DNA from: Vreelandella azerica
Lineage (GTDB): Bacteria; Pseudomonadota; Gammaproteobacteria; Pseudomonadales; Halomonadaceae
DNA length: 64,000 nucleotides
Assembly (NCBI RefSeq): GCF_013112225.1
Contig: NZ_JABFHI010000002.1
Span: 434,001 to 498,000 of the forward strand
Reading direction: 5' to 3'
The notes beneath the pieces were generated by a model, which was given only the letters and a program-made list of their open reading frames with translations, did not search any database and was not told the origin of the DNA. Numbering within the stretch: position 1 is the stretch's first letter; each line of letters starts with the position of its first letter. Shown here one piece after another: positions 1-64,000 of the stretch. Both the position numbers and the translations under genes were made by a program.

Positions 1-1056
1 TTCATCCAACAGGCGCAGGTAATCGCGCCCCTGCTTGCCCCAGGCGGCCAGCAGCGGCTGGGCGTGCAGGTGCAGGGCCTCATCGGCGTCGCCGGTGCCG
101 AGCACATCGAGGGCTTCCGGCATGCCGTGCTTACGCTGCTGGCGGTAGCGGCTGGCGCGGAGTAGATCCTTGTGCTCGATGATATCCGCCCAGTAGAACT
201 GGCAGGGGTTGTGCACGCACAGCACCACCTGGCAGCAGCGGGACAGCGCGGCCAGTGCTTCCAGGGTCTGGCTGGGCAGCGATGAAATACCGAAAATCAT
301 CAGCCGCCGGGGCAGCCCGGGTGGGCAGGCCTGGCCTTCAAGCTGTTCAGCGGCCTTCAAAAAGCGTTGATGCACCTGGGCGCGGCTGCTGTTCAGCCCA
401 GCGTTACCCTGAGTAGCCGCCACGTCGTCACGCAGAATGCGCCATAATTCAGGCTGCCAGCGCTGGTGATCATCCAGGGGGCGCGTTTCGCCGCGTGCGG
501 TAATCAGCACGTCCTCACCTTTGGCCCAGGCGTCCAGCCAGTCGGCGCGGTAGACCTGATACTGATCGAACAGATCTGCCAGCCGCTCCGCCAGCTGGTA
601 ATGCTTGCGCTGATCGCGGTCGGTTTCCAGGAACTGGGCGATGGGGGCAAAAGCCTCTTGTTCTGCCAGGTCGGGCAAGAGGCGCAACAGCCGCCATATC
701 AGGCGGGATTTATCAAACGGCGAGGTTTCCGGTACCGCCTCGCCGTCCTGGTCAATATGCGTGAGTACGGTGCGGTAGGCCTGCCATAGGAAGCGCGCGG
801 GTAGCATCACATCCAGGGCCGCGGCAATCCCCGCCCCACCGTTTTTCGGGTCTTCCGCCAGCGCCAGCTTTAACCACTGGCCAATACCGTTGCTCTGTAC
901 CAGCAAAGTCTCGTTTTCCAGCGGCCCCAGCGGGTGCAGGCGCATCCACTCCACCGCTAGCTTGCGCAAATCTTCCAGCCGGTTGCCATGCACCACCATG
1001 AAGCCCGGCGTGAGCGGCGTAGAGGACAGCGGTAGTGACAGTGAAGGGTCAGACAT
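1..1056 (-). CDS. recC: RecC, exodeoxyribonuclease V gamma subunit (N-terminal part, cut by window edge)
   Basis: RecC is the Chi-recognising subunit of the RecBCD helicase-nuclease that processes double-strand DNA ends. The reading frame is open from an ATG at 1056 to the first base of the window, giving 352 residues of the protein's N-terminal third (the full protein is over 1,000 residues). Family features are visible. The start leads into a conserved strand around 'FMVVHGNRLEDL', followed by 'LLVQSNGIGQWLKLALA', 'LPARFLWQAYR' and the later 'LMIFGISSLPSQTLEAL' helicase-like segment. The stop lies outside the window, and recB/recD would be expected further left on the same strand. The gene is divergent from ilvD with about 125 bases between. 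No frame break is seen in this part. Identification as RecC rests on these conserved blocks and is fairly secure. Confidence 0.9.
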   Translation of the reverse strand, partial: MSDPSLSLPLSSTPLTPGFMVVHGNRLEDLRKLAVEWMRLHPLGPLENETLLVQSNGIGQWLKLALAEDPKNGGAGIAAALDVMLPARFLWQAYRTVLTHIDQDGEAVPETSPFDKSRLIWRLLRLLPDLAEQEAFAPIAQFLETDRDQRKHYQLAERLADLFDQYQVYRADWLDAWAKGEDVLITARGETRPLDDHQRWQPELWRILRDDVAATQGNAGLNSSRAQVHQRFLKAAEQLEGQACPPGLPRRLMIFGISSLPSQTLEALAALSRCCQVVLCVHNPCQFYWADIIEHKDLLRASRYRQQRKHGMPEALDVLGTGDADEALHLHAQPLLAAWGKQGRDYLRLLDE

Positions 1057-1181
1057 GAAAGTAGTATTCCTTTACAACGTTGGCAATATCGCTATGGTGC
1101 CATAAGTTCTACATCTTGCGGGAAACAGCATATCCCGCCAAGCTATGCAGGTAACCTGAGTCAAGCCAAGAGAAACTATCC

Positions 1182-2864
1182 ATGACCGAGTCTAATAACA
1201 CGTCACGTCGCCATTCATCCCAGGTGGTTGATGGCCCGGGTAAAGCGGCTAGCCGTGCCATGCTGCGCGCCGTTGGGTTTAACGATGATGACTTCAAAAA
1301 GCCGCAAATCGGCATCGCCTCCACCTGGAGCATGGTCACCCCCTGTAACAGCCATATTGGCGAGCTGGCGGAGTTTTCCCGTGATGGTGCCGATGCGGCC
1401 GGTGGTAAGGGCGTTATCTTTAATACCATCACCATTTCTGATGGCATTGCCAACGGCACCGAGGGCATGAAGTATTCGCTGGTGTCGCGGGAAGTGATCA
1501 CCGATTCGATTGAAACCGTAGCGGGCTGTGAGGGCTTTGATGGCCTGGTGACGATTGGTGGCTGTGATAAGAATATGCCGGGCTGTGTGATGGGGCTGGC
1601 GCGCCTCAATCGCCCCGGTATCTTCGTTTATGGCGGCACCATCATGCCCGGCAAGGGGCACACTGACATTGTCTCGGTGTTCGAGGCAATGGGCGCCCAT
1701 TCGCGTGGTGATATTGATCTGATCGAGCTCAAGAACATCGAGGAAACCGCCATTCCAGGGCCGGGTTCCTGCGGCGGCATGTATACGGCCAATACCATGG
1801 CCTCTGCAATCGAAGCCCTTGGCATGAGCCTGCCGGGCAGCTCGGCGCAGAATGCCATTTCCCAGGATAAGCGCGACGACTGCAAGGCGGCTGGTGAAGC
1901 GGTGCTGGAGCTGCTTGCCAGGGATATCAAGCCTTCCGATATCATGACCCGCGAAGCTTTCGAGAATGCCATTACCATCGTGATTGCCCTGGGTGGCTCT
2001 ACCAATGCGGTGCTGCACCTGATTGGTATGGCGCGGACAATTGGTGTCGAGCTGAGCCTTGCTGACTTTACCGAAATCGGCAAGCGCGTGCCAGTACTGG
2101 CTGACCTGCGCCCCAGTGGCCATTACATGATGAGCGAGCTGGTGGCGATTGGTGGTATCCAGCCGCTGATGAAGATTCTGCTTGATGCGGGCCTGCTGAA
2201 CGGTGAGTGCCTGACGGTCACCGGCAAGACGCTGGCGGAAAACCTGGCGGACGTTGAGCCTTACCCCATGGATCAGCAGATCATTGCTCCGCTGGGTAAC
2301 CCGCTGAAGGCGGAAAGCCACCTGCGTATCCTGTTCGGCAATCTGGCACCGGAAGGCGCTGTGGCCAAGATCACCGGCAAGGAGGGCACCCGCTTCAGCG
2401 GCTCGGCGCGGGTGTTTGGCTCTGAAGAGGAAGCGCAGGCCCGCATCAACGATGGCACTGTGGTCGCCGGTGACGTGGTCGTGATTCGTTACGAAGGCCC
2501 CAAGGGTGGCCCGGGTATGCGCGAGATGCTCACGCCTACCTCAGCGATCATGGGCCGTGGCCTGGGTAACGATGTTGCCCTGATCACCGATGGCCGTTTC
2601 TCTGGCGGCAGCCACGGCTTTGTGGTTGGCCACGTCTCTCCGGAAGCCTTCGTAGGTGGCCCGCTGGCACTGGTGGAAGATGGCGACGCGATCACCATTG
2701 ACGCTGAAGCCGACACCATTGATGTGCATATCAGCGACGAAGAGATGGCCCGCCGGCGCGCAGCCTGGCAGCAGCCTACGCCGCGTTATGCCAAAGGGGT
2801 GCTGGCGAAGTACGCCAAGCAGGTCAGCTCAGCCAGCACTGGCGCGGTGACTGATGGTGAATAA
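1182..2864 (+). CDS. ilvD: Dihydroxy-acid dehydratase IlvD (short, [2Fe-2S]-type)
   Basis: Catalyses the dehydration of 2,3-dihydroxy-isovalerate and 2,3-dihydroxy-3-methylvalerate to the 2-keto acids of the valine and isoleucine pathways. The protein has 560 residues and carries the three conserved cysteines of the short IlvD class: Cys55 in 'VTPCNSHIGEL', Cys128 in 'GGCDKNMPGC' and Cys197 in 'GPGSCGGMYTANTM'. The downstream 'GRFSGGSHGFVVGH' motif is also present. Length and spacing fit the three-cysteine, about 560-residue family rather than the roughly 610-residue E. coli type. The related sugar-acid dehydratases (EDD, xylonate dehydratase) share the fold, but the motif set favours IlvD. 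It stands alone, divergent from recC, and ends at a bidirectional terminator facing proV. The ribosome-binding site before the ATG is weak. Confidence 0.95.
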   Translation: MTESNNTSRRHSSQVVDGPGKAASRAMLRAVGFNDDDFKKPQIGIASTWSMVTPCNSHIGELAEFSRDGADAAGGKGVIFNTITISDGIANGTEGMKYSLVSREVITDSIETVAGCEGFDGLVTIGGCDKNMPGCVMGLARLNRPGIFVYGGTIMPGKGHTDIVSVFEAMGAHSRGDIDLIELKNIEETAIPGPGSCGGMYTANTMASAIEALGMSLPGSSAQNAISQDKRDDCKAAGEAVLELLARDIKPSDIMTREAFENAITIVIALGGSTNAVLHLIGMARTIGVELSLADFTEIGKRVPVLADLRPSGHYMMSELVAIGGIQPLMKILLDAGLLNGECLTVTGKTLAENLADVEPYPMDQQIIAPLGNPLKAESHLRILFGNLAPEGAVAKITGKEGTRFSGSARVFGSEEEAQARINDGTVVAGDVVVIRYEGPKGGPGMREMLTPTSAIMGRGLGNDVALITDGRFSGGSHGFVVGHVSPEAFVGGPLALVEDGDAITIDAEADTIDVHISDEEMARRRAAWQQPTPRYAKGVLAKYAKQVSSASTGAVTDGE

Positions 2865-2900
2865 ACGGTCGTGTCGCAAACGCACGGTTTAGAAATTATA

Positions 2901-2928
2901 AAAAGGCCACCCTCGGGTGGCCTTTTTT
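2901..2928. terminator. Bidirectional rho-independent terminator between ilvD and proV
   Basis: A perfect GC-rich stem (GGCCACCC / GGGTGGCC) with a three-base TCG loop is preceded by an A run and followed by a T run. It can therefore end ilvD transcription rightward and the proX-proW-proV operon leftward. It lies exactly between the two convergent stop codons. Confidence 0.9.
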
Positions 2929-2971
2929 ATTGAGTATTTTCAGGGTTTTTACTGACTGTAGTGGGCGTTTT

Positions 2972-4026
2972 CTACGCTGCCTGAAAGTCTTTTTCCGGTG
3001 GGTCGGTGGGAACAAGGGCGCGCACCAGATCCTTCATATGCAATATACCCACCTGTTCTCCATTCTGAACAACTCGATAGACCCTCTGGGTGTTGCCTTC
3101 TGACAGGGCAATCACCGATTCAAGGGTATCGTCGCCGTCGATATCGCCTGATATATCGTCAACCGGTTGTGTAGTTTTCTCCATGACAGAGCGTACCCTC
3201 AGTACCCGTGCGCGGTTGATATCACGCACAAAGTCCATAATGTAAGGGTCGTTGGGGTGGAGCAGGATATCCTGAGGCTCACCCTGCTGGACGATATAGC
3301 CTTCATTGAGAATTACCAGATGATCAGCGAGCTTGAGGGCTTCATCCAGATCGTGGGTAATGAAAACGATGGTTTTCTGCAGTTCCTGCTGAAGCTCCAG
3401 CAGCAGGTCCTGCATATCGGTGCGAATCAGTGGGTCAAGGGCTGAAAACGCTTCGTCCATCAGCATGATATCCGAGTTGGACGTTAGCGCACGGGCAATC
3501 CCGACGCGCTGTTGCATGCCGCCGGAAAGCTGGTGGGGGTATTGGTTTTCATTACCCTGCAGGCCGACACGGGCCAACCATTTGGTGCCTTCCTTTTTGC
3601 ATCGGCGGGTTTTTTACCGCATACCAGCATGGGTGTAGCGGCATTTTCCAGCACGGTGCGGTGGGGCAGGAGGGCAAATTTCTGGAAGACCATTGACATC
3701 TTGTTGCGGCGCAGTTCCCGCAAGGCCTGTTCGTCATAACCAACAATGTCGTCACCGTCTACCAACACTGCCCCGTCAGTGGGGTCAATCAGACGGTTCA
3801 GGTGGCGGATCAAGGTGGACTTGCCCGAGCCGGAAAGCCCCATGATGACAGTGATCTTGCCCGCCAGAATATCCACATTGATATCCTGTAGTCCAAGCAC
3901 ATGGCCATGTTCTTCGAGAAGGGTGGACTTATCCATGCCAGCTTTGACGTGCTCCAGTGCCGTCAGCGGGTCATTGCCAAAAATTTTGTATAAATGCTGG
4001 ATCGAAACTTTAACCTGATCGCTCAT
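2972..4026 (-). CDS. proV: Betaine/proline-type ABC transporter ATPase ProV/OpuAA (frameshifted in this sequence)
   Basis: ATPase of a quaternary-amine (glycine betaine/proline/choline) importer. From the ATG at 4026 the frame gives the OpuAA/ProV N-terminus, with Walker A 'GLSGSGKSTLIRHLNRLI' and a Q-loop 'MVFQKFALLPHRTV'. Signature 'LSGGMQQRVGIARAL', Walker B 'DEAFSALDPLIR', the His switch and a C-terminal CBS-like region continue in another frame. The frames join near the T5 run at 3594-3598, where one extra base restores a continuous protein of about 351 residues. I therefore read it as one gene with a one-base loss, probably a sequence error. It is third in an operon (proX, proW, proV), 15 bases after proW. 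Substrate identity (betaine, choline or proline) cannot be decided from the ATPase. Confidence 0.88.
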
Positions 4027-4041
4027 GATAGGAATCCTGGT

Positions 4042-5067
4042 CTATTGCTGCTGGGAAGTATTGACGCGAGCAAGGGCGGCTTTGGTAACACGATCCAGCA
4101 TGATGGCCAGTAGCACGATACCTAGCCCGGCGACCAGACCCACGCCAAGTTCCAAATTACGAATGCCGCGCAATACCAGCACACCCAGGCCAGGAGCAGA
4201 TACCAGAGAGGCAATGACCACCATGGCCAGGCTCATCATGATGGTCTGGTTAACGCCGGCCATGATGTTGGGCAATGCCAGCGGGATCTGCACGCCGTAG
4301 AGCTTCTGGCGCTTGGTCATGCCGAAGGCGTTAGCCGCTTCAATCACATCCTTGTCGACCAGCCGGATACCCAGATCCGTCAGACGGATCACCGGTACGA
4401 TGGCATACAAAATGATAGCAATACCGTAAAGCTTGGGCTCGGTGACCGAGAACAGGAAGATCAGCGGGATCAGATACACGAAAGGTGGCAGAGTCTGCAG
4501 CATATCGAGTATCGGAATCAGGCTGCGCTGCAATCGGTCGCTGCGCGACATGGCAATCCCTATGGGCACCCCAAGCAGTACACAGACCACCGAGCAGACA
4601 AAGATGATAGCCAACGTCTGCATTGAGTAATCGTAGTGGTCGATAAAAGCCAGGAAGAGCAAAAATGACGCTACCATGCCCACCAGCTTCAGCGACTTGG
4701 AAGCAATATAAACGATCGCTAGAAGTGCCGGAATCATGATCCACCAGGGGGTGGACTGAAAAGTGGTCAGGGCGCCGTCGAGCATCCAGCTGAGCGGTTG
4801 GGTGATAGGGTCAATCACAATGGTAAGTGTGTCTTTAATGCCTAAAAAGCCACTCTCCAGACCAGAGGTAAGTTGCCGGGTCTGGGCAATGGCCGGGCAG
4901 GCATCGTGCAGATTATCCAGTGAGGGAAAGGGCATATCCCAAAGGGATGTTTCCGTTTCAGCGGAGCGGCTTGACAGCAGCTCGGCCATATTCATGGTGC
5001 CGCCGGTCTTCTCGCCACACCAGTTGCGTAGCCCCAAATTGTCGAACACGAAATCGTATGCTGCCAT
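4042..5067 (-). CDS. proW: Betaine/proline-type ABC transporter permease ProW
   Basis: Membrane subunit of the quaternary-amine importer encoded with proX and proV. The 341-residue protein has an N-terminal extension of about 85 hydrophilic residues, as in ProW. Several hydrophobic segments follow, with the binding-protein-dependent permease signature region 'EAANAFGMTKRQKLYGVQIPL' (EAA loop) that docks on the ATPase. 'GVNQTIMMSLAMVVIASLV' is the conserved ProW C-terminal membrane segment. The start at 5067 follows an AAGG; a second ATG at codon 26 is possible. The gene lies 93 bases downstream of proX and 15 bases upstream of proV on the same strand. In Halomonas-type bacteria such importers take up compatible solutes during osmotic stress; that role here is inferred from family. 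Confidence 0.92.
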   Translation of the reverse strand: MAAYDFVFDNLGLRNWCGEKTGGTMNMAELLSSRSAETETSLWDMPFPSLDNLHDACPAIAQTRQLTSGLESGFLGIKDTLTIVIDPITQPLSWMLDGALTTFQSTPWWIMIPALLAIVYIASKSLKLVGMVASFLLFLAFIDHYDYSMQTLAIIFVCSVVCVLLGVPIGIAMSRSDRLQRSLIPILDMLQTLPPFVYLIPLIFLFSVTEPKLYGIAIILYAIVPVIRLTDLGIRLVDKDVIEAANAFGMTKRQKLYGVQIPLALPNIMAGVNQTIMMSLAMVVIASLVSAPGLGVLVLRGIRNLELGVGLVAGLGIVLLAIMLDRVTKAALARVNTSQQQ

Positions 5068-5160
5068 GATGGGATTACCTTGAAAGAATAAACGTTTAAA
5101 TCTTGCAGGGCGCTGGAGATAACCCCAGCGCCCAAACGCACCTGTTAACCTGAGTAAGGT

Positions 5161-6129
5161 TTAGAACAGCCCTTCAAGGTTGGCCTGTGCTTCTTCGTTG
5201 AGCCAGCCCATCCACTGTTCCTGGTTGTTCTGCAAGAAGTAGACGATGGCCTCATCAACGCTGGCCTGATTATCAGAGTGCCAGGCAAGCAGCTGGCTCA
5301 TCTGGTCGTTAGAGAAGCTGACGTTCTCGACCAGGGCAAAGGCTTCAGGCGCGCGCTCAGCAAAATCCGTGGTAGTGACGTTGAAGACACCCGCTGCCGG
5401 GAATGCAGATACGCCAACGCTATCGCACTCTACATCTTGGTTACAGGAGTGAATCTCTTCGTCGTATTCACCCAGGTCAACGCTGACCATGTCGTACTTG
5501 CCCAGCGGTGCGGTGGGGCCCCAGTAATAGCCAAAGTAGGGCTCTTCGTTTTCATAGGCGGAGGCCATGGCACTGGCCAGGGTTTCACCAGACCCGTGAT
5601 TGAAGACTTCCATGCCGTGTTCTTCAAAATCGAACGCCTGAATCAGCGAGTCGTTGACAATACGGCATCCCCAGCCGTCCGGGCAGTTATGGAAGCGTCC
5701 GCCCACCAGTTCAGGGTTCTCAAGAATACCTTCGATAGTGGCAAGTTCAGGATGCTCTTCTACCAGATAGGAAGGAACCAGCCAGTGCTCGGTACCACCA
5801 TCGCTGAAGGTGTCAGAGGCTTTGACCAGCTTGCCTTCTTCTTCCAGACGGAAATAGGCGGGCGCTGAGTTGACCCAAAGCTCAGGCACGATATCTGGCT
5901 CGTTATTTTCAGCCAGTGAGGTGATGGCGGTAGTCGTTGCTGAGGGGACAACGGTGACATTGCAGCCATAGCCCTGCTCGAGAAAGAACTCGATTACACC
6001 AGCCGCGATACCGCCTGATGTCCAGTTCATTTCGCCAACAGATACATCGCCACATTCAGCCTGGGCATTGGCCGTCAAAGGAAGAAGAGAGCCTGTCAGG
6101 GCCAGGGCATATAGCGGTAACTTTTTCAT
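5161..6129 (-). CDS. proX: Periplasmic quaternary-amine binding protein ProX/OpuAC
   Basis: Substrate-binding protein (322 residues) of the ABC importer. A cleavable signal peptide is visible ('MKKLPLYALALTGSLLPLTANAQA', cleavage after NAQA). The mature part is an OpuAC-type domain rich in aromatic residues suited to a cation-pi box (for example 'GEMNWTSGG', 'PYFGYYWGPTAPLGKYDM'). Paired cysteines ('NCPDGWGCR', 'SCNQDVECD') are consistent with a periplasmic disulfide protein. The protein is strongly acidic, as usual for exported proteins of halophiles. It is first in the proX-proW-proV operon, with a good GGAG ribosome site before ATG 6129. Glycine betaine, proline betaine or choline are the plausible ligands; sequence reading alone cannot separate them. 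Confidence 0.92.
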   Translation of the reverse strand: MKKLPLYALALTGSLLPLTANAQAECGDVSVGEMNWTSGGIAAGVIEFFLEQGYGCNVTVVPSATTTAITSLAENNEPDIVPELWVNSAPAYFRLEEEGKLVKASDTFSDGGTEHWLVPSYLVEEHPELATIEGILENPELVGGRFHNCPDGWGCRIVNDSLIQAFDFEEHGMEVFNHGSGETLASAMASAYENEEPYFGYYWGPTAPLGKYDMVSVDLGEYDEEIHSCNQDVECDSVGVSAFPAAGVFNVTTTDFAERAPEAFALVENVSFSNDQMSQLLAWHSDNQASVDEAIVYFLQNNQEQWMGWLNEEAQANLEGLF

Positions 6130-6620
6130 GGGGTCACTCCAATAGCTTGCAACAATTTATTTCTAGCAGTTCATTTACAACAACATACAGGCACGGCCAG
6201 CAGTGATATCAAATGCGATAAATTGTCATTTTGCTGTGCTGCCGCGTGCTTTCCACTGTAACGAAGCGGTTAATAAATACAAAAAACCACCCACAGCATA
6301 TCCGCCGAGAAAGAAGCTATCTGAAGGCATACAGTGAGCGGCAAGTTGACAGAGACTGACAGGCTGAGTAGGACGAAACTTCTATTGATTGACTGGCGTG
6401 AAAAGTCTTTTATCAGTGGAAGGTGGCGCAGGGGCGAGATGAGCGGAACGGCCTTAAACGTCTGGAACGTCGGCGTTTAGCCACTATTTTTTGGTTTTAA
6501 CGCGCGAAAAAGAGATTCACAAGCTGTGCCATCATGTCTGCAAGGCTGGTGCGGCAGGGTAGTCGCTGGCCCGCCTCATTAGGTTAAAAACTTGCCAACC
6601 TTTTAAGATCTCTTAATCTT
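6130..6620. other. Intergenic region upstream of proX
   Basis: About 490 bases between the proX start and the inverted repeat that ends the AcoR-like gene. No open frame with a credible ribosome site or family resemblance was found on either strand. It should carry the proX promoter. AT-rich tracts occur near 6140-6300, but no -10/-35 pair stands out enough to annotate. Confidence 0.5.
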
Positions 6621-6687
6621 GCGTTTAAGTCAATCAACGATATCAGGGATGACAGCGCTATACCTGATGAGATATCACTTAAACCGC
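6621..6687. repeat. Long imperfect inverted repeat at the end of the AcoR-like gene
   Basis: The outer arms are GCGTTTAAGT (6621-6630) and ACTTAAACCGC (6677-6687). The inner arms are GATATCAGG (6639-6647) and CCTGATGAGATATC (6663-6676, with a four-base insertion). The right arm overlaps the stop codon of the regulator gene. It could form a long hairpin in the regulator mRNA (3' end protection or termination without a U run), or be a protein-binding region for the downstream proX operon. Function is not determinable by eye. Confidence 0.55.
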
Positions 6688-8669
6688 TAACAGCTCCAGT
6701 TAGGTGGCTTAATTCCCAGGCGTTGCATGCGCCGATAAACGGTCGGACGGGAAATACCCAGTGCACGTGCTACTGCGCTGATATTCCAGTGATGTTCGCG
6801 CAGTAAGCCAAGAAGTGGTTCCTCCTGGGGTGTATTGGTTGACGGCGTGGCGGGTATGGGAGGAGCCATTTGCCGGGTAATACGCTGGCTCAGGCACTGA
6901 TCCGGCAGATCATTCACCGTTATTTCGTCACTGTCTGCGGTGGCCAGGGCAAAGCCAAGGGCATTTTTAAGCTGGCGGATATTGCCCGGCCAAGCGTAGG
7001 CAAGCAGTGCGCTGATGGCGTCGGCTCTTAGGCGAGGAGGTGTTGCATAGGTGCGTTCCGCAACAAGTTCATCGAATACTTGACGAATGACGAAGTGTTT
7101 GTCGGCCCGTTCACGCAGGGCAGGCAGATGCAGTTGGGCGCCATTCAGCCGGTAGTAAAGATCTTCACGGAAGTCGCCGCTTTGAATCATGGCGTCAATA
7201 TCGCGATGGGTGGCGGTAATCACGCGAATATCGATACGAACAGGGGCATTGGCGCCGAGAGGCATTACTTCTCTTTCGGCAAGCACCCTGAGTAAGCGGG
7301 TCTGTAGGGTCAGCGGCATATCGCCAATTTCATCCAGAAACAGAGTGCCCCCACTTGCCTGGGGAATCAGCCCGCGCATGCCCTTGGCGCGTCCGCCGGT
7401 AAAGGCACCGGCTTCATAGCCGAACAGCTCGCTTTCAATCAGGGCTTCTGGAATGGCGGCGCAATTAACCGCAACAAAAGGGCCTTGGGCGCGCTGGCCG
7501 CTGTCATGCAGGGCACGGGCAACCACTTCCTTACCCGTGCCGGTTTCACCACTGATCAGTACATTGACGCGACTTTCGTTGCGCAGCCGTTCTGCCAGTT
7601 TCTGCACCTTGCGGATGGCGGGGTCATCGTCGCCCAGGCGGGCCAGTGGTTCCGGCAAGGTTGAATTCATTGGCTTGATTGGCTGGCTTTGACGCCCCCG
7701 GCGTGGCTCTAACAGGCTGATAAAGTGAATGGTGTTATCTGCCCTTGCCCGAAAGGCACGCAGCTGATCCTGGGTAGCACTGTTGATACTCAGCACATCG
7801 CTGATATCACATTCGAACACTTCTGCCAGCCTGGGCGCGTACCCCGCCGACCAGGGCGGCCAGCGCGCCTGATGGCGGTTGATCAGTTCGCGCCCAACCG
7901 CGTTGGCGGCAATCACCTGGCCATCTTCCTCAATAGCGATCAGCCCGCGCCCGTTGACGTGAACAAACTCCCGTGAGGTGTCCAGGCGAACAATCAGACA
8001 GTCGCGGTAGCTCTGCAGAAAATAGGCGTCTTCAATCATACGGGCATAAAGCGTCACCAGTGACAGGCTGAAGTTCTGGCTGTCATGGGCGGTCGGCGAG
8101 TTCAGGCTGGAAATATCCAGCACGGCCATCACCTCGCCATCGGGGTCGGTGATGGGTGCTGCCGTGCAGGTCAGGGAAATATGTGAGGCATCAAAATGTT
8201 CCTGACGATGGCAGATAATCGCCTGGCGGTCATGTAGACAGGTGCCCACCGCACAGGTGCCGGCGAAACGTTCATCCCAGTCAGCGCCCAGATAAAGCCC
8301 CGCCTTGCGCAACTGCTTATCCTGATGCGGGTCACCGCGAAATTCGACGGTAATGCCACGATGGTCGGTCAGCAACAATACATAGCCGAGTTGAGCCACC
8401 TGAGTGTAAAGCTGTTCCACCCCGGCGCGGGCCACATGCAAAAGCTCATCGACCGACTCACGGTGTTCGATCAGGGTCTGTTGGGGGACTACCCGTGCCG
8501 GACGTGGCTGGGTGGGGTCCAGGCGATACTCATTCAGACAGCGCAGCCAGGAGCGGCGAATAGTGGGCTGCGCTGGGGCATGCTGGGGCATCCCCTCACC
8601 AAGCTGAAAGATATGTTCAATATGCTGGCGCTGTTCAGCGTGAAGCCGAGCGGGCACGGAAGTTGGCAT
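6687..8669 (-). CDS. AcoR-like sigma-54-dependent transcriptional activator
   Basis: A 660-residue enhancer-binding protein. The N-terminal half is a GAF-type sensor region (about residues 75-230) as in AcoR, the acetoin catabolism activator, followed by a PAS-like stretch around 240-320. The AAA+ domain has Walker A 'GETGTGKE' at 374-381, the sigma-54 contact loop 'GAFTGG' at 421-426 and Walker B '[11 protein letters not shown]' at 440-450. A Fis-type helix-turn-helix ('[20 protein letters not shown]') lies at the very C-terminus. The contact loop ends in Gly where the textbook motif is GAFTGA. It is divergent from the monooxygenase/dehydrogenase genes across a 343-base region that holds a -24/-12 promoter and paired inverted repeats, so those genes are its probable target. 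The signal molecule is unknown; acetoin or a related small ketone is a guess from the family. Confidence 0.9.
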
Positions 8670-8786
8670 GGCAGGCTCACAGGTGTTGGTAATTATTATT
8701 ATTAAACGTTTGGCTACCTCCTAGCCTAGGTGTTGCCGCCAAGGAGTCAATGCGCCTGCTGTGTATCCGCCTAATACCTTTGTCGC

Positions 8787-8832
8787 GGTGTTACACCTGT
8801 AATGCCCGGGTGTAAACCGCGTGACAGGTGTC
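8787..8832. promoter_or_regulatory. Two candidate upstream activator sites for the AcoR-like regulator
   Basis: Two ACA-NN-TGT dyads sit side by side: TTACACCTGTAA at 8791-8802 (perfect 5-base arms) and TGACAGGTGTCC at 8822-8833 (GACA/TGTC arms). Their centres are 31 bases apart, about three helical turns. A further perfect dyad GGTGTTACACC overlaps the first at 8787-8797. They lie about 85-125 bases upstream of the -24/-12 promoter, the usual distance for sigma-54 enhancers. Assignment to the adjacent regulator is inferred. Confidence 0.6.
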
Positions 8833-8914
8833 CGCGATAAAAAGCCGGAAAAAAGCACCTTGATAATTAATTTTATTTATTAATTTCAATAATTTAAGTT
8901 GTTTTTGGGCGATT

Positions 8915-8930
8915 TGGAACGCGAGCTGCT
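8915..8930 (+). promoter_or_regulatory. Sigma-54 (-24/-12) promoter of the monooxygenase operon
   Basis: TGGAACG-CGAG-CTGCT matches the consensus TGGCACG-N4-TTGC at 9 of 11 defined positions, with the invariant GG (8916-8917) and GC (8928-8929) separated by exactly ten bases. It lies about 85 bases before the start codon at 9013 and downstream of the paired dyads. Together with the divergent sigma-54 activator gene this is a strong call. Confidence 0.8.
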
Positions 8931-9012
8931 TGGTAATGGGTGTGGTTGCACACAAGGCGCTTTATATAGCGTTTTCACCCAACAACAATAATGCTCGATT
9001 GGAGATCGCCTT

Positions 9013-10824
9013 ATGACACAAGAATCCATGACACAACAAAATGCCACTGAAACGGTTCAAGCCTGGCTGAGCCATTTCGATAACGCCCTTAAAAGCGGTG
9101 ATATTGCCCGGGTGACGGCGCTGTTTGCCGATGAATGCTATTGGCGAGATTTTCTGGCGTTTACCTGGAACCTGAAAACCTGCGAAGGCCGGGAGGAAAT
9201 ACACGCCATGCTGAAGGCCACTCTGGCCCATACCCAGCCAACGGACTGGCAGCTGGAAGGTGAGGCCACCCAGAACGAGGCTATCTGCGAAGGCTGGGTA
9301 ACCTTCAAGACAGCCGTGGCCAGCGGGAAGGGGTATCTGCGCTTGAAAGACGGTAAATGCTGGACGTTACTGACTACCATGCAGGCGTTGAATGACTTTC
9401 CTGAGCCGCGCAATCACCAGCGCCCGAAGGGGGCTGAGCATGGCGCCAACAAACAGCGGGAAACCTGGCAGGAAGGGCGTGCCCGCGAAGAAGCCGAGTT
9501 GGGTTATACCCGCCAGCCGTATTGCGTGGTGATTGGCGGCGGCCAAGGCGGTATTGGCCTGGGGGCACGCCTCAAGCAGATGGGTATTCCCACCATCATC
9601 ATCGAACGTAACCCAAGGGCGGGGGATTCCTGGCGCAACCGTTATAAGTCACTGTGTCTGCATGATCCGGTCTGGTACGACCATCTACCGTATATTCCCT
9701 TCCCGGAAAACTGGCCGGTATTTGCGCCCAAGGACAAACTGGGCGACTGGCTGGAAATGTACACTAAAGTCATGGAACTGAATTACTGGAGCTCCACGGA
9801 ATGCCAGGGGGCTCACTACGATGAAGCCGCCGGTGAGTGGGTGGTCAAGGTCAACCGGGATGGCGAGGAGATTACCCTGCGGCCCCAGCAGCTGGTGATG
9901 GCCACGGGTATGTCAGGGATGCCGAATGTGCCGAGTTTTCCAGGGGCGGAAAGCTTTGAAGGCGAGCAGCAGCATTCCAGTCAGCATCCGGGGCCGGATG
10001 CCTACAAGGGCAAGAAATGCGTCATCATCGGTTCGAACAACTCGGCCCACGATATTGCCGCCGCCCTGTGGGAGCACGATGCGGATGTGACCATGGTGCA
10101 GCGTTCATCAACGCATATCGTCAAGTCGGATTCCCTGATGGAGGAAGTGCTGGGGCCGCTATACTCAGAGCAGGCGGTGGAGAATGGCCTGACCCACGAC
10201 AAGGCAGACTTACTGTTTGCTTCGATTCCCTACAAGGTCTTGCCGGACTTCCAGCGCCCGGCCTTTGATGCGGTGCGCAAACGCGATGCTGCGTTTTATC
10301 AAAAGCTCGAAGACGCCGGTTTCCTGCTTGATTTTGGCGATGACGACTCCGGTCTGTTCCTGAAATACCTGCGCCGTGGCTCTGGCTACTATATTGATGT
10401 AGGCGCCTGTGACCTCGTAGCCAGCGGTGATATCAAGCTGCGCAGCGGAGTGGGTATTGAGCGTATCAACCCGCACTCGATCACCTTAAGCGATGGCAGT
10501 GAGCTGGAGGCTGACCTGATTGTCTACGCCACCGGCTATGGCTCGATGAACGGTTGGGCAGCGCGGCTGATTTCCCAGGAAGTGGCGGATAAAGTGGGTA
10601 AATGCTGGGGGCTTGGGTCAGACACCACCAAAGACCCAGGCCCCTGGGAAGGTGAGCTGCGCAATATGTGGAAACCCACCCAGCAGCAAGCGCTATGGTT
10701 CCACGGCGGCAACCTGCACCAGTCGCGCCATTACTCGCATTATCTGGCGCTGCAGCTCAAGGCGCGTATGGAAGGGCTTGAAACACCTGTCTACGGGCTT
10801 CAGCCTGTTCATCACACTGCGTAA
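9013..10824 (+). CDS. Flavin-containing monooxygenase-like protein with N-terminal NTF2/SnoaL-like domain
   Basis: A 603-residue protein. Residues about 10-130 form a SnoaL/NTF2-like domain (alpha+beta barrel type). Residues from about 168 form a class B flavoprotein monooxygenase. The FAD-binding motif is 'VVIGGGQGGIGLGARL' (GGGQGG at 175-180) and the NADPH-binding motif is 'CVIIGSNNSAHDIAAAL' (GSNNSA at 340-345). The conserved 'YATGY' strand lies near the end. Such YUCCA/CzcO-like enzymes oxygenate small carbonyl or heteroatom substrates. It is 19 bases upstream of a butanediol-type dehydrogenase and downstream of a sigma-54 promoter controlled, I infer, by the divergent AcoR-like protein. 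That suggests catabolism of an alcohol or ketone (dehydrogenation, then Baeyer-Villiger-type oxygenation). The substrate is unknown. GGAG precedes the ATG at 9013; a second ATG six codons on is also possible. Confidence 0.85.
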   Translation: MTQESMTQQNATETVQAWLSHFDNALKSGDIARVTALFADECYWRDFLAFTWNLKTCEGREEIHAMLKATLAHTQPTDWQLEGEATQNEAICEGWVTFKTAVASGKGYLRLKDGKCWTLLTTMQALNDFPEPRNHQRPKGAEHGANKQRETWQEGRAREEAELGYTRQPYCVVIGGGQGGIGLGARLKQMGIPTIIIERNPRAGDSWRNRYKSLCLHDPVWYDHLPYIPFPENWPVFAPKDKLGDWLEMYTKVMELNYWSSTECQGAHYDEAAGEWVVKVNRDGEEITLRPQQLVMATGMSGMPNVPSFPGAESFEGEQQHSSQHPGPDAYKGKKCVIIGSNNSAHDIAAALWEHDADVTMVQRSSTHIVKSDSLMEEVLGPLYSEQAVENGLTHDKADLLFASIPYKVLPDFQRPAFDAVRKRDAAFYQKLEDAGFLLDFGDDDSGLFLKYLRRGSGYYIDVGACDLVASGDIKLRSGVGIERINPHSITLSDGSELEADLIVYATGYGSMNGWAARLISQEVADKVGKCWGLGSDTTKDPGPWEGELRNMWKPTQQQALWFHGGNLHQSRHYSHYLALQLKARMEGLETPVYGLQPVHHTA

Positions 10825-10843
10825 AACATAAGGAGCCTTACTT

Positions 10844-11908
10844 ATGAGCACATCCAGCATGCAGGCAGCCGTCTGGTACGCTGCCAAAGACCTTCGCGTT
10901 GAACAGGCGGAGGTGCCAAGCATCCGCGACCCCCATGAGGTCAAGGTCAAGGTGGCCGCCTGCGGTATCTGTGGCAGCGACCTGCACGAGTACGCCGCCG
11001 GGCCAATCTTTATCCCGGTGGATGCGCCGCACCCGATCAGCGGTGACAAGGCGCCGATCATCATGGGCCATGAGTTTGCCGGTGAAGTCGTGGAAGTTGG
11101 CGACAAGGTCACCCGGGTCAAGGTCGGCGACCGGGTGGCGATTGAGCCGATTCTTTCCCCCAACCAGGATGGCGCCTACCTGATGGAGCGCTATAACCTG
11201 TCGCCGCAGTTGGGCTTTCACGGGCTGTCCGGCGGGGGCGGCGGTTTTTCCGAGTTCACCGTGATGGGCGAGCATATGGTGCATGTGCTGCCGGATGACC
11301 TCAGCTTTGAACAGGGGGCTCTGGTCGAGCCAGCTGCGGTGGGGCTGCACGCGGTACGCCAGAGCAGTCTGAAAGCGGGTGATACGGCCGCTGTTTTTGG
11401 TGCCGGGCCGATTGGCCTGATGACTATCGAAGCACTGAAGGCAGCAGGGGCCGCGCAGATCTACGCAGTGGAAATTTCGTCTGCGCGCAAAGCCAAGGCT
11501 GAATCGCTGGGCGCTGTGGTCATCGACCCCGAGCAGGAAGATGCCGTTGCCAAACTGCAGACGCTCAGCGATGGCGGCGTCGATGTGGCGTTCGAGGTCA
11601 CCGGCATTCCGGCGGTACTCAATCAGGCGCTACACAGCACCCATGCGGGAGGTGAAACCGTGGTGGTGAGTATCTGGGAAGGTGAGGCCAGTTTTCAGCC
11701 CAATGATCTGGTCATTCAGGAGCGCACCATGAAGGGGATTATTGCCTATCGGCATATCTACCCGGCGGTGATGGCGCTGATGCAGAAAGGTTATTTTCGC
11801 GCGGAAGATATGGTTACCCAGCGTATACCCCTTGAGGCAGTGGTTGAGCAGGGGTTTGAGGCGCTGCTGAACGATAAATCCCAGGTCAAGATTATCGTTT
11901 CGCCCTGA
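10844..11908 (+). CDS. Zinc-type medium-chain dehydrogenase, (R,R)-butanediol dehydrogenase-like
   Basis: A 354-residue medium-chain dehydrogenase/reductase. The catalytic zinc site is visible: 'ACGICGSDLHEY' with Cys40, then 'GHEFAGEVVEVGD', with 'ALVEPAAVGLHA' following. The Rossmann motif is 'AAVFGAGPIGLMTIEALKAAG'. The long loop and 'NLSPQLGFHGLSGGGGGFSEF' are characteristic of 2,3-butanediol dehydrogenases. However, the four cysteines of the structural zinc lobe are absent: the segment reads 'SPNQDGAYLMERYNL' where family members have a CG-C-C-NLC pattern. Expected reaction is NAD-dependent oxidation of a vicinal diol or secondary alcohol, such as butanediol to acetoin. The gene follows the monooxygenase by 19 bases with a strong AAGGAG site and ends at a terminator, completing a two-gene operon. 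Confidence 0.88.
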   Translation: MSTSSMQAAVWYAAKDLRVEQAEVPSIRDPHEVKVKVAACGICGSDLHEYAAGPIFIPVDAPHPISGDKAPIIMGHEFAGEVVEVGDKVTRVKVGDRVAIEPILSPNQDGAYLMERYNLSPQLGFHGLSGGGGGFSEFTVMGEHMVHVLPDDLSFEQGALVEPAAVGLHAVRQSSLKAGDTAAVFGAGPIGLMTIEALKAAGAAQIYAVEISSARKAKAESLGAVVIDPEQEDAVAKLQTLSDGGVDVAFEVTGIPAVLNQALHSTHAGGETVVVSIWEGEASFQPNDLVIQERTMKGIIAYRHIYPAVMALMQKGYFRAEDMVTQRIPLEAVVEQGFEALLNDKSQVKIIVSP

Positions 11909-11937
11909 ATCAGTTTCCCTGTGATTGTCATCTTGTC

Positions 11938-11962
11938 AAAGGCCATCGAAAGATGGCCTTTT
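11938..11962 (+). terminator. Rho-independent terminator after the dehydrogenase gene
   Basis: Perfect seven-base stem GGCCATC / GATGGCC with a GAAA tetraloop, flanked by AAA and TTTT. It lies 30 bases beyond the stop codon. Confidence 0.9.
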
Positions 11963-12142
11963 CTGTCGTTATAGAGGCTATTCTGAACGAGTCCGAGTTA
12001 ACAAAAATTCATCTTTTTATGTGCTCTGTGATAAAGTCGGTCAAGACTTTTGTTGATGGCAGAGCCTCTTTTATTAAAGTGAGTGTTATCAACTGAATAA
12101 CGCTGCAACAGATGCATGATAGCATCCATCAGGAGGTGGTAA

Positions 12143-12883
12143 ATGGCCAATTGTGCGAGAGTCAACGGGCACTGTAAGCGTTGCGAAGATGAGCTACCCT
12201 TCAGTTTTTCGATGGCGTTTCAGCCGATTGTTGATGTCGCTAATCAAAAGATTCATGCCCATGAAGCCCTGGTGCGTGGTTTGAACAATGAGTCAGCCTT
12301 TTCCATTCTCAACCAGGTGACTGACAAGCTGCTTTACCGCTTTGATCAGTCCTGTCGCGTCAAGGCAATTGAACTGGCAAGCCAGCTTGGCATGCAAAAG
12401 CCGCTCTCGATCAACTTCCTGCCCAATGCTGTCTACGAGCCCGAAGCCTGTATCCAGGCCACTTTGGAAGTGTCGAAACGGGTAGGCTGGCCAATGGATC
12501 AGCTGATTTTCGAAATTACCGAAACGGAAAAAGTCCGTGACCGTCAGCATATCAAGGATATTGTGGATGCCTATAAATCCATGGGCTTTTCCGTCGCGCT
12601 GGATGACTTCGGAACCGGCTTCGCCAATCTGGATCTGCTCACCACCTTGCTGCCCGACAAGCTGAAGATTGACCGCCAACTGGTAATGAACTGCGATCAC
12701 GATATTCGTCGTCAGGCCATGCTTAAAGCGCTGATTACCATGGCGGAAAACCTGGATACGACGCTGATAGCAGAAGGCGTAGAAACAGTCGAAGAATCAC
12801 GTTGGTTGCTGCAGGCGGGTATCAATCTGCAACAAGGTTTCTTTTTGCCCGCCCAGCGTTTGAAAAAGTCGTTACTGATGTAA
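12143..12883 (+). CDS. Stand-alone EAL-domain c-di-GMP phosphodiesterase
   Basis: A 246-residue protein made almost wholly of an EAL domain, which hydrolyses cyclic di-GMP to pGpG. Catalytic signatures are intact: EALVR at 41-45, the 'ITETEK' segment, DDFGTG at 154-159, KIDR at 175-178, 'AEGVET' and a final 'QGFFLP'. No membrane segment is present, so it should be cytosolic. The first 15 residues hold three cysteines (positions 4, 11 and 14, C-X6-C-X2-C), a possible metal or redox site; this is only suggestive. The start is set by AGGAGGT five bases before ATG 12143. It converges tail-to-tail with a REC-PAS-GGDEF gene, so synthesis and breakdown of the same messenger are encoded side by side. 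Confidence 0.93.
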   Translation: MANCARVNGHCKRCEDELPFSFSMAFQPIVDVANQKIHAHEALVRGLNNESAFSILNQVTDKLLYRFDQSCRVKAIELASQLGMQKPLSINFLPNAVYEPEACIQATLEVSKRVGWPMDQLIFEITETEKVRDRQHIKDIVDAYKSMGFSVALDDFGTGFANLDLLTTLLPDKLKIDRQLVMNCDHDIRRQAMLKALITMAENLDTTLIAEGVETVEESRWLLQAGINLQQGFFLPAQRLKKSLLM

Positions 12884-12963
12884 CGACTGGGTTAGATAAA
12901 GTCTATGAATCAACAGGTTCTTTGATTGGCACTGGCATATGAATCCTGACAAATTAAGCTGTT

Positions 12964-14286
12964 TTACGTCTGTGTCATATTGAATTGCTGTAAGCACACC
13001 TGATTACGGCCGCCTTGCTTGGCGAGGTAGAGAGCAGCATCAGCCCGTGCCAGGGCACCGTCGGGGCGATTATCGTTAGCAAGCAATCTGTCGGCGCCAA
13101 TGCTAGTGGTAATCTGAACAACGTTTCCTTCGCTCTTTACCTGTAATGCTGAGACGCTGGCAAGAATTTTCTCTGCAACATTAAGGCAGCCTTGCAAATG
13201 GGTATCAGGTAGAAGAATGGCAAATTCTTCTCCGCCCAGGCGGCCGAAAACATCATTTTCGCGCAACTCATTCTGGATAGTGGTGGCAAAAGCCTCGAGG
13301 GCCTCATCGCCCAATGCGTGACCATAGGTGTCGTTGACCTGCTTGAAGTGGTCGATATCCAGCATCAGAATACCTACCGAATAATCGGGACTGCGCTTTA
13401 CCCGGCCATACTCGTGGTTCATGGTGCTCATAAAGCTGCGCCGGTTGAGCAGCCCGGTCAATGGGTCACGCATGGCCAGTGTGCGGAGCCTTTCCTCCAT
13501 GGCCTTGCGCTCTGAAATATCCTGCTGTATACCCACCATCCGTTCAGGGTTGCCGTCAGTATCTCGGCTGACCAGATGGCCAGACGCATACTGCCAGACC
13601 CAGTGCCCTTTCTTGTGTTTCAGGCGAAATTCGCTCTGATAGCGAATTGCAGCATTATCCAGGTGCTGGTTTAAGGCGGCATGAAAGGACGACTGATCAT
13701 CAGGGTGAATCCGCGCTATCCATTCTTCGCCGCTGGCAGGCGTATCTGGGTCTTTGCTGCTGAAGCCCAGGTTATTAAGAAGTCTTTCGCTATTGAAGCA
13801 GATGCCCGTTTTGAGATTCCATTCCCAGACTCCCAGATTGCCTCCTTCAACGGCAGCCGTCATCAACTCTTGTGACTGCTGTAAGCGGCGCTCCAGCTGG
13901 TGGCGCTCAATGGCATAGTGCATGGCGCGCAGCAGATTGTCTGATGCGAGCTGACACTTGATCAGGTAGTCCTGTGCACCAGCCTCCAAGGCTTTGAGCG
14001 AAAACTGCAGATCGTCGTGGCCGGTCAGCACGACGATAGGGGTGCTGCTGGCCATACGCTTGCAGCGTTGCACAGTTTCAAGCCCGCTGGAATCAGGCAG
14101 GTTAAGATCAAGCAGTATGACATCGGCAGGCGTTGAGGCGCTTTGCAGGTATTGGTCAAGCGCTTCAAGACTCTTTACCCACTCCACCTGATGCGCGGTG
14201 CCGCTGAATTTTAGATTGTGACGAATCAGCCCGGCATCTCCGTCTTCGTCTTCTATGAGAATGATGGCAAGCGTTTGCATCTTCAC
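12964..14286 (-). CDS. Response regulator diguanylate cyclase (REC-PAS-GGDEF)
   Basis: A 440-residue cytosolic protein. A receiver domain (residues 1-125) has phospho-acceptor Asp60 in 'VILLDLNLPD' and the conserved Lys110. A PAS/PAC domain follows (about 145-265). The C-terminal GGDEF domain has active-site GGEEF at 351-355 and an inhibitory-site RxxD (342-345) five residues upstream. It is therefore predicted to be an active cyclase with product inhibition. No histidine kinase is encoded nearby, so the phosphodonor is unknown. The upstream gene on the same strand (276 bases away) encodes a periplasmic binding protein; a sensory link is possible but unproven. AAGGAAG precedes the ATG. The gene is convergent with the EAL gene. 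Confidence 0.94.
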   Translation of the reverse strand: MKMQTLAIILIEDEDGDAGLIRHNLKFSGTAHQVEWVKSLEALDQYLQSASTPADVILLDLNLPDSSGLETVQRCKRMASSTPIVVLTGHDDLQFSLKALEAGAQDYLIKCQLASDNLLRAMHYAIERHQLERRLQQSQELMTAAVEGGNLGVWEWNLKTGICFNSERLLNNLGFSSKDPDTPASGEEWIARIHPDDQSSFHAALNQHLDNAAIRYQSEFRLKHKKGHWVWQYASGHLVSRDTDGNPERMVGIQQDISERKAMEERLRTLAMRDPLTGLLNRRSFMSTMNHEYGRVKRSPDYSVGILMLDIDHFKQVNDTYGHALGDEALEAFATTIQNELRENDVFGRLGGEEFAILLPDTHLQGCLNVAEKILASVSALQVKSEGNVVQITTSIGADRLLANDNRPDGALARADAALYLAKQGGRNQVCLQQFNMTQT

Positions 14287-14561
14287 TTCCTTGTACTGAG
14301 GCTAGGGCCTGTTTTCAGGTCATAGAGGCAGAAAATTAAAGCCGTCCTAAGACAAAGCACTTTCATTGTTTTTGGCAGGTGTCAGAAAACAAAATGACAG
14401 TGATGCAGTTATAATGCTGGTCTTATTTTAACACGATGTAACTTTTTGTCATCTTGTGAAAGGCGACATTTTCATCAATAGAATTAGACAATGGTCGTAT
14501 TTTGATTAGAGTAGGGAAAAGGTTCGTCGGTGATGAAAGAAAGTTAGTAAAGTAACCGATC

Positions 14562-15518
14562 TCAAAAGATGGGTTCTACGTCAGTGGCGTTATCAGGCGT
14601 TACCCGTATAAAAGGCACTTCTACCCGTTTGGGCACCGTCTCGCCCTTTAACAGGCGTACAGCCAGCTCGGCACCCTCCTGGCCACCGGTGGGGTAGGTA
14701 AAGCTAAGTGACTGTTGGCCATTGAGCAAGGCGTCACGGGCACTGCGGATATAATCAATACCCACAATAGGTAAGCTGGAAGGATCAATGCCTGCTTGCG
14801 TCAAGGCCATGCGGGCACCTTCTGCCATACTGTCGCTTTGGGCAAAGATGGCATCAAAAGCGGTCTGGTTGGCCAGCACCTCACGCACAGCCCGTATGCT
14901 GTCGGCACGCAGGTAATTGGCCACCTTGGTGATTACCTGAATATCGGGGTAAGCGCCCATGGCCGCCATAAAACCTTGCGTACGCTCAGTAGTAACGCTG
15001 GCGCCTGGCACGCCCTGCAGCATCAGAACGTTACCCGTGCCGTTGATGGCCTCACCCATAAATTCACCGGCCTGCTGGCCAATCAGTTCATTCTGCGCAT
15101 AGACAAAACTGGTATAGCTATCTCCATGTATACCACGCGAAAGCAGTATGACTGGCGTGCCCTGGGCGTGAATGCGGCTGATAATCTTACTTAACACGGC
15201 TTCTGAACGAGGGCTGGTGATCAGCACATCGACGCTGTCGGCCAACTCGCGAATTTGCTGGGCCTGCAGGGCAATACTGCCTTCGCCATCAGTAACGATA
15301 AACTCTATGTTCGGGTAGTCGGCCAGTCCACGTTCCACGTCTTTCACCTGCATCAAGCGCCAGTCATTGGCCAGAGTGTCCTGGGCAAAACCGACCCGGC
15401 CAGCCACTGCGTTTACATCACCATTACCCGCCAGGTTAGCGGCGGGCTGGGCATGCGCAAGCACTGCCCAACACAGCACTAAGGGGGACACAAACAGCGT
15501 GAGAATATAAGGAAACAT
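14562..15518 (-). CDS. Orphan periplasmic sugar-binding-type protein (type 1 PBP, RbsB-like)
   Basis: A 318-residue exported protein with a signal peptide ('MFPYILTLFVSPLVLCWAVL', cleavage near AHAQ). Its fold is that of the type 1 periplasmic binding proteins of ribose/galactose importers and of LuxP. Visible are the 'VDVLITSPRSEAVL', 'GTPVILLSRG', 'GNVLMLQGVPGASVTTER' and 'FDAIFAQSDSMAEGARMAL' strands. No ATPase or permease gene accompanies it, so it may serve a receptor or a transporter encoded elsewhere. The next gene downstream on the same strand is the REC-PAS-GGDEF regulator, which makes a ligand-sensing role worth testing. The ligand cannot be read from sequence. Confidence 0.85.
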   Translation of the reverse strand: MFPYILTLFVSPLVLCWAVLAHAQPAANLAGNGDVNAVAGRVGFAQDTLANDWRLMQVKDVERGLADYPNIEFIVTDGEGSIALQAQQIRELADSVDVLITSPRSEAVLSKIISRIHAQGTPVILLSRGIHGDSYTSFVYAQNELIGQQAGEFMGEAINGTGNVLMLQGVPGASVTTERTQGFMAAMGAYPDIQVITKVANYLRADSIRAVREVLANQTAFDAIFAQSDSMAEGARMALTQAGIDPSSLPIVGIDYIRSARDALLNGQQSLSFTYPTGGQEGAELAVRLLKGETVPKRVEVPFIRVTPDNATDVEPIF

Positions 15519-15822
15519 AGCTGGCCTTTAGAGTTGGGAGTAATCGGCTATGGGCGCCGCAACCTTGCTGTCATGGTTAATACCGGGGTTATAAACTAAC
15601 GGCAGAAGCTGAATTTGTTAACATTGAGTTTACGCTTTTGGTGCCGGTTATCCGTGTCTTTGAAAATTGCTTGTACAAACGCAGGATCACGCACATGATA
15701 AAATCCATGTTTTTCTGGAGTCGCTCAGGATTCTCTGGCACGTTATACACAGTGTATGCCCTGCCTTTATAAGCCTTTCTTGATGGCCCAGCGGCCATGA
15801 ATTCTGTTTAACAGGAGTTGAT
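15519..15822. other. Divergent intergenic region between the binding protein and the LldD-like gene
   Basis: About 300 bases that must hold two outward promoters. A 69-codon frame on the minus strand (15589-15798) has no ribosome site and no recognisable similarity and is not accepted. An AGGAG ribosome site for the LldD-like gene lies at its right end. No palindrome or convincing promoter pair was seen. Confidence 0.5.
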
Positions 15823-16992
15823 ATGCCGGTTTATACCAATATCGAAGATTTGCGCCGCCATTACGTGCGTCGTACCCCCAAGATGTTCTACGACTACGCG
15901 GAATCCGGCAGTTGGACAGAGCAGACCTTTCGTGAAAATACCAGCGATTTCCAGCATATCCATCTCAAACAGCGGGTTGCGGTGGATATGGCGGGGCGTT
16001 CCACCAAAAGCCAGATGATTGGCGAGGATGTGGCCATGCCGGTGGCACTTGCGCCGGTAGGCTTGACCGGCATGCAGTCCGCCGACGGTGAGATCAAGGC
16101 CGCACGGGCCGCGGAAAAGTTTGGCGTGCCGTTCACGCTCTCCACGATGTCGATCTGTTCCATTGAAGATGTCGCTGAACACACCACCAAGCCGTTCTGG
16201 TTTCAGGTCTATACGCTTAAAGACGACGACTTCATGCGCCGCCTGATCGAGCGTGCCAAGGCGGCCAAGTGTTCGGCGATTGTGGTAACGGTCGATCTGC
16301 AGCTGCTCGGCCAGCGCCACAAAGATATCAAGAACGGGCTTTCTGCACCGCCCAAGCTGACGGTTCGCTCGATTGCCAACATGGCCACCAAGGTGCCCTG
16401 GGGGCTGGAAATGCTGCAAACCAAGCGCCGCTCATTTGGCAACATTGTCGGGCATGCCAAGGGTGTTACCGACCCTTCCTCGCTGTCGACCTGGACAGCG
16501 GAAGCCTTTGATGTCTCGCTGGACTGGAAGCGCATTGCCCAGTTCAAGGAATGGTGGGGCGGCAAGCTGATCGTCAAGGGTATCATGGACCCCATTGATG
16601 CCAAGCGGGCGGTTGAAATTGGTGCTGATGCCATCATCGTTTCCAACCACGGCGGCCGTCAGCTGGATGGCGCCGTCAGCTCGATCCGCATGTTGCCCGC
16701 CATTATGGACGCAGTCGGTGACGATATCGAGGTGCATCTCGACTCCGGTATCCGCTCTGGCCAGGATGTGCTCAAGGCATTGGCCCTGGGCGCCAAGTCG
16801 ACCTACATTGGCCGGGCCTTCACCTATGGCCTGGGGGCTGCCGGTGAAGCAGGCGTGACCAAGGCGCTAGAAATCATCCATAAAGAGTTGGATACCACCA
16901 TGGGACTATGCGGCGAAACCGATGTGAAGAATCTTGGTGAGCACAACCTCTACGTTCCCCAAGGCTTTGGTGACCCGACCGTCAAGCTGTAG
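15823..16992 (+). CDS. lldD: FMN-dependent alpha-hydroxy-acid dehydrogenase, probably L-lactate dehydrogenase LldD
   Basis: A 389-residue member of the LldD/glycolate oxidase/mandelate dehydrogenase family, which oxidises L-2-hydroxy acids to 2-oxo acids using FMN and passes electrons to quinones. The TIM-barrel signature 'SNHGGRQLDGAVSSI' contains the catalytic histidine and the substrate-binding arginine. The FMN phosphate loop 'HLDSGIRSGQDVLKALALGA' is intact, as are 'MPVALAPVGLTG' and 'FQVYTLKD'. L-lactate is the commonest substrate in this subgroup, but mandelate or other hydroxy acids are possible. It stands alone, without lldP or lldR, with a strong AGGAG site at ATG 15823, and is followed by a terminator. 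Confidence 0.85.
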   Translation: MPVYTNIEDLRRHYVRRTPKMFYDYAESGSWTEQTFRENTSDFQHIHLKQRVAVDMAGRSTKSQMIGEDVAMPVALAPVGLTGMQSADGEIKAARAAEKFGVPFTLSTMSICSIEDVAEHTTKPFWFQVYTLKDDDFMRRLIERAKAAKCSAIVVTVDLQLLGQRHKDIKNGLSAPPKLTVRSIANMATKVPWGLEMLQTKRRSFGNIVGHAKGVTDPSSLSTWTAEAFDVSLDWKRIAQFKEWWGGKLIVKGIMDPIDAKRAVEIGADAIIVSNHGGRQLDGAVSSIRMLPAIMDAVGDDIEVHLDSGIRSGQDVLKALALGAKSTYIGRAFTYGLGAAGEAGVTKALEIIHKELDTTMGLCGETDVKNLGEHNLYVPQGFGDPTVKL

Positions 16993-17006
16993 ATGACCAT
17001 TGCATG

Positions 17007-17036
17007 AAAGGGCTACCGATATGGCAGCCCTTTTTG
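17007..17036 (+). terminator. Rho-independent terminator after the LldD-like gene
   Basis: Stem GGGCTACC / GGCAGCCC (one A-C mismatch) with a GATAT loop, followed by TTTTT. It lies about 20 bases after the stop codon. Confidence 0.8.
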
Positions 17037-17213
17037 TATTGGCTCTTTTTCAAGTTCATGCTCTGACGTGGAGCCTGTGTCCTTGTCTTGCCTGAACACG
17101 GCCTGGACAGAGCCTCTCAAGAAAATCTTAATTTTTTTGAAATAATTAGTACCCAGAACTGAAACTAATCAAAGTTAATGTTGCAGCCTCATCCACTTGT
17201 TGAGGCTATCCCG

Positions 17214-18710
17214 ATGCTTCGTTGCATAACTCCCCTTGCCCTGGTCACTGCTGTACTGGCAACACCTGCTGTTGCTCAGGATGTCAATCAGACAGATAAC
17301 GACTGGTTCACCGCCGGTCAGGCACGTATTCAGGCCGAACTTGCCAAGCAGGCCAACACCAACACTGCCAAGAACGTCATCCTGATGATCGCTGACGGCA
17401 ACGGCGTCGGCACCAACTACGCCACTCGCTTGTTCATGGGTCAGCAGGAAGGCGGTTTGGGCGATGATTTCGTCATGCCCTATGAGGAATTCCCCAATCT
17501 GGCACTGGCCAAAACCTATAACGTCAACGCCCAGACCCCAGACAGTGCCGGTACTGGTACTGCCATGATGAGCGGCGTCAAGACCAAGGCGGGCATCATT
17601 GGCGTCAACGAAAACGTTAATCGTGGCGATTGCTCCACGCTGCCCGGCAACGAACTGACCAGCATCACTGAGATTATGCACGGCATGGGCAAGTCTGCTG
17701 GCTTCGTCAGCACGGCGCGGGTTACCCACGCAACACCTGCCTCGGTTTATGCCAAGACCGTTGACCGTAATTTCGAAGACGACTCTCAGTTACCTGAAGG
17801 CTGCGACACCCAGAAAGATATTGCCACTCAGCTGATCGACGCCATGGAAGCCGGTCTGGTTTCGGTTGCTATGGGCGGTGGTTACCGTCACTTTGTACCT
17901 GCCGGTGAAGAGCTGCCGGTGGGTGGTACTGGTCGTCGTACTGATGACATCAACCTGATCGAGCGCGCCACTGAGTTGGGTGCCTACCATGCCCATAACG
18001 ATGAAACCTTTGCCAATGCGCCTGTTGACGGCACGCCGCTGCTGGGCCTGTTTGAAAGCTCGCACATGATGTACTCAGCCGACCGTTATGACGAGCCGTC
18101 ACTTGCAGATATGGCCGAAGCCGCCGTCAGCTCACTGTCTAACGACGAAGATGGTTTCTTCCTGCAAGTAGAATCCGGTCGCGTTGACCATGCCAATCAC
18201 GCCGGTAACCTGGCACGTGTTGTCACCGACGGCGCCGCCTTTGCTGAAGCTGTTGAGCGCGTCATCAGCATGGTCGACCTGTCCGAGACCATGGTCATCG
18301 TCACCGCTGACCACGAACACGCCCTGGCCTTCAACGGTTATTGCGGACGCGGTTCTGACATCCTTGGCCTGTGCATGGAAATCGACGGTAACGGCGTCGA
18401 GCACACAGGTGAGCCGCTGCTGGGATCTGATGGCAAGCCCTACACAGTTGCCGGTTACCTGAACGGCCCGGGCTCAGTAATGACCCAGCAGCAGGACGGC
18501 AACTACTTCGGTACTCGCCCAGAGGTAACCGAAGAGCAGGCCACCGATATCGACTACATCCAGCAAGCGCTGGTACCCAGAAGTTCTGAAACCCACGCTG
18601 GCCCTGACGTGGCGGTCTACGCCATTGGCCCCTGGTCTCACCTGCTCAACGGCAGCATCGAGCAGAACGTGGTCTTCCACGCCATGCACTACGCGGCTAC
18701 TGCTGAGTAA
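17214..18710 (+). CDS. Secreted alkaline phosphatase (PhoA family)
   Basis: A zinc/magnesium metalloenzyme that releases phosphate from monoesters in the periplasm. I choose the ATG at 17214 because it starts a clean signal peptide ('MLRCITPLALVTAVLATPAVAQ') after a GAGG. The upstream in-frame ATG at 17178 would add 12 residues ahead of it. Mature features are the metal site 'NVILMIADGNGVG', the catalytic serine in 'TPDSAGTGTAMMSG', 'GFVSTARVTHATPASVYA', 'LQVESGRVDHANHAGN' and 'VIVTADHEHALAFNGY', with a final 'HAGPDVAVYAIGP' that supplies the last zinc histidine. Length (498 residues) fits. It is followed by a strong hairpin and then by an exported protein, an ABC transporter and metal-related proteins on the same strand, which suggests a link to metal supply. 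Confidence 0.93.
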   Translation: MLRCITPLALVTAVLATPAVAQDVNQTDNDWFTAGQARIQAELAKQANTNTAKNVILMIADGNGVGTNYATRLFMGQQEGGLGDDFVMPYEEFPNLALAKTYNVNAQTPDSAGTGTAMMSGVKTKAGIIGVNENVNRGDCSTLPGNELTSITEIMHGMGKSAGFVSTARVTHATPASVYAKTVDRNFEDDSQLPEGCDTQKDIATQLIDAMEAGLVSVAMGGGYRHFVPAGEELPVGGTGRRTDDINLIERATELGAYHAHNDETFANAPVDGTPLLGLFESSHMMYSADRYDEPSLADMAEAAVSSLSNDEDGFFLQVESGRVDHANHAGNLARVVTDGAAFAEAVERVISMVDLSETMVIVTADHEHALAFNGYCGRGSDILGLCMEIDGNGVEHTGEPLLGSDGKPYTVAGYLNGPGSVMTQQQDGNYFGTRPEVTEEQATDIDYIQQALVPRSSETHAGPDVAVYAIGPWSHLLNGSIEQNVVFHAMHYAATAE

Positions 18711-18733
18711 CCAGTACGCACTATCGTCAACAT

Positions 18734-18758
18734 CCGGGGAGGTCCTTGGCCTCCCCGG
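18734..18758 (+). terminator. Strong intercistronic hairpin after the alkaline phosphatase gene
   Basis: Perfect nine-base GC-rich stem CCGGGGAGG / CCTCCCCGG with a seven-base loop, 24 bases after the stop codon. There is no T run, so it is either an mRNA-stabilising or processing hairpin or a weak terminator that lowers expression of the five genes downstream. Confidence 0.65.
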
Positions 18759-18780
18759 CTGCGCATTGTGGAGAGTTTTC

Positions 18781-19218
18781 ATGAACCGACGCACATTTCT
18801 CGCCTCTGGCCTGGCCTCGGCTGGCTTGCTCATGGGCACGTCAATGGTGTCTCGGCTCGCTCAGGCAGACACCTTGATCAAGCTGCGTGATCTTTACGCC
18901 CGCGATCGTGGCGTTTCAGATCTCGCTTTAAGCCTTGAAGGTAAGCGCATCACCGTGGACGGCTTCATGGCACCACCGCTAAAGGCTGAGAGCGAATTTT
19001 TTGTCCTGACCCGAATTCCAATGGCGGTCTGCCCGTTTTGCGAGACAGAAGCCGACTGGCCGGATGACATTCTGGCCGTTTACACCAAGCGCACCGTCGA
19101 TGTAGTGCCGTTCAATATCCGCCTGCAAGCCCGTGGCGTGCTGGAGCTTGGCCCCTACCGTGACCCGGAGACCGGCTTTTTGAGCATGGTGCGCCTGGCC
19201 GATGCCAGCTACAGCTGA
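18781..19218 (+). CDS. Small Tat-exported protein with CxxC motif (DUF3299-like, uncertain)
   Basis: A 145-residue protein starting at ATG 18781; a longer frame begins further left but only this start gives a signal sequence. The N-terminus 'MNRRTFLASGLASAGLL' is a twin-arginine export signal ending near 'LAQA'. The mature part contains 'LEGKRITVDGFMAPPL', 'FFVLTRIPMAVCPFCETEA' (a CPFC pair) and 'ARGVLELGPYRDPETGF'. This arrangement resembles small exported proteins coded beside MacB/FtsX-type ABC transporters, for example the zinc-linked PA4063-PA4066 group of Pseudomonas aeruginosa; the comparison is from memory and moderate. The CxxC could bind metal or be a disulfide. It is followed 13 bases later by the ATPase gene. 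Confidence 0.7.
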   Translation: MNRRTFLASGLASAGLLMGTSMVSRLAQADTLIKLRDLYARDRGVSDLALSLEGKRITVDGFMAPPLKAESEFFVLTRIPMAVCPFCETEADWPDDILAVYTKRTVDVVPFNIRLQARGVLELGPYRDPETGFLSMVRLADASYS

Positions 19219-19231
19219 GGGGGCCTGTTAC

Positions 19232-19947
19232 ATGACTCTTCCTCTGAGTGTCGAGGCACTGCAGGTCAGGGCCGAATCTGGCCAGCTGCTGCTCGATATT
19301 CCTCATCTGGCGCTTGAGCCAGGGCGTTCGCTGGGCATTCGCGGGCCGTCTGGGGCGGGCAAGTCGACCCTCTTGTATGCGCTTTCCGGCTTGCTTGACC
19401 ACCTGGAAGGGCATATTGGTTGGGGGATACCAACCTGGTCGAGCTTTCTCAGCGGCGTCGCGCCGCCTTTCGCGAGCGCCATGTGGGCATGATCTTTCAG
19501 GATTTTCTGCTGTTTGAGGAGCTGGATGCCTTGACCAACGCCGGGCTCTCGGCCTTGTTTCGTCCACGCAGTGAACGTGCCGGTATCCGCGCACGGGCGG
19601 CCGAGCATCTGCAGCGGCTGGGAATTCAGGATGGCACGCGCAAGGTGGCCAGCTTCTCTGGCGGCGAGCGCCAGCGGGTTGCCGTGGCCCGCGCCCTTGC
19701 GGCTAACCCGGATATCCTGCTGGCCGATGAACCCACCGCCAGTCTGCACCGCAGTGCTGCCGATGCGCTGAGCCAGGACCTGGTAGCGCTGGCCCGCGAT
19801 GCAGGCACCAGCTTGATCGTGGTCAGCCATGACGAGCGCCTGCTGGCATGTATGGATGAGGTGCTAACGATTGCCGATGGTCGCCCGGCAGACCCTGCTG
19901 ACGCAGATGACACTGACGCAGACAAAAGGACCATCAACCATGCGTGA
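19232..19947 (+). CDS. ABC transporter ATPase, LolD/MacB type (frameshifted in this sequence)
   Basis: ATPase of a mechanotransmission-type ABC system with the FtsX-like permease just downstream. Frame one gives Walker A 'GPSGAGKSTLLYALSGLL' and then derails. Frame two gives the Q-loop 'MIFQDFLLFEEL', signature 'FSGGERQRVAVARAL', Walker B 'ILLADEPTASL' and His switch 'LIVVSHDERLL'. One added G in the G5 run at 19422-19426 joins them ('HIGWG' to 'DTNLVELSQRRR') into a protein of about 238 residues, the normal length. The stop overlaps the permease start (ATGCGTGA), so the two are translationally coupled. The start at 19232 is chosen because it begins the typical N-terminal strand. Confidence 0.85.
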
Positions 19948-21256
19948 TTTGTGGGACGGGCTGCCCATCGTGGCCCAGGAAATGCTGCTGCTAGGGGCTT
20001 GGTTATTACCGATCCTGTTGATCGGAGCGGCACTGCTGTATGGTTTTGCGGCTACTCGCCTGATCCGCGACATGCTGTGGCGCTTTCGCTGGGCTAACCT
20101 GACCTTTGTGATCCTGATTGCGGTGGCGGTGGGCATGGGCAGCGCCTTGATCGCCCAGGAACGCGGGCTTCGCCAGGGCAGTGCCAAGGCCGCTGACAAG
20201 TTTGACCTGCTGGTGACGCCACCCGGCAGCGAAATGACCATGATGCTGGCCGCCGTCTACCTCCAGCCCAGCGATGTCGGCCTGCTCAATGGCCCGACTT
20301 ATCAGCAGATTGCACGCCATGAGCGGGTCGAGATTGCCGCACCACTGGCCTTCGGCGATAGTTACCAGCGTTCGCCGATTGTCGGCACCACGGCGCAATT
20401 CACCCGCCACCTGACCGATGACAGCGTTGAAGGCAGACTCTGGGAGACAACCTATGAAGCGGTAGTCGGGGCAGCAGCGGAGCTTGCCATCGGCGACACT
20501 TTCCAGCCATCTCACGGTGTGGGCGTAGAGGCTGGCCTGGAAGCTGATCCGCATGACGCACATTTCGAGGTAGTGGGGCGCATGCCGCGCACCGGCTCGC
20601 CCTGGGACCGCGCCATTCTGATGCCGGTCGAGGCCGTCTGGGAGGTTCATGGGCTGGCCAATGGCCATGCGCCCGAGCGACGTGACCAGCTGGGCCCGCC
20701 TTTTGATGCTGACTACTTCCCCGGCACCCCAGCGATTATCGTCAAGGCCGAAGAACTATGGGCCAACTACGCCCTGCGCTCAGAGTTCAGCCGCAACGAA
20801 AACACCATGGCGTTCTTTCCGGCGACCGTGTTGACCGACTTGTATCGGGTGATGGGCGATGTGCGTCAGGCGATGTCGATCACTACGCTGGTGACCCAGA
20901 TGCTGGTCGCCGCCAGCGTGCTGCTGGCGCTATTGATTCTGTCCCGTTTGTTTGCCCGTCAGATGGCGCTGCTGCGCGCTTTGGGTGCTCCCAACCGCTT
21001 TTTGATGGCGGTGGTGTGGGGCTACTGCGCGGTGCTGATTCTCGGCGGCACCCTGCTGGGGCTAGGAGTAGGTCAGGGCGCTGCCAGCGTGCTGTCGGCC
21101 GTGATTACTCAGCGCACTGACATTCTGGTCGAGGCGCGTCTTGGCTGGCAGGAAATCCGCCTGGCCGCTGCTTTCGCCGGCATTACCCTGGCTTTGGCCA
21201 TGCTTCCTGCCCTGGCGGTCCTGCGCCAACCCACTGTTACCCATCTAAGAAGCTAA
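19940..21256 (+). CDS. ABC transporter permease, FtsX/MacB-like
   Basis: A 438-residue permease starting at ATG 19940, which overlaps the ATPase stop; a longer frame from 19871 is rejected because it would overlap the ATPase by a further 69 bases. It has an N-terminal membrane segment pair (about 10-65). A large periplasmic MacB-PCD-like domain follows (about 70-310, with 'DKFDLLVTPPGSEMTMML' at its base). Three C-terminal membrane helices come last, with the conserved cytoplasmic motif 'RLFARQMALLRALGAPNRF'. Such permeases usually extract or transmit rather than import; some related clusters are zinc-regulated. The gene is followed after 16 bases by a His-rich PCuAC-like protein. Direction and cargo are not known. 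Confidence 0.88.
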   Translation: MRDLWDGLPIVAQEMLLLGAWLLPILLIGAALLYGFAATRLIRDMLWRFRWANLTFVILIAVAVGMGSALIAQERGLRQGSAKAADKFDLLVTPPGSEMTMMLAAVYLQPSDVGLLNGPTYQQIARHERVEIAAPLAFGDSYQRSPIVGTTAQFTRHLTDDSVEGRLWETTYEAVVGAAAELAIGDTFQPSHGVGVEAGLEADPHDAHFEVVGRMPRTGSPWDRAILMPVEAVWEVHGLANGHAPERRDQLGPPFDADYFPGTPAIIVKAEELWANYALRSEFSRNENTMAFFPATVLTDLYRVMGDVRQAMSITTLVTQMLVAASVLLALLILSRLFARQMALLRALGAPNRFLMAVVWGYCAVLILGGTLLGLGVGQGAASVLSAVITQRTDILVEARLGWQEIRLAAAFAGITLALAMLPALAVLRQPTVTHLRS

Positions 21257-21272
21257 TAGCGGAGATACCCTG

Positions 21273-21875
21273 ATGATTAAGCCTTGTGCAACGGCTGTGT
21301 CTTTTAAAACCCTTATCGCTTCCCTGTTGCTGGTTGCGGGATTGATGGCTGTCACGGCCTTTGCCGGCGGCCATGAGCAAGGCGATACCGATCACCATGA
21401 CGAACAACACGCGGATGATCACGGCCAGGATGACAGTCATGACGACGATAAGCATGACGACGAGGCCAGCCACGTCAGCGAACTAGACAACCTGCGCGCC
21501 CTGCACGCCTGGACCAACGCCACTCGCGACAGAGACGCGCATATCTATGTGGAGCTGGAAAACACCGGCACTCAGACCATTACGCTGACCGGTGCGTATG
21601 CCGAGATCGCACAAACGGCGCAGTTGACTGGTTTTCGTCTGGTAGATGGGGAACCTCAGTATGCGCCGATTGAGGCCATGCCTTTGGACCCCTCCAGCAC
21701 TTTGGTGCTCTCGCCCAATGGGTTGTCTATCCAGCTAGAAGGCCTCTCCAAAGCTCTGAAAGAAGGCGAACATTTTGATGTTCACCTTGACACTAATGCT
21801 GGAAGGTTGGCATTGCATGTTGAAGTCGAAAGTGCGAGCGCCCGCCAGCATAGCCATGCAGGACACGCACATTAA
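21273..21875 (+). CDS. His/Asp-rich periplasmic metallochaperone-like protein (PCuAC/DUF461 fold)
   Basis: A 200-residue exported protein. The signal peptide ends near 'VTAFAG' and is followed by a 35-residue low-complexity stretch (about residues 33-67) of His and Asp that should bind zinc, copper or nickel. The rest resembles the PCuAC copper chaperone domain ('ALHAWTNATRDRDAHIYVEL', 'LSPNGLSIQLEGLSKALKEG'). It lacks a clear copper-binding H-x-Met pair in the usual place, so the metal may differ. The C-terminus ends in another His cluster. It sits between the ABC permease and the TlpA-like gene, with the last base of its stop shared with the next ATG (TAATG). I infer a role in periplasmic metal delivery, perhaps to the phosphatase. 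Confidence 0.75.
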   Translation: MIKPCATAVSFKTLIASLLLVAGLMAVTAFAGGHEQGDTDHHDEQHADDHGQDDSHDDDKHDDEASHVSELDNLRALHAWTNATRDRDAHIYVELENTGTQTITLTGAYAEIAQTAQLTGFRLVDGEPQYAPIEAMPLDPSSTLVLSPNGLSIQLEGLSKALKEGEHFDVHLDTNAGRLALHVEVESASARQHSHAGHAH

Positions 21876-22498
21876 TGCCGTTTAACGCCCAATACCTGAC
21901 CAAAGCGGCAAGTTTATTGCTAGGTATGCTACTGCTTGCTCAATGGACGACTGGGCCGTTGGCAAGGGCTGCTGAATCTATCGCGAGTGAAGGGATTCCG
22001 CTCCACCTGTTGCAGGGCGAAATGCGCGCCTTAAAGCCCACTGAGCCACCACGCTTGGCACCCAAGCAGACACCGTTCAAGACCGCTGATGGACGCGAAC
22101 TGACCCTCGAGTCACTGGATGGACACTGGCGGCTGGTGAATCTCTGGGCAACCTGGTGTGCTCCCTGCCGGGAGGAAATGCCAGCGCTGGATCGGCTGGC
22201 CAAAGCCTACGCAGATAGGCCTTTTGAGGTCATCACCATTGCCTCGGGTCAGCATGACGCCACTGAGATTGCGCGCTTTATGGACGAGACCGGCATCCGT
22301 CGGCTGCCGAGTTACCACAGCCCGGACAGTGCCATCGCCCAGGATCTGGCGGTACTTGGCTTGCCGACGACAGTGCTGATAGACCCCACTGGACGTGAGG
22401 TGGCCCGATTGACGGGGAGCGCTGACTGGTTCTCTGAAGAGGCGCAAGCGGTGATTGATTACCTGCTAACGCTCAATCATTCAGTATCTGACAGCTGA
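21875..22498 (+). CDS. TlpA-like periplasmic thioredoxin
   Basis: A 207-residue thioredoxin-fold protein with an N-terminal membrane/signal segment ('SLLLGMLLLAQWTTGPLARAA') and active site 'WATWCAPCREEMP' (WCAPC). The conserved cis-proline strand 'LGLPTTVLIDPTGREVARLTG' is also present. This is the pattern of reducing periplasmic oxidoreductases of the TlpA/ResA group. Its ATG overlaps the stop of the metallochaperone-like gene, so the two are coupled. It plausibly keeps the cysteine of a partner metal protein reduced (the CPFC protein at 18781 or a PCuAC target). It is the last gene of the run that starts with the phosphatase. Confidence 0.88.
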   Translation: MPFNAQYLTKAASLLLGMLLLAQWTTGPLARAAESIASEGIPLHLLQGEMRALKPTEPPRLAPKQTPFKTADGRELTLESLDGHWRLVNLWATWCAPCREEMPALDRLAKAYADRPFEVITIASGQHDATEIARFMDETGIRRLPSYHSPDSAIAQDLAVLGLPTTVLIDPTGREVARLTGSADWFSEEAQAVIDYLLTLNHSVSDS

Positions 22499-22526
22499 CG
22501 CCAACCATAGATTGACAACTTTCAGA

Positions 22527-22915
22527 CTATATAAATCGGCTGAGAACGTAAGCGTTAATGACAATATGCGCGATGCCGATTATCACAGACAGGCCGTGAA
22601 GTTTTTGAAACGCGCCACTTGTCCTTCATCAGTGGCGCGGTTGATAGCCGGCATCAGAAGCTGGCGTGTGGGGATGACGGTCATAGCGATGGCGGCCATT
22701 AAAAGGGCTGAGACGCGATCAAATGGCCATAGCAGCAGGGCTGACAGTCCTGCGACGACAAGAACAAACAGGTAAAAGTGCGGGAAGGCGCGCCTGATCG
22801 AGGCGCGCGCGACGTCTGTAGGCAGCGTGGTCAGCAAAAACGCCGCAAAACCGAACGAGTAAAGGACCATCCCGCCAAACAGTAATGCAGAGAACAATAG
22901 GGCTGCTGTATACAT
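22527..22915 (-). CDS. DUF4149/TMEM205-like membrane protein (frameshifted near C-terminus)
   Basis: A small inner-membrane protein with four predicted hydrophobic segments, starting 'MYTAALLFSALLFGGMVLYS'. The frame as given stops after 110 residues at 22583. One extra base in the five-base T run at 22602-22606 restores the usual DUF4149 ending ('RFKKLHGLSVIIGIAHIVIN', then 'AYVLSRFI') and a stop at 22527, giving about 129 residues. The restored ending matches the family's last membrane helix, so the break is probably a sequence error. Function of the family is unknown. It lies convergent with the TlpA-like gene and 53 bases from the chemoreceptor stop. Confidence 0.78.
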
Positions 22916-22968
22916 CGGATATTTCTCCTCGGTGGCGTCACCAGGTTTTCAGTCTGCAGCGAAACCCA

Positions 22969-24588
22969 TCAATTGAGCTGATGGGGCAATAGCGCCGTGC
23001 TGTGTTTTTCACTATCGGGTAGCTTGAAGGCTCTAATAGCATGCAGCAGGTCACGGGCGTGTTCTTCCAGCTGGCCAGCTGATTCAGCGCTTTCCTGAAT
23101 ATTGAGCGTATTGCGCTGGGTAACACGATCCATATCGGTAACCGCTTCGTTCACCTCACCCACACCTTTGCTTTGTTCCGCGCTGGCTTGGCTTATCTCA
23201 TTCATGATGGCGGTGACCCGTTCAATCGCGGCAACAATGTCTTCGGTAGATTTCCGGGCGTCTTCGGCTTGGCTATCGCCATGTTTGACACGCTCCAGGT
23301 TACCGTTGATACGGGTTTTGATTTCACTGGCCGCTTCTGCGCTGCGTTGAGCCAGCTTGCGCACTTCCTGGGCAACCACCGCAAAACCGCGCCCGTGTTC
23401 GCCTGCTCTCGCTGCTTCCACCGAGGCATTCAGCGCCAGGATGTTGGTCTGAAAAGCAATGGCATCAATGGTGGAGATAATACCGGAGATTTCCTGTGAG
23501 CTTTCGCTCAGATCCTTCATTATCTCGGTCATCTGGAATACGGAGTCGCCACCGTGCTTGGCTGTAGAGGCAGCGCTTTCCGCTTCGTTATTGGCCTGCA
23601 TGGAGTTGCTGGCATTCTGTCCGACGGTGCTGTGCAGTTCTTCCATGGCGGATGCCGTTTGTGCCAGGGCGCTGGCTTGCTGCTCCATGCTGGATGCCAA
23701 GTGGCCATTGCCTTCAGCCATCTGGCGGCTGTTGACCGCGACCGTTTCCGCTGAGTGCTGAACTTGGGCCACCAGCTCGCGTAGATGATCCACCATGCCA
23801 GCCAGGGCGGCCATGATACTGGTGTTATCACCGGGGGCCAGGGTTGGCTTGGCGGTCAGATCCCCGCGCCCAACGGCTTGAGCAAAGGCGCGTACTTCAC
23901 GCGGTTCGGCACCGAGGTCGCGAACAATCTTGCGGGCAATGAACCAGGCAATGGCGATACTCAGTAAGACGGCCGCCAAGGTCAGCAGAATCATCAGGCG
24001 TCCGAAACCTTCGGCAACATCACGGGCAACCGCTGTATCGGCGGCGGTATTGGCTTCCTGGTAATCGATAAAGGTATTAATACTGTTCAGCCACTCTGCA
24101 AAGGCATCGCCGCCTTCACCCACCACGGTTTCGCGCGCATTGATAAAGTCGCCATCACGCCGGTCGTTGATAATGTCACGGGCAAACTCCCGACCCGCTT
24201 GCGCGCGGCGGTCAATATCCGCCAGCATGGTTCTTTCTTCTTCAGTGACCGTGTTGGCATGGTTCTCGATCATGGTCTCCAGGCCGCGCTCGGCTTGGCG
24301 GTAGTTATCGGCAAGCTGCTCATATAGGTTGACCAGGCTGTCAACATCGCTTGTGTCACTGACCAGGGTAATATCGCGCAGTGCAATGGCGCGATCATGG
24401 ACGCTGCCGCGAAAGTTGATCGCATAACGCATCATCTGTCCATTGATATCATTAATCGCATACAGGCGATTATCGATGGTGTTGACACGATCAATGCCCA
24501 CTGCCGTCAGCAAACTGAACATGACAAGAAGCGCGCCAAAACCGACAAATAGGCGGTTGCGAACTTTAAGACGGGGGAAGCGCAGCAT
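22969..24588 (-). CDS. Methyl-accepting chemotaxis protein (Tsr/Tar-like)
   Basis: A 539-residue chemoreceptor. An N-terminal membrane helix (about 12-32) is followed by a periplasmic four-helix-bundle domain (about 33-190), a second membrane helix (about 193-215) and a HAMP domain. The signalling domain has the highly conserved hairpin tip 'ISTIDAIAFQTNILALNASVEAARAGEHGRGFAVVA' region (seen at about residues 380-415). It signals to CheA/CheW, which are not encoded in this window. The ligand is unknown; the periplasmic domain is of the 4HB type that can bind amino acids or small organic acids. AGGAG lies seven bases before ATG 24588. It is a single-gene unit. Confidence 0.95.
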   Translation of the reverse strand: MLRFPRLKVRNRLFVGFGALLVMFSLLTAVGIDRVNTIDNRLYAINDINGQMMRYAINFRGSVHDRAIALRDITLVSDTSDVDSLVNLYEQLADNYRQAERGLETMIENHANTVTEEERTMLADIDRRAQAGREFARDIINDRRDGDFINARETVVGEGGDAFAEWLNSINTFIDYQEANTAADTAVARDVAEGFGRLMILLTLAAVLLSIAIAWFIARKIVRDLGAEPREVRAFAQAVGRGDLTAKPTLAPGDNTSIMAALAGMVDHLRELVAQVQHSAETVAVNSRQMAEGNGHLASSMEQQASALAQTASAMEELHSTVGQNASNSMQANNEAESAASTAKHGGDSVFQMTEIMKDLSESSQEISGIISTIDAIAFQTNILALNASVEAARAGEHGRGFAVVAQEVRKLAQRSAEAASEIKTRINGNLERVKHGDSQAEDARKSTEDIVAAIERVTAIMNEISQASAEQSKGVGEVNEAVTDMDRVTQRNTLNIQESAESAGQLEEHARDLLHAIRAFKLPDSEKHSTALLPHQLN

Positions 24589-24707
24589 TAAGTATCTCCT
24601 GGTCAGTGAAAAGCGAATCCATAAGGTGACTCAAGATACTTGCTTGTACATGTCTTGTATAGAAAATTATTAACTAGTTTGTTATATTTGGTCAGATTTT
24701 TTGTTGT

Positions 24708-25528
24708 TTATTTAACCTGATATTCAAGTAGTTGCCGAGCATGCCACTCCTGGCCGCTAAATTCCTCGATGGGAACCTGACTAATTAAGTCAGAAAGGGC
24801 ATCTCCCACCCTCTCTGGCATTAAACAGTTACCTTGCACCAGGCGCTGATGGAGATATTCGGCGTGAGGCAGGGCGAGTGAACTGGCGGCACGGATGTGC
24901 TGGCGTAGCCCGGGAGTATCAACCATCCCCGGCTGGAAGAGGGCAACACTGGCGGAATAAGGTGCCAGATCAAGAATAAGCTGTTCGAACAAACGACGTA
25001 AAGCCATCTTGCTGATGCCATAGTACCGGTACCTGGTTGCGCTTGGCGGTCAATGCCCGCACCGACAAGCACCATCCGGCAGAAGTGGGCATGAGATCGG
25101 GCGTTGCCGTCAAGATAGGGTAGCAATGCCTGAATCAATCTTAACGGGGCTATCACATTCAGCGCCAGCGCTGCCTCAAGGTCATCCGGCTTCCAATGTT
25201 GCAAATCATCGGTGGGTATCCCTATTCCCGCGCAATGGATAAAGCCCTCCAGCCTGAATGAGTGGCTGTGTAATGTGTATTGCAGGCCGTTGATCACTGC
25301 TTCGCATTCCTGGCGATGGGCCAAGTCCCCGGCAATGGCGATAAAGGTGCCTTGCGGGTGTTGCTGGCGCAACCGAGTCATCATGGCCTCCAGTGGGGCC
25401 TTGCGGCGCGCCAGCAGTATCAGGGCCTTGCCCTGCTCAGCGAGTTTCTCAGCAGTGGCACTGCCAATACCGCTGCTGGCGCCGGTAATGATGACAGTCT
25501 CAAAACCGGGGTGTGCAACCTTTGTCAT
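24708..25528 (-). CDS. Short-chain dehydrogenase/reductase (frameshifted in this sequence)
   Basis: An NAD(P)-dependent oxidoreductase of the classical SDR type. Frame one from ATG 25528 (after AGGAG) has the Rossmann motif 'VIITGASSGIGSATAEKL' and 'FIHCAGIGIP'. Near 25022-25029 the frame changes, and frame two continues with the catalytic 'YGISKMALRRLFEQL' (Tyr and Lys of YxxxK) and the substrate-side 'LFQPGMVDTPGLRQ'. A one-base addition restores a protein of about 273 residues with both halves of the active site, so it is probably a sequence error. The substrate is unknown; distant resemblance is to sepiapterin-reductase-like and YciK-like SDRs. The neighbours, a chemoreceptor and a CDF exporter, give no hint. 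Confidence 0.82.
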
Positions 25529-25669
25529 GTCCTGTCTCCTGGACGATCGCTAGCGGGTCCATTGAATTCCAACTGTAAAGGCGTCAATGTCCTACTATCA
25601 GTATCAAGAAAGTATTGATGACAAGTGTGCGATGGCTGATTCAGCGCTTCAACAATAAAGGTCTGTTAT

Positions 25670-26590
25670 ATGGAACATCATCACCATCACCACCTCGATC
25701 CAGAATCCGGTGACCGACGGGTCAGTATTGCCATTTGGGCAAACGGACTCCTGACCCTGGCGCAGCTGGTGGGTGGCGTGCTGGCAGGCAGCCTGGCGCT
25801 GATTGCAGATGCGCTGCACAACTTTTCGGATATGGCGGCGTTGGTGATTGCCTTTGCCGCCCGCAAGATTGCTCGCCGCCCGGCAGATGCACAGATGACC
25901 TTTGGTTATGGTCGCATCGAGATTGTTGCGGCGCTGATCAACTACACCACGCTGATTCTTATTGGTGCCTTTCTGATCTATGAAGGTGCGATGCGCCTGA
26001 TTGACCCGCCGGAAATTCAGGGGTGGGCGATTGTGATTATCGGCGGCGTTGCCCTGTTTGTGGATGCGCTGACCGCCTGGCTGACCTGGTCGATGCAGAA
26101 GGGCAGTGTCAATATACGCGCCCTGTTTGTGCACAACCTCTCGGATGCGTTTGCTTCGGTTGCGGTCATTATTGGCGGTAGCCTGATTCTGCTTTACGAC
26201 CTGCGCTGGGTAGATCCAGCGATTACCATTGGCATTGCGCTATATATTCTTTACCTGGCGCTGAGTGAAATTGGTGGCCCGATTCGTACTCTGATGCTCG
26301 GCTCGCCGCCTGATATCGATGGCGAGGCGGTGATCGCCCTGATGCGTCGCATTGATGGCGTGGAAGATGTCCACCATGTTCATCTCTGGCAGATGCAGGA
26401 ACACATTGCTGCGCTTGACTGTCATGTCGTGGTAAGTGAAGCAAACTGGCAGCACCTGGAAAACATCAAGGCGGATATCAAGAAGCAGCTAAAAACGCAC
26501 TTCGGTATTGGCCATTCCAGCCTGGAATTCGAACATATCGACCACGCGCACCAGGGCGCTTCGCTTTACGGGCACGACTATCCTAGCTGA
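25670..26590 (+). CDS. Cation diffusion facilitator (CDF) metal exporter
   Basis: A 306-residue inner-membrane exporter of Zn2+ or related divalent metals by proton antiport. Six membrane helices are visible, with metal-site motifs 'ALIADALHNFSDMAALVIAF' (HxxxD in helix 2) and 'ALFVHNLSDAFASVAVII' (HxxxD in helix 5). The C-terminal cytoplasmic ferredoxin-like domain has 'VEDVHHVHLWQM' and ends His-rich. The protein starts 'MEHHHHHHLDPES', a natural six-His stretch after the initiator that probably binds metal. The family resemblance is to ZitB/CzcD. No metal regulator gene is adjacent. AAGG precedes the ATG. Confidence 0.92.
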   Translation: MEHHHHHHLDPESGDRRVSIAIWANGLLTLAQLVGGVLAGSLALIADALHNFSDMAALVIAFAARKIARRPADAQMTFGYGRIEIVAALINYTTLILIGAFLIYEGAMRLIDPPEIQGWAIVIIGGVALFVDALTAWLTWSMQKGSVNIRALFVHNLSDAFASVAVIIGGSLILLYDLRWVDPAITIGIALYILYLALSEIGGPIRTLMLGSPPDIDGEAVIALMRRIDGVEDVHHVHLWQMQEHIAALDCHVVVSEANWQHLENIKADIKKQLKTHFGIGHSSLEFEHIDHAHQGASLYGHDYPS

Positions 26591-26600
26591 GGAGTTGACT

Positions 26601-26972
26601 ATGGCGGACCTGCCGCCCCTTAAGGTTTACTACGACGCTGCCTGCCCGGGCTGCCGCCGCGACCGGATGCGCTATGAGCGCTGGGCAGGCGAGACTGGCC
26701 GCGATGTTGTCTGGTGTGACCTCAACCAGCACCACGAACAGTTACGCGAGAAAGGCATTGACCCGCAAGCGGCGCTGATGTCGTTACATGTTGAAGATGC
26801 CCAGGGCGAGATACACGAAGGAATGTCCGCCTACATCATCCTGATGCGCCGAGTACCGCGCCTGAAACCGCTGGCCTGGCTGATCGGCCTGCCGGGTATC
26901 AATCAGGGGCTGCGCTACCTCTATGACCACTGGGTCAGAAGGCGGCTGAAGCGTGAGGGGCGCTTACCCTAG
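26601..26972 (+). CDS. DCC-family thiol-disulfide oxidoreductase-like protein (DUF393)
   Basis: A 123-residue protein that begins at ATG 26601, ten bases after the CDF stop and preceded by GAGGAG; an in-frame upstream start inside the CDF gene is rejected. The N-terminal motif 'YYDAACPGCRRDRMRYE' is the DxxCPxC signature of the DUF393/DCC family, with a thioredoxin-like fold. It continues with 'SLHVEDAQGEIHEGMSAYI' and ends in a basic tail. The biochemical role of the family is not established. Co-transcription with the CDF exporter is likely from spacing. Confidence 0.88.
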   Translation: MADLPPLKVYYDAACPGCRRDRMRYERWAGETGRDVVWCDLNQHHEQLREKGIDPQAALMSLHVEDAQGEIHEGMSAYIILMRRVPRLKPLAWLIGLPGINQGLRYLYDHWVRRRLKREGRLP

Positions 26973-27053
26973 ACGTTACTACCTTTCGTCATTCCAGCGT
27001 CATGCAGTGCAGGCACAGTGAAACCTTCCATGAGTTTGCGGGTTCACTGCGCT

Positions 27054-28208
27054 ATGAAAATCCTGATGCTGTCAGACGTTTACTTTCCCCGGGTCAATGG
27101 TGTGGCAACATCGATTGCCAGCTTTCGTGCAGCGCTGATACGCCAAGGGCATGAGGTAGTACTGGTTTGCCCCGAGTATCGCGGCGATGAGAAAGATGAG
27201 CCGGGCATCTGGCGAGTGGCGTCACGTTCGGTGCCGCACGACCCGGAAGATCGCATCATGCGCTACCGGCATGTAATGGCACTGGTCTGTGGGCTCAATC
27301 CCCGCCACTTCGATATCATTCATGTGCATACGCCCTTTATCGCCCACTATGCCGGTATTGCACTGGGAAAGCGGTTTGGTATTCCCGTAGTCGCCACTTA
27401 TCACACCCTGTTTGAAGAATACCTGCACCATTATGTGCGCTGGTTGCCTCAACGCTGGCTGCGTTTTGCAGCGCGCCGCCTGTCTGTTCACCAGTGCCAC
27501 CAGCTTGATGCCTTGATCGTGCCGTCGCGGATCATTGCCGATACCCTGCAACGCTATGGCGTCAGGACGGCACAGCGGGTGATTTCAACCGGCCTGGCGC
27601 CGGAACTGTTTGCCAAGCCCACCGGCGAGGACGATTTTCGTCAGCGCTACGGCTTGCCCGCGAAGGCGCCTTTGCTGCTGTTCGTCGGGCGGGCGGCGTT
27701 TGAGAAAAACATCCACTTTCTGATTGATATGCTGCCTGGCGTATTGGCAAAGCATCCCCAGGCACGCCTGGTGATTACCGGTGAAGGGCCGGCGCTGGAA
27801 GCATTAAAGCGCCATGCTCATCACACAGGTGTTGCTGAAGCGGTGGTATTTATTGGCTATCTGGAACGCTCTGGGTCGCTGCAGGATGCCTATCGTGCGG
27901 CGGATGTGTTTGTCTTTGCCTCACGTACCGAAACCCAGGGCTTGGTGCTGCTGGAAGCCATGGCGATGGCCACACCCGTAGTTTCCACCGCCGTGATGGG
28001 AACTAGTGAGGTGTTAGTGGACGGCGAGGGCTGCCTGATAGCCGACGACAATCAGCAGGATTTTGCCTGCAAGGTGAACCAGCTTTTGAGTCATGCGCCC
28101 CAGCGTATCGCCTTGGGGGTACGTGGACAGGCGTATGCGGCGCAATGGCATGAAGACATTAAAACCGCCGAGCTGGTGGCTTTTTATAGGCAACTGGCTA
28201 GCTCCTAA
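27054..28208 (+). CDS. GT4-family glycosyltransferase
   Basis: A GT-B-fold glycosyltransferase of about 384 residues from ATG 27054, where the typical N-terminus 'MKILMLSDVYFPRVNGVATS' begins. In-frame ATGs at 27018 and 27030 would add 12 or 8 residues without a better ribosome site, so the start is uncertain. 'DIIHVHTPFIAHYAGIAL' and 'PLLLFVGRAAFEKNIHFLID' belong to the N- and C-terminal Rossmann domains. The nucleotide-sugar EX7E-type motif is 'SRTETQGLVLLEAMAMATPV'. The 'PRVNGVATSI' start is typical of lipid-glycosylating enzymes (SqdX, MgtA, glucosyl-diacylglycerol synthases). Acceptor and sugar are unknown. It overlaps the end of the AttH-like gene on the other strand by four bases. Confidence 0.88.
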   Translation: MKILMLSDVYFPRVNGVATSIASFRAALIRQGHEVVLVCPEYRGDEKDEPGIWRVASRSVPHDPEDRIMRYRHVMALVCGLNPRHFDIIHVHTPFIAHYAGIALGKRFGIPVVATYHTLFEEYLHHYVRWLPQRWLRFAARRLSVHQCHQLDALIVPSRIIADTLQRYGVRTAQRVISTGLAPELFAKPTGEDDFRQRYGLPAKAPLLLFVGRAAFEKNIHFLIDMLPGVLAKHPQARLVITGEGPALEALKRHAHHTGVAEAVVFIGYLERSGSLQDAYRAADVFVFASRTETQGLVLLEAMAMATPVVSTAVMGTSEVLVDGEGCLIADDNQQDFACKVNQLLSHAPQRIALGVRGQAYAAQWHEDIKTAELVAFYRQLASS

Positions 28209-29344
28209 TACCCCGTCATTTCCAGGTAACCTACGCCCCTGGCCGCCTGGGAATTAGCATCACGCACGACGACCTCTCCTTCCCAGTAAGGAACCGAGGT
28301 GTCCATCCAGCGGTTGGGGTGGCGGGCTTTTACCTCCAGCTGCAGGTCGCTTTCAGGAAGCGTCAGCGCCCAGCGGGTTGGAACGTCGCGCCCGGCAACC
28401 GGCTGGCTTTCCAAGGGGGTCAAAGTGACACTGTCAGGGCCTTGCTGCTGTGTGTGGCCATCAGCGCCTATCAGGTGGGCAAACTGGTAGTCGCCGCCGT
28501 CTTTGCCGCCTCCTCGCAATCGATAGGCCATCAGCTTTCGGCCATCGTCCAGATGCAACGAAAACCAGTCCCAGCCGCTTTGCTGGCCGGAGATAAGTTG
28601 GCTACCCCATTCTCTGTCCAGCCAGCCCTGGCCGCTTACCTGCTGGGTTTCACCGTTGAGCGTGACCTGCCCTGTGATCTGCAAGAACGGTTGGCTGTAG
28701 TAGTGGGTGCCCTGGCCTTCTACCGTTTTGGCGTTGAAGCCATTCTGGCCGTGCAGCACCAGCGGGCCTTGCGCTGTCAGGGTCAGGTCATACCCTGAGC
28801 GTTCTTCACCTTCACCGCTGTAGGCGCTCAATTCAAAGCGCTTAAAGTTGGCCTGAGGCGGGCTTTTAAAGGTCCAATCATCCAGCCAGGCCTGGAAAGG
28901 CGCGGCGATCACCCCGGCCTGACCATCGTCATGGGCACTGTGGCTGCGGGCAAAGCGCTCAGCAGCGATATGCGCTTCCCCGCGTGAAATCCCCATATGC
29001 GCCATCCACACCTGATCAGCGGCCCATTCGGAAGTCTCGGGGCGCTCGTCAGGCGGCATCAGGGCCTGGCGAAACAGTGTCCACTGTAAGCCTAGTGGCT
29101 GGCCCTGGGCATTTTCCAGATTGGCGGTGAGGTACCACCATTCGATGCGGTAATCCGGATGTGGGCCGTGATCAGCCGGAAATGTCAGCGGCGTGTCCGC
29201 GCTGGCCTGAGCATAGGCGGCAGCATCCGCGCCCAGGCCAGCAAAGCCTTGCGTAGCGGCGCTATCAGTGGGGGCGTCCTGACAGCCAGCAAGTATTCCT
29301 GTCAGGGCTGCCACACTCAGTACAAATAGGTAAACAGGCTTCAT
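28205..29344 (-). CDS. AttH/CrtC-like lipoprotein of an AttEFGH-type operon
   Basis: A 379-residue exported lipoprotein: the signal sequence ends in the lipobox 'LTGILAGC' (Cys21). The body is the lipocalin-like AttH/carotenoid 1,2-hydratase fold, with 'DYRIEWWYLTANLENAQG' in the first half and 'GQGWLDREWGSQLISGQQSGWDWF' in the second. AttH proteins accompany the AttE ATPase and AttF/G permeases named in Agrobacterium. It is here the last gene of such an operon, and its ATG overlaps the permease stop by four bases. Ligand and function are unknown; a lipid or hydrophobic compound is plausible from the fold. Confidence 0.9.
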   Translation of the reverse strand: MKPVYLFVLSVAALTGILAGCQDAPTDSAATQGFAGLGADAAAYAQASADTPLTFPADHGPHPDYRIEWWYLTANLENAQGQPLGLQWTLFRQALMPPDERPETSEWAADQVWMAHMGISRGEAHIAAERFARSHSAHDDGQAGVIAAPFQAWLDDWTFKSPPQANFKRFELSAYSGEGEERSGYDLTLTAQGPLVLHGQNGFNAKTVEGQGTHYYSQPFLQITGQVTLNGETQQVSGQGWLDREWGSQLISGQQSGWDWFSLHLDDGRKLMAYRLRGGGKDGGDYQFAHLIGADGHTQQQGPDSVTLTPLESQPVAGRDVPTRWALTLPESDLQLEVKARHPNRWMDTSVPYWEGEVVVRDANSQAARGVGYLEMTGY

Positions 29345-31828
29345 GCGCTTCCCTCATTGAGCATGGCACGGGGCGAAGTACGCCACAGTTTGAGCGCGGG
29401 TAGAGCCGCCGCCAGCAAGGCCACAGCCACCGCCGTGGCCAGGGTAGCGGCAATGCTCCATGGGAACACTATCAAGGGCAGCCGCCAGCCAAAGGCTGCC
29501 ACATTGATAATGGCGACCAGCACCAGGTAATCGCGATTCCCAGCGGAATGGCGGCCACCGCAGTCAGCAGCGCCAGGCCGCCCAGCTGATAAAGCGGCAA
29601 CAACGCCAGCTTACGCCGGGAAACCCCCATGGCCCAGAGCGGCGCTACCTGGCGCTGACGCTCTCGGGCCTGGGCTAACAGGGTCGCCAACAGCGCCAGA
29701 GCGGCCACGCCCAGGGTCAAGACATTCAAGGCGCGGGTGATGGCAAAGGTGCGCTCGAAAATCTGGGTGGCCAGCTCCTTGACCTCCTGCTGGTTGATCA
29801 GGGCTTCATCGCTCAGGTCGTAACGTTCCGTCAAGGCTTGGCGAAAAGCGGCTGTATCAGCTGTGTTATCCAGCACCAGCCCCAGTGAGGCCAGCTCGCC
29901 GCTGAAGTCTTCAAGCAGCGTCTGGATCGGCATCAGCAGCTGGCCGCGAGGGTTGCCGTAATCCGGATAGATGGCGGCAATGCTGACGTTGATCGGGCCA
30001 TCCTGGGATTCCAGTATGACTATCGCCCGGCGTCAGCTGCGCGGCCACCGCCAACTGCTCGTTGATAAACACGCTCTGGCCTGTGCTGAAAGTCGACCAG
30101 GCTTCAGCTGACCCGCTGATGGTCTCCAAAAGCGGCCACTGATCGGTAAGAGTAGGCACCGGCGCAATACCAAACAGGGCTATTTCACGCTGCTCGGCCT
30201 GGGCGTTACTGGAAGCAGGCGTCAGCTGGCTGCTGCCCTGGGCAGTGGGCAGGGTGCCCGTTACCTCAGGTTGAGCATCCAGCCATTCCAGCATGGGCGA
30301 GAGCGTCGAGGGGGCTGCGTTAACATATAAAGGCGCCGCCAGGCGCTGATCCAGCCATTCCAGAAAGGTCAGCCGAAACCCGCCAACCATGCTGCTGACG
30401 CCGAGGTTGGTGGCCAGGGCAATCAACAGGGCCATCATAGCAAGGGAGAGACGCGGCAGCTGTAGCTGGCAGTCTGCCACTGCCCAGTGAGCCAAAGGGC
30501 GGTGGCGGAGATATGTTTGCAGTTGTTGCAGCAGGCCATTCAGCAAGGGCGGTAGAGCCAGGGCACTGAACAGCAAGAGTGTTGCCACCAGCGCAAAGCT
30601 GCCCAATAGCCCCTCGCCGGGCGGCTGGGATCTGATCCACACCAGTATTCCAACGGCTAAAACAGTCGACACCATGGCACCTTGCAGCATACGTTTAAGC
30701 TGGCGCTGATACCCCTGACGCCAGGCCTGAGCCTGCCCCAGGGCCAGAATATTCAGGCGCGCGGCCCGCCATAGCATGCTGCTACCGGCCAGCAGCAAAC
30801 CGCCCAGGGTGACGCCGATACTGCCCAGCCAGTAATGCCAGGGCAGCGCCAGGCGGCGGCTGACATCTGCCTGATACAGGGAGGACAGGGTGGTGGCCAC
30901 ATCCGGTAGCAGGGTGCCAGCCAGCCATAAACCGCTGACCAGACCCAGGCCAGCCCCCAGCAGGCCGAGCAGCAAAAGCTCCAGGGCAATGGCCAAGACC
31001 AGAGTAAGCGCTGGAACTCCCAGCGCCCGGAGCGTTCGCAGCGTGGCCATGCGCTGTTCCATGGCCAGCCCCAATGCGGCCTGAACAATAAACAGGCCCA
31101 CCACCAGGGAAAGCAGCGCCAGGGCCATCAGGTTAAGGTGGAAGCTGTCTGTCAGTTGGCCGGGGAGGCAATTGAAGCCGCCCGAGTCAAACGGTAGCCC
31201 TCGGGCGGGCTTGCCAGCGCACCAGGCGGGGTGACAAGTTGGCTCAGAGCTGCGCCGCTGTCCAGCAGTTGAGCGGCAGCGGCAATATCCATCACCAGGG
31301 TGTTGGGCGGCAGATCCGGGCGTAACGCCAGAGGGGGAGCGTTTGGCCGTTGGTGGTGACTGGTCTGGCGTCTTGTGCTGTATCTGCGGAAATACCTATG
31401 GCACTGAGCGTTTCCGGGGCCAGCTGGGTTTGCCAGGGCGGCGTGAAGAATGCTGTTAACGAGGCGCCTGCGTCACTGCCTAACGCATTATTGGCAGGCA
31501 GACTGAAGATATCCATGCCGATCACCGTCAGGCGTTGCTCGCCAATCTGGATACTGCCTTCCAGCAGCGGCGATACTGGCCATCCGGCGCGGCGCAGGGT
31601 GAGGTAATCGTCTCGGGTCAGTGGCGCACCATCGCGGCGGGTCAGCTGGTCAACCTCCGAGCTGAACAGTGCATTGGCCCGGGCGTAACTGTCTTTAGCG
31701 GTGGCGTTGACCGCCTGTACGCTGCTCCACAGGGCGCTCGCCACCCATAGGCCCAGCAGCAACATCGCCAGCTGGCCAGGGTGGCGGCGGTAATGGCCGA
31801 GCAGGGTGAGCAGGACGCGCCAGATCAT
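29341..31828 (-). pseudogene. AttF/AttG-like FtsX-family ABC permease, broken by four indels
   Basis: The span codes for a two-module FtsX/MacB-like permease of about 829 residues, but in four frames. Piece one (from ATG 31828) starts 'MIWRVLLTLLGHYRRHPGQL', with the first membrane helix. The joins are near 31333-31337 (G5 run, one base lost), 31161-31169 (one lost), 30014-30022 (one gained or two lost) and 29523 (one lost). Each join restores sensible family sequence, for example 'QTLPPLALRPDLPPNTLVMD' across the first and 'GNPRGQLLMPIQTLLEDF' after the third. The overlaps with the genes on both sides (ATGA) are intact, which argues for a functional gene and sequence error. With four breaks a real pseudogene cannot be excluded. 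Confidence 0.75.
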
Positions 31829-32490
31829 GCCGGTTCATCCTGCAGGTGGCCACGTTTCAGGCGAACCAGCCTATCCAGCGGGGCGGCAACGCGGGCGCTA
31901 TGGGTAACCATCAAAAGTGCACAGCGGGTTTCGGCCACCAGTTCCAGCAGCAAGCCAAGCACTGTGTCGGCGCTTTGCTCATCCAGGTTGCCGGTGGGTT
32001 CATCGGCCAATAGCAAACGTGGGCGAACGGCCAGGGCGCGACCGATGGCCAGACGCTGTTGCTGGCCACCGGAAAGCTGCTCAGGGTAAACGCTTTCCCT
32101 GCCACTCAGCCCCAATCGATGGATTAAGTGGTTTGTCCATTCAGGGTCTTCACGTTGCGCCAGCCGTGCCTGCAGGCGCAGGTTATCAATCACTTTCAGA
32201 CTGGGAACCAGATGAAACTGCTGAAACACCAGGCCCAGCTGGTGGCAGCGCAGCTGCGCCCGGGCAGCGTCATCCAGCTGCGCCAGGTTCTGGCCATCGA
32301 TCTTGATGCTGCCCTGATCAGGAACGTCCAGCCCGGCGGCCAGATGTAACAGCGTGGATTTACCGCTCCCGGATTCTCCCATCAGCGCCAGGCTTTCACC
32401 TTCATCCAGGCTTAGATCAATGCCGTTAAGCACTGGCAACTCGCCCTGTGGTGTACTAAAGGCTTTGTGTACCTGACGCAGGCTCAGCAT
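31825..32490 (-). CDS. ABC transporter ATPase, LolD/AttE-like
   Basis: A 221-residue ATPase from ATG 32490, chosen because AGGAG lies six bases upstream and the family start 'MLSLRQVHKAFSTPQGELPV' begins there; a longer frame to 32529 lacks a ribosome site. Walker A is 'GESGSGKSTLLHLAAGLD', the signature 'LSGGQQQRLAIGRAL', Walker B 'LLLADEPTGNLD' and the His switch 'LLMVTHSARVA'. This is the group that powers FtsX-like permeases such as LolCDE and AttEFGH. It is first of the three-gene operon, and its stop overlaps the permease start by four bases. The AT-rich region 32519-32560 upstream probably holds the promoter. Confidence 0.93.
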   Translation of the reverse strand: MLSLRQVHKAFSTPQGELPVLNGIDLSLDEGESLALMGESGSGKSTLLHLAAGLDVPDQGSIKIDGQNLAQLDDAARAQLRCHQLGLVFQQFHLVPSLKVIDNLRLQARLAQREDPEWTNHLIHRLGLSGRESVYPEQLSGGQQQRLAIGRALAVRPRLLLADEPTGNLDEQSADTVLGLLLELVAETRCALLMVTHSARVAAPLDRLVRLKRGHLQDEPA

Positions 32491-32678
32491 GCATTGCTCC
32501 TGACGGTGTAAAAGGAATAAAGTATACAATATCTATACATAAATTCCATTCAGTAAGATTATGGTATGGTTTAAGTGGATGAAAAGCCATGGTGTTAGCT
32601 GCGAACGATTGATTTTGTCGCTGCCTGGCCCTATAAACACTTCAGACGCTTTCCTTCATCCTTCACTTATGGACGCTT

Positions 32679-33704
32679 ATGTTCCTGCTTGTCTTGACCG
32701 CGACCCTGTCGATTGGCTTCTCCTTTTTATGTTCGATTCTTGAAGCGGCGCTGCTATCGATTACCCCCAGCTACATTGCCAAACTCAAGGAAGAGCACCC
32801 TCGCGTGCATGCCGCCTTGGTTGAGCTGAAAGCCAATATTGACCGTCCGCTGGCGGCGATTCTTACCCTGAATACCATCGCCCATACGGTGGGCGCCACC
32901 GCAGTAGGTGCCCAGGCGGCGGTGGTGTTTGGTGAGGCATCCATCGGGATTGTTTCGGCGGTGATGACCATGCTGATTCTGATTGTGTCGGAAATTATCC
33001 CCAAAACCATTGGTGCCACCTATTGGCGCGGCTTGGCACCCTGGCTGCCCAAGATACTCAAGCCGATGATTGTGATGCTATTGCCGTTTATCTGGATGTC
33101 AGAACAGATCACTCGTCGGCTGGGAAAATCCGAGCATGACGTAGACCTGCGCGATGAAATCAAGGTGCTGGCCCGGGTCGGGCTCGAAGAGAAAGTACTC
33201 GACGCTGATGAGTCGCGCACCATTACTAATATGCTCAACCTGCATGATATCCCGGTCAGCAAGGCGATGACCCCACGTACCGTATGTGAAACCGTGCCGC
33301 CGCACATGACGGTAGCCGAGTTTGATGCCACCTATGGCAAGTCGCCGTTCACCCGTTTTCCGGTGATGGATAACGGCGAGCAGGCCTTTGGCTATATCCA
33401 CAAGGCAGATATGTATCAGGCGGAAGATGACCAGATCATGAAGGTGCTTATGCATCCGATTGCCAGTGTAGACGTTTCCCATAACGTCGAGCAGGTGTTC
33501 ACCGCCATGCTGCGTGACCGCCTGCATATGCGGGTCATCTATGATGAGCACGGTACCTTTGTCGGCCTGATTACGCTGGAAGATATTATCGAGACCATTC
33601 TCGGCCAGGATATCGTCGATGAAACCGACCATGTGGATAACCTGCGTAGCTATGCCAAGCAGCAGTGGCTCAAGCGCATCAAACATGCCCGAGGGGATGA
33701 ATAG
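32679..33704 (+). CDS. CNNM/CorC-family membrane protein (DUF21 plus CBS pair)
   Basis: A 341-residue protein with an N-terminal DUF21 membrane domain (about 1-170; three to four helices, motifs 'LEAALLSITPSY' and 'IVSEIIPKTIGATYW'). Two CBS domains follow (about 190-315; 'VSKAMTPRTVCETVPPHMTV' and 'FVGLITLEDIIETILGQDIVDE'). Such proteins are Mg2+/Na+ transport-related exporters of the CorB/CNNM type. No C-terminal CorC-HlyC domain is present; the protein ends soon after the CBS pair. It is a single gene between the att operon and bioB. The ribosome site is weak. Confidence 0.9.
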   Translation: MFLLVLTATLSIGFSFLCSILEAALLSITPSYIAKLKEEHPRVHAALVELKANIDRPLAAILTLNTIAHTVGATAVGAQAAVVFGEASIGIVSAVMTMLILIVSEIIPKTIGATYWRGLAPWLPKILKPMIVMLLPFIWMSEQITRRLGKSEHDVDLRDEIKVLARVGLEEKVLDADESRTITNMLNLHDIPVSKAMTPRTVCETVPPHMTVAEFDATYGKSPFTRFPVMDNGEQAFGYIHKADMYQAEDDQIMKVLMHPIASVDVSHNVEQVFTAMLRDRLHMRVIYDEHGTFVGLITLEDIIETILGQDIVDETDHVDNLRSYAKQQWLKRIKHARGDE

Positions 33705-33768
33705 CAGAGTAGGTGAGAATCTTTTGGGTAGTACGTCCATTTTTAGTAAACCTTAAATTTTTAGAAAG

Positions 33769-33830
33769 TTGACACTGCTGGCGCTCCATCGCTAGAGTTG
33801 GTTAACTTTTAAAATTAAAAAGGTTTACTT
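33769..33830 (+). promoter_or_regulatory. bioB promoter with BirA-like operator
   Basis: A -35 TTGACA (33769-33774) and a -10-like TAGAGT (33793-33798) are separated by 18 bases. Directly downstream lie TTGGTTAAC (33798-33806), a 15-base AT-rich spacer and GGTTTACTT (33822-33830). That matches the layout of the BirA operator (TTGTAAACC-N15/16-GGTTTACAA), with a good right half and a weak left half. A second AGTAAACC at 33745-33752 is the perfect complement of the right half. Biotin-dependent repression by BirA is inferred. Confidence 0.6.
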
Positions 33831-34907
33831 GTGACCGACGTTGCTTTCAATAACACTGCTCCGCGCCATGACTGGTCGCTGGACGAGATCAGAGCGCTAT
33901 TTGCGCTGCCCTTTAACGATCTGCTGTTCAAGGCGCAGCAAGTGCATCGCGCGCACTTTGATGCCAACGCGGTGCAAGTGTCTACCCTGCTGTCAATCAA
34001 GACCGGGGCCTGTCCGGAAGACTGTAAATACTGCCCCCAGTCCGGCCACTACAACACCCAGCTCGAAAAAGAAAAGCTGCTGGAAATAGAAAAAGTCGTG
34101 GCCCAGGCCAAGGCGGCCAAGGAAGCCGGTGCCAGCCGTTTCTGTATGGGGGCAGCATGGCGCAGCCCTCGGGACAAGGATTTACTGCTGGTCGAAGAGA
34201 TGGTGCGTCAGGTGAAAGCACTGGGGCTGGAAACCTGCATGACACTGGGCATGGTCAACGGTGATCAGGCTAGCCGCTTGGCGGCGGCGGGGCTGGATTA
34301 CTACAACCATAACCTGGATACCTCCCCCGACTTTTACGGCGAGATCATCACTACCCGTACCTTCAGCGATCGCCTGGATACTCTGGCCACTGTGCGCGAA
34401 GCGGGCATGAAAGTATGCTCCGGCGGTATTCTCGGCATGGGGGAAAGTGCCCAGGACCGCAGCGCCTTGTTACAGCAGTTGGCGAAGCTGTCACCGCATC
34501 CGGAATCCGTGCCGATCAATATGTTGGTAAAAGTGCCGGGCACACCGCTGGAAAACGTTGAAGATCTTGACCCCCTTGAGTTTATTCGCGCCATCGCGGT
34601 GGCACGCATCATGATGCCGCAAAGCCACGTACGTCTCTCCGCTGGCCGCGAGCAGATGAGTGAATCAACGCAAGCGCTGGCCTTTCTGGCTGGGGCTAAC
34701 TCGATCTTCTACGGCGATAAACTCCTGACTACCGGCAACCCCCAAGCCGACCGCGACCGCGCGCTATTTGCCAAACTGGGTCTGCACTCAGAGCGCCGCG
34801 ATACCTGTGAAGATGAGGCGGTTCATACCCAACGACTCACCCAACAAGCCCAGCAAGGCGCCCAGGCAGAACGGGCCGCTGCACTGGCGGTAGATGCCAG
34901 TAGCTGA
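33831..34907 (+). CDS. bioB: Biotin synthase BioB
   Basis: Radical-SAM enzyme that inserts sulfur into dethiobiotin, the last step of biotin synthesis. The 358-residue protein has the radical-SAM cluster '[16 protein letters not shown]' (Cys61, Cys65, Cys68), followed by '[14 protein letters not shown]'. Conserved '[20 protein letters not shown]' and '[11 protein letters not shown]' supply the [2Fe-2S] ligands and arginine. The start is GTG at 33831, preceded by AAGG within the operator-like region. It is not followed by bioF/H/C/D, so the rest of the pathway is elsewhere. Length and motifs are fully typical. Confidence 0.97.
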
Positions 34908-35076
34908 TATTTGGCGTCAGTCTGGCGCTGGCTGACAACAAAACTCAGGCGGGATCAATCGTCATCAGCAGGTACTTTTCGCTATCGGCGTGGTTCAGGC
35001 CGGTGGCATAAAATTGCCGAGCCCTGAGAGGGCTGCGGCAACGAGAAGATGACGCTTCAATAAAAAAGAGCAGGGG

Positions 35077-35598
35077 TCAGGCGTGGTTGCCCAGCGCCTT
35101 GAGCTGTTCAGGGCTCATGGCCAGGTCTTCGTTGTGGTTAACGCCAATGCCATGGTCAATGATGCTCTGGGCAATCTGCTGGGCTTCGTCCAGTGAGTGC
35201 ATGGTATAGGTGCCGCACTGGTACTCGTTGAGCTCAGGAATATCTTCCATACGCTTGACGTTCAGAACATCCTGCATGGAAGCGATCCAGGCGTCGGCAA
35301 CGTCTTGTTCGCTCGGAGTGCCCAGCAGGCTCATATAGAAGCCGGTGCGGCAGCCCATTGGCGAGATATCAATGATCTCGATGCCGTCACCGTTGAGGTG
35401 CTCGCGCATGAAACCAGCGAACAGGTGCTCCAGCGTATGAATACCCTTTTCGCCCATGATGTCCTTGTTCGGCTTGTTGAAACGCAGATCAAAGACCGTG
35501 ATGGTGTCGCCGGAGGGCGATTGCATGGTCTTTGCCACGCGAACCGCCGGGGCTTCCATAATGGTGTGGTCTACTGTAAAGCTGTCGAGAAGAGGCAT
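35077..35598 (-). CDS. luxS: S-ribosylhomocysteine lyase LuxS
   Basis: Cleaves S-ribosylhomocysteine to homocysteine and DPD, the precursor of autoinducer-2, within the activated methyl cycle. The 173-residue protein has all active-site residues: His54, Glu57 and His58 in '[13 protein letters not shown]', Cys83 in '[11 protein letters not shown]' and Cys128 in '[11 protein letters not shown]', the latter with His54 and His58 binding the iron or zinc. AGGAG precedes the ATG. It is a single gene, convergent with bioB and in the same direction as the zinc GTPase gene 144 bases upstream. pfs/mtn is not in the window. Confidence 0.97.
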
Positions 35599-35742
35599 AG
35601 TAACTCCTGCTGTTCAGGGAGTGAATGCGGCTGAATGTGCCGCACCTTGTGATCACTTTCGAGTTTAACAGACCGCCTCGTGATTGGCACAACGCCCTTG
35701 CAAAGATAGAGATCGCCAACAGCCCTTTATGTTCCGCAGAGC

Positions 35743-36963
<1,221 letters not shown>

Positions 36964-37027
36964 GGTATTGGAACCTTATAATAATCAGCGTGATATGACG
37001 TTAGTAAGATGAAGGTGCTGAGCGTGT

Positions 37028-37831
37028 TCAGCGGCGAGCCAAGCGCTGCCAGCCTTGGGATGCCAGGGTACTGATCACAAAAAACGCGGCGGCCAGCGAC
37101 ACTATGGTCGGCCCTGTCGGGGTATCAAAGGTATAGGCCGCGCCTAGCCCGCCAGTGGTCGCGGCCATGGCCACCAGGGCGGCAAGCAGCGCCATCTGTT
37201 CCGGGGTGCGGCTGAAAGGCCGCGCTGTTGCCGCGGGAATAATCAGCAGGGCGGCTATTAACAGCGCCCCGACAACCTTGAGGGCAACGGCCACCACGAT
37301 GGCCAGCGCCACGGTCAGCACCAGCTGCTCGCGGCGCGGGTTGATATGGCTGGCATGGGCAAGTTCTTCATTCAACGTGGCGGTTAACAGCGCCTGCCAG
37401 CGCCATAGCATCAGGCCGATGACCAGAACGGCTCCGGACCAGATAATCGCAAGATCGCTTTTCCCCACCGCGAGAATGTCGCCAAACAGATAGGCGTGCA
37501 GGTCAATGCGCACGCCGGAAACAAAGGAGACGGCGACCAGCCCGATGGCCAGGGCGGAATGCGCCATTACCCCCAGCAGGGTATCCATGGCATAGCCTTT
37601 GCCGCTTAAGGTGGAGACACAGAATGCCATGAGCAGGGCAATGCCAATCACACCGACAAAAATGGAGATATTCCACAGCAGGGCCAGGGCGACCCCCAGA
37701 ATGGCGGCATGGGCGGTGGCATCGCCGAAATAGGCCATCCGCCGCCAGACCACAAAACACCCTAGCGGCGCGGCGGCTAACCCGACGCCAAGCCCTGCCA
37801 GGGCCGCACGCCACATAAAATCATCCAGCAT
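37028..37831 (-). CDS. znuB: Zinc ABC transporter permease ZnuB
   Basis: Membrane subunit of the high-affinity zinc importer ZnuABC. From ATG 37831 (overlapping the znuC stop by 11 bases) it has 267 residues. A longer frame to 37960 lies within znuC and is rejected. The ABC-3 family pattern is clear: 'GCFVVWRRMAYFGDATAHAAILGVAL' region at the start, eight or so hydrophobic segments, 'LLIAALLIIPAATARPFSRT' and 'TPTGPTIVSLAAAFFVIS'. Cotranslation with znuC is expected. Manganese importers share the fold, but the neighbours (COG0523 gene, His-rich ZnuA, Zur-like box) favour zinc. Confidence 0.94.
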   Translation of the reverse strand: MLDDFMWRAALAGLGVGLAAAPLGCFVVWRRMAYFGDATAHAAILGVALALLWNISIFVGVIGIALLMAFCVSTLSGKGYAMDTLLGVMAHSALAIGLVAVSFVSGVRIDLHAYLFGDILAVGKSDLAIIWSGAVLVIGLMLWRWQALLTATLNEELAHASHINPRREQLVLTVALAIVVAVALKVVGALLIAALLIIPAATARPFSRTPEQMALLAALVAMAATTGGLGAAYTFDTPTGPTIVSLAAAFFVISTLASQGWQRLARR

Positions 37832-38582
37832 GGCGCAGTGTCTCCTCATCGTGATGGCTCGTGTGTTGATGACGATAGAAGGCCAGAGTGCTGGCCGTTT
37901 GGTCGCCGAAAAGCGCCTGGTATTGGGGTGACGAGGCCACTCTTTCCGGCTGACCCTCACAGCAGATATGCCCGTTCAGGCAGATCACGTGGTCCGCCGT
38001 GCGCATCACCACATGCAGATCATGACTGACCATCAAGACTGCGCATTGGGAGCGCTGGCGGATCTGCTCAATACGCTGATAGAACTCGGCAACGCCTCTG
38101 TGATCCAGCCCCTGAGTGGCTTCATCCAGCAATAAAAGCGATGGGCGTGACAGCAGGGCACGCGCCAGTAACACCCGCTGCAGCTGGCCGCCGGAAAGAT
38201 GATTCATGGCCGCATTGAGCAGATGTTCGGCCCCCGCCTGTTCCAGCGCCTCGCCAATCTCATGGCTGGCATGCCGCTTAGGCAGGTTGATGAAGCGGCG
38301 CACCGTCATCGGGAAGGTGGGGTCCAGGTGCAGGCGTTGGGGCACATAGCCAACGCTCAGGTCGGGTGAGCGGATAATGCGACCAGCAGACGGTTTGATG
38401 GCACCTATCAGCGTCTTGACCAAGGTGGACTTACCGGAGCCGTTGGGGCCAATCAGGGTCAAAATCCGCCCAGGCCGCAGCACCAGGTTGATATTATCCA
38501 GAACAGGCTGTTGGCCAAACCGAACGGTTAGCTGCTCGGTTGTCAGCAGGGCATCACCTGTTGCGGATGGACGCGAAAACAT
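37821..38582 (-). CDS. znuC: Zinc ABC transporter ATPase ZnuC
   Basis: A 253-residue ATPase. Walker A is 'GPNGSGKSTLVKTLIGAI', the signature 'LSGGQLQRVLLARALL', Walker B 'LLLLDEATQGLDHRG' and the His switch 'VLMVSHDLHVVM'. 'VGYVPQRLHLDPTFPMTV' is the Q-loop region typical of ZnuC. The C-terminus is His-rich ('RHQHTSHHDE'), as in other ZnuC proteins. The gene is divergent from znuA across a 117-base region with a Zur-like palindrome and overlaps znuB. CGGAG precedes the ATG. Confidence 0.96.
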   Translation of the reverse strand: MFSRPSATGDALLTTEQLTVRFGQQPVLDNINLVLRPGRILTLIGPNGSGKSTLVKTLIGAIKPSAGRIIRSPDLSVGYVPQRLHLDPTFPMTVRRFINLPKRHASHEIGEALEQAGAEHLLNAAMNHLSGGQLQRVLLARALLSRPSLLLLDEATQGLDHRGVAEFYQRIEQIRQRSQCAVLMVSHDLHVVMRTADHVICLNGHICCEGQPERVASSPQYQALFGDQTASTLAFYRHQHTSHHDEETLRHAG

Positions 38583-38607
38583 AACAGACTCCGAGTTGAT
38601 TTATTGT

Positions 38608-38621
38608 TATGTTATAACATA
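38608..38621. promoter_or_regulatory. Zur-like operator between znuC and znuA
   Basis: A perfect 14-base palindrome TATGTTATAACATA, inside TGTTATGTTATAACATATGT, matches the core of the gammaproteobacterial Zur consensus (ATGTTATAnTATAACAT, here without the central extra bases). It lies in the divergent promoter region, 26 bases before the znuC start and 79 before znuA, so one site could repress both directions when zinc is sufficient. Confidence 0.8.
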
Positions 38622-38699
38622 TGTTATGTAGGTGCCAAGCGTTAACCGATGCAGCTAAATAAAACAGCTAAACGAATCAACCTGAAAGGAGTGCTTTGA

Positions 38700-39680
38700 A
38701 TGAATAAACCGTTTGCCCGTGTGGCATTGCCGCTGGTGTTGGGGCTTCCATTGACGGCGTTGGCCGATGTGCCAAACGTTGCCGTAGATATTCCGCCGGT
38801 ACATTCGCTGGTCAGCAAGGTGATGGGGGAGCTGGGCGAGCCTGAGCTATTCATGCAGCAGGGGGCGTCGCCGCATGGCTATTCGCTGCGCCCTTCGGAA
38901 GCACAAACGCTGGATAACGCTGAACTTGTGGTCTGGGTCAGCAATGATCTGACACCCTGGCTTACAAGCCCGCTGGCATCCTTGGCCTCTGAAGCTGCGC
39001 ATCTGGAACTGATGGCTCTGGACGAGACCCAGGTGCTGAACTACCGCGACCGGTCAGTAGCGCTTATGGCAGCGCAGGACGACCACGACCATCACGGTCA
39101 TGAAGAACACGATCATGAGAACCACGGCCACGACCATCACGGCCACAGCCGCGAAGGTCAGGATCCTCATGGCTGGCTTGACCCAGAAAATGCCCGCCTC
39201 TGGCTGAATGCCATTGCCCGCCGTCTAAGCACGCTGGACCCGGAAAATGCTGAGACCTATCAAACCAACGCCACTCAGGCAAAAGCTGACCTGCTAGGCT
39301 TGCAGATGGCGCTGGAAGAGCAGTTTGCTGAACAGCCCACGCCGCGCTTTGTGGTTTTCCATGATGCCTATCAGTATTTTGAGCAGCGTTTTGAGGTGCC
39401 CTCGGAAGGCGCCATTTCCCTGGGGGATGCTTCTGATCCAAGCCCCGCACGCATTGAAGCGCTTCAGCAACATGTGCGCGAAAATGCTATTCAGTGCGTG
39501 TTCAGTGAGCCGCAGTTCAACGCCGCCATGGTGGAAAATGTCTTCGCTGATACCCCCGCCGTGATGGGCGTGATCGACCCTCTGGGCGTTGAGCTGCCGC
39601 TTGGGCCAACGTTGTACGATCAGTTGCTGCGCCAGTTGGCCGATGCGCTTGAGCAATGCAGTGTGCAGCAGCCAATATAG
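38700..39680 (+). CDS. znuA: Periplasmic zinc-binding protein ZnuA
   Basis: A 326-residue binding protein with signal peptide 'MNKPFARVALPLVLGLPLTALA'. Zinc-site residues are visible in 'DIPPVHSLVSKVM' (His), 'GASPHGYSLRPSEA' (His) and 'VVFHDAYQYFEQRF' (His and acidic residues). The long charged loop (about residues 125-150) is a run of His, Asp and Glu, characteristic of zinc-specific ZnuA proteins, before 'DPHGWLDPENARLWLNAI'. AAAGGAG precedes the ATG. It is divergent from znuCB with the Zur-like site between. Confidence 0.96.
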   Translation: MNKPFARVALPLVLGLPLTALADVPNVAVDIPPVHSLVSKVMGELGEPELFMQQGASPHGYSLRPSEAQTLDNAELVVWVSNDLTPWLTSPLASLASEAAHLELMALDETQVLNYRDRSVALMAAQDDHDHHGHEEHDHENHGHDHHGHSREGQDPHGWLDPENARLWLNAIARRLSTLDPENAETYQTNATQAKADLLGLQMALEEQFAEQPTPRFVVFHDAYQYFEQRFEVPSEGAISLGDASDPSPARIEALQQHVRENAIQCVFSEPQFNAAMVENVFADTPAVMGVIDPLGVELPLGPTLYDQLLRQLADALEQCSVQQPI

Positions 39681-39823
39681 TGACCCTGTCCGGTGCGATT
39701 GCCCAAAGCAACGACAAATGCAGCATGACCACCCTGCAGCTTTTCAGGTATAAGGTTATGAGTATGTATGTCATCCTTGGGCTAGCTTAATGTTGCCAAG
39801 GGTTTCCTGAAAGGAGGTTTGCC

Positions 39824-41290
39824 ATGCAGAAGCGTCATGTTGATGTTGCGGTGATCGGGGCGGGCAGTGCCGGGCTGAGCGCCTGGCATATGGCACGCAA
39901 GAGCGCCGATGATGTGCTGTTGATCGAAGCCGGTGAGTACGGTACTACCTGCGCACGGGTCGGCTGTATGCCTTCCAAGCTATTGATTGCCGCCGCTGAT
40001 GCGGCCCATCGCGCGCGCCAGGCGGGCACCTTCGGCGTCAAGGTGGCCGAGGTCGACATTGACGGTGAGGCGGTGATGGCGCGGGTCAAAGGCGAACGCG
40101 ACCGCTTTGTCGGTAACGTTCTCAAGTCAATGAAGCGCATTCCAGAAGATCAGCGCCTGCGTGGCCATGCCCGCTTTATTCAGCCCCACACCCTGCAGGT
40201 AGGTGACCACACCCAGGTCACTGCCAATGCCATCGTGATTGCCACCGGCTCGCGCGCCACCTGGCCGGGCTTTTTTGAAGCGGCGGAAGATCGCCTGATT
40301 ATCAATGATGACGTCTTTGAGTGGGAGACCCTGCCTGAATCGGTGGCCGTTTTCGGCCCAGGGGTGATTGGCCTGGAACTGGGGCAGGCACTGAGCCGTT
40401 TGGGCGTGCGCACCCGCACGTTTGGGGTAGGCGGGGCGATTGGGCCCTTGCAGTCAGACAAGGTGCGCGAGATAGCCGATGAGCTGTTTAACGCCGAGTT
40501 CTACCTGGACCCGGATGCTGACGTACAGAAGATCGAGCGCAGCACCGAGGGCGTCACCTTGACGTTCGTTGAGCGCACCACCGGCAAGGTGTTGACCGAA
40601 ACCTTTGATTACCTGCTGGCAGCCACTGGGCGGCAGCCCAATGTGGATAAGCTGGCGCTGGAAAATGCTGGGATTGAACTGAGTGAGCGCGGCGTGCCGA
40701 GCTTTAACCGCTTTACCATGCAGTGTGCCAACACAGATGGCAGCGCCAGCCATATCTTTATTGCCGGTGATGCCAACCAGGCCGTGCCGCTGCTGCACGA
40801 AGCGATAACCGAAGGCCAGATAGCCGCACGCAATGCCGCCAACTTGAATGACATCAAGGCAGGGCGGCGCAATGTCCCCCTGGCAATTGTGTTTACTGAA
40901 CCGCAAATGGCCAGCGTCGGGGATAGCCGCGCAAGCCTGGAAGCACGTTTCGGCGGCTGCGATTGTATTGCCGAAGGCGGCGTATCTTTTGATGACCAGG
41001 GCCGAGCCGTGGTGATGGGGGAGAACCACGGCTATCTGGCACTCTACGCCGAACACGGCAGCGGGCAGTTTCTGGGCGCTGAGATGCTCGGGCCAAGGGT
41101 TGAGCATATGGCGCATTTATTGGCCTGGGCGCTGGAGCAGAAAATGACCGTCAGCGACATGCTGGCAATGCCGTTTTATCACCCGGTATTGGAAGAAGGC
41201 CTGCGCTCCGGCCTGCGTGATCTGAATGCCAATCTTCAGCTAGGCCCGGCCGTAACGGAGCGCTGCATGGAATGTGGCCCAGGGGACTGA
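39824..41290 (+). CDS. Dihydrolipoamide dehydrogenase-like flavoprotein disulfide reductase
   Basis: A 488-residue FAD enzyme of the class I pyridine nucleotide-disulfide family. FAD motif is 'VAVIGAGSAGLSAWHMAR', redox-active disulfide 'TTCARVGCMPSKLLIAAA' (CxxxxC with PSK), NAD motif 'VAVFGPGVIGLELGQALSRL', second FAD motif 'HIFIAGDANQAVPLLHEA' and active-site C-terminal 'FYHPVLEEGL' (His-Pro with Glu). It is not with pyruvate or oxoglutarate dehydrogenase genes. Stand-alone Lpd-like enzymes of this kind have been linked to mercury, glutathione-like or redox roles, but no specific function can be claimed. AAAGGAGG precedes the ATG at 39824. Confidence 0.9.
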   Translation: MQKRHVDVAVIGAGSAGLSAWHMARKSADDVLLIEAGEYGTTCARVGCMPSKLLIAAADAAHRARQAGTFGVKVAEVDIDGEAVMARVKGERDRFVGNVLKSMKRIPEDQRLRGHARFIQPHTLQVGDHTQVTANAIVIATGSRATWPGFFEAAEDRLIINDDVFEWETLPESVAVFGPGVIGLELGQALSRLGVRTRTFGVGGAIGPLQSDKVREIADELFNAEFYLDPDADVQKIERSTEGVTLTFVERTTGKVLTETFDYLLAATGRQPNVDKLALENAGIELSERGVPSFNRFTMQCANTDGSASHIFIAGDANQAVPLLHEAITEGQIAARNAANLNDIKAGRRNVPLAIVFTEPQMASVGDSRASLEARFGGCDCIAEGGVSFDDQGRAVVMGENHGYLALYAEHGSGQFLGAEMLGPRVEHMAHLLAWALEQKMTVSDMLAMPFYHPVLEEGLRSGLRDLNANLQLGPAVTERCMECGPGD

Positions 41291-41416
41291 TGGCAGCGTT
41301 GGCCTTGGCCACCCAGCACTCCTGGAACATTGCGCAGCTGGGTGGCGTCGCGTCGGCTAATATTGTTGAACGCGCAGAGTGTTCATCCAATATCAGGACG
41401 TGCGGTTCAATCACTG

Positions 41417-41733
41417 TTAAATGCCGGTGATAGCCAGGTCCAGAGCCCCAATAACCTGGTTTCTGAAGTGTGACAGGGATCCAATGGGGCTCTTGAGGTG
41501 TTTTTTGGGCACAGCGGAAATTTGCGGCGTTAACAGCAACAGCTTCTGATCGGCAAAGCTGATTTCTGGAGTCAGCCCCTGCATGGTTTCGCCACCGAAG
41601 GCAGAACCTTTACCCAAGGGGATAACAATGCGAGTTGCCAAATCGCTCAGGAGACTGCTCTGAATATCCACCAGATAAGGGTAGTGAGCCTTACTGGCTT
41701 TGCTCGGGTTGGGTATACATCGAACTGTGCCAT
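41417..41733 (-). CDS. ccdB: CcdB-family toxin (reading frame broken near start)
   Basis: DNA gyrase-poisoning toxin of a type II toxin-antitoxin pair. The ATG at 41733 shares its first base with the ccdA stop (TGATG), the classical ccdAB arrangement. It begins 'MAQFDVY'; one base is then missing in the CCC at 41711-41713. With it restored, the protein continues 'NPSKASKAHYPYLVDIQSSL', 'LTPEISFADQKLLLLTPQ' and ends in the family signature 'SLSHFRNQVIGALDLAITGI', about 105 residues. As printed, this part is read in the same frame as the antitoxin's N-terminus, creating a false fused protein. The last residues, which contact gyrase in CcdB of plasmid F, are conserved (Gly-Ile end). Confidence 0.85.
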
Positions 41734-41977
41734 CAGAACTCTCTGAATTCGTCGCCGAAGCATCCATGTTGTTCGACGAAATCGTTGTAACTTTTATCGC
41801 AGCGCGATTTTCTTCAACCCATTGTGTGGCTTCGCGTTTTGAAAGTTCTTCTTTTAGAGCTTGCTCCAGGGTGGCAGACAAATTAATGTTCAGTTCCCGG
41901 GTTTTACGCAGCAGATCGCTGTTGATTGAGAGGTTCGCTGTTTTTTTGGGGGCGGCTGAATTATAGAGTTCGGCCAT
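41733..41977 (-). CDS. ccdA: CcdA-family antitoxin (reading frame broken near C-terminus)
   Basis: Antitoxin and operon repressor. The ATG at 41977 follows GGAGA. The N-terminal ribbon-helix-helix part is 'KKTANLSINSDLLRKTRELN' and continues 'INLSATLEQALKEEL'. After 'ENRAAIKV' (near 41788-41794) the printed frame departs from the family. Adding one base gives the standard toxin-binding tail 'YNDFVEQHGCFGDEFREF' and a stop at 41733. The restored length is about 81 residues. The pair lies beside a second toxin-antitoxin pair. A further in-frame ATG at 42091 is rejected because it has no ribosome site and would overrun the repressor-binding N-terminus. Confidence 0.85.
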
Positions 41978-42103
41978 GCGGGTCTCCGAAAAGATCTTGA
42001 ATATACAGTTTAACCTTATGTGCATGGCTGTGCGCATGAAAGCATTTACCAATGGCTGTCGTCGGAGGTGCCTGCGCTGGCGCTCCGCCAAGGCGGTGAG
42101 CAG

Positions 42104-42376
42104 TCACTGCTGATCGTAGTGTCCTCCAAGGGCGAAAATATAAATGAGCTGGTCATCGAACCGGTAGATCAGCCTGTCCTTTTGTGAGATTCGTCTTGAC
42201 CACAAGTCTGATAAGTTGTGTTTAAGCGGTTCAGGTTTGCCGGTGCCAGTGGATGGATCTTGAGACCGGAGCATTTCTTTCAACAGTTTACACAGAGCCT
42301 TGTGCAGCTTTTTGTCTTTCTCGCGCATCCTCTCATAGGCTTCCCGGGTGTTGCCCTCAAAGACCAGTGGTCTCAT
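42104..42376 (-). CDS. yoeB: YoeB/Txe-family mRNA-interferase toxin
   Basis: A 90-residue ribosome-dependent RNase toxin of the RelE superfamily. The family block 'GTGKPEPLKHNLSDLWSRRI' is present, with the catalytic Glu in KPEPLK, then 'DRLIYRF' with the conserved Arg and the C-terminal 'GGHYDQQ' carrying the catalytic His-Tyr. The usual His before 'RLVY' is Asp here, a small variation. Its ATG at 42376 overlaps the antitoxin gene by 20 bases, as expected for translational coupling. All known catalytic positions are intact, so the toxin should be active. Confidence 0.92.
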   Translation of the reverse strand: MRPLVFEGNTREAYERMREKDKKLHKALCKLLKEMLRSQDPSTGTGKPEPLKHNLSDLWSRRISQKDRLIYRFDDQLIYIFALGGHYDQQ

Positions 42377-42629
42377 TCATCTGCTCATCATCAGGTGTAT
42401 ATCCTTGGCCACGGTTGTGAGTATCGAGGGAAGTCGCAATCTGTTGCATCAGGTCTCGGTTCTGGAGAACGTGAAGGGTTTCTTGCTCTCTTTCCCAGTC
42501 CTCAGCGCTTATAATCACGAAAGCTTCTCCGGCACGACGCGTCACCTTGAGGGGGTCGTGCCTACTGATCACCTGCTCTACAACGCTTTTCAGGTTGTCT
42601 CTGAACTTGTTTACGCTGATGATATCCAT
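42357..42629 (-). CDS. yefM: YefM/Phd-family antitoxin
   Basis: A 90-residue antitoxin and repressor. The N-terminal DNA-binding domain 'MDIISVNKFRDNLKSVVEQV' and 'PLKVTRRAGEAFVIISAEDW' are typical of Phd/YefM. The C-terminal half is the toxin-neutralising part. It is the first gene of the two-gene operon, with a palindrome just upstream that is the likely operator. The start is at 42629; the Shine-Dalgarno sequence is AGGGGAGT upstream. Confidence 0.92.
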   Translation of the reverse strand: MDIISVNKFRDNLKSVVEQVISRHDPLKVTRRAGEAFVIISAEDWEREQETLHVLQNRDLMQQIATSLDTHNRGQGYTPDDEQMNETTGL

Positions 42630-42642
42630 AACTCCCCTTTAT

Positions 42643-42659
42643 GTACGGAAATACCGTAC
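42643..42659. promoter_or_regulatory. Palindromic operator upstream of yefM-yoeB
   Basis: Inverted repeat GTACGG-AAATA-CCGTAC with perfect six-base arms, 14 bases upstream of the antitoxin start. Position and symmetry suit autorepression by the YefM-YoeB complex. Confidence 0.7.
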
Positions 42660-42819
42660 GATTGTTGCGTGATCACCCTAACAAGGCTAAGTACATCGAC
42701 AGCTTTTTCATTGCGGCTTCGCCTCTACAGCAAAGGCGTGAGTGCTAATAGGCAAATGACAAATTGACGCAGTCGCATTCAGTAATGCTTCTCATTTAAA
42801 TAAATAGGTGCTATGGTTT

Positions 42820-42838
42820 GCTAACGATAATCGTTATC
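42820..42838. promoter_or_regulatory. Fur-like box upstream of the small secreted DUF6746 protein
   Basis: GCTAACGATAATCGTTATC matches the 19-base Fur consensus GATAATGATAATCATTATC at 16 of 19 positions, and it contains the dyad GATAA-TCG-TTATC. It lies 51 bases before the start codon at 42889, the right place to block the promoter when iron is plentiful. Confidence 0.72.
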
Positions 42839-42888
42839 AAAAGCAGGTCAGCGGTTGGCCTGCCCGCAAACCAAAGGAGAAGCATGTC

Positions 42889-43287
42889 ATGAAGCGTACA
42901 ATTGCGTTTTTCATTAACGGTTTCCTGCTCGCTGCCCTGATGACAGGTGGTATGGCAATGGCCGACAACCACGATGATCATGAGCGTGCCGATCATTTTG
43001 AAGGCAAGTCGTCGGAAACCTTACAGGAAGCGGTCACCAACTTCTCTGAAGGCAATCAGCAGCTGGCTGAGCTGTTGGCCTCTGATGAATTAAGTAACCA
43101 GCAGATGGGCGAGCTGCATATGCTCACCTATACCCTGGAAAACGCCCTGCAGAAGATCGATGCTGAGGTTGATGCCATGGCCGTGACGCTGGAAGAGGTG
43201 CATCTCGGTTCTGAATCGCTTGATCAGCAGCGCGTGGCCGAGAACGGCGCAGAGTATCTGGAAGCGGCTCGGACACTGGTCGAGTAA
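42889..43287 (+). CDS. Small secreted helical protein (DUF6746-like)
   Basis: A 132-residue protein from ATG 42889, chosen for the AAAGGAG site nine bases upstream and the signal peptide 'MKRTIAFFINGFLLAALMTG' (cleavage near MAMA-DN); an upstream in-frame ATG lacks both. The mature part begins with a His/Asp cluster ('NHDDHERADHFEG') and continues as long amphipathic helices without cysteine. I recall similar proteins annotated DUF6746; function is unknown. The Fur-like box suggests iron-responsive expression, and the His/Asp start could bind metal. It ends at a hairpin and converges with the SulP gene. Confidence 0.78.
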   Translation: MKRTIAFFINGFLLAALMTGGMAMADNHDDHERADHFEGKSSETLQEAVTNFSEGNQQLAELLASDELSNQQMGELHMLTYTLENALQKIDAEVDAMAVTLEEVHLGSESLDQQRVAENGAEYLEAARTLVE

Positions 43288-43291
43288 CCCA

Positions 43292-43352
43292 AAAGCCTGT
43301 TCTCCCATCACAGGCTTTCCCGCTGCTATCTGCCTCAGGTAGCGGCGGTTTT
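43292..43352. terminator. Tandem hairpins between the DUF6746 and SulP genes
   Basis: First stem AAAGCCTGT / ACAGGCTTT (43292-43318, perfect nine bases). Second stem CCGCTGCTA / TAGCGGCGG (43320-43348, one mismatch) followed by TTTT. They separate two convergent genes and can serve both. Confidence 0.75.
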
Positions 43353-43357
43353 CGTAT

Positions 43358-45090
43358 TCAGCCTTGCCAGCGCCTGGCGACCTTGATGGCTTGGGTCATG
43401 TGCTGGCAATACAGGCGTTGGCCGGGCACTTTATGAATACCTGCGCGGCGCAGCTTGAGGATCATGCGCGCCTTCAGGCCGACCAGAATCACCCTGACGT
43501 TATCCCGCGCCATATCATCCAGCAGCGCCTCCAGCGCCATGATGCCGGTAACATCCATGCTGGGCACATCGTGCATATCGAGAATCAGCGTTTTAATCGT
43601 CGGGTCTGCCACGCGCAATGACGCAAGCGCCTTTTCAGCGGCACCAAAAAACAGCGGGCCATCAATGTTGTACACCGCCACCCCGTCAGGCAGGGTCACC
43701 AGGCTGATATCCCGGCGAGTATCGACTCGGTCACTCTGGGTCAGCAGCGCCATTCGGCGGATAAACAGCGCCGCTGCCAGGGCAATCCCGACGCCCACCG
43801 CTAATACCATATCGAAGATAACGGTCAGCCCGAAGCAGGTCACCAGAATAGCCACGTCATCAAAAGGGGCAGAACGCAGGGTACGCACGAAATGGCGCGC
43901 TTCGCTCATGTTCCAGGCGATGATGAACAACAGCGCGGCAAGTGCGGCCATGGGCACCAGCCCCAGTACGCCGGCCAGGGCAATCACGGCGAGCAATACC
44001 ACCAGCGCATGAACTACTGCCGCCAGCGGCGAGCGGCGCCGCTGCGGATATTGGTGGCGGTGCGGGCAATGGCGGCGGTGGCGGTGATACCCCCAAATAG
44101 CGGCGCGACAAGGTTACCCAGCCCCTGGCCTACCAGTTCAGCATCCGGGTCGTGGCGGGTCTTGGTCAGGCCGTCGGCGACGACGGCGCACAGTAATGAC
44201 TCGATTGCTCCCAACATGGCAATCGCAAAGGCAGGGCCAATCAAGGCGCGAATCAGCTCGAAATTGACCTCCAGAGGCACGCCATCTGGCCCTGGCAGAT
44301 GCCAGGGAGCCATCAGCACCGGTGCTACCGGCGGAATGCCGCTGCCGGTTTCACCGTTGATTTCCCAGCTAAAACGCGAGGCAATAGTTTCTATGCTGCC
44401 GCCGCCCAGCCACAGGTTCAGACCATAGGCCGCCAGGGCGCCGACCACCAGGCCAATCAGTGGGGCGGGAATCGGCAGATTAAGCCGTGGCCAGTAGAGC
44501 ATGACGGCCAGCGCGAAGACGCCCACGCCCAACTCCCATGGGTCAAGGCTTGGAAGGGATTGAGCGATGATGGCCAGGTTGGCGATAAAGTGTTCACCCA
44601 ATTCACCCGTCTGCAGCCCCAGAAAATCGGGAATCTGCAAGACCGCAATCACCACGGCGATACCGACGGTAAACCCCAGCACGACAGGGTAGGGCACAAA
44701 CTGGATCAGCCGCCCCATGTGGGTGAGGCCCAGCACAATAAGGATAACGCCCGCCATCATGGAAGCAATCAGCAGGCCGCCCAGGCCAAACTGCTGGACG
44801 ATAGGAAACAGGATGACTACAAAGGCAGCGGTGGGGCCGGAGACGTTGAAGCGGGCGCCACCGGTGAGGGCAATAATCGCCCCGGCAACAATAGCGGTAT
44901 ACAGGCCATGCTGAGGCGGCACCCCGGTGGCAATTGCCAGCGCCATGGACAAAGGTACCGCCACCGTGCCAACGGTCAGCCCGGCCATGACGTCCTGACG
45001 TAAATCGGCGAGCCCGTAGCCCGCCTGCCAGGCGGAACGCAGCCCGGTGGTAACGGCGGGAAGGTGAAACCTCAGCCTTCGGCGTGACAT
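43358..45090 (-). CDS. SulP-family anion transporter with STAS domain (frameshifted in this sequence)
   Basis: An inner-membrane SLC26/SulP transporter for sulfate, bicarbonate or related anions. The part from ATG 45090 has the N-terminal region ('DVMAGLTVGTVAVPLSMALA') and most membrane helices up to 'GLGNLVAPLFGGITATAAIA'. The frame breaks near 44030-44045. One added base restores 'SGARSPLAAVVHALVVLLAV' and the remaining helices. A C-terminal STAS domain follows ('VAVYNIDGPLFFGAAEKAL', 'LILDMHDVPSMDVTGIMALE'). Total about 577 residues, normal for the family. 'TGGARFNVSGPTAAFVVI' is the conserved substrate-site loop. It is a single gene on this strand; a second SulP gene lies at 61.5 kb. Confidence 0.88.
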
Positions 45091-45194
45091 GGCAATGCTC
45101 CCGTGAATACTTCTTTAGCAGGTTAAGTGTCTAACATAGCATTTAACCTGCTTGGCAGCATGTGTGTAGGACTAAGGTTAATAGGGCGAGAAGT

Positions 45195-45884
45195 TTACAG
45201 AGTGGGGCAGTCCGGCGGGTTTGAGTCGGCGGAGAAGACCAGAGTGCTGTAACGGGCGGAGGCATCGCCACCGGCGTTATCACCATCGGTCATCAGCGCA
45301 ACGCCATCAATGCTTGCCGGGCGTTCACCAAACAGACGTTGATAGTCGGCTTGTACATTGCGCACCTCGGCAACCCATTGGCTCTGTTTCTGTTCACCGC
45401 TCTGCAGGGCCAGAAGCTGGGCGCGGTCGGTAAAGGCATTGGGCCAGGCGCTGCCTGCCGGTTGGTTGGATGACCAGACGTAATTCACGGATTCAATTTG
45501 CCAGGGTAACAGGCCTGTCTTGCGCGCCACATAGACCCGCGCGGGGTAGTCATCGCCCGCCTTGGTGGTCTCATCCAGGCCAGGGTAGAGCGAATCGACC
45601 TGCCAGCACCATTTCAGGTAAGGCGTTTTATCAAGATCAATCTCGCGCTCCAGGTATAGCGCCGAGGCCTGGCCGTTGGCCCTGGCCTGAAGCGCTGCCT
45701 GCCCGTCTTCCTCGATGATCTGGTAATCGGTTTCGCCTTCAAAACTGCGGGTCGGCCAGTTTTCCATATGGTAGGGAGAAAAGCGCTGATCGTCGCTGCC
45801 GATGGCGGGAGTGATCACCACTGCCAGCCAGGTCAGCAATAACCAGCGTAGCGCGGAAGACACTAACGTGCTTGAGGCTGGCAT
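45195..45884 (-). CDS. Exported DUF3047 protein of an ECF sigma operon
   Basis: A 229-residue protein with a signal segment ('ALRWLLLTWLAVVITPAIGS') and a DUF3047 domain ('PYLKWCWQVDSLYPGLDETT', 'YPARVYVARKTGLLPWQIES', 'DGVALMTDGDNAGGDASARY'). The family function is not known; the fold is probably a beta-sandwich with carbohydrate- or lipid-binding character. It begins two bases after the zinc-finger anti-sigma gene, preceded by GGAG, so it is third in the operon and is likely part of the sigma factor's stress response. Confidence 0.88.
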   Translation of the reverse strand: MPASSTLVSSALRWLLLTWLAVVITPAIGSDDQRFSPYHMENWPTRSFEGETDYQIIEEDGQAALQARANGQASALYLEREIDLDKTPYLKWCWQVDSLYPGLDETTKAGDDYPARVYVARKTGLLPWQIESVNYVWSSNQPAGSAWPNAFTDRAQLLALQSGEQKQSQWVAEVRNVQADYQRLFGERPASIDGVALMTDGDNAGGDASARYSTLVFSADSNPPDCPTL

Positions 45885-45886
45885 GG

Positions 45887-46081
45887 TTAGCTCCGTGATG
45901 AGGTGTCGTCGGTATCCGGCAGTTTATCACCGAGGCCGTGAAGTAGCTCAAACTGTGATTCACAGCGTCGGCAGGCGCTGCACATTAAGGTATGCAGGCG
46001 CAATTGCAGCTGTTCCCGGCGCGTTAGTGGGCGGTCGAGCTTCAGCGACATCAGCTTGGTCGCTTCGCGGCACATGATCAT
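45887..46081 (-). CDS. Small zinc-finger (zf-HC2) anti-sigma factor
   Basis: A 64-residue protein without membrane segments. 'MCREATKLMSLKLDRPLTRR' followed by 'LRLHTLMCSACRRCESQFELL' is the HxxxCxxC-type zinc-binding anti-sigma domain (His30, Cys34, Cys37, with an early Cys4). Such short ZAS proteins bind and silence ECF sigma factors and often respond to redox stress by losing zinc. It sits between the sigma gene and DUF3047. Two in-frame ATGs (46081, 46075) are possible starts. Confidence 0.82.
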   Translation of the reverse strand: MIMCREATKLMSLKLDRPLTRREQLQLRLHTLMCSACRRCESQFELLHGLGDKLPDTDDTSSRS

Positions 46082-46111
46082 GATCGGCCCCCTTGGGTGA
46101 TCTACCGGCAG

Positions 46112-46699
46112 TTAATGGGCAAGCCAACCTTTTTCAATACATTGACGCAGTTTCAGGCGCGCACGATGCAGGATGACCCAGCAATTGGTTTCCGTGACGC
46201 CGATTTCCTTACAGATCGCCTGTGTAGAAAGGCCCATAAATTCGCGCAGCGTGAACACGCGGGCAATATTTTCTGGCAGGGCAATCATGCAGGCGTCGAG
46301 AGCTTGCCAGAACTGGCGGTTCTCCAACACCTTATCCGGCTCACCCCAGGGTTGAGGGCGCGACGCCGCCTGCCAACGGCCACTGGCCTGGAAAGGAGCT
46401 TCCTGAAACAGCGCATCGAGGGCGTCATCCTGGCTCAGGCTGTCATCAAACTGCCAGCTGGCAAAACGCTTCTGTTGGCGCATGCGTTCAAGCATCTTGT
46501 TTTTGAGGATACCGAACACCCAGGTTTCAAAGGCTGAGCGGCCCTCGAAACTGGCATGCTTTTCGAGCGCCACGACATAGGTATCCTGCACCACATCTTC
46601 AGCGGCAGCGGCGTCGCGCAGTTGCAGCCTGGCAAAGGTCACAAGCCTTGGCCGCATCGCGGCAAGGTGATCCATCGGTGATCCTGTGACCTCAGTCAT
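46112..46699 (-). CDS. ECF-type RNA polymerase sigma factor
   Basis: A 195-residue sigma-70-family ECF factor. Region 2 is visible in 'AEDVVQDTYVVALEKHASFE' and continues into 'FETWVFGILKNKMLERMRQQ'. Region 4 helix-turn-helix is 'FTLREFMGLSTQAICKEIGV'. A longer linker with 'PQPWGEPDKVLENRQFWQAL' separates them, as in a defined ECF subgroup that pairs with short zinc-finger anti-sigma proteins. It is first in the operon, with GGAG before ATG 46699. Its target genes beyond this operon are unknown. Confidence 0.92.
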   Translation of the reverse strand: MTEVTGSPMDHLAAMRPRLVTFARLQLRDAAAAEDVVQDTYVVALEKHASFEGRSAFETWVFGILKNKMLERMRQQKRFASWQFDDSLSQDDALDALFQEAPFQASGRWQAASRPQPWGEPDKVLENRQFWQALDACMIALPENIARVFTLREFMGLSTQAICKEIGVTETNCWVILHRARLKLRQCIEKGWLAH

Positions 46700-46888
46700 C
46701 GTGATTTAACTCCCTGTCTGACTTGCCGCATGGAAAGCCCTTAAAAGGGCGATGTGTACCGATAGCAAAAGCGTACTTCAGTGGCTGGAGGCTGTATGGG
46801 CATTCTACAGATGCATCGTCAGCGTAAGATTGATTATGGAACAATCAGTACAAAAATGGCAAATCGTCATCCAATGCTTAGAAAGTAG
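46700..46888. other. Intergenic region upstream of the ECF sigma gene
   Basis: Divergent side of the sigma operon. No gene or clear promoter pair is seen. An autoregulated ECF promoter for the leftward operon would be expected here. Confidence 0.45.
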
Positions 46889-47188
46889 AGGCAGGATGTA
46901 AGGAATCGTCTGACGCCTTCACTGAGTAGCTATAAGCTTTCCTGTGCCACCTGCCACGGTAGCGATGGGCAATCGGGTTATCAGGGAACCTTTGATCAGG
47001 CGTTTCCGCATAGCGTTAACATGGGGGTGCAGCAGTTTGGCATGGAGACTGTTTACGCCGATGAAATGGTGCAGATCTGTATGGTAGCGCCGATGGCGGC
47101 AGAGCCATTAGCCTGGGATTCTGACGAAATCGCGTCTCTATCTGCTTTTGTAGTGGATGCCCAAGCCCGTTACAACGAAGAAAATTAA
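46889..47188 (+). pseudogene. Remnant of a SoxA-like c-type cytochrome
   Basis: An open frame without a start codon: it follows a TAG at 46886 and encodes about 99 residues to a TAA at 47188. It contains a haem-binding CxxCH ('YKLSCATCHGSDGQSGYQG') and a C-terminal block 'AEPLAWDSDEIASLSAFV' resembling the SoxA/TsdA cytochrome group. No signal peptide or ATG/GTG precedes it, so it is N-terminally truncated. It may be a decayed gene or the 3' end of one disrupted by a further indel. It points rightward toward the DUF302 gene and the sulfur/arsenic-type cluster. Confidence 0.65.
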
Positions 47189-47253
47189 TGCCGCTTTTTT
47201 TTTTATCGATAAGGCCGCATCACCGTTGTCGGAGAGGCGGCCTTTATTGGTGG

Positions 47254-47763
47254 CTATGGCGCGGTGGTGTCTGCGCCAATGTCTGCAAATAGGGCGTCAA
47301 GTTCAGCGGCAATCCGGGCAAGCTCGTCGTCCTTACCTTCGCTATAAGGTGAAAAAACCGCGCTGGGTACCTTCCATGCCAGAGTGGCGCTGCCATCTTC
47401 ATTTTCGGTGACGTAAAAACGCAGCGGCGCTTCGATCATGGCCGGAACGCTTTGGCGCAGGATGCGCACCGCAAAATCATTGCGAAAAACACCCACTACC
47501 CGATTACCGGGAATCTCAATACCGCGCTGGGCGGCGGCTTGTGTCGGTCCCGCCTCGGTCACCACGAACATGTCCGCCTCACTGATGGCGCTGTGCAAGG
47601 CTTCCAGCAAGGCGGTATAGCCCTGTTCGGTGGGTATCACTTCCCAGCCCTCATCGGGCCAGTTATCGGCCATGGCCTGAGTGGATAATGCCAGGCCCGC
47701 GCCAAGCAACAGCGGGGCTAACAGACGTGGTGTGATGAAAGCGTGGCGTATGCAAAAAGACAT
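47254..47763 (-). CDS. Secreted DUF302 protein
   Basis: A 169-residue exported protein with a signal peptide (about residues 1-32, ending 'STQAMA') and a DUF302 domain: 'YTALLEALHSAISEADMFVV', 'NRVVGVFRNDFAVRILRQSV', 'APLRFYVTENEDGSATLAWK'. DUF302 proteins are small periplasmic alpha-beta proteins of unknown role, often near sulfur or metal genes. AGGAGA precedes ATG 47763. It could be co-transcribed with the ACR3-like gene upstream (140 bases away). Confidence 0.88.
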   Translation of the reverse strand: MSFCIRHAFITPRLLAPLLLGAGLALSTQAMADNWPDEGWEVIPTEQGYTALLEALHSAISEADMFVVTEAGPTQAAAQRGIEIPGNRVVGVFRNDFAVRILRQSVPAMIEAPLRFYVTENEDGSATLAWKVPSAVFSPYSEGKDDELARIAAELDALFADIGADTTAP

Positions 47764-47903
47764 CTAATGTCTCCTGTTGTGGTGAAGGCGACAAAGCGCC
47801 GCCGAAAGCTAACAAGAGACTTGGTGCAGGCAATCAGCCATACCTTACATCATTTATCCCGCTGGGTTCTGGTCGCCGATGATGGCAAATAACCGCGGTG
47901 AAC

Positions 47904-48884
47904 TTACTCCGCAGGGCCGAACAGGCGCGGGGTGAACTTGACGTACCAGGCGGCAGATTGCACCTGGATGATGTAGGCCAGGGCGATTAACAGGGCCGCA
48001 TCGGCACCGGCCTCACCGAAGGCGTTCATGGCCAGCGCCAGGGCAATCGATAGGTTGCGCATCACGGTGCCGTAGACCAGGGCAATCCCATCGCCACGGG
48101 AAAGCCAGGTGCGCGCAACCCAGGTGCTCAGTGCATAGTTGATGGCATACAACAGCGCGAGCGGTAAGAGGATATCCAGCAGTAGCATGGGCTGGCTCAG
48201 CAGATCATCAGCTTTCAGCGCCATGGCAACAAATACGATCCCCAGTACCCCCAGCGTCGCAAAAGGCGGAAACTTCGGGCCGATATGCTGGCGGTAATGG
48301 CGTTGGCCATGGCGCTTGACCAGCCATTTGCGGGTCAGCTGTCCGGCCACCAGCGGCAGGCCGATCACCAGCAGGATCTGCCGGAAGACCGCCACCAGAT
48401 CCACCGGGATATTGGCGCCCATCAACCACTGCACGTAAAAAGGCGTTGCCAGTGACCCCAGCAAGAGGCCAATCACGGTCATCTTGACCGCGGCAGGCAG
48501 GTTACCCTTGGCAAAGCCCGTCCAGGAAATGGTCATCCCGCTGGTGGGCAGCAAGGCGGAAAGCAGCAGGCCAAGCGCCAGATAGGGCTGGTCGGCAAAC
48601 CACCACAGCCCGATGCCAAAGGCAATAAAAGGGATGACCGCAAAGTTGAGCAGCTGGGCCAGCCCCTGGGCGCGCAGGTCGCCGCCGTTGAATAACTCAT
48701 GCAGACGCAGATTGACCATCATGGGATAGATCATCAATAGCGTCAGCGGAATCACCAGGACACTCAGCCCGCTCACCGGCAGCAGGGCGCCTGCTACCAG
48801 GCCGAGCAGCATGGTGACAGGAATGGCCACCAGCAGGTTGCGGGTGAGGCGTTGGATCAGTTGCATTGTGATGTTTAGTTTCAT
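47904..48884 (-). CDS. ACR3/bile-acid:sodium-symporter-family permease (arsenic-resistance type)
   Basis: A ten-helix membrane protein of the BART superfamily, about 326 residues from ATG 48884 (GGAG eight bases upstream; the ATG five codons earlier lacks one). It has 'LLPTSGMTISWTGFAKGN' and 'YGTVMRNLSIALALAMNAFG', close to the arsenite exporter ACR3/ArsB group. However, the conserved cysteine of true ACR3 ('TRC' motif in helix 4) is not seen; the segment reads 'LLPTSGMT'. Substrate is therefore uncertain: arsenite, a sulfur anion or an organic anion. It is third in an apparent operon DsrE - MFS - permease. Confidence 0.75.
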   Translation of the reverse strand: MKLNITMQLIQRLTRNLLVAIPVTMLLGLVAGALLPVSGLSVLVIPLTLLMIYPMMVNLRLHELFNGGDLRAQGLAQLLNFAVIPFIAFGIGLWWFADQPYLALGLLLSALLPTSGMTISWTGFAKGNLPAAVKMTVIGLLLGSLATPFYVQWLMGANIPVDLVAVFRQILLVIGLPLVAGQLTRKWLVKRHGQRHYRQHIGPKFPPFATLGVLGIVFVAMALKADDLLSQPMLLLDILLPLALLYAINYALSTWVARTWLSRGDGIALVYGTVMRNLSIALALAMNAFGEAGADAALLIALAYIIQVQSAAWYVKFTPRLFGPAE

Positions 48885-48920
48885 CTTTACGCTCTCCATG
48901 CGGCTAATTTTTCGGGCTTT

Positions 48921-50168
48921 TCAAGTGCTGGCGCTGGCTTTCTGGTGGTTATTTTGCTGCCACCCGATCAGCGCTATGGCGATGATCAGAATGGGCAACA
49001 GCATGGCAAGGTTAAGGGTTTCCCAGCCGAGATGGTGCAAGAGTTGACCGGACATCAGCGAGCCAACCGCCACCAGGGAGAAGATGATCAGATCATTGAC
49101 GCCCTGTACCTTGCCGCGTTCTGCCTCGCTGTGGGTCGCGGCCAGAAGGGCGCTGCCGCCGATAAACAGGAAGTTCCAGCCGATGCCCAGCAGCACCAGG
49201 GCAACCCAGAAATGCGCCATGGAGGTGCCAAGATTGCTGAACAGCACGGTACCGAGCAGAATCACCACCCCGGCGGTCAGAATGCGTTCAACGCCAAACC
49301 GGCTGATCAGGCTGCCGGTAAAAAACGACGGCGCATACATGCCCAGCACATGCCATTGCATGATGAAGACCACCTGAGACATCTCGAACCCCTGGCCGCG
49401 CATGGCCAGCGGTGTGGCGGTCATGACCAGCACCATCACCCCGTAGCCGATCGCCCCGGCAATCACGGCGACCCTGAAGCGTGGCTGGCGGGCAATGCTC
49501 GCCATGGGGCGAGTGACTTCACCGGGTTGAGGTTCGCCGCTGGCGGGCACCTTGAGCTGGCTGAGCAGGCCGATGGCGAAAAGCGCCAGCAGTGCAATGA
49601 TCAGATAGGGGCCGCCCGAAGGAACGCCCGGCACCCAATCCAGGGTAGCGCTGGCATTCCAGGGGCCAAGGAAAGCGGCTACGACGCCGCCCGCCATGAC
49701 CAGCGAAATAGCCTTGCTGCGAAACCCAGGGCTTGCCACGTCAACGGCTGCGAAACGGTAATACATGGCAAAGCCCTGATACAGGCCAATCAGCAGGTTA
49801 CCGGCGCAGAACAGCCAGAAGGAACCTGCCGCAATACCGCCAAGGCTTACCAGGCCACCGCCAACACCGCCTAGGCCAGCGCCGAGGATAAACCCCATAC
49901 GGCGGCCCACGCGTTTCATGAACAGTGACGCGGGCAGGGTAGAAGTCACAGTGCCAATCATCATGATGGCAATCGGCAGAGTCGCATAGGCCGGATTGGG
50001 GCTGAGCTGCTGGCCAACCACGCCGCTGAGCGTCATAACGGTGATGGTCGCGACCATGAACAGCATCTGACTGACCACCAGAATGGCCACGTTGAGCTTC
50101 TCACGGGGCTTGGCGCTATCCGCGCTGTTGGCCTGTTGATTGTTGCGGGATTGTTTATCTACAACCAT
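48921..50168 (-). CDS. Major facilitator superfamily transporter
   Basis: A 415-residue MFS permease with 12 predicted helices. The loop 2-3 motif is 'FMKRVGRRMGFILGAGLGGV'. The second half begins near 'RFRVAVIAGAIGYGVMVLVM'. It resembles exporters found beside arsenic and rhodanese genes. It lies 28 bases downstream of the DsrE gene and 36 upstream of the ACR3-like gene. Substrate is unknown; a sulfur-containing or arsenic-containing compound is inferred only from the neighbours. Confidence 0.88.
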   Translation of the reverse strand: MVVDKQSRNNQQANSADSAKPREKLNVAILVVSQMLFMVATITVMTLSGVVGQQLSPNPAYATLPIAIMMIGTVTSTLPASLFMKRVGRRMGFILGAGLGGVGGGLVSLGGIAAGSFWLFCAGNLLIGLYQGFAMYYRFAAVDVASPGFRSKAISLVMAGGVVAAFLGPWNASATLDWVPGVPSGGPYLIIALLALFAIGLLSQLKVPASGEPQPGEVTRPMASIARQPRFRVAVIAGAIGYGVMVLVMTATPLAMRGQGFEMSQVVFIMQWHVLGMYAPSFFTGSLISRFGVERILTAGVVILLGTVLFSNLGTSMAHFWVALVLLGIGWNFLFIGGSALLAATHSEAERGKVQGVNDLIIFSLVAVGSLMSGQLLHHLGWETLNLAMLLPILIIAIALIGWQQNNHQKASAST

Positions 50169-50196
50169 TCGGATGTTTTCCTGAAGAGGTTAAAAG

Positions 50197-50541
50197 TTAG
50201 AAAATCAGCACTTTGTCTGCTCGGACAGTGGTCTCAGCCAATTCATCCATAGTGCTGCGTTGCGCGCCTTTGACAACCTCTTCGTCGCTGATACCACGAG
50301 CATCCAGACAAGTGCCGCAAAGTAGCACTTGCCCCTTGTTGGTGACACGTTTCAGCATTCTTTCGGCATTGTAGTAGCCATCAGGCGTTTTCTGGCCACT
50401 TTTAGCACCTGATACAGCATCCCCCATCAGGAAAACCGTTACGTCTGTTTCCTGTTTGATCAGTGCATGGGCAAGACGTAAGCCGTTATATAAGCGCTCG
50501 GTTCCATAGGGAGGATCATTAACGATGATCAAAGTATGCAT
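50197..50541 (-). CDS. DsrE-family sulfur-carrier-like protein
   Basis: A 114-residue protein of the DsrE/TusD fold. 'LIIVNDPPYGTERLYNGLRL' begins the domain. Cysteines Cys75 and Cys78 in 'QVLLCGTCLDARGI' sit where the persulfide-carrying cysteine of the family occurs. It is first in the leftward operon and divergent from the ArsR-rhodanese gene, which suggests joint control and a role in handling persulfide sulfur. GAGG precedes the ATG. Confidence 0.9.
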   Translation of the reverse strand: MHTLIIVNDPPYGTERLYNGLRLAHALIKQETDVTVFLMGDAVSGAKSGQKTPDGYYNAERMLKRVTNKGQVLLCGTCLDARGISDEEVVKGAQRSTMDELAETTVRADKVLIF

Positions 50542-50687
50542 AGTTGTTTGCCTCTTTTTGCGGGTGCTTTAGTGTGTACTTCTATCTAACAGGCACTTGG
50601 ATTTCATTCAATTAATCAATAGAATATTATTAGTTTGAGTAGAAGACGCCACCGTTGTCAAGCGTCTCATCAATGAGGAAAACCGTT

Positions 50688-51349
50688 ATGTCTTCGCAAC
50701 AGGATGTGCTGAATACCCTGGCACAGGTCGCCCGGGCACTGGGGAATGGTCATCGCCTGGCCTTGCTGGAGCACCTGGCTCAGGCGCCAGCCTCGGTTGA
50801 AACTCTGGCAGGTAAGGCAGATCTTGCAGTTGCCAACACGTCCCAGCATTTACAGCATCTACGCCGGGCAGGTCTGGTGACTGCCCGGCGTTGTGGCAAG
50901 CAGATGATCTACCAGCTCACCGATGAGCGGATACCTTTGCTAATGAACCTGTTACGAGAGGTGGCAGAAACCAATCTGGCAGAAATGGAGCGCTTGGTGG
51001 GGCAGCTATTTACGGATCAAGACGCGATGGCGAACTGCAGGCTGTTTCGCACCAGGAATTGCTGGCAAGCCTTACTCGGGGTGAGGTATTGCTGTTGGAT
51101 GTGCGTCCGCAGGAAGAGTTTGCGGTTGGGCACTTGCCGGAAGCGATCAACATCCCGCTGGATACGCTGGAATTATTGCTGGAGACCCTGCCACAGGATC
51201 GGGAAATTGTTGCCTACTGCCGAGGCCCTTACTGCGCGCTTTCTCATGAAGCAGTGCAATGCCTGCGCGAACGTGGTTACCGGGTGCGCCGATTTGAAGA
51301 GGGCTTTCCCGAATGGAAAGCGGCTGGCCTGCCGGTAGAGCGCGCATAA
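50688..51349 (+). CDS. ArsR-family repressor fused to a rhodanese domain (frameshifted in this sequence)
   Basis: A two-domain protein of about 220 residues. The N-terminal half is a winged-helix ArsR repressor ('ALGNGHRLALLEHLAQAPAS', 'TSQHLQHLRRAGLVTARRCG'). The C-terminal half is a rhodanese with active-site loop 'CRGPYCALS'. The printed frame breaks near 51022-51027; one added base gives 'DGELQAVSHQELLASLTRGE' and joins the domains. The ATG at 50688 follows TGAGG; an earlier in-frame ATG (50655) is less likely. Such fusions probably sense persulfide or sulfane sulfur through the rhodanese cysteine and control the divergent DsrE-MFS-permease genes; this is inferred. Confidence 0.85.
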
Positions 51350-51356
51350 GGCATAT

Positions 51357-51908
51357 TTATGAGGCTAGCTGGGCTTTCCAATGGCGTAGCGTTGAGGGGT
51401 GAACGCCAAAGTGTTCGGGTAGGGCAATGTCCTGCTCGGCGCAGAGCAGGCTGATCAGCGCCATATGATGAATGCTGTGGCTGGTCAGAAAGGCCAGTTC
51501 GCGCCCCAGGCTGCTGGGTAGGTAGGCTGTTGTGTGCATCTCATTGGCGTCAAGCGGATAGCCAAGTGTCAGCGCCGTATCGGCTGGCAGTGTGGCCACT
51601 CTGGTCAGGGCGTTATCGATGGCGTGCAGATGTTGCAATGCTGTCTGAGGGCAGGTTTCAAGCCAGGTGTCACGCTTGCGTCCTTCGTAATCCAGGCTGG
51701 CGATGGCGTTCAGGTGATCAAGCAGTGTCTGATAATGTTCAAGAATATGCCGCACATGCTTGCCTACCGACTGGGTGGCCTGTGGCGCTTGCAGGTGCTG
51801 GTAGCTGGCAGGCGAAATATGCTCAAGCAGCGCGGCCAACTGATTGAGGGCCTGGCGGTTTTCCTCGGCCAGCGCGCCCGTGTATGAGAGTAATCTTGCT
51901 GCCATCAT
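51357..51908 (-). CDS. DinB-like four-helix protein
   Basis: About 183 residues from ATG 51908 (a second ATG follows directly; GAGG nine bases upstream; a longer frame to 51959 has no ribosome site). The DinB/YfiT metal-binding fold is indicated by 'QSVGKHVRHILEHYQTLLDH' and 'LGRELAFLTSHSIHHMALIS', which supply the three-histidine metal site. Members include thiol-dependent S-transferases; the substrate is unknown. It lies 78 bases downstream of the Glu-Gly peptide gene on the same strand, so it may be third in that operon. It converges on the ArsR-rhodanese gene. Confidence 0.85.
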   Translation of the reverse strand: MMAARLLSYTGALAEENRQALNQLAALLEHISPASYQHLQAPQATQSVGKHVRHILEHYQTLLDHLNAIASLDYEGRKRDTWLETCPQTALQHLHAIDNALTRVATLPADTALTLGYPLDANEMHTTAYLPSSLGRELAFLTSHSIHHMALISLLCAEQDIALPEHFGVHPSTLRHWKAQLAS

Positions 51909-51986
51909 GACGTTCAACCTCGTCCTGAAATCACTGTGCCAGCGCCAGGGCTGGCACAATGTGGTTTGGGTGATGAAAGGAGGGGT

Positions 51987-52280
51987 TTAACCTGCTTCTG
52001 GGCTGCCTTCTGCGCTGCCTTCGCCTTCTCCCTCGCCTTCACCTTCTCCTTCATGTTCACCCTCGCCTTCCGCACCGCCTTCGGCGCTATGGGCTTCGGC
52101 CAACATATGAGGGGCATCCTCGAACTGGCTGTAGCCACCTTGGGTGTCGTCAGCCTGCGCCTGCATGGCCAGACCGCTGGCAGCCAGTGCCAGTGCCGGA
52201 GCGGTGTAGGCGAACTGGCGGCCAAGACGGCTGAGCAGGCGACGTTTGCTTTCTTGTTGAGACATGGTTTTGTTAGGCAT
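51987..52280 (-). CDS. Secreted peptide with C-terminal Glu-Gly repeats (candidate substrate of the TTL-like enzyme)
   Basis: A 97-residue protein. Residues 1-43 are a basic N-region with twin arginines ('ESKRRLLSRLG') followed by a hydrophobic segment ('APALALAASGLAMQAQA'), an export signal of Sec or Tat type. Residues 44-65 are 'DDTQGGYSQFEDAPHMLAEA' plus HS. Residues 66-97 are almost only Glu, Gly, Ala and Ser, with a run of Glu-Gly dipeptides at 71-88. No cysteine is present. GAGG lies seven bases before ATG 52280. It is 71 bases downstream of the TTL/PqqD/HprK-like gene on the same strand. Its acidic Glu-Gly tail resembles tubulin C-terminal tails, the targets of eukaryotic TTL-family ligases. 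I infer it is the peptide modified by the neighbour. I know of no named family. Confidence 0.75.
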   Translation of the reverse strand: MPNKTMSQQESKRRLLSRLGRQFAYTAPALALAASGLAMQAQADDTQGGYSQFEDAPHMLAEAHSAEGGAEGEGEHEGEGEGEGEGEGSAEGSPEAG

Positions 52281-52351
52281 AACTTTTCCTCTTTATTGTC
52301 GGATCAGATGTCGATCAGGGTCGTGCTGTGCCACAAGACGTCATGGCACGG

Positions 52352-54644
52352 TTAAACGCCCGTGGGCGTCATTTCCTTCCACGCTGGCGTGGTGGGGAAA
52401 GTCGGTGCTATCGCCAGGGCTTCCCGGCAGGCTTTTTCAAGGCTGGCCGGGTCGCGGGGGCTGAGATGTAAAGGCACTTGCTGGCAGAAGGTGTACAACG
52501 TGCTGAGTGTCTGTTCGTCCAGGGTGCTGCGCTGACCCTGAAAGGCATAGGGTAGCAGTAGGCTCATGGCCGCCAGTGGCCCTTTTTCTGCTGCGGCTTC
52601 TTTAGGTATCAGCGCCAGCAGGGCCAGCGGCTGGCAATGGTTTTCAGCGGCGAAAGGCATGCCTGCCACTGGCAGATTCAGTGGGGTCAGCGCCGCTGTG
52701 GCGGATGATGCAAGGCGCGCGCCATGGGTCAGGGTGGCGCTCAGTTGGTCAGCAACTGTACCCAGTGATGCCAGACAATCGGTGTCATTCAAGGGGGCTA
52801 GCAAAGCAAGCTGTTGTTGATCGGTATTCAGCAGCACCAGATCTATCACGCAGGTATTTTCTCCTGCCGCATGATTGAGCAGGGCGTGTTCAATCGCAGG
52901 GGAAATCTCATTCAGGTGCAGGCGTGAGCGCAGAATCCTGGCGCCATCGGTCAGGCAGTAGCCGTTGGTACTTTCCAGCACGGCCAAGCATAAGGAGGTG
53001 TCGGCATCCTGCGCGGCATGGCCTGCCAGCAAGGGCCGGAAATGGGCTTGCAGGCAATCTGCCACTGGCTCTTCCGGCGCGCTCAGCCGCCACCGTTGCC
53101 CGGCAAAGGTTAGCGTCATTGCCTGGCTTGATACTAGGCGCTGGCTCCCCGTGCGCTGCATGGCCGGCGATGTACTATCGGCGGGTGCCAGCAGGCCATA
53201 TTGCTGCCAGGTTTCCAGCGTGGCCCATAGATCCTGTTCAATCTGTTGGCGGGTGGCGTCGCTCATGGCCTGCAGCTGCTCCACAATCTCATTGACAGCT
53301 TGGCCTTCGCCCAGCAGCAGCCAGATCAGCGCTGCGCTGTCGTTGAGCTGGATAAACTGGCCGCTGTCATGCTGGTAAAGCGCCAGTTGGTCGTTATCGA
53401 ACAGTTCGCTGACCTTATGGGCGCGCAGCGCCAGAGGGCGCTCGGGGGTGAGCCGACTATCGGCCAGGCTGGGCAGCCCGGCAAAAGGGGTATAGTCAAT
53501 GGCCGCGTTCGGGTAAAGCGTGGCGAAATTCCCCGCACGCTGATGTTCGGCGGTAAGCGCGGCGGCATCAAGCTGGCGAGGCGCCTGCTCGGGGCGATCC
53601 AGCCCGGTCAGGCTGATCATATCGCTGACCAGGCTGGCCTTGACCTCTTCTTCCACTATTCCGCCGTGTTCAGGGCGAGCGCAGATGCCCAGCGAGGGGC
53701 TGAGGTTGCATTCCAGAATCCACGGCTTGAGCTGATCATCCACCAGACAATCCAGGCCGATCAGCTCATAGCAGCCCAAGGGGTCGGCGCCGCTTTCACG
53801 GCTGCGCGTACGCATGGCGTCAATACCGCTCAGGGCGGTCAGGGTGGCCAGATCGTGGATCTGCGCAAACAGTGCCGCATCGTCATGGCCCTGCTCCCTT
53901 AACCACTGGCGGTAGCGCTCAAGGTCGATGAACTCAACCGGAACGTCAGCGTCTTCATTCAGGGCGTTGATATCCGGGTTGGTTAACTGGCTGTAGACGT
54001 TATCAATATCATCCGGATCCCAGGGGGCGGAGGCCAGCTTGGCAAAGCCCTGGCGGTAGAGATAGATCCGTACGGGCTCGATACCGGCGATCAGCATATA
54101 AAGGCGCAGCACATATTTGTGGCCGCGGATGGTGTGGGGGTTGCCGATATATTCCTGTACCAGCCAGTTCGGCGCCAGCGGTGCCTCGCTAGGGTCGCCA
54201 ATCACCCTGACCCCTTGGCCTTTGGACGCATTGGTCGGCTTGAGAATCCAGCCCTTGTGCGGGTTGGCCGCCGCGTCTTCCACCAGGGCCGGGTAGTCGC
54301 GGGGCATTTCATAGGCGCGCGGGAAAAACGCCAGCCGCTGAGTATAAGGATGGGCTTCCCCGTACTGGGCGAGGATGCGTTCACGCATCCGCTTGAGGCT
54401 GTCATGCAGGCGGCTTTTGATGGTCAGCGCTGCATTGCCGGGAATATGGTTCATTTTATGCTGGGGCGAGGTGGCCTGAAACGCCGCCTTGGGTGGCATG
54501 CCGGTAACCCAGGCCGCTTGCCAGTCGCTGTCATCGCCTTGCTGCCAGCCGCTAGCTTCAAGCGTTTTGCGAAAAAAAATGATCCTGCTCCGCGTGGCAC
54601 TGCCCGCTCAACCAGAACTTTTTGGGGGTGCGTGAAAAGGTCAT
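52352..54644 (-). CDS. TTL-like ATP-grasp ligase fused to PqqD-like and HprK-like domains (N-terminus frameshifted)
   Basis: About 763 residues when the start is restored. The ATG at 54644 (AGGAG upstream) gives 'MTFSRTPKKFWLSGQCHAEQ', a TTL-type beginning. An eight-T tract in the coding strand (54572-54579) shifts the frame; removing one base links it to 'RKTLEASGWQQGDDSDWQAA' and the long open frame (first ATG 54499). Numbered from 54499, ATP-grasp/TTL motifs are 'GWILKPTNASKGQGVRVI' (83-100), 'LVQEYIGNPHTIRGHKYVLR' (113-132) and 'LKPWILECNLSPSLGI' (257-272). A PqqD-like peptide-recognition domain spans about 356-437 ('GQFIQLNDSAALIWLLLGEG'). The last 250 residues resemble an HprK-type kinase without its P-loop. 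This suggests an enzyme that binds a leader peptide and ligates amino acids to it. The Glu-Gly peptide gene follows. Confidence 0.8.
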
Positions 54645-54719
54645 CGTATAACTCCTGAAAGCGGCTGGGTAATGGTTGAGTGGTCAGTGCGGGTGATTCC
54701 TTACAGTTTTTTTCACGAT

Positions 54720-54755
54720 CACCTTTCTATTTCACAACCACCTTTCTATTGCACA
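54720..54755. repeat. Direct repeat in the divergent region between the TTL-like and rhodanese genes
   Basis: CACCTTTCTATTTCACA (54720-54736) is repeated as CACCTTTCTATTGCACA (54739-54755), with 16 of 17 bases identical and a 19-base period. It lies 76-111 bases upstream of the TTL-like start. Spacing near two helical turns suggests a binding site for a regulator; no regulator is identified. Confidence 0.6.
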
Positions 54756-54895
54756 GCAAGGCTCCCATGCTCGAAGGCATTGAGAGCAGTCAGCATAGGA
54801 TGGCTATATTTATATTCCAAAAAATAACTTTAACATTGTTTTTATATACCACAATATTCTATCAAATATAAAGCAATCGTTAACTCGCCATCTAC

Positions 54896-54917
54896 CCCAC
54901 AAGCCACGCCTTGTGGG
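54896..54917 (+). promoter_or_regulatory. Hairpin in the leader of the rhodanese gene
   Basis: Perfect eight-base stem CCCACAAG / CTTGTGGG with a six-base loop, ending five bases before the GGAGG ribosome site of the gene at 54932. It may influence mRNA stability or translation; no riboswitch class is recognised. Confidence 0.6.
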
Positions 54918-54931
54918 TGTCCGGAGGACAT

Positions 54932-55888
54932 ATGTCGCGTACTGTTATCAGTTTGGCCGTTCTGTTTGGTTTTGCCACCCAGGCCCATGCCCTTGAGATG
55001 ATGCCCCTGGTTGACGCCAACTGGCTGGATCAGCACCTGGAATCCGACAACCTGGTGGTGCTGGATGTGCGTTCATCCATCGACAACGGTGGCGATGCCA
55101 GAAGCTTCAGCCAAGCGCGCATTCCCGGTAGCCGCTATTCCAGCTATACCGATGCAGGCTGGCGGGAAACTCGGAATGACGTTCCCGGCGTCATGCCCTC
55201 GGTAGATGAGCTGGAAAGCCTGATTGGTGGCCTGGGTATTGGTAACGACAGCCAAGTGGTGATTGTGCCTGCCGGTACTGGAGCAACCGACTTTGGCAGT
55301 GCAGCTCGCGTGTACTGGACCTTCAAGGTGTTGGGCCATGACGACGTCGCCATTCTGGACGGCGGCTTTGCTGGTTGGCAGCAGCAGGGCTTTGAAGTGG
55401 CAAGTGGCCGAGTAGCTGCACCTGAGGAAGTGGATTTCAGCGCCTCCCTGCAGGATGCTTTGTTGGCAACCACCGAGGAGACAACGGCAGCGATTGATTC
55501 CTCAGCCCAGCTAGTCGATGCGCGCCCAGCAGGCTTTTATACCGCGGATACGCAATCATCAGCCACGCTGGCCGCGGGTACCATTCCTACCTCTGTGAAT
55601 CTTGAACACCAGAAATATATCACTGAGCGTGATGGTGCCTATTACCTGGACGAAGCGCCGCTGATGTCGCGGATCGATGAACTGGGGTTGGACGCAGAAA
55701 CGCCCACCATCGCTTTCTGCAATACCGGTCATTGGGCGGCGATTGGCTGGTTCATGCTTCAGGAGGTCGCCGGGTTCGAAAATACCTCCATGTACGATGG
55801 TTCCATGGCTGAGTGGACACGTCAGAACGAGCTGCCGTTGCAGGTAGCGGGTGGTAGCGTGACCACGGTAGGCGAACAGGTTAATTAA
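54932..55888 (+). CDS. Periplasmic thiosulfate sulfurtransferase (two-domain rhodanese)
   Basis: A 318-residue exported rhodanese from ATG 54932 (GGAGG upstream), with signal peptide 'MSRTVISLAVLFGFATQAHA'. Two rhodanese domains are present: an inactive N-terminal one ('DNLVVLDVRSSIDNGGDARS', no catalytic Cys) and an active C-terminal one with 'TPTIAFCNTGHWAAIGWFML' (Cys in CxxGxxA). It transfers sulfane sulfur, for example from thiosulfate, to thiols or cyanide in the periplasm. Residues near 'IPGSRYSSYTDAGWR' match the family. It is divergent from the TTL-like gene and 46 bases upstream of a TetR gene. Confidence 0.9.
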   Translation: MSRTVISLAVLFGFATQAHALEMMPLVDANWLDQHLESDNLVVLDVRSSIDNGGDARSFSQARIPGSRYSSYTDAGWRETRNDVPGVMPSVDELESLIGGLGIGNDSQVVIVPAGTGATDFGSAARVYWTFKVLGHDDVAILDGGFAGWQQQGFEVASGRVAAPEEVDFSASLQDALLATTEETTAAIDSSAQLVDARPAGFYTADTQSSATLAAGTIPTSVNLEHQKYITERDGAYYLDEAPLMSRIDELGLDAETPTIAFCNTGHWAAIGWFMLQEVAGFENTSMYDGSMAEWTRQNELPLQVAGGSVTTVGEQVN

Positions 55889-55934
55889 TTCAGCCACAAT
55901 TGCGCAGGGACGCGCAGATACCTAGAATGCCGGA

Positions 55935-56521
55935 ATGACTTCCGGACGCCCGCTTTCCCATCATCCCGAGGCTGCCTTGGCAGCCGCCATGCAGACCTTT
56001 TGGCAGCTGGGCTATCACCATGCCTCATTGCGTGATCTACTTGCTGCCATGCAGGTATCGCGTAGTACCCTCTACCATTCCTTTGGTAACAAGGAGGCCC
56101 TGTTCCTGGCCGCCCTTGATCATTACCGTGAGCGCCAGTTGGCCCACTTGGCTGACCGACTGGCCGAAGCCCCCAGCGCCTGGGCTTTTATCGAGCAACT
56201 GCTCTATGACACCGCGCGGGACGCGGAAAGCGATCGGGCACATCTTGGCTGCCTGATCTTCAATTCCGCCACTGAGCTGGGCAGCGAACAGACACTACCC
56301 GCCCAGGCCGCGCAGGCAAGCCTTGAGGCGATTACCGGCTTTTTTACCCAGGTGATGGAGCAGGCTCAGCACGAAGGAGCGCTTCCGGCTGAGCATAGCC
56401 CGCAAAGCGCCGCGCGTTTTTAGCGCAGTCAATTGCGGGCTTGCGGATGCTGCTGAAAAGCGGCATCCGCCAGGCTGAGGCTGAAGAAGTGGTGGCCTAC
56501 ATGCTTAGAGGCTTGCGCTGA
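55935..56521 (+). CDS. TetR/AcrR-family repressor (frameshifted near C-terminus)
   Basis: About 195 residues. The N-terminal helix-turn-helix is 'YHHASLRDLLAAMQVSRSTL', followed by 'YHSFGNKEALFLAALDHYRE'. The ligand domain contains 'HLGCLIFNSATELGSEQTLP', common in the NemR/AcrR-like subgroup. The printed frame stops at 56423 in a T5 run (56417-56421). One added T restores 'FLAQSIAGLRMLLKSGIRQA' and a tail to a stop at 56521, giving normal length. It probably regulates itself and perhaps the rhodanese gene 46 bases upstream; the ligand is unknown. It converges with the isocitrate dehydrogenase gene with no base between the two stop codons. Confidence 0.86.
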
Positions 56522-57535
56522 TCAGGCGTTGAACAGCTCGACCAATGCATCGGCAAAGGTGTCCGTGTTGCCGGTGCCGCCCATATCCGGGGTGACCATG
56601 TCACGGCGGGTTTCCAGTACGGTGCGGATGCCTTGACGAATGGCAGTGCCTTTCTCGACCATACCCAAGTGATCAAGCATCTGCGCGGCTGCCAGCAGCA
56701 GGGCGCAGGGGTTGGCGAGCTTCTTACCGGCGATATCTGGCGCTGAGCCGTGAACCGCTTCGAAAATAGCCGCGCTTTCGCCAATGTTGGCACCCGGGGC
56801 CAGGCCAAGGCCGCCGACCAGACCCGCACACAGATCCGACAGGATATCGCCGAACAGGTTGGTAGTGACCACCACATCAAACTGGTGCGGGTTCATCACC
56901 AGCTGCATGCAGGCGTTATCAACGATCATTTCCTGAAATTCAATCTCGGGATATTCCTTGGCCACTTCCCGGGCAACATCCAGAAACAGGCCGGAACTGG
57001 TCTTGATGATGTTGGCCTTGTGCACAGCGGTGACTTTCTTGCGGCCATTGTTCTTGGCCAGTTCAAAGGCATAGCGGACAATACGCTCGGAGCCCTTGCG
57101 GGTGACCTTGATCACTGAAATGCCGGTATTGCCGTCATCAATAAATTCCTGGCCATCGGACAGGTAGGCGCCTTCGGTATTCTCGCGCACTGTGATCATA
57201 TCAATATCATCGTAGCGTGAACGGGTACCGGGGAAGCTGACGGCCGGGCGTACGTTAGCGTAGAGGTCGAAATGGCGACGCATCTGCACGTTGATTGATG
57301 AAAAACCCTTACCGATTGGTGTGGTCAGCGGACCTTTCAGGGCAATGCCGAAACGCTCGATGGTCTCCAGGGATTCCTTGGGGATCAGGGTGCCGTGATT
57401 TTCCAGCGCGCTCAGGCCAGCATCAATAAAGTGGTAGTCCAGACCGCAGTCCAGCGCGTCCAGAACGCGCAGAGTTGCCTCCATGATCTCTGGGCCGATG
57501 CCGTCGCCCTTGATGACTGCAATAGACTGGCTCAT
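56522..57535 (-). CDS. Isocitrate dehydrogenase, NAD-type (IDH/IMDH family)
   Basis: A 337-residue beta-decarboxylating dehydrogenase from ATG 57535 (AGGAGA upstream; a frame extending to 57766 is rejected). Motifs are '[20 protein letters not shown]', the substrate loop '[20 protein letters not shown]', '[18 protein letters not shown]' and '[20 protein letters not shown]' (catalytic Lys). '[20 protein letters not shown]' supplies metal aspartates, and '[19 protein letters not shown]' binds the cofactor. The sequence is nearer to the NAD-dependent IDH3-like branch than to NADP-IDH Icd. Isopropylmalate or homoisocitrate dehydrogenase are alternatives, but LeuB-specific context is missing. Confidence 0.85.
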
Positions 57536-57847
57536 TTCATTCTCCTGTTGATGACGGCGAGCGACAGCTATGCGAACTAGATTGAATGAAACGCGGATAG
57601 ATGTTTTCGCCGTGGGTTGACGGTGCAGTTGATAGGCGAGGCAATGGTACGCCAAAGTGAGGCAAAACGTCATCCTGCAAAAGCCGTAGGCAGAGTTCTT
57701 GGGAAGAGGGTTTGGGAGGCTTCGAGAGTTATTCAAAAGTTTTTCAATAGTTATACATTGTGTCATAAGCGTTGAACCTGATAGCGTGAATTGAAGTCAT
57801 AAAATCATGCGTTACGCGATTCGCTGAGGGTTATTCGGGAGGCAAGC
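57536..57847. other. Divergent intergenic region between isocitrate dehydrogenase and nfeD
   Basis: About 310 bases expected to hold both outward promoters. AT-rich sequence around 57720-57790 ('TTTTTCAATAGTTATACA' region) is the likely promoter zone, but no single -35/-10 pair stands out. No gene, repeat or RNA element is seen. A GGGAGG ribosome site for nfeD lies at the right end. Confidence 0.5.
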
Positions 57848-59318
57848 ATGCCGACACTTCCTGCACGTCCATACCGAAAAATGGCTTTTGTTTTATGTAT
57901 GTTACTGGGGTTGCTGATGCTGGGGTGGCAGGCGCTTGCCCAGAACAGTCAATCTCAAACCAGTCAAGACAGCGCCCTGGTGATGACCATTGAGGGCGCC
58001 ATTGGCCCGGCCACCAAGGATTATTTTGAGAGCGCGGCCTGCGCCAGGCAAGTGACGAAAATCATGCCGTAGTGATCGTCCAGCTGGATACCCCTGGCGG
58101 GTTGGTGGAAACCACCCGGGATATGATCAGCGAAATGCTCAACGCGGATATCCCAGTCGTGATGTATGTGTCACCCAGCGGCGCGCGGGCGGCCAGTGCC
58201 GGTACCTACCTGCTCTACGGTAGCCATGTGGCGGCGATGGCCTCGGCCACCCATCTGGGGTCAGCCACCCCGGTGCAGATGGGCGGCGGCGGTTTGCCGG
58301 GTATGGCGCCCGAAGATGAGCCGCCTTCTGACTCTGATACCAGTGAGGAGTCCGCAGGTGATGACGCCGCGCAGGGCGAAGCGGCGTCCGACGACCAGTC
58401 TGGGTCTGAAGACGAGGTGCGCCGTGGGGAAAATGCCATGGAGCGCAAGGTGCTGGAAGATGCGGTGAGCTTTATCCGTGGCCTGGCTGAGCGCCATGGC
58501 CGCAATGCCGACTGGGCGGAAGAGGCGGTGCGTGACGCGGTTAATCTGACCGCTCCTGAAGCGCTGGAAAAGAACGTCATCGACGTGGTGGCCTCGGATA
58601 TTGACGATCTGCTGGCGCAGATTGATGGGCGCAGCGTGGTTATGGAAAGTGGCGAACAGGTGTTGGAGACCGCTGACCTTCAGGTTGAACGCTTTGATCC
58701 TGACTGGCGTACCCAGCTGCTGTCAGTGATTACCAACCCTAACGTGGCCTACTTTCTGATGCTGATCGGTTTCTACGGCATTATCTTTGAGCTCTCAAGC
58801 CCCGGTAGCCTCTTCCCCGGTACCATTGGCGTCATTTCCCTTCTGTTGGCCCTGTTTGCCTTTCAGGTGCTGCCGATCAACTACGCGGGGCTGGCGCTGA
58901 TTCTGGTGGGTATTGCCCTGATGGTGGGTGAAGCGTTAGTTCCCAGCTTTGGCGTGCTGGGCGTGGGCGGTATAGCCGCTTTTGTGTTTGGCTCAGTAAT
59001 GCTGATGGACGCTGAATATCTGGCCGTATCGCTGCCCCTGATTGGCGGTATCGCCGCCCTGGCGGCTGGATTTATGCTGTGGACACTGCTTAACCTGATG
59101 CGTCTGCGTCGCAAACCAGCGCTGGGGGTGAAGAGGAAATGCTGTATGAAGAAGCCGTGGCGCTGGAAGACTTTGAACATAAAGGCCATGTGCGCCTGCA
59201 CGGTGAGCGTTGGAATGCGGTCACCGAGGTGCCTGTGGTAGCAGGGCAGCGATTAAAGGTCATTCGCTTTGAAGGGTTGACCGTACAGGTATCGCCAGCG
59301 CCGTTGCCTGTAAAGTGA
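57848..59318 (+). CDS. NfeD-family membrane serine protease (two frameshifts in this sequence)
   Basis: A ClpP-fold membrane protease of about 490 residues that works with the slipin encoded next. Signal/membrane segment 'MAFVLCMLLGLLMLGWQALA' is followed by the protease domain: 'VIVQLDTPGGLVETTRDMIS' and the catalytic serine in 'YVSPSGARAASAGTYLLYGS'. An acidic low-complexity insertion (about 30-40 residues of Asp, Glu, Ser and Gly) precedes 'ERKVLEDAVSFIRGLAERHG'. Four or five membrane helices then lead to the soluble OB-fold NfeD domain. The printed frame breaks near 58037-58040 and in the G5 run at 59124-59128; adding one base at each gives 'SAALRQASDENHAVVIVQLD' and 'GGEEEMLYEEAVALEDFEHK', ending at 59318. 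Confidence 0.87.
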
Positions 59319-59373
59319 TGCCCTGAGCTAAGCTTTTACTGATAGAAAACGCAAAACACAGACGAGGTGCCCG

Positions 59374-60162
59374 ATGATTCTTTCCTATCTTGTTCCTGTT
59401 GTGCTGCTGGTGATGCTGCTGGCAGCGTCCATTCGCATTCTGCCTGAATACAAACGCGGGGTGGTGTTCTTCCTGGGGCGTTATCAGAAGGTCAAGGGGC
59501 CGGGCCTGATCATCATTATTCCCGGCATCCAGAAAATGGAAGTGGTCGATCTGCGTGTGATCACCATGGACGTTCCTGAGCAGGATGTGATTTCCCAGGA
59601 TAACGTCACGGTGAAGGTCAATGCCGTGCTCTACTTTCGAGTAGTTGATCCGGAAAAGGCCATCATCCAGGTGGAGAATTTTACCCAGGCAACCAGCCAG
59701 CTGGCGCAGACCACGCTACGTTCGGTGCTGGGTAAGCATGACCTGGACGAGATGCTGTCCGAGCGTGACAAACTCAACGATGATATCCAGGAAATCATTG
59801 ATTCCCAGACCGAGGAATGGGGCATCAAGGTAGCTAATGTCGAGATCAAACACGTTGACCTGGATGAGAGCATGATCCGCGCCATTGCCCGCCAGGCCGA
59901 GGCCGAGCGTGAACGGCGCGCCAAGGTGATTCACGCGGAAGGTGAACTGCAGGCCTCGCGCAAACTGGTGGAAGCCGCTAACGTCATGCAGGAAAATTCT
60001 GCCGCCTTGCAGCTGCGCTACTTGCAAACCATGAGCGATATGAGTAACAAGAACGCATCAACCATCGTTTTCCCCTTGCCGATGGACATCATGGAGGCGT
60101 TCAAACAGATGAAAGCAAAGCATGCACCCGAGGCATCCCAATCTGATAGCGGTAATCAATGA
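59374..60162 (+). CDS. Slipin (stomatin-like SPFH/band-7 protein)
   Basis: A 262-residue membrane-anchored SPFH protein. One N-terminal helix ('[20 protein letters not shown]') is followed by the band-7 domain ('[20 protein letters not shown]', '[20 protein letters not shown]', '[20 protein letters not shown]'). A coiled-coil region ('[20 protein letters not shown]') and an oligomerisation tail end the protein. NfeD/slipin pairs are thought to organise membranes and to process slipin at its hydrophobic C-terminus. It follows nfeD by 55 bases and overlaps the DMT gene by four. Confidence 0.94.
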
Positions 60163-61064
60163 CCGCTCATTCTAGCCTATCGCGCCGCCAGCAAGGTCTT
60201 TTGATGACCGCTGGCGGCGCCCTGATCATTTCCCCTGATGCACTGCTGATCAAACTGATCAACCTGCCGGACAGCGACATACTGCTGTGGCGGGGGCTTT
60301 TGACGGCGCTGGGCTTTGCCTTGATTGTCGCGCTGCGCCAGGGGCGTGGCTTTGTTAATGCGTACTACCGCTGCGGCGGGGTGGGGGTAGGCGTGGCGGT
60401 GCTGTTCAGCCTGTCGACCTTTGGCTTTGTGCTGGGTAACCAGTACACCAAGGGTGGTAATGTGCTGATGATACTGGCCGGTGCGCCCTTGATTGCTGCC
60501 GCGCTATCGCGCGTCTTTCTGCATGAGCGCCTGCCGCTACGCACCTGGGTCGCGATTGGCCTGTGCCTGTTGGGCACCTCCTTGATTGTGCTGGATGATG
60601 CAGGCGCAGGCTCCTGGAAGGGCAATGCCTTTGCCCTGTTGGCCGCCACCGCCCTGGCGGCCAATTTTACTCTGTGCCGAGCACGCCCCGGTGTGGATAT
60701 GAGCCCCATGCTGACCCTGGCAGGTCTGATCGTCGCTCTGGTGGCTTTTGTGGCCAGTGGCTTTGGAGCAGGGCTTTCGGCTGTGCCCGCCATGAGCGTT
60801 GTCTGGCTGGTGGTGCTTTGTCTGATCCTTTTGCCGTTGGGGTTTACTCTGATACAGCGTGGGCCGCTGTATTTGCCTGCCGCTGACGTTGGGCTCTTGA
60901 TGCTCTCTGAGGTGGTCGTGGGCACGATCTGGGTGTGGTTGATTCTCAACGAACGCCCGGCGCCCGTGGCCCTGGTGGGCGGTGCTATCGTGATTGGCAC
61001 TTTGGTGGCTAAGGGGCTGATGGAACGCCGAATTGAGATGCGGCAGCGCAGCAGGGTGCAGTGA
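60159..61064 (+). CDS. DMT-superfamily (EamA) transporter
   Basis: A 301-residue inner-membrane exporter with ten hydrophobic segments arranged as two EamA repeats ('[20 protein letters not shown]', '[20 protein letters not shown]' and, in the second half, '[20 protein letters not shown]'). Such carriers export amino acids, metabolites or drugs. The ATG overlaps the slipin stop (ATGA), so it belongs to the nfeD-slipin operon in this organism. Substrate is unknown. Confidence 0.88.
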
Positions 61065-61479
61065 CGGCTATTTGCTGCTAAACTCTTGCGCCTTTCGTCG
61101 GCGCTGTTGGTAACCCTTGCTCAGCGTTGGCTTCATTCGGCACAAATGGCATCCATGATGGCACCTGCTTTTCGCGATACTGTTTTTTTTTAAGACAGCT
61201 TTTTTCAAGACAGCGCTTTCAGGGTTGATGACTCCACCCTAGCGCTTTCCTTCCTTTGCAAGCAATTTCTGCCTGGCGTTCACTGCGCTGTCACGGCGGT
61301 ATGCCAGGCTTGCGCCAAAAAATTGGCTTCTGCCCGAACGTCTGGCATTCGCCCAATCCGTTGGCTTGTCTTCATCCTGTGTGCTTTTTGTTAAGCCGTT
61401 TAATGCGGCCTTGATACGTCTTTGCCAAGGCAGTGTCATCGGTCGACTCAATCACCGTTCGATAACCCTGGACCCCCTG
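61065..61479. other. Intergenic region upstream of the second SulP gene
   Basis: About 415 bases. It contains a T run and a short direct repeat AAGACAGC (61192-61199 and 61212-61219). Frames on both strands (for example minus 61239-61451) have no ribosome site or family resemblance. Presumably it holds the promoter of the SulP-UspA operon, but no clear hexamer pair was found. Confidence 0.5.
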
Positions 61480-62970
61480 ATGTACGAAAAATTCAAACTT
61501 TCTTGGCTCTCCAATCTCAAGGGCGACGCCCTGGCGGGCATCGTCGTTGCGCTAGCGCTGATTCCGGAGGCGATTGCCTTCTCAATTATTGCTGGCGTTG
61601 ACCCCAAGGTCGGCCTTTATGCCTCTTTTGCCATCTGTGTGATTATCGCCTTCACGGGTGGCCGCTCAGGCATGATCTCTGCAGCCACCGGTGCCATGGC
61701 GCTGTTGATGATCACCCTGGTTAAGGAGCACGGGCTTGAATACCTGCTGGCGGCCACTTTGCTGACGGGTGTGCTACAGATTATCGCTGGCTACCTGAAG
61801 TTGGCTGATGTCATGCGCTTTGTCTCCCGCTCGGTGGTCACCGGTTTTGTCAACGCTCTGGCGATCCTGATCTTTATGGCCCAGCTGCCTGAATTGACCG
61901 GCGTCACCTGGCATGTCTATGCCATGACGCTGGCTGGCTTGGCGATTATCTACGGCTTTCCCTATGTGCCGGTGGTGGGCAAGGCGATTCCTTCCCCTTT
62001 AGTGTGCATCGTTGTGTTGACAGCGGTTTATATGCTCACCGGCATGGAAATCCGTAGCGTGGGCGATATGGGCGATCTGCCGGATACGCTGCCGGTCTTC
62101 CTGTGGCCAGACGTGCCGCTGAACCTTGAAACCCTGATGATCATCTTGCCTTATTCGGTCATGTTGGCCGTGGTGGGTCTGCTTGAATCGATGATGACAG
62201 CCACCATTATTGATGACCTGACTGACACTAAAAGCGATAAGAACCGCGAGTGTAAAGGCCAGGGGATTGCCAATATCGGTTCCGGCCTGATCGGCGGTAT
62301 GGCTGGTTGCGCGATGATTGGCCAGTCGGTGATCAATATCAAATCCGGCGGTCGTCGGCGTACGTCCACTCTGATTGCCGGTATTGCCCTGCTGATGATG
62401 GTGGTGTTTTTGGCAGACTGGGTCTCGCAGATTCCTATGGCCGCTCTGGTAGCGGTGATGATCATGGTGGCAATCGGTACTTTCAGCTGGGAATCAATCC
62501 GCGATCTGAAAAAGCATCCAATGAGCACTAACATGGTGATGGTAGCGACGGTACTAGTCACCGTGGGTACTCATAACCTGGCGATTGGTGTCTTTGTGGG
62601 TGTGCTGCTGGCAGCGATGAACTTTGCCAACAAGGTAGGTAACATTCTCTACATCGGCTCGAAAGAAATCCAGCCGGGCGTTGAGCGTGAATACGAGATC
62701 GTTGGCCAGGTATTCTTTGCATCCTCTGAAACCTTTATTGGCGCCTTTGATTTCAAAGAGAGCATTGATAAGGTCACCATTAACCTGACCCGCGCCCACT
62801 TCTGGGATATTACCGCCGTGCAAGCGCTGGACAGGGTGGTGATCAAGTTCCGCCGTGAAGGTACCGAAGTTGAGATGATCGGCCTGAACGAAGCCAGTGC
62901 CACCATTGTTGACCGCTACGCGGTGCACGATGATCCTGAAGCCGTCGAAAAACTGATGGGTGGCCACTAA
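61480..62970 (+). CDS. SulP-family anion transporter with short STAS domain
   Basis: A 496-residue SulP/SLC26 transporter from ATG 61480, where the family start '[20 protein letters not shown]' begins; an upstream in-frame ATG at 61366 would add 38 poorly conserved residues. '[20 protein letters not shown]' and '[20 protein letters not shown]' mark the first helices and the substrate loop. The STAS domain is '[20 protein letters not shown]'. It is of the BicA/YchM-like type for bicarbonate, sulfate or dicarboxylate. A double universal stress protein gene follows after 26 bases, a recurrent pairing in marine and halophilic bacteria. Confidence 0.93.
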
Positions 62971-62996
62971 GCCATCCTGCAGCCGAGGAGTGTGAG

Positions 62997-63856
62997 ATGT
63001 CAGATCATGTAATGGCCGCCATTGACGGTTCCAGTTTTTCAGAAAACGTCTGTGATTACGCCGCCTGGGCCAGCCTGGCGCTGGATGCCCCCTGGTGTTT
63101 GTACACGTGGTGGATAACCACTCGGACGTGCCGGATGACGCGAATCTTTCCGGTAACCTGCGCTTTGGCGCCCGTGAACGCCTGATGAAAGAGCTTTCCG
63201 ATCTTGACGAAAAGCGCGCCAAGATCAACCGTGAGCAGGGCAAGCTGATGCTGGATGCCGCCCGCGAGCGGGCGATTGAGGATGGCGTCAGCGACCCCCA
63301 GACCCGTCAGCGTAACGGCACCCTGGTGGAAACCCTGGTCGAGCTGGAAAAGGACGTGCGCCTTTTAGTCGTCGGCAAGCGTGGTGAAAAGGCGGATCAG
63401 GCCACCGGCCACCTGGGCTCCAACCTGGAACGCGTGGTGCGTGAAATGCACCGCCCCATCCTGATGGTGCCGAGTGCCAAGTTCAAAATGCCAGAAAGCG
63501 TGATGATGGCCTTTGATGGCAGCAAGACCGCCCGCAAAGGCGTTGAGATGCTGGCCAAAAGCCCGCTGTTCAATAAAGCCGTTTGCCATGTGGTGATTAT
63601 CGGCGCGGATACCGCTGAAAACCGCTCCCAGCTGGAATGGGCGCTGAGCACCTTGCGCGACGCTGGGCATGACGCCGAAGGCGCCATCCGCGCCGGTGAT
63701 GTCGAAGCCACCCTGCACGCCTACGAGCAGGAAAACGCCATCGACATGATGGTGATGGGCGCCTACGGACATTCACGCATCCGCCACCTGCTGATCGGCA
63801 GCACCACCACTGAAATGCTGCGCAACAGCCATATCCCGGTGCTGATTCTGCGCTGA
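62997..63856 (+). CDS. Tandem-domain universal stress protein (frameshifted in this sequence)
   Basis: A UspA-superfamily protein of about 287 residues with two Usp domains. Domain one starts 'MSDHVMAAIDGSSFSENVCD' after GAGGAG. Domain two has the ATP-binding pattern 'VMGAYGHSRIRHLLIGSTTT' with 'NSHIPVLILR' at the end (G-2x-G-9x-G-S/T type). The printed frame breaks in the C5 run at 63088-63092. One added C gives 'LDAPLVFVHVVDNHSDVPDD' and one continuous protein. It is coupled to the SulP gene and probably modulates that transporter in response to ATP or stress, by analogy with the TeaD-TRAP transporter pair of Halomonas elongata; inferred. Confidence 0.88.
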
Positions 63857-63888
63857 TATTAATGGATTCACCTGGGAAATTTCCTGTG

Positions 63889-63924
63889 TTCACCAGTCCT
63901 ATGATTAAGGGCTGGTGAATTTTT
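63889..63924 (+). terminator. Rho-independent terminator after the SulP-Usp operon
   Basis: Twelve-base stem TTCACCAGTCCT / AGGGCTGGTGAA (one G-T pair) with a short loop, followed by TTTTT. It lies 33 bases after the stop codon. Nothing further is recognised from 63925 to the window end. Confidence 0.85.
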
Positions 63925-64000
63925 GCTTGTTCCTTTCCTGCTTTGCCCTTGCTGGACTGCTTTCCATTCAATGGTGCCTCTAGGCGGCACTGTTATCTCT

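Follow-up and report, generated by a model that had tools for sequence, protein, structure and literature searches.

The enzyme described here, carried by certain salt-loving marine bacteria, combines a ligase domain of the tubulin tyrosine ligase (TTL) family, a PqqD-like RiPP recognition element (RRE) and an HprK-like region in one polypeptide, as the sequence-only reading had proposed, and genome comparisons at the sequence level strongly support its pairing with exported peptides that bear a common leader and a Glu-Gly tract. The fused protein is probably a TTLL-type ligase guided by its RRE to attach amino acids, most plausibly glutamate, to the Glu side chains of exported Glu-Gly tracts, a chemistry that we infer. 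A wider proposal, held tentatively and at slightly less than even chances, is that this bacterial TTLL-type glutamylase, aimed by its RRE, writes branched glutamates on a portable Glu-Gly tag of exported peptides and of a c-type cytochrome; the system would then be a prokaryotic counterpart of the tubulin code, with a tag that on the cytochrome is evolutionarily exchangeable for a Cys-rich tract.

The genes lie on the minus strand of the window (the whole stretch of 64,000 nucleotides that was analysed) in the order fused enzyme, Glu-Gly peptide and DinB-like gene, with the following features:

52352..54499, minus strand: fused enzyme with TTL-family ligase, PqqD-like RRE and HprK-like region; an open frame of 715 aa in the assembly.
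54500..54644, minus strand: stretch where the first ~50 codons of the enzyme are expected; out of frame here, intact in relatives.
53666..54463, minus strand: TTL/TTLL-type ATP-grasp domain, residues 13-278 (Pfam PF03133, E 4.9e-50; TTLL6/TTLL7 structures).
53189..53380, minus strand: PqqD-like domain, the RRE, residues 374-437 (Pfam PF05402, E 2e-12; TbiB1/TfuB1 matches).
52355..53155, minus strand: HprK-like region without a conserved P-loop (profile and fold comparison).
51987..52280, minus strand: exported Glu-Gly peptide of 97 aa, or 92 aa if the start is at 52265 (ORF list, relatives).
52173..52247, minus strand: leader motif KRRLLSRLGRQFAYTAPALALAASG, residues 12-36, overlapping the signal peptide (22-leader profile, genome searches).
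51990..52100, minus strand: Glu-Gly tract, residues 61-97, the likely modification site (sequence, composition).
51357..51959, minus strand: DinB-like protein with invariant His, the conserved third gene of the module (Pfam, BLAST, alignment).

The peptide follows the enzyme downstream on the shared strand, with a gap of 71 bp from the enzyme stop. The enzyme had previously been taken to extend to position 54644, where an ATG is indeed present, but the ~50 N-terminal codons, in frame in relatives, are here separated from the rest by a frame change, either a sequencing error or a genuine defect, at a homopolymer run near 54572-54580 in this assembly. Cross-genus BLAST placed the DinB-like gene in 39 of 41 neighbourhoods, and its His clusters are invariant among the eight sequences aligned. 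An exported rhodanese-like gene (54911-55888, plus strand) lies divergent from the enzyme, and its family is present in 13/13 of the Halomonas-set neighbourhoods compared. Elsewhere in the window (45195-46699, minus strand) are an ECF sigma factor, a zf-HC2-like ORF of 64 aa and a DUF3047 gene; this operon corresponds to one at locus L124 that adds DoxX and a second Glu-Gly peptide, neither of which was seen at the window operon. A role in defence was considered and set aside, as PADLOC gave no match for the enzyme or the peptide and one weak match for the DinB-like protein (E 0.0083). A plasmid search with a Marinobacter enzyme gave no match at E 1e-5.

The ligase region of the window enzyme matches the Pfam TTL family PF03133 with 170.8 bits against a cut-off of 20.1. 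Known TTL-family members add free amino acids. When a profile of 22 homologues was compared with solved structures, the only entries covered by this ranking, TTLL6 came first (E 7.3e-51, 176.6 bits) and TTLL7 second (E 1.8e-44, 155.5 bits), with TTL at E 8e-12 and no more than 47.5 bits; a single homologue as query placed TTLL6 and TTLL7 ahead of TTL in the same order. The TTL-like ligase of the sequence-only reading is thereby upheld as to family, but the polyglutamylases TTLL6 and TTLL7 are closer than TTL, and their far higher scores weaken an interpretation as a tyrosine ligase. This closeness is not peculiar to the fused-enzyme family, since other bacterial TTLs share it: the stand-alone enzyme at L034 is likewise nearest to TTLL7 and TTLL6. 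At that locus (1411-3456), the stand-alone TTL-family ligase (367 aa) adjoins a protein of 248 aa with EWTRPLVESVV in its signal region, and the two are perhaps a related ligase-substrate pair.

Two TTLL6 sequences in the PDB differ at three sites in the stretch considered, one having C-Q and H and the other A-R and I; the latter is presumably the form engineered for branch initiation. At these sites [A/S]-[R/K] and L are present in the bacterial enzymes of 45/45 genomes examined (loci L119-L158, L028, L016, L048, L059 and L062), and judged by these residues they are nearer to the A-R/I form than to the C-Q/H form. A review divides the TTLLs into initiases and elongases and mentions a suggested preference of polyglutamylases for Glu within Gly-Glu (PMC9117372).

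The PqqD match of the window enzyme lies above the Pfam cut-off, and a C-terminal-half profile retrieves the lasso RREs TbiB1 at E 3.3e-7 and TfuB1 at E 7.3e-5. When the fold predicted for the last 362 residues of the window enzyme (mean pLDDT 79.6, pTM 0.66) was searched with Foldseek, the six best matches were all TbiB1/TfuB1 chains (E 8.3e-5 to 8.5e-4, TM by target 0.83-0.91), and the best-matching chains had been solved with leader peptides. The earlier assignment of the middle domain as PqqD-like is therefore borne out by Pfam and by a predicted fold like that of the lasso RREs, and no contrary structure prediction was obtained. HPr kinases rank after these chains, from E 0.013, with 1kkm (E 0.013, prob 0.96) a weak match. 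For the C-terminal part by itself Pfam and NCBIfam gave no match; in profile-profile comparison it resembles the HprK-related kinase A proteins (prob 94, E 1.4e-7, 11% identity). A P-loop (Walker A) is present in the three HprK-related proteins compared and is not conserved among the 23 fused-enzyme sequences aligned, and a kinase reading of this part was rejected on that ground; its description as HprK-like thus holds for the resemblance, by profile and weakly by fold, but not for a conserved P-loop. In NCBIfam, the enzyme scores 21 bits with TIGR04353, below the cut-off of 35, and has no match to TIGR04352.

The 97-aa peptide is the sole window ORF, among 363 of at least 50 aa, with at least seven EG/GE pairs and more than 30% E+G, and it contains no Cys. 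Translation may instead begin with the ATG at 52265 (92 aa), since the Met there opens the MSQ with which most relatives start. The family has a common leader, LL..L....YxxPx[LMF], and in the 22 leaders aligned M1, L10, L11, L14 and P23 are invariant, a conservation that supports the earlier suggestion of the N-terminal part of the peptide as the likely recognition element. Among 81 distinct leader-bearing ORFs, retrieved with a search pattern that fixed LL, L and P, three positions ahead of the leader Pro Tyr occurs 55 times and Val 19 times, and two positions past it L, M or F occurs 76 times; the Marinobacter cytochromes treated below have Val where others have Tyr. Comparison of the leader with PDB chains gave matches at chance level only. 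The YxxPxL that we take lasso leaders to carry resembles this motif.

All 74 substrates fall into either a class of 48 free peptides, sorted by the absence of Cys after residue 50, or a haem class of 26. The tails of the 48 distinct free peptides are composed of 39% Glu, 31% Gly, 19% Ala and 6% Lys, which is partly a selection effect, as the ORFs were chosen for their EG/AE/GE content; the residue before Glu is Gly in 418 cases, Ala in 294 and Glu in 19. The peptide and the cytochromes match Pfam TrAA12 weakly; these matches coincide with the Glu-Gly tract and were taken for low complexity.

The distribution of the leader follows that of the enzyme. The Halomonas set comprises 58 genomes (37 of the genus, including the window's own, and 21 of the order), and the enzyme was found in 14 of them; the leader, searched with a profile built from enzyme loci, occurs in 14/14 enzyme-bearing and 0/44 other genomes, and an extra match in G029 (E 0.007) looks like chance. 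Enzyme matches were found in 29 of the 120 genomes of the Marinobacter set, the genus of G543, 25 being full length, two split (G789 and G793) and two remnants (G704 and G760), and the leader was found in 28 genomes: all 27 with a full or split enzyme and one of the 93 others (G723, weak). With relatedness ignored, Fisher p values are 1e-13 for the Halomonas set and 5e-26 for the Marinobacter set. Of the 40 loci L119-L158, 39 have a free peptide directly downstream of the enzyme in the same orientation, and the fortieth (L151) has the cytochrome form only. The pairing with Glu-Gly peptides is thus near-obligatory, and a peptide gene beside the homologues, as foreseen by the sequence-only reading, is the rule.

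Outside these two sets the fusion is rare. Eleven of 369 class genomes gave a match, with the enzyme family itself present only in the window's own genome, G322, G212 and G418 (the last over model positions 2-467), and the remaining matches were TTL-only or PqqD/HprK pieces; three of 299 phylum genomes matched, namely the window's own, G543 and G437, the last over 36 positions. The fused enzyme is also carried by an alphaproteobacterial MAG, Robiginitomaculum (L028), whose leader-like protein was not matched by the leader profile.

A cytochrome c with one haem and a SoxA/TsdA-like domain also bears the leader and Glu-Gly tract, and at L124 a second free peptide sits in an ECF sigma - DoxX - zf-HC2 - DUF3047 operon. 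By leader search, six of the 14 enzyme genomes in the Halomonas set have the cytochrome, four have a second peptide and four, among them the window genome, have a single peptide only; a search of 23 genomes of the window's genus that lack the enzyme gave no such cytochrome. The Glu-Gly tract precedes the haem domain in 26 cytochromes, far from the C-terminus, and the alphaproteobacterial cytochrome has acidic tracts both before and after this domain. Because the tract also precedes, and once also follows, the cytochrome c domain, a portable tract is a likelier target than a C-terminal tail; the Glu-rich target proposed earlier is in this respect retained as a tract but not as a tail.

The cytochrome domain is present in 57 of the 120 Marinobacter genomes, 27 of them enzyme-bearing and 30 enzyme-less. 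In 27/27 of the enzyme-bearing genomes a leader match lies just upstream of the domain, whereas 26/30 of the enzyme-less genomes (G771 counted by one of its two cytochrome copies) have a Cys-rich NPCAAK tract and another signal peptide there; therefore, the tract follows the enzyme and the cytochrome domain does not. In G804 (76% complete), a Glu-Gly cytochrome stands at a contig end without an enzyme match, and the cytochrome of G723, with an internal stop and an altered haem motif, is a decaying copy; the other two enzyme-less genomes with the domain, G704 and G760, hold remnants. The NPCAAK cytochromes of enzyme-less Marinobacter are those at L165, L166, L168-L171, L174-L192 and L194; a DUF6969 gene follows at L170, with similar ORFs in L166, L168, L169, L171 and L184. 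The NPCAAK tract is possibly another modified or metal-binding tract.

Decay of the module can be seen in two Marinobacter genomes. In G704, 93 residues from the beginning of the enzyme are left, along with most of the DinB-like protein, and the cytochrome has neither leader nor tract; G760 retains pieces of the enzyme and cytochrome; the free peptide was not found in either. Peptides are intact where the enzyme is split, in G789 and G793, and in the window, where it has the frame change; this coexistence counts against the reading of the tract as a tag written by the enzyme.

For the system as a whole, the comparisons show the domains, the RRE fold, the leader family, the pairing across genomes and the exchange of the cytochrome tract; that the leader is bound, which reaction takes place with which donor amino acid, whether modification precedes export and what the tag does are matters of inference. 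The PqqD-like RRE would grip the leader of the exported protein around YxxPx[LMF], a stretch that would double as signal peptide, and would do so in the cytoplasm, ahead of export. Signal-peptide-bearing precursors are known among MNIO substrates (PMC12452194). The TTLL-type ATP-grasp domain would then activate the side-chain carboxylates of Glu within the alternating [G/A]-E tract, linking amino acids to them through isopeptide bonds and initiating glutamate branches as in tubulin glutamylation; glutamate is the likelier donor because of the ligase family, and glycine is the main alternative. The HprK-like part, lacking an ATP site, would probably serve as a scaffold. The decorated free peptides and cytochrome c would then be exported, and the acidic brush would probably bind cations or metals there, as suggested by the exchange for a Cys-rich tract and by the bufferin-like gene company; this function is the least certain step.

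A graspetide-like reaction, in which the ATP-grasp domain would instead crosslink Glu carboxylates to Lys, Ser or Thr side chains of the same tract and so make the peptide cyclic or netted, is unlikely: the known members of its family, TTL, attach free amino acids, and 8 of the 48 free-peptide tails are without any Lys, Ser or Thr. Other tails do have such residues, and those of Marinobacter, with up to 13 Lys, make crosslinks possible there. Graspetide ligases are themselves ATP-grasp enzymes acting on leader-bearing precursors, and a graspetide survey contains no occurrence of 'tubulin' or 'TTL' (PMC8939145).

We consider it improbable that the enzyme lengthens the C-terminus in the way TTL attaches Tyr to tubulin, and leaves Glu side chains alone. 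Three substrates (L031-L033) end in Gly-Tyr, and TTLL11 is reported to be able to initiate chains at a free C-terminal carboxyl (PMC11574253); however, the C-termini vary, with 15 tetrapeptides among 48 peptides, the tract of the 26 cytochromes lies before the haem domain, far from the C-terminus, and TTL is a weaker match than TTLL6/7. There is similarly little likelihood that the tract stays unmodified and works as such, e.g., in metal binding, with the fused protein an export or storage chaperone that binds the leader only: the ECF sigma, DoxX and zf-HC2 genes near some Glu-Gly peptides, and the Cys-rich tract that the same cytochrome can bear instead, do not require a modification, but the ligase region is the best conserved stretch of the fused protein, and its KPxN..[RK]G and ECNLSPS segments, needless for a pure chaperone, are kept in 45/45 enzymes examined.

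RRE-guided addition of amino acids, most likely glutamate, to the tract is the reading that we prefer. Among the titles and abstract openings retrieved by full-text literature searches, in a collection that covers a minority of subscription papers, none describes a bacterial TTL-PqqD system. If the proposal is true, a tubulin-glutamylase-type enzyme gains a defined bacterial substrate, RiPP leader recognition is joined to side-chain aminoacylation, and one modification is aimed at a portable tract on peptides and cytochromes alike. The module would also be compact enough for experiments on how TTLL enzymes recognise Gly-Glu tracts, and it bears on the origin of eukaryotic TTLL-type enzymes.

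Several known systems share parts of this arrangement. The bufferins, including the Buf_EGKCG/oxazolin precursors, are similar in their signal peptide, Glu-Gly repeats and DoxX and sigma-factor neighbours (PMC12452194); they are MNIO-modified, whereas the free-peptide tracts here are without Cys, no MNIO (DUF692) or DUF2063 match was found in the module genes scanned, and DoxX matches HvfX only far below the cut-off. Graspetides likewise involve an ATP-grasp ligase acting on a leader-bearing ribosomal peptide, but the ligase here is of another family and 8/48 tails are free of Lys, Ser and Thr. The PqqD-HprK proteins of the HPr-rel-A type (TIGR04352/TIGR04353) have the same succession of PqqD and HprK-like regions, but they keep the P-loop and have no TTL domain, and all matches to them are below the NCBIfam cut-offs. 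Peptides with a leader of the form RR..LL/FLKKAGKFA.YTPPA, similar to that of the present module, were observed at L037, L038 and L041, at L037 and L041 beside PqqD-HprK fusions, which suggests a leader common to PqqD-HprK systems. The lasso pathways of TbiB1 and TfuB1 share the PqqD-like RRE fold and a small leader-bearing precursor beside the enzyme; here, in contrast, the RRE is fused to a TTLL-type ligase, the leader overlaps a signal peptide, the core is a repetitive Glu-Gly sequence and one substrate class is a cytochrome c. The tubulin polyglutamylases TTLL6 and TTLL7 are TTL-family ATP-grasp enzymes acting on a Glu-rich tract, with Gly-Glu the likely target, as would be the case here; unlike these eukaryotic enzymes, the present system is bacterial, would be guided by an RRE and a leader, and would direct its putative activity to exported peptides and cytochrome c in place of tubulin.
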